Counted from the first letter of the stretch, positions 1-32,166 are shown. The stretch: 32,166 nt of DNA from Synechococcus sp. UW140 (GCA_945872185.1 CAMBZX010000011.1:1-32166), one strand, 5' to 3'. Numbers and translations are program-made. Notes: generated by a model from the letters alone, not told the origin.

Positions 1-2757
1 CAGTTCTCTAGCCAACCCCCGCCGCACGGCCCACACCTGGCCCAGGGCCAGGCCGCCGTCATTGCCGGGCACCTGCTGCGACCACCAGGGCTGCAAGCCC
101 CGGCGTCGCAGGCCGGCGCTGGTGGCCTCCAGCAGCAGCCGGTTCTGAAAACAGCCGCCCGCCAGGGCCACCCGGCGCTGATCGGCGCCAAGGCCGAGGC
201 GATCGGCCCAGGCCGCCAGGGCGCTGGCCAGCCCCTCGGCCAGATCCCAGTGAAAGCGAGCAGCCACCACCTCCCGGGGGGCCCCGGCCGCCACGGCCTC
301 CAGCACCCGGAACAGCAGCGGCACCCAATCCAGTTGCCAGCGGCCCGCGCCCCCCGCAGGGGCAAGCAGGGGCAGGGGATCGGCATGGCCCTCAACGGCT
401 GGGAACGCCCCAGGCTGCGGCCAGCTCCCGGGGGCGGCCCGGGCTGCGGCCCCCTGCAGCCGCAGGCCGCCCTCGCCCTCGTAACTGAGCACCTGCACCA
501 GTCCCAGCAGGGCCGCCACCCCATCGACCAGGCGGCCGGCACTGGAGCACAGCGGCGCCTGGCAACCCGCGGCCACCGCCTGGCAGAGCAGGGCCAGATC
601 GGCGGGCGCGAAGGCCGCCCGCACCCGCCAGGCGCCGGGATGGTCGAGGGCCTGCGCCGCCAGCAGCAGCCCCAGGGCGGCGCGGCGCGGCTCCCGCAGC
701 GCCCGTTCACCGCCAGGCAAGGGAAACGGCCGCAGGCCAGCCAGATGCTGGGCCTGCCAGACAGTTGGGGCCCCTGCGCTCCTGTCCCAGCCGCCACCGG
801 AATCAGCAGCGGCGCCAACGGCACCCCCCAGGTCGCCGGCATGGCTCCGACTGATCAGCAGCAGCTCGCCACCCCAGAGGCGATGGGCATCTGCCGCTGG
901 CTCGCCATCGGCTTGGCCGGAGCCACTGCTGGCGCTGGCTGCAGTGACGGCGGTGGTGGTGGCGTTGGCCGTGGTGTTGGTGTTGGTGTTGGCAGTCGCA
1001 GTAGCAGTGGCGTTGGCCGCGGCCGTCAGCGGCTCCCCGTAGCCGAGCCCATCGAAGCCCGCCACCAGCAGCGGCGGCTCCAGGCCGTGTTCCGCCATCA
1101 CCGCCAGGCCATGGGCCAGATGGTGCTGCACCGTGCGCAGCGGCAGGCCGCTGGCGCAGGCCAGCTGGTGGCTGAGATAGCCCGGATGGGCATCGCAGAC
1201 CAACGTGATCGGCAAGGGCGGGGGCAGCGGCGGGGAGCTGGCCAGCGACACGGCCGGCAGAGGCGGACCGGGCGGCGGTGCCGCGGCCCTCTGCTGCGGC
1301 ACCGGCGGCCGTGGGCCTGGGGGGGCACCAGCGAGCTCCGCCAGCCCCTGAACCAGGCGCTGCTGACAGCGTTCGGCGGCGAGATCACCCAGATGGGGTG
1401 CCAGCCAGAAGCGATCGCCCACCGCCAGACCCGGCGCGCACTTGAGATCGCCGGAGAGGGCCAGCAGGGCCTGATCAAACGCCGGCAGAGCCGGATCAGC
1501 CGCCGGTAACGGCAGGGCCTCGGGGGCATAGCCGCGGGCGCGGCGCAGCAGCACCGGCAGCCCCCCAATCACCTGCAGCACGGAGTCATCCAGGGGGCGG
1601 GCGATCGGCCGGTTGTGGACCAGGAAGGCATCGGCGATGCCCGCGAGCCGTTGGCGAGCCTCGAGCGGCTCGATGCACAGCGGTTCGCCGCTGCGATTGC
1701 CGCTGGTGGCCACCAGCGGCCGGCCGCAACGACGCAGCAGCAGGTGATGCAGCGGCGAAGCCGGCCGCATCACCCCCAGGAGCGGGCTGCCCGGGGCCAC
1801 CCCGGGCCAGAGCTCCGTCCGCGACGGGCGACGCCGCAGCAGCACGATCGGCGCCGCCCCATCCCGCAACGCGGCCCGTTCGGCGTCATCAATCCAGAGA
1901 CCGGCCTCGAGCCAGGCCTCGTCGGCCACCAGCAGGGCGAAGGGCTTGGCCGGGCGTTGCTTGCGCTGCCGCAGCCGCGCCACGGCGAGTGGATCGTCGG
2001 CAGCCACCAGCAACTGAAAGCCCCCCACCCCCTGCAGGGCCAGGATCCGACCAGCAGCCAACAGCTCACTGGCCAGCCCCAGGGGATCAGCCGGGCGAGC
2101 GGGATGGGGCCGCGGATCCGCCCCGCCCTCAAGCTCACCGCACGGCTGGTCGGCCCCGGGCCAGAAGCTCAGGCGCGGCCCACAACGGGGACAGCTGAGT
2201 GTTTCGGCATGGAAACGGCGATCGCTCGGATCATCGAACTCCCGCTGGCAGGCCGCGCACAGGGGGAAGCCGGCCAGGGTGGTGTGGGCCCGCAGGTAGG
2301 GCCGGGCCACGGCAATGCTGTAGCGGGGCCCGCAGCGGGCACAGCTGATGAAGGGATCGCCAAAGCGCCGGCTGCCGGGATCCGCCAGCTCCGCCAGGCA
2401 AGCGGCGCAGGGGGCGCGATCGGCCGCCAGGGTCGGCGCCACCAGGCCCACTCCCAGCGCCTGCGGCGGGCTGGCCCCGATCCGCACCCCCGCGACCCCG
2501 GGCAGAAGGGCCGGCCCCCATTGGGGCAGGAGAGGCTCAAGCCGGGCCGGAGAGGGCAACTCGGCGGCCAAGCGCCGCAGAAAGCACTCCAGCTGCGGGC
2601 GCGGGCCGGCCAGGTCCACCGACACCCCCTCCCAGCCGTTGCACAGCTCGCCGGTGAGCCCCAGCTCCGTGGCCAGCCGCTGCACCCAGGGACGGAAGCC
2701 GACGCCCTGCACCACGCCGCGGCAGAGCAGCCGCAGGCGAACGGCCGTGGCACTCAC
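1..2757 (-). CDS. hypF: Carbamoyltransferase HypF (hydrogenase maturation), partial, continues past the left edge
   Basis: Continuous minus-strand frame from GTG at 2757 (VSATAVRLRLLCRGVVQGVGFRPWVQRLATELG, acylphosphatase-like), zinc-finger-like CAACLAELADPGSRRFGDPFISCARCGPRYSI and CAACQREFDDPSDRRFHAETLSCPRCGPRL, YrdC-like and Kae1-like C-terminal parts (LAGGCFQNRLL). Start overlaps the hypB stop. Not in the ORF track because the frame has no stop inside the window. Confidence 0.93.
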   Translation of the reverse strand, partial: MSATAVRLRLLCRGVVQGVGFRPWVQRLATELGLTGELCNGWEGVSVDLAGPRPQLECFLRRLAAELPSPARLEPLLPQWGPALLPGVAGVRIGASPPQALGVGLVAPTLAADRAPCAACLAELADPGSRRFGDPFISCARCGPRYSIAVARPYLRAHTTLAGFPLCAACQREFDDPSDRRFHAETLSCPRCGPRLSFWPGADQPCGELEGGADPRPHPARPADPLGLASELLAAGRILALQGVGGFQLLVAADDPLAVARLRQRKQRPAKPFALLVADEAWLEAGLWIDDAERAALRDGAAPIVLLRRRPSRTELWPGVAPGSPLLGVMRPASPLHHLLLRRCGRPLVATSGNRSGEPLCIEPLEARQRLAGIADAFLVHNRPIARPLDDSVLQVIGGLPVLLRRARGYAPEALPLPAADPALPAFDQALLALSGDLKCAPGLAVGDRFWLAPHLGDLAAERCQQRLVQGLAELAGAPPGPRPPVPQQRAAAPPPGPPLPAVSLASSPPLPPPLPITLVCDAHPGYLSHQLACASGLPLRTVQHHLAHGLAVMAEHGLEPPLLVAGFDGLGYGEPLTAAANATATATANTNTNTTANATTTAVTAASASSGSGQADGEPAADAHRLWGGELLLISRSHAGDLGGAVGAAADSGGGWDRSAGAPTVWQAQHLAGLRPFPLPGGERALREPRRAALGLLLAAQALDHPGAWRVRAAFAPADLALLCQAVAAGCQAPLCSSAGRLVDGVAALLGLVQVLSYEGEGGLRLQGAAARAAPGSWPQPGAFPAVEGHADPLPLLAPAGGAGRWQLDWVPLLFRVLEAVAAGAPREVVAARFHWDLAEGLASALAAWADRLGLGADQRRVALAGGCFQNRLLLEATSAGLRRRGLQPWWSQQVPGNDGGLALGQVWAVRRGLAREL

Positions 2758-3743
2758 AGCAGCAGGGGCGGGACCGCTGCGAGGGGCAACGGCAAGAGCG
2801 CCGCCAGCAAGGCCTCGATGCCGGCACCAGTGCGAGCCGAGCACTCGAACACCCGGGCCTGCGGTGCCACGGTGGCAATTGCCCGCAGGGCCTGGGGCCG
2901 GTCGAACGCCACGGCTGCAGCCAAATCGATCTTGCTGATCACCACCAGATCGGCGGAGTGGAACAGGGCGGGATATTTGAGCGGCTTGTCCTCACCCTCG
3001 CCGGCCGCCAACAGCACCAGGCGGAGGCTTTCACCCAGGTCGTAGGCGGCGGGGCAGACGAGATTGCCGACATTTTCGATCAGCAGCAGCTCCAGCGCCG
3101 CCAGGGGCTGGCCCTGGGCCTCGAGGGCATCGACGGCCCGCTGCACCATCGCCGCCTCCAGATGGCAGGCCTGGCCGGTGGTGATCTGCACCGCCGGCAG
3201 GCCGGCGGCCCGCAGGCGGCGAGCGTCGTTGTCGGTGGCCAGATCGCCGACGATCACCGCCATCGCTACCCGGGATGAGCGGGCCAGCTGCTCCAGCAGG
3301 GCCGTCTTGCCGGACCCGGGCGAGGAGAGCAGGTTCACCACCCTCACCCCCGCCGCCGCAAAGCGCTGGCGGTTGACGGCGGCCTGGGCGTCGTTATGGG
3401 CCAGCAGACGCTCCGTCAGCGTCAGCAGCCGGGGTTGCAATGGCAACGGGGAAGGCAACGGCACAGCAGCCTCGGCGGTCTGATGATCGCCGTATGCAGA
3501 GACGTGCTGAGAGAGGTGCTGATCATCCCCGTGGAGAGACACCTCCTGTGGCAAGAGCTGGTGTTGAGCAAGCTCCTGTTGCGGATGATCGTCATGCGGA
3601 TGGTCGTGGGGCGGATGGTCGTGCCACGAATCAATATGGGGAAGATGGTGATGATCAAGGCGATCCGGTTCGGGACGAGCGCTGATCCCGGTAACCACCA
3701 CAGCCTCGGGATCGCTACGGCCGCAGTTGCAATCCACACACAT
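2754..3743 (-). CDS. hypB: Hydrogenase nickel incorporation GTPase HypB with His-rich N-terminal region
   Basis: Starts MCVDCNCG; His-rich stretch DHHHLPHIDSWHDHPPHDHPHDDHP; P-loop NLLSSPGSGKTALLEQL; IVGDLATDNDARRL; ENVGNLVCPA; VVISKIDL. ORF track start 3857 is upstream of the likely start 3743. Confidence 0.95.
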   Translation of the reverse strand: MCVDCNCGRSDPEAVVVTGISARPEPDRLDHHHLPHIDSWHDHPPHDHPHDDHPQQELAQHQLLPQEVSLHGDDQHLSQHVSAYGDHQTAEAAVPLPSPLPLQPRLLTLTERLLAHNDAQAAVNRQRFAAAGVRVVNLLSSPGSGKTALLEQLARSSRVAMAVIVGDLATDNDARRLRAAGLPAVQITTGQACHLEAAMVQRAVDALEAQGQPLAALELLLIENVGNLVCPAAYDLGESLRLVLLAAGEGEDKPLKYPALFHSADLVVISKIDLAAAVAFDRPQALRAIATVAPQARVFECSARTGAGIEALLAALLPLPLAAVPPLLL

Positions 3744-3837
3744 GGCGATTCCGTTCCAGACGGCGGTCCCTGGCTGGGATCCTCCGACTTCGACGCTAGC
3801 GTCGCTTGCGTCTGCCGGCCTGCCAGAAGCCAACCCC

Positions 3838-4011
3838 ATGGCCCCATCCCTCGACAATGCCGTTCAGGCCCCCTACGCCGCCTGCAACCAGATGTTTCGC
3901 GGAGATCTCTCCGTTGTCGAGGCGATCTGGTCCGAGCGCGATCACATCAGCTTTCGCCAGGAGCAGGGCCAGTGGCGCGCCGTGCACCACCACACGGGCG
4001 GCTTCAGCTGA
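3838..4011 (+). CDS. Small hypothetical protein (57 aa), opposite strand within the hyp gene run
   Basis: ATG at 3838: MAPSLDNAVQAPYAACNQMFRGDLSVVEAIWSERDHISFRQEQGQWRAVHHHTGGFS*. Fills most of the 362-bp hypA-hypB gap; composition looks protein-like. Family not recognised. Confidence 0.5.
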   Translation: MAPSLDNAVQAPYAACNQMFRGDLSVVEAIWSERDHISFRQEQGQWRAVHHHTGGFS

Positions 4012-4018
4012 AGCCGCC
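3997..4018. repeat. Perfect 22-bp palindrome GGCGGCTTCAGCTGAAGCCGCC
   Basis: Identical to its reverse complement; contains the TGA stop (4009-4011) of the 57-aa ORF. Not followed by a T-run. Confidence 0.9.
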
Positions 4019-4105
4019 ACCCGCCGGCACAGCAAGCCGGTACAGCAACCCGACGTTCCAGGCCCGGCCGCCGTGCCGTCGGAGGCCATGCCAGGAGCGG
4101 GCCGT

Positions 4106-4447
4106 TCAGACCAGCTCCAGCGCCGCCAGCTCCAGCTCCCGTCCCTGGAGCAGCTCGCCGCTGATCGTGCCGCAGTCCGGGCAGACGCAGATCCCATCCG
4201 CCGCCGCAAACGGGACCCCGCAGGGGTTGCAGAAGCAGCGAGCGGCCACCAGCTCCAGGTGCAGAAGGCTGCCGGCAGCGATCGTGTCCGCCATCACCAC
4301 CTCGTGGGCAAAGCGCAGGGCCTCGGGGTCGACCCCCGCCAGGGCGCCGATCCGCAGGCTGATGGCGGTGATGCGACTGGCACCATGGCGCTCGGCCTGG
4401 GCCAGCGCCAGCTCCCGCACCCGATCCAGCAGGCTGAGCTCATGCAT
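4106..4447 (-). CDS. hypA: Hydrogenase maturation nickel metallochaperone HypA
   Basis: [51 protein letters not shown]...CFCNPCGVPF...CVCPDCGTISGELLQGRELEL; zinc-finger cysteines present. Overlaps hoxW 3' end by 8 nt. Confidence 0.95.
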   Translation of the reverse strand: MHELSLLDRVRELALAQAERHGASRITAISLRIGALAGVDPEALRFAHEVVMADTIAAGSLLHLELVAARCFCNPCGVPFAAADGICVCPDCGTISGELLQGRELELAALELV

Positions 4448-5051
4448 CGCTCGGCACCAGCCACTGCCTGAGCAGGCGCCGGGCCCGCGGTAGCTGGCGG
4501 CGCAGGCCGGGCGACAGCTTGGTGCCATGGGCGAAATCGCGGGCTGGCAGCAGCAGCTCCTGGGCCACGGGCTGGGCTCCATAGAGGGCGGCCGTCAGGG
4601 CGAGCAGCTCCGCCGGCTCCAGCTGATGGCTGGAGCCTGGCCCACCGGCCCCTGGGACGACGGCGCGCAGCCAGGGCTGGGTCCGCCCAGGCTCCAGCAG
4701 CCCCGGCGGGACCTGCCAGGCGTCCACAAACAGCACCCGCTCCACCATCGCCAGCTCGGCCGCCAGCTCGGGCGTGAGCTGGTGCACAGCGAGGCCGCCC
4801 AGCTCCTCGGCCAACTGCCAGCCAACGCCATCGTCGCTGCGCAACGGATTGCCGATGCCGATCAGCAGCGAGCGGGCCGGTGGCGCGGCCCCCGGCGCCA
4901 GCCGCAGCTCCTGCGGTGTCCGAGGATCCGCCAAAGCGCACGGCGTGCCTGCAGCCCGAGACGCTGCTGTCTGGACCAGAGTCGTCGGGGCCAGAGCTGT
5001 GGGGACCGCTGGCGTCGGTGCAGGGATCGAGCTCGGCCCGGGGCCACTCAT
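4440..5051 (-). CDS. hoxW: Hydrogenase maturation protease HoxW (M52-type) with low-complexity N-terminal extension
   Basis: [24 protein letters not shown]...[14 protein letters not shown]...[16 protein letters not shown] at 5051 overlaps the hoxH stop (ATGA); alternative start at 5060. Confidence 0.9.
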
Positions 5052-6490
5052 CCGCGGCAACGCTCGGCCAGCACCCGGCCATCGGCCGCCACCAGGCTGA
5101 TCGCCAGCGGCATCTGGCCGGCCGCATGGGTGCTGCAGGAGAGGCAGGGGTCAAAGCAGCGGATGCCCGCCTCCAGCCGGTTGAGCAGAGCTTCGGGAAT
5201 CTCCACCCCCGCCGGCACCGGATCGGGGATGTAGGCGCGGGCGATCTGATGCACGGTGCGATTCATCGCCAGGTTGTTCTGGCCGGTGGCGATGATCAGG
5301 TTCACCTTGGTGAGCAAACCGTCGTCGTCGACGCGGTAGTGGTGGAACAGGGTGCCCCGCGGCGCCTCACTCACCCCCACGGCCTCGTTGCGATTAAGGC
5401 TGGCATGGCTACGCACCCGAGCACTCATCAGCTCCGGATCCTCGACAAGGGTGGCGATCGCCTCCAGGCAGGCGACGATCTCCACCAACCGCGCATGGTG
5501 ATAGGCGAAACTCGAGATGGCCACCTGGCCGCTGCGCTGGCGGAATTCCGTCAGCTCCCGATCGGCCCAGGGGCTGCCGATGCGATCGCAGACATTGAGC
5601 CGCGCCAGGGGCCCCACCCGGTACATGCCGTCGGGATAGCCAAGCGGCCGGTAGTAGGGGAACTTCAGGTAACTCCAGGGCTCCACCGCCTCCGCCAGAA
5701 AGCTGGCGTAGTCGTCCTCCCGCAGACCATCGGCCACGATCGTGCCGTCACTGGCGCGGAAGCGCAGCTGGCCATCGAGGTGCTCCCACAACCCTTCCGG
5801 CGTCACCAGGCCCATGAACAGGCTGGGGAAGGAGCCGAACAGGCGCTGCTCCTGCTGCAGGGGCCCATCGAGCAGGCGCTTGTGCAGCTCCAGGGCCAGG
5901 CGGATCGTCGCCTGCGCCTCGGGCAAGCGGGCCAGAATCCAGTCCCGCGCCTCGGCACGCAGCGGCGAACGCACCCCACCGGGCACCGCCCAGGCGGCAT
6001 GGATCTTGCGACCACCGAGTAGCTCCAGAATCTGCTGACCGAACTGGCGCAGACGGATGCCGGCGCGGGCCAGCTCCGGATCGGCCGCCATCAGCCCGAA
6101 GATGTTGCGGCGAGCCGGATCGCTCTCCCAGCCCAGCAGAAAATCGGGACTGCTGAGGTGAAAGAACGAGAGGGCGTGGCTCTGGGTGATCTGGGCCAGG
6201 TTGAGCAGGCGCCGCAGCTTCACAGCCGCCGGTGGAATCGCCACCGCCAGCAACTTGTCGCCGGTCTTGGCGGCCGCCAGCAGATGGCTCACCGGGCAGA
6301 TGCCGCAGATGCGGGCGGTGATGCCGGCCATCTCGGTGAACGGCCGCCCTTCGCAGAAGGTTTCGAAGCCGCGGTACTCCACCACATGGAAACGGCTGTC
6401 GACGAGATGGCCGTCATCGTCGAGCTGCAGGGTGATCTTGGCGTGACCCTCAATCCGGGTGACCGGATCAATGACAATGGTGCGCGCCAT
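5048..6490 (-). CDS. hoxH: Bidirectional [NiFe]-hydrogenase large subunit HoxH
   Basis: [42 protein letters not shown]-terminal [18 protein letters not shown] with the protease cleavage site after His. 480 aa. Confidence 0.97.
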
Positions 6491-7104
6491 CAGCCGAACC
6501 TCAACATCGACGACCCTTCGATGCGGGGCCTCTGCCCCACCAGCAGCGGTGCGATTGCGGCACGGATGCGCTCGGCCGAAGGCGGACAGCCCGGCAGATA
6601 CAGATCCACTGGGATCACCTCGTGCAACGGCAGCACCTTGGGCAGCAGCTCCGGCACGATGCCGGGGGCAAACGGCAGTTGGCCACTGGCGTCGGCCAGC
6701 TCCAGATAGCCCCGCTCCAGCACCGTGCGGGCACTGTCGCGGCCCGGGGCACTGCAGAGATTGCGCAGGCCGGGCACATTGGCGCTGATGGCACAGTCGC
6801 CGAAGGAGATCACCAGAGCCGTGCGCTGCCGCAGGGTGAGGGCCAGCTGCAGGTTGTCGACATTGGCCACCGCCCCTTCCACGAGGCAAACATCCACCTG
6901 CTCGGGATAGATCTTGGTGTCGCTCGCCACCGGCGAGTAGACGATGTCCACCGCTGCGGCGAGTTCAAACAGAAACTCGTCGAGATCCAGAAACGACATG
7001 TGACAGCCGGAACAGCCCGCCAGCCAGACCGTCGCCAGCCGCAGCCTGGGCCGGGCCTGAGCGGGATCCTGAGCAGGGGTGGCAGCGATCATCATGGGGT
7101 CCAT
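6490..7104 (-). CDS. hoxY: Bidirectional [NiFe]-hydrogenase small subunit HoxY
   Basis: [26 protein letters not shown]...[14 protein letters not shown]...[18 protein letters not shown]...[14 protein letters not shown]. Start at 7104 chosen (MDPMMIAAT). Confidence 0.95.
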
Positions 7105-7808
7105 TGGCGCTGCTCCCGGGCCCGCCGCAGCTGGCCGGCCCGCTCGGGATGGGGATGCTTTTCTGCTGTGGTGTCTTCCTTGGCATACAGGGCGCCGGTG
7201 GGGCAGACGTCGACACACTTGCCGCAGGAGGTGCAGGCGTCCACCTCGCCCCAGTGCTGGTCGAGGCCGGCGACGATGCGGCAATCGCTACCGCGCTCAG
7301 CCACATCCCAGACATGGGCGCCCTCGATCTGATCGCAGACCCGCACGCAACGGGTGCAGAGGATGCAGCGGTTGTGGTCGAGGCTGAAGCGCGGATGGGA
7401 GGCATCCACCGCGCGCTGGGGGTATTGGTAAGGGAAGCGGGAATGGTCCATGCCCACGGCCACCGCCACGTCCTGCAGCTCGCAGGTGCCATTGGCAACG
7501 CAGAAGGCACACACATGGTTGCCTTCTGCGAAGAACAGCTCCACCGCCATGCGCCGATAGCCCTGCAGCTGGGCCGTATCGGTGCGAATCACCTGGCCTT
7601 CGCTGGCCTCGCTGGCACAGGCCGGCAACAGCCGCTGGCTGCCCTCCAGCTCCACCAGGCAGAGGCGACAGGCCCCCACCGGCTCGAGGCCCTCGAGATC
7701 GCAGAGGGTGGGCACCGACAGCCCCGCCGCCCGGATCGCCTGCAGTAGGGTCGATCCGGCCGGTACCGCCACATCCCGCCCATCCACCTGCAGGGTGATG
7801 ACACTCAT
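7092..7808 (-). CDS. hoxU: Bidirectional hydrogenase diaphorase subunit HoxU
   Basis: MSVITLQVDGRDVAVPAGSTLLQAIRAAGLSVPTLCDLEGLEPVGACRLCLVEL; FeS motifs CILCTRCVRVCDQ and CTSCGKCVDVCPTGAL. Confidence 0.95.
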   Translation of the reverse strand: MSVITLQVDGRDVAVPAGSTLLQAIRAAGLSVPTLCDLEGLEPVGACRLCLVELEGSQRLLPACASEASEGQVIRTDTAQLQGYRRMAVELFFAEGNHVCAFCVANGTCELQDVAVAVGMDHSRFPYQYPQRAVDASHPRFSLDHNRCILCTRCVRVCDQIEGAHVWDVAERGSDCRIVAGLDQHWGEVDACTSCGKCVDVCPTGALYAKEDTTAEKHPHPERAGQLRRAREQRQWTP

Positions 7809-9424
7809 GACCCCGGCCCCAGCGCCGCGATGTACTCCTGGCGGAAATGGCGCAGGGTGCTGAGCACCGGATTCGGCGCCGCCTGCCCCAGCCCGCAGAG
7901 GCTGGTGGCCTTCACCATGGTGCAGAGGGCTTCCAGCGCCTCGAGATCCGCGGCCGTGGCCCGCTGCGCCACGAAGCGATCCAGCAGGGCCAGCAACTGC
8001 ACGGTGCCGGCCCGACAGGGCACGCACTTGCCACAGCTCTCGTTGACGCTGAAGGCCATGAAATGGCGTGCCACCTCCGGCATCGCCGTGCCCTGGCCCA
8101 TCACCACCATGCCGCCGGAGCCCATCATCGAACCAAGAGCCAGCAGGCTCTCGAAATCGACGGGGGTATCGAACAGAGCGGCGGGGATGCAGCCCCCCGA
8201 AGGCCCGCCGGTCTGCACCGCCTTCACGGCGCCGCCATCGGGGTCGCCGCCGCCCATGGTTTCCACCACCGTGCGCAAACTGGTGCCCATCGGCACTTCC
8301 ACCAGGCCGGTGTGGCGAATCGCCCCCGAGAGGCTGAACACCTTGGTGCCGCGGCTGCCCTCGCTGCCGATGGCGGCATACCAATCCCCCCCCTGCCGCA
8401 GGATCACGGGCACGGCCGCCAAGGTTTCCACGTTGTTGATCAGGGTCGGCGCCCCCCACAGGCCCGCCTGGGCCGGATAGGGCGGCCGAGTGCGGGGTAT
8501 GCCGCGCTGGCCCTGGATCGAATGCAGCAGGGCCGTCTCCTCGCCGCAGACATAGGCCCCGGCCCCCACCCGCACCTCAAGCTCAAGCGCAAAGGCCGTG
8601 CCGGCGATGCTCGAGCCCAGCAGCCCCTGCTGACGGGCCTGCTGCAGGGCCAGCCGCAGGCGCTCGATCGCCAGCGGGTACTCGGCCCGCACGTAGAGAT
8701 AGCCGTGATCGGCCCCCACGGCGTAGGCGGCGATCGCCATGCCCTCCAGCAGCCGATGGGGATCGCCCTCGAGCACGCTGCGATCCATGAAGGCACCGGG
8801 ATCGCCCTCATCGGCATTGCACACCACGTAGCGCCGGCCTGGCGGCTGCAGGGCCACGGTGTCCCACTTGAGGCCGGTGGGATAGCCGCCGCCGCCCCGC
8901 CCCCGCAGGCCACTGCGGCGCACCTGCTCGCGCACCTGCTCGGGGCTCAGCTCGTGCAGCACGCGTCGCAACTGGGCGTAACTGCCATGGGCGAGGGCAT
9001 CTTCGATGCACTCGGGATCGACGATGCCGCAGCCCTCCAGCACCAGGGGCCGCTGCAGCCGGAAAAAGGGTTGCTCGAGATCAAGCTGATGGCCGGCCAG
9101 GGCAGGGTCCGCCGCCAGCGGGATCGGCGCCACCCCGCGAACCTGGGCCACCAGCGCCGCGGCCGCCGCTGGCGTCAGCCCCCCGAACAGCCGGGTGCCT
9201 TCAGGACCATCCCAGGCCAGCAGCGGCCCCTCACCGCAGAGCCGCAGACAGCCGACCGAACGCACCTCCAGGGGTTCCGGCGCGGCGGACGCCCCAGCAG
9301 AGATGTCGCCTGCGGCCGCGGCCGCCCGCAAGGCGGCGAGCAACGGCCCGGCGCCCGCACTGCGGCAACCACTGGCAGCGCAGCAGCGCAGCCGGGGCCG
9401 TTCGCAAGGGGGAAGGGCCACCAT
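7805..9424 (-). CDS. hoxF: Bidirectional hydrogenase diaphorase subunit HoxF
   Basis: GLRGRGGGGYPTGLKWD; NADEGDPGAFMDRSVLEGDPH; GAYVCGEETALLHSIQG; NESCGKCVPCRAGT. 539 aa. Confidence 0.96.
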   Translation of the reverse strand: MVALPPCERPRLRCCAASGCRSAGAGPLLAALRAAAAAGDISAGASAAPEPLEVRSVGCLRLCGEGPLLAWDGPEGTRLFGGLTPAAAAALVAQVRGVAPIPLAADPALAGHQLDLEQPFFRLQRPLVLEGCGIVDPECIEDALAHGSYAQLRRVLHELSPEQVREQVRRSGLRGRGGGGYPTGLKWDTVALQPPGRRYVVCNADEGDPGAFMDRSVLEGDPHRLLEGMAIAAYAVGADHGYLYVRAEYPLAIERLRLALQQARQQGLLGSSIAGTAFALELEVRVGAGAYVCGEETALLHSIQGQRGIPRTRPPYPAQAGLWGAPTLINNVETLAAVPVILRQGGDWYAAIGSEGSRGTKVFSLSGAIRHTGLVEVPMGTSLRTVVETMGGGDPDGGAVKAVQTGGPSGGCIPAALFDTPVDFESLLALGSMMGSGGMVVMGQGTAMPEVARHFMAFSVNESCGKCVPCRAGTVQLLALLDRFVAQRATAADLEALEALCTMVKATSLCGLGQAAPNPVLSTLRHFRQEYIAALGPGS

Positions 9425-9984
9425 CAGCGCGTCTCCACGCCAGCGGGCAGGCCCAGGCTGGTGAGCCAGCGATCGAGGGCTTTGGGCTGATCGACCAGCG
9501 GAGCGCTGAACAGCACACCATCCAGTACCAGCACCGGGGCCTGGCCGCAGGCGCCGATGCAGCTCAGCTGCTCCAGGGCCCAGGCGCCATCGTCACGGGT
9601 CTGATTCAGCGCCAACCCCAATCGCCGCTGCAGGCCCGCCGCCAACCGTCCGCCGCCGCGCACGAAACAGGCCGTGCCCAGGCAGACAGCGCAGCGATGG
9701 GTGGCCGGGGCCTGGAGTCGAAACAGGTGGTAGAAGCTGGCCACGCCGTAGACCCGGCTCAGGGGCAGCCGCAGCGCCCGCGCCACCTGCAGCAACGCCG
9801 GCTTCGGCAGATAGCCGTGGATCTCCTGCACCTGATGCAGCACTTCAATCAGGCCATCGCCCTGGCAGCCCTGGCGGCGGATCAGCCGGGCGATGCGCTC
9901 ATCGCCGTCGCAGGGACCCGGGCCGGGCTGGGGATGGAGCTGGGGTACGGCTCCAGGAGCAGGAACAGGGGTGGCCGCCGACAT
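9424..9984 (-). CDS. hoxE: Bidirectional hydrogenase diaphorase subunit HoxE
   Basis: HQVQEIHGYLPKPALLQVARALRLPLSRVYGVASFYHLFR; [2Fe-2S] motif CLGTACFVRGG...CIGACGQAPVLVLDG. ATG at 9984. Confidence 0.94.
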   Translation of the reverse strand: MSAATPVPAPGAVPQLHPQPGPGPCDGDERIARLIRRQGCQGDGLIEVLHQVQEIHGYLPKPALLQVARALRLPLSRVYGVASFYHLFRLQAPATHRCAVCLGTACFVRGGGRLAAGLQRRLGLALNQTRDDGAWALEQLSCIGACGQAPVLVLDGVLFSAPLVDQPKALDRWLTSLGLPAGVETR

Positions 9985-10088
9985 GAGCCCTCGCGGTCCT
10001 CTTCCCTTGTTAGCCAGTCCGGGCCCATTCGGCCGCGGCCGGCCACGCCGTCGTGACGAATCAGCATCTCGAAGCAGCGACGGCGGGT

Positions 10089-10123
10089 CTGTCCAGACCG
10101 GGGCGGCCACCCGGCCTGGACAG
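10089..10123 (-). promoter_or_regulatory. 14-bp-stem inverted repeat between tRNA-Leu and hoxE
   Basis: ctgtccagaccggg-gcggcca-cccggcctggacag. Arms pair over 14 positions; the single imperfect position is G-U in minus-strand RNA and A-C in plus-strand RNA. No T-run on either side. Confidence 0.65.
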
Positions 10124-10135
10124 ACGGAAAATCAA

Positions 10136-10219
10136 TGGGGGCAGGGGGACTTGAACCCCCACAACGTCGCCGTCTGCGCATTTTAAGTGCGCTGCGTCTA
10201 CCACTTCCGCCATGCCCCC
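10136..10219 (-). tRNA. trnL-UAA: tRNA-Leu (anticodon UAA), intronless, CCA not encoded
   Basis: Reverse complement GGGGGCATGGCGGAAGTGGTAGACGCAGCGCACTTAAAATGCGCAGACGGCGACGTTGTGGGGGTTCAAGTCCCCCTGCCCCCA; 7-bp acceptor, anticodon stem GCGCA/TGCGC with loop CTTAAAA, long variable arm GACG-GCGA-CGTT, T-arm GGGGG-TTCAAGT-CCCCC. Confidence 0.95.
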
Positions 10220-10246
10220 ACCAAGTCATCCTAGATTTATGCACCG

Positions 10247-10555
10247 TTGGCTTTGCGCGCCGTGCCGCTGTCCGGGTTGTTGAGCACCATCGCCACGGCA
10301 CTTCCGTTCAACCTGCCGTTCCAGCTCTCGGGTGAAACCCTGCTGGTGCTGGCCTTGTATGCCGTCCTGGCCGGCGCCTATCTGGTGGTGATCCCCCTGG
10401 CCCTCTACTGGTGGCTGGTGAAGCGCTGGACCGTGATGGGCAAGCTCGAGCGCACGGGGGTTTACGGCCTGGTTTTCCTCTTCTTCCCAGGCCTGATCCT
10501 GTTTGCCCCCTTCCTGAACTTGCGCATGGCCGGCCAGGGAGCCTCGAGGGCATGA
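10247..10555 (+). CDS. ndhL: NAD(P)H-quinone oxidoreductase subunit L
   Basis: [69 protein letters not shown] matches the NdhL pattern. Start uncertain (TTG 10247 or a later start near 10280). Confidence 0.9.
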
Positions 10556-10887
10556 CCCGCAAAGGAGCGATCCTGCTGGGCCTGGCCATTTTCGCCCTGG
10601 GAGGGCTGGGCTACCTGGGCTTCCAGGCCAGCGGCCTGGAGGGGTTTGGCCCGGGTATCGCCGCCTCGGCGATCCTGATGCTGTTGGTGGTGGGCTGGAC
10701 GAGCAGCTATCTGCTGCGGGTCATCACCGGCAAGATGACCTACATGGAGCAACGGCGCACCTACCGCAGCGCCTACGACGCCATCACTGACGAGGCCCTA
10801 CAGGCCAAGTTCGACGCCCTCAGCCCCGAGGAGCAGAGGCGGCTGCTGGCCGAAGTCGGCCAGATCCAGGCGGATGCCGAGATGTGA
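10552..10887 (+). CDS. DUF3007-like membrane protein
   Basis: [76 protein letters not shown]...; ATGA overlap with ndhL. Usual cyanobacterial neighbour of ndhL. Confidence 0.8.
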
Positions 10888-11084
10888 GGCCAGTCGATCC
10901 GGCGATTTTGGCCGGCTGAGCCCGACTCCCAGCCCTCGGTCCATCGCTCTGGGTTGCCGCTGGCGCCACCGGGCCGACCACGGATCCAACCAGAGCGGGC
11001 CAGCAGATCAGCAAGCCAGCGGCCTGGGGCTAGGCCCGGCCCCTGCCCCGTAGGCTCGGAGCCAACGCCAGCCTGCACGCGCCA

Positions 11085-11939
11085 ATGAGCGCCGCCATCC
11101 CCAACCCCACCCTTGCCGGCACCGCCGCCACCAGCCCCACCGCGATCGAGCGACGCTTCAGGGCCCTGAAGCAGGAGCGTCGCTGCGCACTGATGCCGTT
11201 TCTGATGGCGGGGGACGCCGACCTCGCCACCACCCGGGCGACGCTGCTAGCCCTGCAGCAAGCCGGCGCCGATCTGATCGAACTGGGGATTCCCTACAGC
11301 GATCCGCTCGCCGATGGGCCGGTGATCCAGGCTGCAGCCAGCCGCGCCCTGAAGGCCGGCACCACGCCGGGCGCTGTGCTGGCGATGCTGGCCAGTCTGG
11401 CCGGCGAACTCCTGATCCCAGTGGTGCTGTTCACCTACAGCAATCCCCTGCTCAATCGCGGCATGGAGACCTTCTGCCGCGATGCCGCCGCCGCCGGCGC
11501 CGCCGGTCTGGTGGTGCCGGATCTGCCCCTGGAAGAAGCCGAGAAGCTGTCGCCGATCGCGGCGGCGGCCGGGCTGGATCTGATCCTGCTGGTGGCACCC
11601 ACCACGCCGGCTGAGCGGATGGCTCGCATCCATCACACCAGCCGCGGCTTCACCTATCTGGTGAGTGTCACCGGGGTCACTGGGGTGCGCACCAATCTGG
11701 AATCGCGGGTGGAACCTTTGGTGCAGCAACTCAAGGGGCAGGGTCCCACCCCCGTGGCCGTGGGCTTCGGCATCTCCGGGCCTGCCCAGGCCCGTCAGGT
11801 GCGCGACTGGGGTGCCGATGGCGCCATCGTCGGCAGTGCCCTGGTGACCGTGATGGCGCAGGCCCACGCGGCCGGCCAACCGGTGGCCGCCGCCGCCGGC
11901 CGCTTCTGCGCCGAGCTGCGCAGCGCCCTCGACGCCTGA
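11085..11939 (+). CDS. trpA: Tryptophan synthase alpha chain
   Basis: [96 protein letters not shown]. Confidence 0.98.
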
Positions 11940-11977
11940 GCGGCGGCCCGCGGCCGGATTGATCAGTTGGCCAGAAG

Positions 11978-12003
11978 AGTGGGCGAGACAAGTGGGCGAG
12001 ACG
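11978..12003. repeat. 13-bp direct repeat, 2 copies (agtgggcgagacA/G)
   Basis: agtgggcgagaca agtgggcgagacg, downstream of trpA, noncoding. Confidence 0.85.
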
Positions 12004-12125
12004 CCATGGCCTAGGCGGTTGACGCTGTCAGGTCCAGGAGCCGCCGCCGCTGCGGTCCCGAGGTTGGCGTGCCGCCAACGCAGTGGTCCCCTCAAGACAT
12101 CGCGAGTGCGGCTTGGCGCCGGCCC

Positions 12126-12866
12126 TCAAAGACGCTCACCCTGCCGCTGACTGGAGGCGGGCCCCTGCCGATCCGCACCCGGGGCCCAGTGGCGCACGAC
12201 AAAAGACTGGCCCGGGGCCGGTGGCGTCGGCTGTTCGATCGTGCTGCGCCAACCGCTGGCCCAGTCGATCACCAGGTGGCCCGCCTCCTGGCGCCAGGAC
12301 CCCGCTGCAATCGTGTCGATCGAGTTGATCGCCCGGCCACTGGAGAGCAGGCTGGCGAGATAGGGCGGCTGATCCGCTTGGGTGGGGGCAAAGCGATAGA
12401 CACCGACCCAGCCCGCCTCGACCCCACTCAGCCGCACCGCCTTGCCGGTGTTGGTCGGCGGTTCATCGCGATTGCGACCGGGAGCCCACGACCACTGAAT
12501 CGGTCCCCCTGGTGCCACCAGGATCGTGTCGGTCCAGCCATCGTCGTAATCGATCCGCACCCCGTTGCCCCAGCCCTTCCAGTGGCCCAGCTCCATCAGC
12601 TCCCCTGCTGTCATCGTGCCGGCAGCCAGGGGACGAGGCCCCTGGCTGCCCGTGGCCGAGAGGGCACTGCCATCGGGCCGCAGCAGCAGGTTGAACAGCA
12701 GGTTGTCGTTGTCGGTGAGGGCCCAGGTGCCGAGCAGGCGGCGCGGATCGGGCTCGGCGCTGCCGATCGGCACGGGGCGGGGCGCGGCCCACGCCTGGTA
12801 CACAGGCCCGCAGGCGGTCAGCAGGGCGAGCAGCCCCAGGGGAAGCAAGCGCAGAACCGGACCCAT
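12126..12866 (-). CDS. Hypothetical lipoprotein
   Basis: MGPVLRLLPLGLLALLTACGPVYQAWAAP (lipobox LTAC) then LLGTWALTDNDNLLFNLLLRPDG... 246 aa. Confidence 0.75.
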   Translation of the reverse strand: MGPVLRLLPLGLLALLTACGPVYQAWAAPRPVPIGSAEPDPRRLLGTWALTDNDNLLFNLLLRPDGSALSATGSQGPRPLAAGTMTAGELMELGHWKGWGNGVRIDYDDGWTDTILVAPGGPIQWSWAPGRNRDEPPTNTGKAVRLSGVEAGWVGVYRFAPTQADQPPYLASLLSSGRAINSIDTIAAGSWRQEAGHLVIDWASGWRSTIEQPTPPAPGQSFVVRHWAPGADRQGPASSQRQGERL

Positions 12867-12887
12867 CCCATCAGTGCAACCATCTCC

Positions 12888-12950
12888 ATCATGGAGAATT
12901 TCGGCGCCATCATGGAAAACTCTGGCTCGATCTTGGAAAACTCCGGCCCC
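12888..12950. repeat. Three 21-bp imperfect direct repeats, AT-rich core
   Basis: atcatggagaatttcggcgcc / atcatggaaaactctggctcg / atcttggaaaactccggcccc; lies between the divergent genes starting at 12866 (-) and 13021 (+). Confidence 0.9.
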
Positions 12951-13020
12951 TGAATCAACTGTTCTGTAGACGCAGGGTCAGGATGGGGTTCACTATGACG
13001 GGCTGAACCGGGCCTGCACC

Positions 13021-13302
13021 ATGAGCGACACCCCCATTCACGACCCCATCGATCAGCTCGAACGCGAGCAGTTGTTTGCCTTCCTGGGTCGCATCCAGCA
13101 GGAGCCGCCCCTGCGCGAGCAGCTGAACCTGGTTCAGACCGCCATGGAGGTCAGTGAGATCGCCAAGGCCGTTGGCCATACGTTCCGGGCCGAAACCTTG
13201 ATCAACGTCTTTCAGCTCTGCAACGAACAGCCCTACGCCCGCGAAGGGCTGATGGACGAAAAGTTGATCCGCGTCTACCTGCGGCGCGAGTCGCTCACCT
13301 GA
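13021..13302 (+). CDS. Nif11-like domain protein (tentative)
   Basis: LEREQLFAFLGRIQQEPPLREQLNLVQTAMEVSEIAKAVGHTFRAETLINVF resembles the Nif11 pattern; 93 aa. Confidence 0.6.
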   Translation: MSDTPIHDPIDQLEREQLFAFLGRIQQEPPLREQLNLVQTAMEVSEIAKAVGHTFRAETLINVFQLCNEQPYAREGLMDEKLIRVYLRRESLT

Positions 13303-13324
13303 GCAGCGCTCCACCCTTCCCACC

Positions 13325-13591
13325 ATGAAATTCGTCCTCTGGGGCACCTACTGCGCCAACGCCCTCGAGCGGCGCACTCCCTACCGGCAGGAGCATCTCG
13401 AAGGTCTGCAAGTCCAGAAGGAGGCTGGCCTGCTGCTCACCCTCGGCCCCACCGCAGACAGCACCCAGGTCTTCGGGATTTATGAGGCCGAGAGCCAGGA
13501 GCAAGTGGAGGCGTTGCTCCACAACGACATCTACTGGCGCCAGGGGATCTGGACCGAAGTGCGGGTCTATCCCTGGATTCAGGCGTTCTGA
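13325..13591 (+). CDS. YciI family protein
   Basis: MKFVLWGTYCANALERRTPYRQEHLEGLQVQKEAGLLLTLGPTADSTQVFGIYEAESQEQVEALLHNDIYWRQGIWTEVRVYPW. Confidence 0.8.
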   Translation: MKFVLWGTYCANALERRTPYRQEHLEGLQVQKEAGLLLTLGPTADSTQVFGIYEAESQEQVEALLHNDIYWRQGIWTEVRVYPWIQAF

Positions 13592-13785
13592 AAGCCCCCT
13601 GCTCCCAGCAAGTCTGCGGCCAATCCAGCCCTGGGACTGGCAGCTGGCGCCGGCGCGGCGGCTCCGAACCCCTGGCCCCCTGCCGCTCCAGCTCTTCCAC
13701 GCCAGGGCTTCCGCGCCATAGTTCCAAGCCAACCCTGTCGCCAGGACCTGCAGACCTCAGAGGCCCGGCTGCCGGACCAGATTGT

Positions 13786-13863
13786 TCAGGCTGATGGATC
13801 AGGCTGACTGGTCAGGCTGATGGATCAGGCCTTGTCATCAGGCCGAGCGATCAGGCCTGCGGC
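13786..13863. repeat. 13-bp tandem array, 6 imperfect units (TCAGGCYGANNGA-like)
   Basis: tcaggctgatgga tcaggctgactgg tcaggctgatgga tcaggccttgtca tcaggccgagcga tcaggcctgcggc; the last unit begins at the stop codon of the minus-strand cytochrome gene. Confidence 0.93.
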
Positions 13864-14219
13864 CAGCCGGCCTGGGCCTGAGACCACACCCATTGCCCCA
13901 CCGCCTCGGCACCACCTTCGCCCAGAACCTTGGCATAGCCAGACATCTGGCCGAGGCCTGCGGCGGCGATCCGGCTGATGGCCTCGGGACTGGCCAGCTG
14001 CTGGCGCTCCAGCGCGGCCAGGCGCAGCGTTTTGCCGCGGCGCAGAATATTGCCGCCCCCGGCATGGCAGCCCACACAGTGGGCAGAAAACAGCGCCGCG
14101 CCGCGCTCCGCTTCCCCGCTCAGCAGCGCCTCTCCCCACACAGGCGCTGGCCAGCCCATCGCCAGCAGCAGCAGGGCCGACAGGGCCAGGCCGGCCAGCA
14201 GCTTGAGGAAACGTGGCAC
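13851..14219 (-). CDS. Cytochrome c6-like protein (c-type cytochrome)
   Basis: VPRFLKLLAGLALSALLLLAMGWPAPVWGEALLSGEAERGAALFSAHCVGCHAGGGNILRRGKTLRLAALERQQLASPEAISRIAAAGLGQMSGYAKVLGEGGAEAVGQWVW; CxxCH heme site. GTG start; the ORF track start is upstream. Confidence 0.85.
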   Translation of the reverse strand: MPRFLKLLAGLALSALLLLAMGWPAPVWGEALLSGEAERGAALFSAHCVGCHAGGGNILRRGKTLRLAALERQQLASPEAISRIAAAGLGQMSGYAKVLGEGGAEAVGQWVWSQAQAGWPQA

Positions 14220-14294
14220 AGGCCCAGGGCGGAGAGCGCCCCCATCCTTACGGCTGCGCCGCAAAATGGAGAGCTGCCGCTGCGGGCGAGGTCG

Positions 14295-14765
14295 GTGCTT
14301 CGTCAACTGACGCTCGAGGATGAACCCCAGCTGATCAGCGTCTACCGCGACGCCGTGCTCAGCCAGGCCCCAGGCCTGTACGAGCACGCCCAGATCGAAG
14401 CCTGGGCCCACCACGCCGAACGCCAGCCCGAGGTACGGGAGGCCCTGCGGCGCGGCTATGGACTGGCCAGTTGCGATGCGGACGCTCCGCAGCTGATCGA
14501 GGCCTTCGCCCTGCTCGATCCGATCGATCGCCTGTCGCTGCTGTACTGCCGCGGCCGCTCCTGCCGGCAGGGGCGGGGCCGCCAGTTGGTGCAAGCCCTG
14601 GAAAAGGAAGCCGAGCGCCACCGTTGCCGGCGCCTGCGCACCGAAGCCAGCCAACTCTCCAGACCCCTGCTGCTGAGCCTGGACTGGCGGATTGAAGCTG
14701 AGGAGGAGCTGCTCTTTGCCGGCCAACCCTTCCGCCGCTGGCGGATGATCAAAGACCTGCCCTGA
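14295..14765 (+). CDS. GNAT-like N-acetyltransferase (tentative)
   Basis: VLRQLTLEDEPQLISVYRDAVLSQ...IDRLSLLYCRGRSCRQGRGRQLVQALEKEAERHRCRRLRTEASQLSRPLLLSLDWRIEAEEELLFAGQPFRRWRMIKDL. No ATG in frame nearby; GTG start guessed. Confidence 0.72.
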   Translation: MLRQLTLEDEPQLISVYRDAVLSQAPGLYEHAQIEAWAHHAERQPEVREALRRGYGLASCDADAPQLIEAFALLDPIDRLSLLYCRGRSCRQGRGRQLVQALEKEAERHRCRRLRTEASQLSRPLLLSLDWRIEAEEELLFAGQPFRRWRMIKDLP

Positions 14766-14782
14766 CCGACCCCAGCGCTGCC

Positions 14783-15304
14783 ATGGCCGAGGCCCAGCTG
14801 CAAGCCTTTCTTGAAAAGGTGCGACAACTCAATGCCTTCGTCGCCCGCAGCGAGGCCGATCCGGATCTGCGCGAAGCCCTGCGCCGTTGCTCCCATCACC
14901 ACGACGTCGTGTCCCTGGCCCAGCAGCAGGGCTTTGAGATCGGCCGGCGCTGGGGGGAGGCCGCGATCGTCCCGACCGGCGACGCCAACCTGCTGGCGGG
15001 AGCCTGCCCGCCCCCGGGCCAGGAGCGGCTCGAGACGGTGATCGAAACCAACGGTCTGCGGTTGGAGCGGATTCATTCCTGCCAAGCCTCAAGCCCCGAA
15101 GGCTTCTGGTATGACCAGCCCGAACAGGAATGGGTGACGATCCTGCAGGGGAGCGCCCGGATTCGCTTCGCCGATGAGCCAGAGGCCAGGGAACTCAACC
15201 GCGGCGACAGCCTGTTGTTCAGTGCCCATCGCCGTCATCGGGTCGAACGGACCGATCCGGACCCTGGAACGATCTGGTTGGCTCTGTACTGGCTCCAGGG
15301 TTGA
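14783..15304 (+). CDS. Nif11-like domain fused to a cupin
   Basis: N-terminus MAEAQLQAFLEKVRQLNAFVARSEADPDLREALRRCSHHHDVVSLAQQQGFEIG (Nif11-like); C-terminus EGFWYDQPEQEWVTILQGSARIRFADEPEARELNRGDSLLFSAHRRHRVERTDPDPGTIWLALYW (cupin). Confidence 0.8.
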   Translation: MAEAQLQAFLEKVRQLNAFVARSEADPDLREALRRCSHHHDVVSLAQQQGFEIGRRWGEAAIVPTGDANLLAGACPPPGQERLETVIETNGLRLERIHSCQASSPEGFWYDQPEQEWVTILQGSARIRFADEPEARELNRGDSLLFSAHRRHRVERTDPDPGTIWLALYWLQG

Positions 15305-15740
15305 GCCGAGCCGAATGGCGCACCAGCCAGTAGGCCAACGCCAGGGCCAGCACCACAGCGCCGAGACCCACCAACAACAGCGGTTTGTTTTCTGAACCGG
15401 GGGGCAACACGATCACCTTGCGCCCCACCGCCGTCATCGCCGTGAGCAGCACCAGATCGATCTGCACCACCCTGCGGCGCAGATAGGAGGTGATGTTCTG
15501 CAACACCTCCAGTCCGATCAACAGGGTTAGTAGATCACCGAGCAGGCGGATCAAGGGTTCACCGATCCAGAGGGTGCGGCGCTGCACCAGATCCAGCAGC
15601 AACACCCCAACCAGCTGCAGGGCCGCCAACACCAACACCAGCAACAGAGCGCCGGCCACGAGTTTGGCGAGCTGACGCTCCGCCCGATCCACCAGGGCCA
15701 GGTAGGCCTCGTCGCTCCGCAGCCGCTTCAGCCAGGTCAT
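15219..15740 (-). CDS. PsiE-like (phosphate-starvation-inducible) membrane protein
   Basis: VDRAERQLAKLVAGALLLVLVLAALQLVGVLLLDL...LLGDLLTLLIGLEVLQNITSYLRRRVVQIDLVLLTAMTAVGRKVIVL. 3' end overlaps the cupin gene by 86 bp. Confidence 0.78.
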   Translation of the reverse strand: MTWLKRLRSDEAYLALVDRAERQLAKLVAGALLLVLVLAALQLVGVLLLDLVQRRTLWIGEPLIRLLGDLLTLLIGLEVLQNITSYLRRRVVQIDLVLLTAMTAVGRKVIVLPPGSENKPLLLVGLGAVVLALALAYWLVRHSARLNPGASTEPTRSFQGPDRSVRPDDGDGH

Positions 15741-16063
15741 CAGTTCTTGAAGGGCTGGTAGCTGGGCTTGGCGGGGGTATCCGAGGGCGGGTTTTCAACC
15801 TTGGTGTCACAGGTGACCGAGCCATCGGCAGCGGTGACGCAGTTGACGGGCTTGATCTGGGTGGCGGGGCCCACGTTGCTGCCTGGCTTGAGCATGAAGC
15901 TCTCCACCTGAGCCAGGGCAGCTTGGTCCAGCCACGTCAGCGAGGAGCTTGCCGTGATCAACAGCAGGGTGGCGCGGCCGCAGCCCAGGGCACCGCGGTA
16001 TAGGGCAGGCAGACTGGGCATCGAAACGCTTCGCACAGGGGACTCCACGGGTAACTCTTCCAC
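15740..16063 (-). CDS. Hypothetical secreted protein
   Basis: Hydrophobic segment then SFMLKPGSNVGPATQIKPVNCVTAADGSVTCDTKVENPPSDTPAKPSYQPFKN; stop overlaps the psiE-like start. Confidence 0.7.
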   Translation of the reverse strand: MEELPVESPVRSVSMPSLPALYRGALGCGRATLLLITASSSLTWLDQAALAQVESFMLKPGSNVGPATQIKPVNCVTAADGSVTCDTKVENPPSDTPAKPSYQPFKN

Positions 16064-16078
16064 TCTGGCGAGGGTTGG

Positions 16079-16402
16079 CTAGGCCTGCTGCTGGCGAATC
16101 TCCTCCAGCAGCAGATCCAGCTGACCCAGGGACTCATCAAAGTCGGGGTGGGAGTCGTCGGCCTCGAGGCCCTGATCCTCCCCCTGCCACATCTGTTCAA
16201 TGCCACAGAGCCGGTCGGCCAGGCCGCTCAGGCCCTCCTGGGCATGGATGCGCTGGAGCTCCTCAATCAGCACGGGCATGCGGATGGAGGGAGCCCTCAG
16301 GGCACGACGCAGATCGGCCTGGGTGCGGCCGGTATGACGTAGCCAGTCCTTGAGGAAGGTCTGGAGATCGTCGAGCTGGTCAACACTGAGGGTGGACATC
16401 AC
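16079..16402 (-). CDS. Conserved hypothetical protein
   Basis: MMSTLSVDQLDDLQTFLKDWLRHTGRTQADLRRALRAPSIRMPVLIEELQRIHAQEGLSGLADRLCGIEQ..., 107 aa. Confidence 0.72.
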   Translation of the reverse strand: MMSTLSVDQLDDLQTFLKDWLRHTGRTQADLRRALRAPSIRMPVLIEELQRIHAQEGLSGLADRLCGIEQMWQGEDQGLEADDSHPDFDESLGQLDLLLEEIRQQQA

Positions 16403-16427
16403 CGGAGAGAGAGGCAGCGGACAGACA

Positions 16428-16808
16428 TCACTGGTTCGTGGGGAACCAGAGATCCAGTCTGCGCTGTGCCCGCTCCCGAATGTCGGGGGTCAGATGGCGG
16501 CTGCAGAGCCCCAACAGGGCCGTGATCGCCACCAGGTCGTCGCTGAAGCCTGCCGCCGGAATGAAATCGGGAATCAGATCCAGCGGCAGCACCAGATAGG
16601 TGAGGGCCGCCAAGACGGTGAGCCGCGCCTGCTGAGGTGTGGCGCCATCGATCAGCATCTCAAAGCATTCGATCGCCGGGCGGGCGATCGTGCGGCCGGC
16701 ACGACGCAGCAGCCTGGCCAGCAGGGTCGCGTCGACGACGGAGGCCTCCACCTCAACAGCGGCGTCCAGAGGTTGGGCAGCAGGGCCCGCGGCTTGGGCA
16801 GCGGCCAT
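16428..16808 (-). CDS. DUF1232 / YkvA family membrane protein
   Basis: ARLTVLAALTYLVLPLDLIPDFIPAAGFSDDLVAITALLGL (DUF1232 signature). Confidence 0.88.
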   Translation of the reverse strand: MAAAQAAGPAAQPLDAAVEVEASVVDATLLARLLRRAGRTIARPAIECFEMLIDGATPQQARLTVLAALTYLVLPLDLIPDFIPAAGFSDDLVAITALLGLCSRHLTPDIRERAQRRLDLWFPTNQ

Positions 16809-16943
16809 CGGCGATCTCCTGGTTTGGGGTGCCCCGAACGAGTGGGCTGAACGAAACCACTCTGGGGGTGGCCGCCGGCGCTGAGAAGGGCCGGTTGACC
16901 CCACGAAAGGTGAGGGCAACCGACGGCAGGAGCCCGATGGTGC

Positions 16944-17864
16944 TCAGACCTCGACCAGACCACTCTCCAGGCCCGCCTTGCGCAACTTGCGCAGGGCGCG
17001 CTGCACCACCTGACGGCAATACTCGCGGCTGCATTCCAGCTGCCGGGCCACTTCGGCCAGGGTGCGCCATTCATGGCCGCCATCCAGACCGAAACGCAGC
17101 ATCACCACCGTGCGCTCCTTGGGGGTGAGGTTGGAGCGCTCCAGCAGGGTCCACACCGAGGCGGAACGCTCGGCCAGCTCGGCCCGCTCCATCGGCGGCA
17201 TCTCCTCACTGGGCAGCAGATCCACCAGCTCGGAGGGATCCGACTTGGAGCGCACGGCCCCCTGCAGGCTGACGGTGACACTGCGCAGCTCGCAGCCGAG
17301 CAGCTCCTCCACCTCGGCCAGCGGCAACGCCAGGGCCTGGGCCAGCTCGGCGGGACTGGCGGCATGGCCATGGGCCTGGAGATGGCGCGCCTTGGCGGCC
17401 CGCAGCCGCGTGAGCTTCTCGTTGACGTTGACCGGAATCCGAATCGTGCGGCTCTGGGTGGAAAGGGCGCGATTGAGACCCTGGCGAATCCACCAATAGG
17501 CATAAGTACTGAAACGATGGCCCCGGGTGGGGTCGAATTTTTCGACGGCGCGGGTGAGGCCGATGGTGCCTTCCTGAATCAGATCGAGCAGATCGAGGCC
17601 CTTACCCTGATAACGCTTGGCAAGATTCACAACCAATCGCAAATTAGCGGTGATCATCTGTTGTTTAGCCCGCTCGCCATGGCGCAGGGTGCGGCGCTCC
17701 AGGTCGTCATAGACACAGGCTTCACCCAGGCCACCGGCCAGGCTGCAGCGTTCCTGCAGAACCACCATGGCCTGAACTTTGCGGCCGAGGGTGAGTTCCT
17801 GTTCGGGTGTTAATAATTGATGCCGACCAATCTCGCCGAGAAAGGCACTCAGGGAACTTGCCAT
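16944..17864 (-). CDS. RNA polymerase sigma factor, RpoD/SigA group 2
   Basis: LRLVVNLAKRYQGKGLDLLDLIQEGTIGLTRAVEKFDPTRGHRFSTYAYWWIRQGLNRALSTQSRTIRIPVNVNEKL; region 4 LTPKERTVVMLRFGLDGGHEWRTLAEVARQLECSREYCRQVVQRALRKLR. Alternative start 17975. Confidence 0.95.
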   Translation of the reverse strand: MASSLSAFLGEIGRHQLLTPEQELTLGRKVQAMVVLQERCSLAGGLGEACVYDDLERRTLRHGERAKQQMITANLRLVVNLAKRYQGKGLDLLDLIQEGTIGLTRAVEKFDPTRGHRFSTYAYWWIRQGLNRALSTQSRTIRIPVNVNEKLTRLRAAKARHLQAHGHAASPAELAQALALPLAEVEELLGCELRSVTVSLQGAVRSKSDPSELVDLLPSEEMPPMERAELAERSASVWTLLERSNLTPKERTVVMLRFGLDGGHEWRTLAEVARQLECSREYCRQVVQRALRKLRKAGLESGLVEV

Positions 17865-18107
17865 GGATCGGCCGAAGCGCTTTTGAATGAACTTAGGGTT
17901 GATTTTCGCCAGCAGATGAACCCACGGAAAGGCTTCAGACTTCGCTTTCTTTCCTGATTTGACCGCAGCCAACACCCAACCAGCCCCTGATTGGGTGAGT
18001 CACTGGATTGCGGGTTCGCGAATGACGCTGGATCCGCCACCGCTGCCGCCAGCCAGCCCCTGGGATCGAGCCGGGTCGCTACCTTGACGGGCCCTGCTCC
18101 CAGCTCC

Positions 18108-18608
18108 ATGGCCGGCTTTGCCGCCCTCTCTGCCGCCATCCCCAGCGGCATCCTGCCCAGTGCCGGCGTCGCCTATGTGCATTACCTCAGTTTCATGGTC
18201 TGCTTCGGCGCCCTGGTGCTGGAACGCCGCCTGATCCAGCCCAATCCGAACCGCCAGGACGCCACCTTGATGGTGATCACCGATGTGGTGTACGGGATCG
18301 CCGCTCTGGCCCTGCTGCTCAGCGGCATCGGCCGGGTGCTGCATTTCGGCCAGGGCACCAGCTTCTACACGGAAAATCCGCTCTTCTGGTGGAAGGTGGG
18401 CACCTACCTGGCCGTGGGCAGCCTCTCGCTCTATCCCACGGTGACCTACATCCTCTGGGCCATCCCGCTGCGCAAAGGGGAGCTGCCCCAGGTGAGCGAG
18501 GCTCTGGCCAACCGGTTGCGCTGGATCCTCAACATCGAGCTGGTGGGCTTCGCCGCCATCCCCTTCCTCGCCACCTTGATGGCCCGTGGTGTGGGCCTGC
18601 CCGGCTGA
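18108..18608 (+). CDS. DUF2214 family membrane protein
   Basis: GVAYVHYLSFMVCFGALVLERRLIQPNPNRQDATLMVITDVVYGIAALALLLSGIGRVLHFGQGTSFYTENPLFWWKVGTYLAVGSLSLYPTVTYI. Confidence 0.82.
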   Translation: MAGFAALSAAIPSGILPSAGVAYVHYLSFMVCFGALVLERRLIQPNPNRQDATLMVITDVVYGIAALALLLSGIGRVLHFGQGTSFYTENPLFWWKVGTYLAVGSLSLYPTVTYILWAIPLRKGELPQVSEALANRLRWILNIELVGFAAIPFLATLMARGVGLPG

Positions 18609-19423
18609 TGCAGCCAGGGCGCTGGTTCCCGCGGCGACCCAGGCCTGTCGCCGGCCTGCCGGTATGGCTGGCAGGCCTGAGCCTGCTGCTCACCGCCCCA
18701 GCCGGGGCGATCACAGGCCCGCCTGGCGAGGCCCCTGGCCCCCGACCCAGCCCTCAACCAGGCAGGACACAATCAGCCTGTGCCGTCGCCAGCAGCAGCC
18801 GGCCGATTCCCCTGCCCGCCGGAGCGCTGCTGCTCGCGCCAGACGTCGGTGCCGACGCCGAACATCCCCGCGGCGACTACCGCCAACGCTTGAGCCGCAC
18901 CGCCCTCGGCTGGCCCCGACTCGATCGCTGGTGCGTCTGGTTGGAACCGGTCGGCAGCGCCGGCCCCGCCGCCCTCTGGGAGCAGCGCTGGTGGCAGGCC
19001 ACACGCCAGGCGCTGCTGCACTGGCAGGCGCTGCTGCCGATCGAACTGGTGGCCGATCCGGCCGCCGCCCAGATCCGTCTGCACCGGCGCCGGCCCCCAC
19101 GCCAGTACGGCGCCGATGGTCGTCTGCGGGCCAGCCATGGGCGCGCCACCCTGCAGCTGCTGGAGGTGATCCGCGACGGATCGCCGCGGCTGGAGCCGAG
19201 CGTGGAGGTGCTGCTGAGCCCGGGGCAAGGGCCCCAGGCCAGCGAGGCCACCGCCTTGCACGAACTCGGCCATGCCTTCGGGCTCTGGGGTCACAGCGAG
19301 CAGGCTGCCGACGCCATGGCCGCCGTGCCAGGAGCCGTACCGGTGCTGGCGCTGAGCCCCCGGGATCGGGCCACCGTGCGCTGGCTCTATGGCCAGCCGA
19401 CGCCGTTCGGCCAGCAGCCGTAG
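18608..19423 (+). CDS. Matrixin-like secreted zinc metalloprotease
   Basis: Signal-like N-terminus; zinc site ALHELGHAFGLWGHSEQAADAMAA (HExGHxxGxxxH). ATG overlaps the upstream TGA. Confidence 0.8.
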   Translation: MQPGRWFPRRPRPVAGLPVWLAGLSLLLTAPAGAITGPPGEAPGPRPSPQPGRTQSACAVASSSRPIPLPAGALLLAPDVGADAEHPRGDYRQRLSRTALGWPRLDRWCVWLEPVGSAGPAALWEQRWWQATRQALLHWQALLPIELVADPAAAQIRLHRRRPPRQYGADGRLRASHGRATLQLLEVIRDGSPRLEPSVEVLLSPGQGPQASEATALHELGHAFGLWGHSEQAADAMAAVPGAVPVLALSPRDRATVRWLYGQPTPFGQQP

Positions 19424-19431
19424 CCGGCAGC

Positions 19432-20277
19432 TCAGGAGCGAGCCGAGCGGGTGTGGGGAGCCACGAGCAAGGCCAGCAGAAACCCCAACAGCTGCACCAC
19501 CACCACACTCGGGCCCGACGGCAGATCGAAGGCGCCGGAGGCCAGCAGCCCCAGCACCGCACAGCCCGCCCCCAGCAGGGCCGCCACCAGCACATAGGTG
19601 CTGAAGCCACGGCTGACCAGCCGGGAAGCACAGGCGGGGATCACCACGAAGGCACTGATCAACAGCACCCCCACCGCCTTGATCGAAATCGCCACCACCA
19701 CCGCCAGCACAACGATGAACATCAGCCGATGCCAGCCGGCCGCCACCCCGCGCGAGATCGCCAGGGGTTCGTCGATGGTGAGCAGAATCTGGCTGCGGCG
19801 ACTGAGCAGCAGATAGCCGCCGGCACCGAGCAACAGCAGCAGGATCACGCCGAGATCCAGCCAGGAAACGCCGAGGATGTCGCCGAAGAGCAGTTGCTGA
19901 ATGCCGCCCTTGTAGCTGCGCACCCGGCTGAGCAGCAGCACCGCCAGCGCCAGCGACGAGGAATAGACGATGTTGAGCAGGGCGTCGGTGGGCAGTTGGC
20001 TGCGCCCGGCCAGATGGTTGACCCCGAGGGCAAACAGCACGGCGAAGGGAATCAGCACCAGGGTGGGATTCAGGCCGAGCAGGATGCCGAGGCTGATGCC
20101 CAGCAGGGCGGAATGGCCGAGGGCATCGCTGAAAAAAGAAAGCTGACGCAGCACGGCGAAACTGCCGAGCAGCCCGCCCAGCAGGCCGGTGAGCAGGCCG
20201 GCCAGCAGGGCCCGCTGCATGAACGGCAGCGCCAGCAGTTGGGCCAGATGGGCCGGATCAAAGCCTGACTCCAACAT
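19432..20277 (-). CDS. znuB: Zinc/manganese ABC transporter permease
   Basis: ABC-3 permease: LLGGLLGSFAVLRQLSFFSDALGHSALLGISLGILLG...NIVYSSSLALAVLLLSRVRSYKGGIQQLLFGDILGVS...KAVGVLLISAFVVIPACASRL. Confidence 0.9.
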   Translation of the reverse strand: MLESGFDPAHLAQLLALPFMQRALLAGLLTGLLGGLLGSFAVLRQLSFFSDALGHSALLGISLGILLGLNPTLVLIPFAVLFALGVNHLAGRSQLPTDALLNIVYSSSLALAVLLLSRVRSYKGGIQQLLFGDILGVSWLDLGVILLLLLGAGGYLLLSRRSQILLTIDEPLAISRGVAAGWHRLMFIVVLAVVVAISIKAVGVLLISAFVVIPACASRLVSRGFSTYVLVAALLGAGCAVLGLLASGAFDLPSGPSVVVVQLLGFLLALLVAPHTRSARS

Positions 20278-21059
20278 CAACTCCTGCTGGCGCCGGGATG
20301 GTGATGGTGGTAGGCCACCCAGCCGCGGCCATAGAGGCGCTCCAGCTGGGCGGGGCTGAGGGCGTGATCGGGCGTGCCAGAACAGCGCAGGCTGCGATTG
20401 AGGCAGAGCACACCACTGCAGGTGCGGCGTACCATCTCGAGGTCATGGGACACCTGCAGGATCGTCCAGCCCTCACTGCGGCGCAGGTCGAACAGCAGGC
20501 TGTGGAACTGCTCGGCCGCCTGGGCATCGAGGCCCGCCTGGGCCTCATCCAGCACCAGCAGCCGGCGCGGCCGCACCACGCAGAAGGCCAGCAGGACGCG
20601 CTTGAGCTGGCCGGTGGAAAGATCGCTGACCAACCGTTTCGCCAGCGCTTCGCCACCCACCTTGGCCAGGGCCAGGGTCACGGCAGCGCCGCGGGCTCGC
20701 CGGCCGCGCCAGGGCAGGGCCAGACCGGCCCGATCCCAGCCCAGACCGACGAACTCCGCCACGCTGAGCGGAAAGCGACCCTGCAAGGCGATGCTCTGGG
20801 GCAGATAGGCCACCTGGTCGCGCACGGCCGCCGGCAACTGGCCGCGGGCGCCGAGGGCGTGACCCAGCAGCCTCACCTGACCGGCGCGGCGCGGCAGCAC
20901 CCCGAGGATCGCCTGCACCAGGGTGCTCTTGCCGGCCCCGTTGGGGCCCACCAGGGCCGTATCCGATTCGGCCTCGAGAATGAAACTGACGTCTTCCACC
21001 ACCGTGCTGCCCTCACGGCCAATGGTGAGGTGGCTGACTTCGAGAATCATTTCCGCCAT
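20277..21059 (-). CDS. znuC: Zinc/manganese ABC transporter ATP-binding protein
   Basis: Walker A ALVGPNGAGKSTLVQAILG; ABC signature LSTGQLKRVLLAFCVVRPRRLLVLDEAQAGLD. Confidence 0.93.
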   Translation of the reverse strand: MAEMILEVSHLTIGREGSTVVEDVSFILEAESDTALVGPNGAGKSTLVQAILGVLPRRAGQVRLLGHALGARGQLPAAVRDQVAYLPQSIALQGRFPLSVAEFVGLGWDRAGLALPWRGRRARGAAVTLALAKVGGEALAKRLVSDLSTGQLKRVLLAFCVVRPRRLLVLDEAQAGLDAQAAEQFHSLLFDLRRSEGWTILQVSHDLEMVRRTCSGVLCLNRSLRCSGTPDHALSPAQLERLYGRGWVAYHHHHPGASRS

Positions 21060-21105
21060 CGTTTCACCCTACCGAGGGATGGCCTGTTGTCAGCCACAGG
21101 ACGCC

Positions 21106-22173
21106 TCACCGCCCCAGGGCCTGGAGCAGCTGCTGGCCATTGCGGCGCATGGTGCTCAGGTAATAGGACGAAGCCAGGGTGGGATCGGCGGGGGCGGTTT
21201 CCAGTGGATCGAAGCTCACCAAGGGCAGGCCCAGGTCTGTGGCCAGGGCGACGAACGCCTTGCTGCTGGCCTGGGGTTCGCTCACCAGGGCCCGGGCCCG
21301 GCTTTGCCTGGCCCGCCGGCTGAAGCGCTCGAGATCGGCCGCCGACGGTGTCTGATCGGGATCGTCGACCAGGGCCTCATTCAGCAATTGATAGCGCTGG
21401 GCGAAGTAAGGCCCGATGGAGTGGAAGGCCAACAGGGGTTGGCCGGCATGGGGCGCGAACTGCCGGGCCAGATCGCGATCGAGCCGATCGAGCTCCGCCA
21501 GGAAGGTGGCGGCATTGGCGCGGTACCGCGAACGGCAGGCCGGATCGGCCGCGATCAGACCATCGCGGATTGTCGTCACCTGCTGGGCCGCCCGACGGGG
21601 ATCGAGCCAGATGTGCGGATTGACGGGGCCGTGCTGGCTGGCATGGCCGGCTTCAGAGGCGTGGTCGTGATCGTGATCGCCGCCGGGCGCCGCAGTCGGG
21701 TTGGCGATGGGGACGACACCACGACTGCTGTCAATCCGCCGCAACCCGGTGTTGCCCGAGGCGTCTACCAATTTGTCGAGATGGCTCTCCAGCCCGAGGC
21801 CATTGATCACCACCACATCGGCCTGGCTCAGCCGGGCCAGATCGGCGGGTGTGGCCTGCCAGTCGTGGGGGCCGAGATTGGCGGGCACCAAGGAGTCCAC
21901 CTGGGCACAGCCGGCGGCCACGGCCCGGGTGAACAGGGCGACCGGCAACACACTGGCCATCACCTGCAGCGGCTGGGAGCCAGCGGCACGCGGCCGTGGG
22001 GCAGGGGACTTGGCGACACAACCCAACAGCAGCAGCGAGCTCAGCCCAGACCCAATCAACACCCGGCCCAACCGCAAACCCAAGCCCCTGGCGGTCACCA
22101 ACGCCGGCGCCCCAACCACAGCCCCAGACGCAGTCCCAGCCCCAGACAGGAACACCCTCGACCCGAGCATCAC
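21106..22173 (-). CDS. znuA: Zinc ABC transporter substrate-binding lipoprotein
   Basis: Lipobox LLLLGC; LVPANLGPHDWQATPADLARLSQADVVVINGLGLESHLDKL; His-rich loop GGDHDHDHASEAGHASQHG; NPHIWLDPRRAAQQV; LLAFHSIGPYFAQRY. Start may instead be near 22098. Confidence 0.92.
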   Translation of the reverse strand: MMLGSRVFLSGAGTASGAVVGAPALVTARGLGLRLGRVLIGSGLSSLLLLGCVAKSPAPRPRAAGSQPLQVMASVLPVALFTRAVAAGCAQVDSLVPANLGPHDWQATPADLARLSQADVVVINGLGLESHLDKLVDASGNTGLRRIDSSRGVVPIANPTAAPGGDHDHDHASEAGHASQHGPVNPHIWLDPRRAAQQVTTIRDGLIAADPACRSRYRANAATFLAELDRLDRDLARQFAPHAGQPLLAFHSIGPYFAQRYQLLNEALVDDPDQTPSAADLERFSRRARQSRARALVSEPQASSKAFVALATDLGLPLVSFDPLETAPADPTLASSYYLSTMRRNGQQLLQALGR

Positions 22174-22182
22174 AGCAGATCA

Positions 22183-22201
22183 TTGGGAATGGTTCTCATT
22201 C
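22183..22201. promoter_or_regulatory. Fur/Zur-type operator candidate upstream of znuACB
   Basis: Reverse complement AATGAGAACCATTCCCAAT agrees with AATGAGAATNATTCTCATT at most positions; sits between znuA and the divergent gene at 22276. Confidence 0.7.
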
Positions 22202-22275
22202 TATGCCTGCGGGTCGCTGCTCGCCGCTGCGGAGAGGCCTTGCATACGATCCAGGCCAGTACGTGCCGCCCCACC

Positions 22276-22965
22276 ATGCGCATCGCCGTGACGGGCGCCT
22301 CCGGCAAGACCGGCTGGCGCGTGGTGCAGGAAGCCCTGGGTCGGGGTCTGGAGGTGACGGCCATCCTGCGGCCCAGCTCGATCGCACCCGATGGGCTGCG
22401 CGGGGCCCAAATCGAACGCCTTGAGTTGCAGGACACTGCCGCCCTGCAGCGGGCCCTGCAGGGCTGCGAGGCCCTGGTGATCGCCACCGGCGCCCGCCCC
22501 TCGATCGATCTGCTCGGCCCTTTGAAAGTGGATGCCCTGGCGATCCGGTCCCAGGCACAGGCGGCCCGGGCCGCCGGGGTGAAGCGGGTGGTGCTGGTGA
22601 CCTCCCTCTGCAGTGGCCGCCTGCTGCATCCGCTCAACCTGTTCGGCCTGATCCTGGTGTGGAAAGGCCTGGGTGAACGCTGGCTGGCCGAGAGCGGCCT
22701 CGACTGGACGGTGATCCGGCCCGGCGGCCTCAAGGAAAACGAAGCGGATCTGGAGGCGGAAGCCATCGTGTTCAGCGGACCTGATCAGCAGGAGAGCAAC
22801 AGCATTCCCCGCCGCCTCGTGGCCCGGGTCTGCCTCGACGCGCTGCAGAACCCCGCAGCCAGCCAGCGGATCATTGAAATCACCAGCAGCCGCACCCAGG
22901 CGCCTGGGACTCTGGCCCCTGGGACTCTGGCCTCTGGGACCCTGGCGGACTGGCTGGCCAGCTGA
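22276..22965 (+). CDS. NAD(P)H-binding (atypical SDR) protein
   Basis: MRIAVTGASGKTGWRVVQEALGRGLEVTAILRPSS...GVKRVVLVTSLCSGRLLHPLNLFGLILVWKGLGERWLAESGLDWTVIRPGGLKEN. Confidence 0.9.
   Translation: MRIAVTGASGKTGWRVVQEALGRGLEVTAILRPSSIAPDGLRGAQIERLELQDTAALQRALQGCEALVIATGARPSIDLLGPLKVDALAIRSQAQAARAAGVKRVVLVTSLCSGRLLHPLNLFGLILVWKGLGERWLAESGLDWTVIRPGGLKENEADLEAEAIVFSGPDQQESNSIPRRLVARVCLDALQNPAASQRIIEITSSRTQAPGTLAPGTLASGTLADWLAS
22900..22944 (+). repeat. 15-bp in-frame tandem repeat x3 (APGTL APGTL ASGTL)
   Basis: gcgcctgggactctg gcccctgggactctg gcctctgggaccctg, at the 3' end of the SDR gene. Confidence 0.93.
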
Positions 22966-22984
22966 ATCCGGAGATCTGCCGGCC

Positions 22985-24019
22985 ATGTCGCCGCCGCCGC
23001 AGCGCCCCCGAAGACGCAGGACCACCCTCGGGCTGGCGCTGATGGCGCTGGTGGCCGCTGGGGCGGGCCTCCAGGCCTGGCGCTGGTTCCCCAGTCCGCT
23101 GAATCCGGGGTTGCGTAGCCCCAGCAGGCCCAGTGCCCACGCCCGCCTGCCAGCCACCACTCCTGCCAGGCCCGCGGGCAGCGGCAGCCCTGGGGCGATC
23201 GATCCCAACCTGCCCCTGTACAACGGCGCCACCCGCCGCCTCGCCGCCCAGGCGATCGATGACACGGCGCGCTCGCAGCTGAACCAGGCCCTGATCGCCC
23301 TGGCCCGCCGCTTCCTGGGGAGGCCCTCCAGCCCGCTGCCGAGAGGGCCGCACATTTCGGAGCGCCTGCTGCTCGATCTCGAGCAGGTCGACCAGCTCCG
23401 CTTCGTGGAGCAGTTGCTGGCCCTGGTGAACAGCCGCCAGGTGGCCACCCGCACCGAGGCGGTGGACCGCTTCAGCGATCACGTGCGCCAGCTGCGCTAC
23501 AGGGACGGCCAGGTGGCCGACTGCCGGCGCCATCCCAACTTCAGCCTCTGGGCGCAGGCCGCGGAACGGCAGGGCTATCTGGTACACCTCACCCCCTTTC
23601 TGCCCGGGGCCAGCCGCCGCCACCTGCCGCTCACCGTCCAGTCCAGCCAGGCAGAGGCCGCCGCGGCGCGATCGTCAGTCGCCCAGCGCCACTGCCCGCC
23701 AACCCCGGGCCAGAGCCAGACGCTGGAGCAGGTCTACGTGCCCCTGCCGGGCCTGCAGCAGGTGCTGCCGTCGCTGCGCAAGGGCGATATCTATGCCCTG
23801 GTGAGCCGGCGGCCAGGCCTGGATGTCAGCCAGGTGGGCCTGGTGGACAGCCAGGTGCGTCTCGACAGCCGGCCCCCCCAGATCCACACCATCCACGCCG
23901 GCGGCTCCGAGGTGATGCGCAGCCTGGATCTGGCCCGCGAAGCCGGCGCCAGCGATGGCGTGATCGGCCTGGCCTTCTACCGGCCGGTGCCCAACCCGGA
24001 TGGCCAACCGGATCGCTGA
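22985..24019 (+). CDS. DUF1460 (amidase-like) family protein
   Basis: ISERLLLDLEQVDQLRFVEQLLALVNSR...FSDHVRQLRYRDGQVADC...LPGLQQVLPSLRKGDIYALVSRRPGLDVSQVGLVD. Confidence 0.75.
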   Translation: MSPPPQRPRRRRTTLGLALMALVAAGAGLQAWRWFPSPLNPGLRSPSRPSAHARLPATTPARPAGSGSPGAIDPNLPLYNGATRRLAAQAIDDTARSQLNQALIALARRFLGRPSSPLPRGPHISERLLLDLEQVDQLRFVEQLLALVNSRQVATRTEAVDRFSDHVRQLRYRDGQVADCRRHPNFSLWAQAAERQGYLVHLTPFLPGASRRHLPLTVQSSQAEAAAARSSVAQRHCPPTPGQSQTLEQVYVPLPGLQQVLPSLRKGDIYALVSRRPGLDVSQVGLVDSQVRLDSRPPQIHTIHAGGSEVMRSLDLAREAGASDGVIGLAFYRPVPNPDGQPDR

Positions 24020-24140
24020 TGGCTCAAGGTGCTGCCATCCAGCTCGCGTGACGCGGCGATGGAGCTTCAGGCTGCTTCGAGCTGCCCTGATTGGATCGGT
24101 GCGGCGGGCGGCGAACACCGGGGAATGGGTAACGGCTGCG

Positions 24141-24215
24141 ACCTGGCGCCTGGCTTGTGAGCTGGCCCCTGGCTGTGACCTCGGCACAGGCTTGTGAGCA
24201 CGGCACTGGCCCCTG
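24141..24215. repeat. Degenerate ~19-bp tandem repeat, about 4 units
   Basis: acctggcgcctggcttgtg / agctggcccctggctgtg / acctcggcacaggcttgtg / agcacggcactggcccctg, intergenic. Confidence 0.6.
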
Positions 24216-24364
24216 GGAGTGAACGGTGGACGGGCTGCGAAAGGGCCAACCGTGGCCCACCCGGATCCGGAGCTGCCGAGCCTGGGAGGCGCGCCTGCCC
24301 CCCTTTGAGAATCATGGTCAGGCCAGCGGCGGCTGGCCATCATGGGCTCAATCGTTGCCGGCCC

Positions 24365-24766
24365 ATGGCGTCAGATACGCCTCCACCGCCTCCCCCACCA
24401 GCTCCTTCGCCATCTCCGTCGCCCCTGGCTTCGTCAAGGCTCTCGCCTTCGCCTTCGGTGGAAGCCGGCGCTGCCGCGACCGCAACGGAAGCGCGGCGCC
24501 TGCCGACAGAGGCCGAAATTCAGCGCATTCTGAACAGCCAGCCCAAGGGCCTGGAGCCCCCATCGCCATTTCGAGGCTTCAGCCTTACGGCCATCATGGG
24601 CTATGTCGCCGGCACGGCCATGGTGTTCAGCGGCATCAGCAACCAGGGCAAAACCGCCGACCAACACATCACCCAGGCCGTGAATCTGGCCGGCGGTTTC
24701 ACCGTGATCTGCCTGGCCTCCATCTGCCGTCACAGCAAACGCTTGAGCCAGAAACAGGACAGCTGA
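24365..24766 (+). CDS. Hypothetical small membrane protein with Pro/Ser-rich N-terminus
   Basis: MASDTPPPPPPPAPSPSPSPLASSRLSPSPS...EAEIQRILNSQPKGLEPPSPFRGFSLTAIMGYVAGTAMVFSGISNQGKTADQHITQAVNLAGGFTVICLASICRHSKRL. Confidence 0.68.
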   Translation: MASDTPPPPPPPAPSPSPSPLASSRLSPSPSVEAGAAATATEARRLPTEAEIQRILNSQPKGLEPPSPFRGFSLTAIMGYVAGTAMVFSGISNQGKTADQHITQAVNLAGGFTVICLASICRHSKRLSQKQDS

Positions 24767-24887
24767 AGCCCCCGCCCAGGGCCCCAGGCCTCAAAACGCC
24801 CAGCGGCTGGGACCCTGGCACCAACGCCACCAACTCTGGCCATGGCGCCAAAGCCGGCCTGCAGCCGGCTGGGGGCCGAGACCGACC

Positions 24888-25268
24888 TCAGCGATCGAGA
24901 GCCAGCCAGTGACGCCCGTCGCGGGCTGCTTTGTCCTGGCCGAGCTTGTGGCCGCAGGCAAAGCCGCTGAGGCCCAGGAGCAGCACCAGCGGCTGGGCTC
25001 CCTGGTTGCTGAGGGTCTTGAACATGCCCGGCTGAATCACCACAAAGGTGGCCGGGATGAAGGCCAGCATGCCCAGGGTCGTGAGGCCGAAGATCGGCGG
25101 CATCAGGGTGCGGCGGCTGATCGCATGGGCCGCCAGCACCGGCAGCCCCAGCACTGGAATGGCGGCACCGAAGGCCCAGAGCCAACGCTGACGGGGATCA
25201 TCGCCGAGGCGACGGCGAATGGCCCGTTGGATCTCAGCGTTCATGCGGACCCCACCAGAGATCCCCAT
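24888..25268 (-). CDS. Hypothetical membrane protein
   Basis: MNAEIQRAIRRRLGDDPRQRWLWAFGAAIPVLGLPVLAAHAISRRTLMPPIFGLTTLGMLAFIPATFVVIQPGMFKTLSNQGAQPLVLLLGLSGFACGHKLG. Alternative start 25244. Confidence 0.7.
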   Translation of the reverse strand: MGISGGVRMNAEIQRAIRRRLGDDPRQRWLWAFGAAIPVLGLPVLAAHAISRRTLMPPIFGLTTLGMLAFIPATFVVIQPGMFKTLSNQGAQPLVLLLGLSGFACGHKLGQDKAARDGRHWLALDR

Positions 25269-25288
25269 GTTGAGCCCTGCGGATTGAA

Positions 25289-25333
25289 AGCCAGTGGGTT
25301 GGGAGCCAGTGGGTTGAGACCAGTGGGCTGCTC
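25289..25333. repeat. 15-bp tandem repeat x3 ending at the hisIE stop
   Basis: agccagtgggttggg agccagtgggttgag accagtgggctgctc. Confidence 0.85.
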
Positions 25334-26153
25334 ATGGCCGGCGTGGGGCGCCACGGCGCTGGGCCAGCACCTCCTGCACCCGTCGCCAGGGCACACCGTG
25401 ATGGGCCAGGGCTACCTGCAGATGGAACAGGATGTCGGCGGCTTCGCCGGCGATCTCAGCGGCGTTGTCGTCCTTGCAGGCCATCACGAACTCGGCCGAC
25501 TCCTCGCCGATCTTCTTGAGGATGCGGTTGTCGCCGCCCTCCAGCAGGCGGTTGGTGTAGCTGCCCGGCTCGGGCCGGTCGCGGCGCCCCTCAATCACCC
25601 GGGACAATTCGGTGCAGACATCCGCCGGGGGCGGCAGGGCTGGGGGGTGGCCACCGCTGGACTCAGCGTCTATGACATCGCTGGACTCAGCGTCCATGAC
25701 ATCGCTGGACTCAGCGTCCATGACACCGCTGGGTTCGCCGCCACCTTCACCAACGCCTGCGCCATAAAAACAGCTGCGGGCTCCGGTGTGGCAGGCCACG
25801 TCGCCCTGCTGTTCGATCGTCAACAGCAGCACATCGGCATCGCAGTCGTAGCGCAGGCCGCGCAATTTCTGGAAGTAGCCACTGGTGGCCCCCTTGTGCC
25901 ACAGCTCCTGGCGGGAACGGCTCCAGTAGTGCACGTCGCCACTGCTCAGGGTGCGCTCGAGGGCCTGGCGATTCATCCAGGCCACCATCAGCACCGCCCC
26001 ATCGAGCCAGTCCTGGGCCACGGCCGGTATCAGACCTGCCTCATTCCAGCGCAGGCCCTCGATCCAGGCTGGGCCACCCAGCTCAAAGCCGCCCGGCTCG
26101 GGCCCACTCGGCTCAGGGCCGCTCCTCTTGAGGCCGCTCGGGCTGTCAGTCAC
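25332..26153 (-). CDS. hisIE: Bifunctional phosphoribosyl-AMP cyclohydrolase / phosphoribosyl-ATP pyrophosphatase
   Basis: AVLMVAWMNRQALERTLSSGDVHYWSRSRQELWHKGATSG...DCDADVLLLTIEQQGDVACHTGARSCFY and NRLLEGGDNRILKKIGEESAEFVMACKDDNAAEIAGEAADILFHLQVALAHHGV. GTG start inferred inside a longer open frame. Confidence 0.93.
   Translation of the reverse strand: MTDSPSGLKRSGPEPSGPEPGGFELGGPAWIEGLRWNEAGLIPAVAQDWLDGAVLMVAWMNRQALERTLSSGDVHYWSRSRQELWHKGATSGYFQKLRGLRYDCDADVLLLTIEQQGDVACHTGARSCFYGAGVGEGGGEPSGVMDAESSDVMDAESSDVIDAESSGGHPPALPPPADVCTELSRVIEGRRDRPEPGSYTNRLLEGGDNRILKKIGEESAEFVMACKDDNAAEIAGEAADILFHLQVALAHHGVPWRRVQEVLAQRRGAPRRP
25657..25728 (-). repeat. 24-bp in-frame tandem repeat x3 in the HisI-HisE linker
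   Basis: ctggactcagcgtctatgacatcg / ctggactcagcgtccatgacatcg / ctggactcagcgtccatgacaccg; encodes SGVMDAES SDVMDAES SDVIDAES. Confidence 0.95.
26077..26151 (-). repeat. 15-bp in-frame imperfect repeat at the HisIE N-terminus
   Basis: cccagctcaaagccg cccggctcgggccca ctcggctcagggccg ctcctcttgaggccg ...; encodes SGLKR SGPEP SGPEP GGFEL. Confidence 0.75.
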
Positions 26154-26306
26154 GGCATCGCCGGCCACTGGCTGAACGCTACCGAGGCGACATCCCGCCT
26201 TGCGGCGGCAGTGATCTACAGCCGCTGACGCCCCAGAGCCCGAGACCACGCCAGCTACAGCCACGGCTGTCTTCAGACTGGGATGATGGCCCCAGTGCCA
26301 CCCACC

Positions 26307-26942
26307 ATGTCCCCCAATCCAGCGGCCTACACCTGCAGCAAGACCTTCAACGGCTTTCCCTGCACCCATCGCCAGTGGCGCCATCCGGGCCATTGCCGCT
26401 TTGTGCACGGCTACAGCCGCAGTTTCCGCTTCTGGTTCCAGGCCAGAAGCCTCGATCAACACGGCTTCGTGGTGGATTTCTCCAGCCTGAAGCACCTGCA
26501 GCAGCGCCTGGCCGAGCAGTTCGATCACACCTTCCTGGCCAACGCCGACGATCCACAACTGGCCACCTGGCAGGCCCTGCATGAGCAGGGCGCCCTCGAT
26601 CTGCGGGTGATGACCAACGTGGGCATGGAGGCCAGTGCCGAGCTGGTGTGGGGTTGGGCCAATGAGCTGCTGCAGGGCCGCGAGGACGGCCGCAGCTGCT
26701 GCTTTCGCGTCGAAGCCCGCGAAAACGAGAAGAACGCCGCCTGCTTCACGGCCATCCCCGCCTGGTTCAGCGGCGCCGCAGCAGGCGACGTCGGTGATGG
26801 CTACCCCGACGACGCCTGGCCGGAACTTCCCTACCGGGAAAGCTCCTACGACGAACCTGTCGACGCCTACGTCAGCAGCGGCGACAGCGCCGACAGCGCC
26901 GAGCCGCGGGCCGACAGCCTGGGCATCTGGGAGGCGCCCTGA
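26307..26942 (+). CDS. 6-carboxytetrahydropterin synthase / PTPS family protein (QueD-like)
   Basis: CRFVHGYSRSFRFWFQARSLDQHGFVVDFSSLKHLQQRLAEQFDHTFLANADDP...NVGMEASAELVWGWANELL. Confidence 0.82.
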   Translation: MSPNPAAYTCSKTFNGFPCTHRQWRHPGHCRFVHGYSRSFRFWFQARSLDQHGFVVDFSSLKHLQQRLAEQFDHTFLANADDPQLATWQALHEQGALDLRVMTNVGMEASAELVWGWANELLQGREDGRSCCFRVEARENEKNAACFTAIPAWFSGAAAGDVGDGYPDDAWPELPYRESSYDEPVDAYVSSGDSADSAEPRADSLGIWEAP

Positions 26943-26952
26943 GCTTGCGGCC

Positions 26953-27915
26953 ATGAACTCCGCCCGCCTGGCCACGGCCTGGGCCCTGTTCCAGGGGCTG
27001 CTGATCGAGGCGTTGCCCTTCCTGTTGATAGGGGTGTTGATCTCGGCCGCCGCCCGCTGGTTCGCCCCCGGCGGCCAGTGGTTGCGACAGCTGCCCTCCC
27101 ACCCCGTGCTCGGACCGCTCAGCGGTGCTGCCCTCGGTTTTGCCCTGCCGGCCTGCGAATGCGGCAACGTGCCCGTCGCCCGCCAGTTGCTGGTGGGGGG
27201 TGCGCCCCTGGGTGCGGCGCTGGGCTTTCTGTTCGCGGCGCCAGTGCTCAATCCAATCGTGCTGGCCAGCACCTGGGCCGCCTTTCCCAACCAGCCCTGG
27301 CTGCTGCTGGCCCGCCCGCTCGGCGCCGTGCTGGTGGCCGTGGGCCTGGCCCTGCTGCTGCGTCTGGTGCCCGAAGCCGAGCTGCTGCAGGCCGATCTGC
27401 TGGCGGAGCGGCGCCTGGCCCTGCCCCTGAGCGAAGTGAGCCTGCTGGAACGCCGCGGCGGCGTGCTCGGTGGCGGCGCGCTGACGGCCGCCCCCGGTCG
27501 GCCGCGCCGACCCTCGCTGGCGGAGCTGTTCCGACACGGCGGCAACGAATTTCTCCAACTGGCCCTGCTGCTGGTGCTGGGCTGCCTGCTGGCCGCCCTG
27601 GTGCAGACCTTCGTGCCGCGCAGCTGGCTGCTGGCGGTGGGTGGCGCCCCCACGCTCTCGATCCTGGCGCTGATGCTGCTGGCGCTGGTGGTGTCGGTGT
27701 GCTCCAGCGTCGACGCCTTCCTGGCCCTGAGCTTCGCCGCCCAGGTGACCCCTGGCGCCCTGCTGGCCTTCCTGCTGCTGGGACCGGTGATCGACCTCAA
27801 ACTGGTGGGCCTGCTGGGGCTGCTGCTGCGGCCCCGGGGCCTGCTGCTGACGATCGCCGGCGCCGGCCTGCTGGTGCTGCTGATCGGCCAGTGGATCAAC
27901 CTCTGGCGCCTATGA
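26953..27915 (+). CDS. YraQ/UPF0718-type permease (COG0701-like)
   Basis: EALPFLLIGVLISAAARWFAPGGQW...GAALGFALPACECGNVPVARQLLVGGAPLGAALGFLFAAPVLNPIVLASTW...SVCSSVDAFLALSF...LLGPVIDLKLVGLLGLLLR. Confidence 0.9.
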   Translation: MNSARLATAWALFQGLLIEALPFLLIGVLISAAARWFAPGGQWLRQLPSHPVLGPLSGAALGFALPACECGNVPVARQLLVGGAPLGAALGFLFAAPVLNPIVLASTWAAFPNQPWLLLARPLGAVLVAVGLALLLRLVPEAELLQADLLAERRLALPLSEVSLLERRGGVLGGGALTAAPGRPRRPSLAELFRHGGNEFLQLALLLVLGCLLAALVQTFVPRSWLLAVGGAPTLSILALMLLALVVSVCSSVDAFLALSFAAQVTPGALLAFLLLGPVIDLKLVGLLGLLLRPRGLLLTIAGAGLLVLLIGQWINLWRL

Positions 27916-28631
27916 ATCCGCTGCCGCTGCGTCCACCCCTGCCGCAACGGGCCGCCCTGCAGCGGGGCCTGCTGCTGGCCCTCTGGGCCCTGGTGCTGCT
28001 GCGCAGCAGCGCCGATGGCCGCCTCGATCTGCTGCTACGCGCCGCCTTCCATCCCCTCGTGGCCCTGGCGGGCCTGCTGCTGCTGCTGCTGGCGCTGGTG
28101 CAGCTGCGGCTGGGCCTGGTTGATGCCGCCGCCGCCAGCGAACGGGCCAGCCGTCGCCAGGGGCTGCTGCTGCTGGTCACCGCCGCCTTCACCGTGGCGG
28201 CGATGGCCCTGCCACCAGCCCCCTCCTTCGCCGAGTTGGCCGGCCAGCGCCCTCGAGACGACACCGCCCAGGAGGACCTGAGCTTCGTGCTGCCCCCCGC
28301 CCAGCGCAGCCTCACCGACTGGGTGCGGCTGCTGCGCAGCCAACCGGATCCGGACCTGTTCGCAGGCGATCCGGTGCGGATCAGCGGGTTCGTGCTGCCG
28401 ATGGCCGGCGAGCCGCCCCAGATCGCCCGGCTGCTGGTGCGCTGCTGCCTGGCCGACGCGGCGCCGGTGGGCCTGCCGGTGCGCTGGCCCGGCCCGCCGC
28501 CGCCGGCGGACCAGTGGCTGCGGCTGGAGGGTCGGATGGCGGTGGCGTCTGGCGTCGACGGCAGGCAACTGGTGGTGCTGCCCAGCCGCATCGAGCTGAT
28601 CGCCCGGCCGGCCCGGCCCCTGGAGCCGTGA
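27912..28631 (+). CDS. TIGR03943 / DUF1980 family membrane protein
   Basis: Two hydrophobic segments, then VRISGFVLPMAGEPPQIARLLVRCCLADAAPVGLPVRWPGPPPPADQWLRLEGRM; ATGA overlap with the permease gene. Confidence 0.85.
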   Translation: MNPLPLRPPLPQRAALQRGLLLALWALVLLRSSADGRLDLLLRAAFHPLVALAGLLLLLLALVQLRLGLVDAAAASERASRRQGLLLLVTAAFTVAAMALPPAPSFAELAGQRPRDDTAQEDLSFVLPPAQRSLTDWVRLLRSQPDPDLFAGDPVRISGFVLPMAGEPPQIARLLVRCCLADAAPVGLPVRWPGPPPPADQWLRLEGRMAVASGVDGRQLVVLPSRIELIARPARPLEP

Positions 28632-30001
28632 AGGCCCCGCGCCGCCGGCCCCGAGTGGCGTTGGCTCTGGCCCTCGGCCTGCCCACCCTGCTGGTGCTGA
28701 TCCAGCAACAGGCCCTGCAGCGGCAGCCACCCCGGCTGCAGCGGCTGGCCAACGCCGCCGCCAGCTCGGGGCCGGCGGCGCTGCAGGCCCGCTTCAGCCG
28801 GCCGATGGACCTGGCCAGCCTCCAGAACGCCAGTGCGCTGCAGCCGCACCTGAGCCATCGCTGGCTGGGTTCCAGTGAGGCGCTGCTGCTGACGCTGACG
28901 GCGGGCCAGCGGCTGGAGCAGCCGCTGCAGCTGCGGCTGGCGGGCCGCGACCGGCGCGGCCTGGCCCTGCAGCCCCGGCTCTGGCATTGGGATCCCAGGC
29001 CCCGGGTGCTGGCGGTGGTGCCCGTCAGCGGCGGTGAGCAGCTGCAGCTGCGCGAGCACGACGGCTCCTGGCGATCGCTGTCGCCGATCTGGCCGCGCAT
29101 TCCCGTGCTGGAGCCCCTCGGCGACGGCACCGGGGTGGCCCTCGCCAGCCAGGATGTGCTCGGGGCCTACCACCTGTTCCGCATCCCCCTGCAGCAGCGC
29201 AACCTGGTCGCCAGCCCCCAGCACCTAGGGCCGGTGCGGGCCGCTGCACCCCAGGCGCTCGATCGCAGACCGCTGCTGTTTGCCCATCTCAGCAGCAACC
29301 GCCGCGGTGATCTGCTGGTGCAGAGCAGCAGCAGCAGCGAAGGGGCTGGCCATGAAGGGAATGGCAGCCGTGCCCGCTTGTGGCGCTCCCAGGGGGGAGG
29401 CAGCCAGACGCTGGCGCTGAGTGCCAGCGGGCCGATGCGCCTGCTGCCCGAAGGGGATGCGGTGGTGGTGCCCGGTTCTGAGGGCCTCAGCCTGCAGGCG
29501 CTGCCGCCGCAGCCACCACACCTGCAGACCCTGCCAGGTAACCGCGATCTCAGCTCCTTCTGCCCCCGCTCCGGCCGCGCCCTGCTGCTGCGCCACTGGC
29601 CCGACTACCGCCGCTCGCTGGAGCTGGTGGAACCGGGGCAGGCCCCTCGCCAGCTCTGGATCGGCACGGAAGCCCTGGTGGCCAGCGCCTGTGCCGGCGG
29701 CGGCGAGCGGATCTGGGCCCTGCTGATCGACGGCACCGGCCAGCCGGAGCTCACCCTGCTGGCCCTTGACCGCCGCGGCCAGGTGCTGCGCCGCCAGCGC
29801 CTGACGGGCTGGGAACTGGAGCCCGGCACCGGCCTCAGCTTTGATCCCAGCGGCGATCGGCTGCTGGCCGCCCTGCGCCGCCTCGGCCCGATGCAGCGGC
29901 CGCCCCCGCCGGCCCAGGCGGTGTTGATCGATGCCCGCAGCCTGCAGCTTCAACCCCTGCAGCGGCCGGTGCGCCAGGTGATCTGGTTGCCGGCGGGGTA
30001 G
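28628..30001 (+). CDS. Membrane-anchored Ig-like/beta-propeller protein of unknown function
   Basis: N-terminal TM ALALALGLPTLLVLI; ARFSRPMDLASLQNASALQPHL (SbsA Ig-like pattern), then TolB/WD-like blades (RIPVLEPLGDGTGVALASQDV, SFDPSGDRLLAALRRLG). GTG start overlaps the previous stop. Confidence 0.75.
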   Translation: MKAPRRRPRVALALALGLPTLLVLIQQQALQRQPPRLQRLANAAASSGPAALQARFSRPMDLASLQNASALQPHLSHRWLGSSEALLLTLTAGQRLEQPLQLRLAGRDRRGLALQPRLWHWDPRPRVLAVVPVSGGEQLQLREHDGSWRSLSPIWPRIPVLEPLGDGTGVALASQDVLGAYHLFRIPLQQRNLVASPQHLGPVRAAAPQALDRRPLLFAHLSSNRRGDLLVQSSSSSEGAGHEGNGSRARLWRSQGGGSQTLALSASGPMRLLPEGDAVVVPGSEGLSLQALPPQPPHLQTLPGNRDLSSFCPRSGRALLLRHWPDYRRSLELVEPGQAPRQLWIGTEALVASACAGGGERIWALLIDGTGQPELTLLALDRRGQVLRRQRLTGWELEPGTGLSFDPSGDRLLAALRRLGPMQRPPPPAQAVLIDARSLQLQPLQRPVRQVIWLPAG

Positions 30002-30023
30002 AACCGGAGAGCGACACGCCGCC

Positions 30024-30440
30024 ATGCCTGCCAACACCGATCTGCCGCTGACACCCCGCCAGGAGTTGCTGCTGGCGGAACTTCGTGCTGCCGAGCAGGA
30101 GCTTTCGGGCCAGGAGCTGCATGCGCGCCTGCGGGGTGGGGCCGGCACCATGGGCCTGGCCACCGTCTATCGCCATCTGCGCCAACTGCAGCAGAAGGGG
30201 CTGGTGCGCTGCCGCCACCTGCCCAGTGGCGAAGCCCTGTTTGCCCCCACCGAGCGGGACGAGCACCATCTCACCTGTGTCGACTGCGGCAGCACCGTGC
30301 GGCTCTCCCACTGCCCGGTGCATGACGTGCATCTGCACGACGCCGACCTGGCCGGCTTCCTACCCCTGTTCCACACCCTGGAGTTCTTCGGTCTCTGCAG
30401 TGGCTGCCGCGACCGTCAGCCGACCGCGGCCGGCAGCTGA
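30024..30440 (+). CDS. zur: Fur-family metalloregulator, probably Zur
   Basis: LTPRQELLLAELRAAEQELSGQELHARLR...MGLATVYRHLRQLQQKGLVRCRHLPSGEALFAPTERDEHHLTCVDCGSTVRL...LFHTLEFFGLCSGC. Two CxxC motifs. Confidence 0.88.
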   Translation: MPANTDLPLTPRQELLLAELRAAEQELSGQELHARLRGGAGTMGLATVYRHLRQLQQKGLVRCRHLPSGEALFAPTERDEHHLTCVDCGSTVRLSHCPVHDVHLHDADLAGFLPLFHTLEFFGLCSGCRDRQPTAAGS

Positions 30441-30481
30441 AACGGCCTGCCTGCGGTCCCGATCTTCAGGAAAATGAGGCC

Positions 30482-32166
30482 ATGCCTGTCTCCCAGCGGC
30501 CCTGGTGGCCCCATTGTTCCAATCGCTGGCTAACGGGCCTCGGCACCCTGCTGCTGCTGCTGACGCTCCTGGCGGGCCCCGGGCTGCCGGGGGGCAGGGC
30601 TGAGGGCAGCAAGGGGTCGGTGGCCAGCCCCGCCGCGCTGGGCAACCCGGGCGCCAGCCCCCACACCGGCGACAGCAACGCTGGTGGTGCCGGCAGCTTC
30701 CAGCTGGCCAAAGTGCGCATCCTGGGCGTGCCCGTGCTGACCGTGGCCGCCCCCACCGTGGCGGGCGACGGCCAAGGGCCTGATGCCAGCACCCGCGCCC
30801 AGGTGATCGAAGGCAACCTGGCCCTGCTCTACCAGCGGCGCCAGATCTGCAGCGGCGGCGAATCCCTGGCCGAAACCTTCCTGGAGCAGGGGTTCCTGCA
30901 TGGCCAGGAGCGGGCCTGTGACAGCGACAATCTCGGCCTGCTCGGTGATCCAGCCGCCCTGCAGGTGGCGGTGGTGCGTGACGGCAGCGGGCCGAACCGG
31001 CTCGTGGCCCGGGTGCCTGGACGCGCCCAGCCCCTGCCCCTGCTCACCGTCACCGACGAGGACGTGCGCCTCAACGGCATGGGTGCCGACCGCCTGGCGC
31101 AGCGCTGGCGCAGCCTGCTCGAACGGCGGCTGCGCTTCGCCCGCGAGCTGATGCGTCCCGAGAACCTGCGGCGGCGGCTCGCCCTGGTGATCAAGGCGGA
31201 GCTGGGGCTGGCGATCGCGATCGCCCTGGTGCTGGGCCTCTGGCGCCTCAGCCGCCATCAGCTGCAGCGCCAGGAGGGGCGCCTGGAGCTGGGCCGCTGC
31301 ACGCGGCGCCAGCGTTTGCGGCTGCATGCCCTGCATTACCTCAGCCGTGGCCTGATGGCCACCGTGCTGACCCTGATCTTCGCCATGGCCGGGGTTGCCC
31401 TGTTCGCCATTCCCGGCCAGGTGCCCCGGGCCCTTGATCTGCTGCTGGAGCCCTGGGGCATCACCGCCAAGCTGATTCTGGGCTGGATCGTGAACACCGC
31501 GCTGAAGGGGCTGGCGGAGCTGCTGCTGCGGCAGTGGGCCGGCAATGTCAATGTGCCGGTGGCGCGGCGCGCCCGCCGCGATCAACGCTTCCTCAGCCTG
31601 CGGCTGGTGTTCCGGCGGCTGATCGATCTTGTGGTGGTCTCCTCGGTGGGCTTGTGGATCCTCAGTGAACTGCCGGGGGTGGCCGAACTCTCCGGCAGCG
31701 CCCTGCTGGCCAGTGGCGCCCTGCTCGGCGCCCTGGCGATCGTGTTCCAGGGACTGCTGCGGGATTTCGTCTCCGGGCTGGTGCTGCTGTTCGACGATCG
31801 CTACGCCATCGGCGACAGCGTCGAGATCCATGGCTTCACGGGCGAGGTGCTCGACATCGGGCTGCTCAGCACCGAGTTGCGCTGCCTCGATCAACGGGTG
31901 GTGGTGATTCAGAACAGTGAGTGCGGCAAGGTGGTGAACCACACCAAGTTGCGCTCCGGGGTGGAGCTGCAGCTGGTGCTGTCCCACGCCGTGCGCCAGC
32001 TGCCGCGGGTGCTGGCCCTGCTGGAGGCGGAGGCGACCCGGTTCGCGGCCGATCCCAGCTGGGCGAGCGTGCTGCTCGAAGCGCCCCAGCTGCGGGGCAT
32101 CAAAGCCGTGACCCCTGAGGGCATCACCATCAGCCTGCTGCTGATCTGCCAGGCCGGCCAGCAGCA
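30482..32166 (+). CDS. Mechanosensitive ion channel (MscS) family protein, partial at the right edge
   Basis: Signal/TM N-terminus; ALLASGALLGALAIVFQGLLRDFVSGLVLLFDDRYAIGDSVEIHGFTGEVLDIGLLSTELRCLDQRVVVIQNSECGKVVNHTK. Confidence 0.9.
   Translation, partial: MPVSQRPWWPHCSNRWLTGLGTLLLLLTLLAGPGLPGGRAEGSKGSVASPAALGNPGASPHTGDSNAGGAGSFQLAKVRILGVPVLTVAAPTVAGDGQGPDASTRAQVIEGNLALLYQRRQICSGGESLAETFLEQGFLHGQERACDSDNLGLLGDPAALQVAVVRDGSGPNRLVARVPGRAQPLPLLTVTDEDVRLNGMGADRLAQRWRSLLERRLRFARELMRPENLRRRLALVIKAELGLAIAIALVLGLWRLSRHQLQRQEGRLELGRCTRRQRLRLHALHYLSRGLMATVLTLIFAMAGVALFAIPGQVPRALDLLLEPWGITAKLILGWIVNTALKGLAELLLRQWAGNVNVPVARRARRDQRFLSLRLVFRRLIDLVVVSSVGLWILSELPGVAELSGSALLASGALLGALAIVFQGLLRDFVSGLVLLFDDRYAIGDSVEIHGFTGEVLDIGLLSTELRCLDQRVVVIQNSECGKVVNHTKLRSGVELQLVLSHAVRQLPRVLALLEAEATRFAADPSWASVLLEAPQLRGIKAVTPEGITISLLLICQAGQQ

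Follow-up and report, generated by a model that had tools for sequence, protein, structure and literature searches.

The window, the whole 32,166-nt stretch of Synechococcus sp. UW140 DNA that we analysed, contains a compact run of four plus-strand genes. An ArsP_1 permease, a TIGR03943/DUF1980 protein and a membrane-anchored Ig-like/beta-propeller protein, here called PROP, make up what we term the trio, and a Fur-family gene follows. An initial annotation of this DNA had described four plus-strand genes with two 4-nt overlaps and a 22-nt gap; all four ORFs were confirmed and the junctions reproduced. Its account of the neighbourhood was sound for these genes but overlooked a PTPS/QueD-like gene and znuABC. 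The features are as follows.

19441-20406, minus strand: znuB, ABC permease (tblastn match to relatives, which themselves match PF00950)
20277-21059, minus strand: znuC, ABC ATPase (PF00005, 84 bits)
21106-22173, minus strand: znuA, periplasmic zinc-binding protein (PF01297, 219 bits)
22184-22198, no strand assigned: Zur box TGGGAATGGTTCTCA, just upstream of znuA (top PWM match in the whole window, 20.4 bits)
26283-26942, plus strand: PTPS/QueD-like gene (PF01242, 84 bits)
26953-27915, plus strand: ArsP_1 (DUF318) permease, 320 aa, first gene of the trio (PF03773, 191.7 bits against a gathering threshold of 32.3)
27912-28631, plus strand: TIGR03943/DUF1980 protein, 239 aa (TIGR03943, 145 bits against a cut-off of 88.8)
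28628-30001, plus strand: PROP, membrane-anchored Ig-like and beta-propeller protein, 457 aa (from its predicted structure; outside Pfam and NCBIfam families)
30024-30440, plus strand: zur, orthologue of SynZur (SYNW2401) (PF01475 FUR, 57 bits; PDB 7ne9)
30482-32164, plus strand: MscS-type channel (PF00924)

Within the trio, the permease and TIGR03943 genes overlap by 4 nt (ATGA), as do the TIGR03943 and PROP genes (GTGA), and 22 nt separate PROP from zur. The arrangement is not due to chance, for other members of the family share both the overlaps and the order of the genes. Only 10 nt lie between the end of the PTPS/QueD-like gene and the permease, a position this gene keeps in most freshwater relatives, and the MscS-type gene begins 41 nt after zur; with gaps this short, the genes from PTPS/QueD-like to MscS may form a single six-gene transcript. 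A scan for sigma-70 promoters and terminators gave no signal above chance. The MscS-type channel neighbours zur only in close relatives and is outside the conserved module. The znuABC genes (19441-22173) lie some 4.8 kb upstream of the trio on the opposite strand. QueD-like enzymes are zinc proteins whose genes are known to adjoin zinc genes, an observation relevant to the gene at 26283-26942; it is a PTPS/QueD-like paralogue, a tandem-PTPS ORF being present elsewhere in the same genome (C13).

Both membrane proteins of the permease/TIGR03943 pair carry conserved cysteines. In the permease, the CECGN and CSxxDAF motifs are near-invariant among 30 sequences from within and beyond the Cyanobiaceae. 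The TIGR03943 protein is predicted to combine N-terminal transmembrane helices with a C-terminal OB-like barrel bearing a Cys-Cys pair at positions 178-179, part of a Cys-Cys-x-x-Asp motif that is near-invariant among 34 sequences of similar breadth. These motifs suggest metal or thiol chemistry. Structure searches did not identify the barrel further: the model is of medium confidence (pLDDT 71.8), and the OB-fold matches appeared only at E values of 1.5e-3 or above, with nothing under 1e-3. Apparently split TIGR03943 or permease frames were met in RCC307 (L017/L064) and at G174:C1:806822-807773 and G071:C1:2332554-2333223, reflecting either frameshift or sequencing error.

PROP had been described as an anchored Ig-propeller, and its AlphaFold2 model (mean pLDDT 87.6, from a 16-sequence alignment) bears this out, with a single N-terminal transmembrane helix (residues 9-31), an Ig-like domain (37-121) and a beta-propeller (126-454). 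The domain names follow our reading of the strand pattern in the model, together with structure matches and the profile scores of remote homologues, which score on the Ig-like Pfam model Big_5 and, in two cases and weakly, on the DPPIV_N/PD40 propeller models. PROP itself matches nothing in Pfam or NCBIfam and no PDB sequence significantly, and structural searches of PDB and viral collections returned generic propellers (TolB, lactonase-like) and no family. TolB, a periplasmic beta-propeller, is among the best of these at E values near 1e-7; with TM-scores of about 0.4-0.5 and identity of about 15% or less, the fold is shared and the family is not, and PROP differs further in adding a transmembrane anchor and an Ig-like domain. 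PROP was also considered as a zinc-binding protein, a proposal that we reject because no His/Cys cluster is conserved class-wide; C312, C355 and H323 are invariant only within the family alignment.

The initial annotation took the propeller to be a third component of the pair. Across 201 sampled Cyanobiaceae genomes, PROP, the permease and the TIGR03943 protein each occur in 109, and the three sets are nearly identical; the differing genomes that we noted, G192 and G188, are plausibly accounted for by a contig end and an incomplete assembly. We checked relatives for pairs lacking a neighbouring propeller gene, and the proposal was not refuted. In 63 of 67 loci the TIGR03943 and PROP genes share exactly 4 nt, whereas the permease/TIGR03943 spacing is variable, so that the coupling of PROP to the TIGR03943 gene is at least as tight as that of the permease. 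Furthermore, the listed genomes of genus g8 have PROP and the pair on different contigs and retain both. One genome (G009, locus L069) represents a natural deletion, in which the zinc island is intact (znuA, barrel gene, znuC, zur, znuB, QueD, HisIE) and precisely the trio is missing. Class-wide, TIGR03943 is present in 209 of 242 cyanobacterial genomes. Of the 30 best-scoring loci, some of which are incomplete, 19 have a remote PROP homologue of about 500 aa after the pair, and so do 9 of 20 larger loci picked across families, a set that partly overlaps the first. The module is therefore wider than the picocyanobacteria, and co-occurrence, conserved overlap and co-retention when unlinked make the trio a conserved unit across cyanobacteria with PROP as its genuine third component. 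We found nothing on PROP or on the zinc context of the pair, and no assigned function for the trio, in the open-access literature, to which our search was confined; both the subunit and the context appear to be undescribed.

The Fur-family gene had been called Zur-like, and it is a true Zur. Its best PDB match is SynZur (7ne9, 163 bits; next structure, 72 bits), and all eight zinc ligands are retained: the sensory residues D79, H81, C97 and H117, corresponding to D77, H79, C95 and H115 of SynZur, are invariant in 11 orthologues, as is the structural Cys4 site (C85, C88, C125, C128). However, the picture of a Zur-linked operon as the defining feature of the locus was not supported. Zur occurs in 172 of the 201 Cyanobiaceae genomes, many of them without the trio, and in the marine genera g5 and g34 zur is distant from the trio, znuABC being found there instead; zur is thus not always the fourth gene. 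Our PWM scan of the window found its sole strong box at znuA and none near 26283 or 26953, which leads us to reject direct Zur control of the window trio through a box at the PTPS/QueD-like gene or the permease. Zur-box-like sites upstream of the permease occur only in a few lineages (L017/L018/L064 and L088, with weaker sites in L093 and L099). The second-best site in the window (24306-24320, TGAGAATCATGGTCA, 14.7 bits) lies close to the 5′ end of a short ORF (24194-24766) whose predicted product is a membrane protein; the site is conserved in L004 (position 1675). Similar sites stand 38-48 nt upstream of porin-like genes after zur (L008 7902, L012 10681, L015 10897), which suggests that these genes are under Zur control in freshwater relatives.

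Zinc had been named as the metal to suspect, and the wider neighbourhood upholds this on broader grounds. We annotated 70 PROP-bearing loci, which cover every one of the 22 genera in the family sample that carry the trio. A znuA, znuB, znuC or zur gene lies within 3.7 kb of the trio at 64 of the 70 loci and in 20 of the 22 genera, the exceptions being g8 and g52. Rough arithmetic (about four such loci, each spanning about 10 kb, in 2.7 Mb) puts the chance rate of such linkage at around 1-2%, an estimate and not a test, as related genomes are non-independent. The trio and zinc genes are combined in at least six kinds of arrangement:

PROP followed by zur, as in the window
PROP convergent with znuBCA, with zur beyond
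znuBCA and the permease diverging from a single Zur box that lies between them, in RCC307 (L017); znuA and the permease likewise diverge and share one box in L018, L064 and L088
PROP in convergent orientation to znuA and the gene for a His-rich outer-membrane barrel, in marine genus g5
permease-TIGR03943-PROP-znuC-znuB-znuA, all co-directional, in g34 (L054, L087)
zur divergent from the permease

A linkage that outlasts so many rearrangements favours a functional tie over a frozen gene order. The zinc link is thus stronger than had been claimed, and of a different kind, adjacency to zur not being universal. The family's zinc island includes znuABC, zur, a COG0523 GTPase and the His-rich barrel. 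Among 20 trio or pair loci sampled from other cyanobacterial families, none had recognisable znu or zur neighbours; the zinc context is therefore not a class-wide property, and zinc may not be the general substrate. At one locus (L165), the Fur gene adjoining PROP is nearer to the other Fur paralogue of the window genome (L001) than to Zur. A further locus, L005, is titled as a Bifidobacterium breve MAG; its DNA is clearly cyanobacterial, with about 90% protein identity to the window, and the assembly is mislabelled.

The barrel gene merits mention in its own right. A His-rich, outer-membrane beta-barrel-like gene resembling SYNW0972 follows znuA in marine genomes (L051-L055 and L071-L087; for example, L072 8327-9430), and in RCC307 it carries a Zur box of its own (L017, position 8926). 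Its product is a candidate zinc-specific outer-membrane pore.

Taken together, these observations indicate that in picocyanobacteria the trio is probably an uncharacterised part of zinc handling. The permease superfamily, with SO_0444 and ArsP among its members, has a record of metal and metalloid efflux, and this record, combined with the cysteine motifs, points to a thiol-based metal carrier. We propose that the permease, the TIGR03943 protein and PROP form one inner-membrane complex moving a thiophilic metal ion, zinc in the case of picocyanobacteria, and we give this model about an even chance of being correct. The permease would carry the ion through its CECGN and CSxxDAF motifs; the TIGR03943 protein would sit beside it and present the paired-cysteine site on its barrel domain; and PROP, held by its one-helix anchor, would provide an Ig/propeller platform in the periplasm that may gate the carrier or dock a partner protein, the whole module having been retained inside the family's zinc island. 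Complex formation, zinc as substrate and the direction of transport are what we infer from gene content, overlaps, co-occurrence, neighbourhood, conserved cysteines and predicted folds.

With regard to direction, we lean towards the trio exporting or redistributing excess zinc rather than importing it. Three points underlie this preference: SO_0444, a distant relative of the permease, is required under zinc and copper stress (PMC3219624), no orthologue of a zinc efflux pump is known in Synechococcus WH8102, and the trio is absent from reduced, Prochlorococcus-like genomes that keep zur and znuA, cultured Prochlorococcus being more zinc-sensitive than Synechococcus (PMC8374608). That absence may be plain genome reduction. 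The trio is not the sole possible exporter, as CDF-family transporters co-occur with it. We also considered a relation to the zinc exoprotein ZepA and rejected it, the protein and its context both being different.

The closest competitor to the export-leaning complex, and one that we regard as doubtful, is that the trio is a Zur-repressed accessory of zinc import, produced with ZnuABC when zinc is low. In the few lineages that have a Zur-box-like site upstream of the permease, this site would imply low-zinc expression, which fits import better than export, and the co-directional order of the trio and znuCBA in g34 agrees with this. Most lineages, the window included, nevertheless have no Zur box at the permease. 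Organisms with Prochlorococcus-like genomes live in zinc-poor water, yet these genomes keep znuA and zur and dispense with the trio.

Expression data from WH8102 also bear on the import reading. The SYNW0968-0973 cluster, in which znuB, znuC and znuA are SYNW0969, SYNW0970 and SYNW0971, is upregulated in the zur mutant, and SYNW0970-0973 also rise at low zinc (PMC9337993). Judging from gene order in g5 relatives, SYNW0972 would be the outer-membrane barrel and SYNW0973 is probably PROP; the latter assignment rests on the relatives' gene order, WH8102 lying outside the genomes searched, and in one g5 genome (L083) about 2.8 kb separates the barrel gene from PROP. Induction of SYNW0973 in both conditions would favour an import accessory. 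However, the published SynZur regulon comprises only SYNW0968-0973 and bmtA/SYNW0360, with SYNW0973 left without a function and the permease and TIGR03943 genes unmentioned (PMC9337993), so that SYNW0973 alone is reported and the two genes behind it are not. As PROP is convergent with SYNW0972, the apparent induction may be antisense read-through from the strongly derepressed znuA-SYNW0972 genes; the WH8102 RNA library was strand-specific with its counting mode unstated (PMC9337993).

We consider it unlikely that the trio is instead a general envelope-stress or cell-surface transporter of a non-metal substrate, with its place in the zinc island merely inherited synteny. The relatives of the pair, ScfAB in streptococci and YcgRQ in B. 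subtilis, have been linked to acid or envelope stress and have no known substrate (PMC5584981), and the trio loci sampled from other families lack zinc neighbours. Against this, zinc linkage maintained in 20 of 22 genera over at least six arrangements exceeds what frozen synteny would lead us to expect, and the cysteine motifs shared out between the permease and the TIGR03943 protein point to chemistry with metals or thiols. Finally, zur could be a coincidental read-through partner sharing a transcript and not a pathway with the trio, in keeping with its presence in many trio-less genomes and its distance from the trio in g5 and g34, but loci without a neighbouring zur usually have znuABC beside the trio, making this highly improbable.

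The permease/TIGR03943 pair is widespread in bacteria and matters for streptococcal fitness, its substrate being unrecognised. Here, in abundant marine and freshwater phototrophs, the pair is joined by a conserved third subunit, and its genomic surroundings consistently point to zinc. This bears both on the cargo of the pair and on the disposal of zinc by marine Synechococcus, in which no efflux pump is recognised, and it offers a likely identity for SYNW0973, a Zur-responsive gene left unexplained by the WH8102 study.

Comparison with known systems places the module within a broader landscape. The WH8102 SynZur regulon resembles it in having an orthologous Zur, the same type of Zur box at znuA and, in related marine genomes, znuA and the SYNW0972-like gene adjoining PROP. 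The SO_0444 Cu/Zn efflux permease of Shewanella oneidensis (NF033936) belongs to the same broad family, and the window permease aligns over nearly its full length, yet it falls far outside NF033936 itself (67 bits against a cut-off of 300), out-of-family permease homologues reaching 88-92 bits; SO_0444 differs in lying in an operon with a ZntR-like regulator (PMC3219624). Parallels to the pair itself are YcgR/YcgQ of Bacillus subtilis, an organism positive for TIGR03943, and ScfA/ScfB of Streptococcus, in which a permease is followed by a TIGR03943/DUF1980 protein (PMC5584981). The same adjacency and order are found in the window. We take these systems to share a family relation with the cyanobacterial pair; whereas they are bicistronic, the cyanobacterial module adds an overlapping Ig/propeller gene and, in the Cyanobiaceae, a position among zinc genes.
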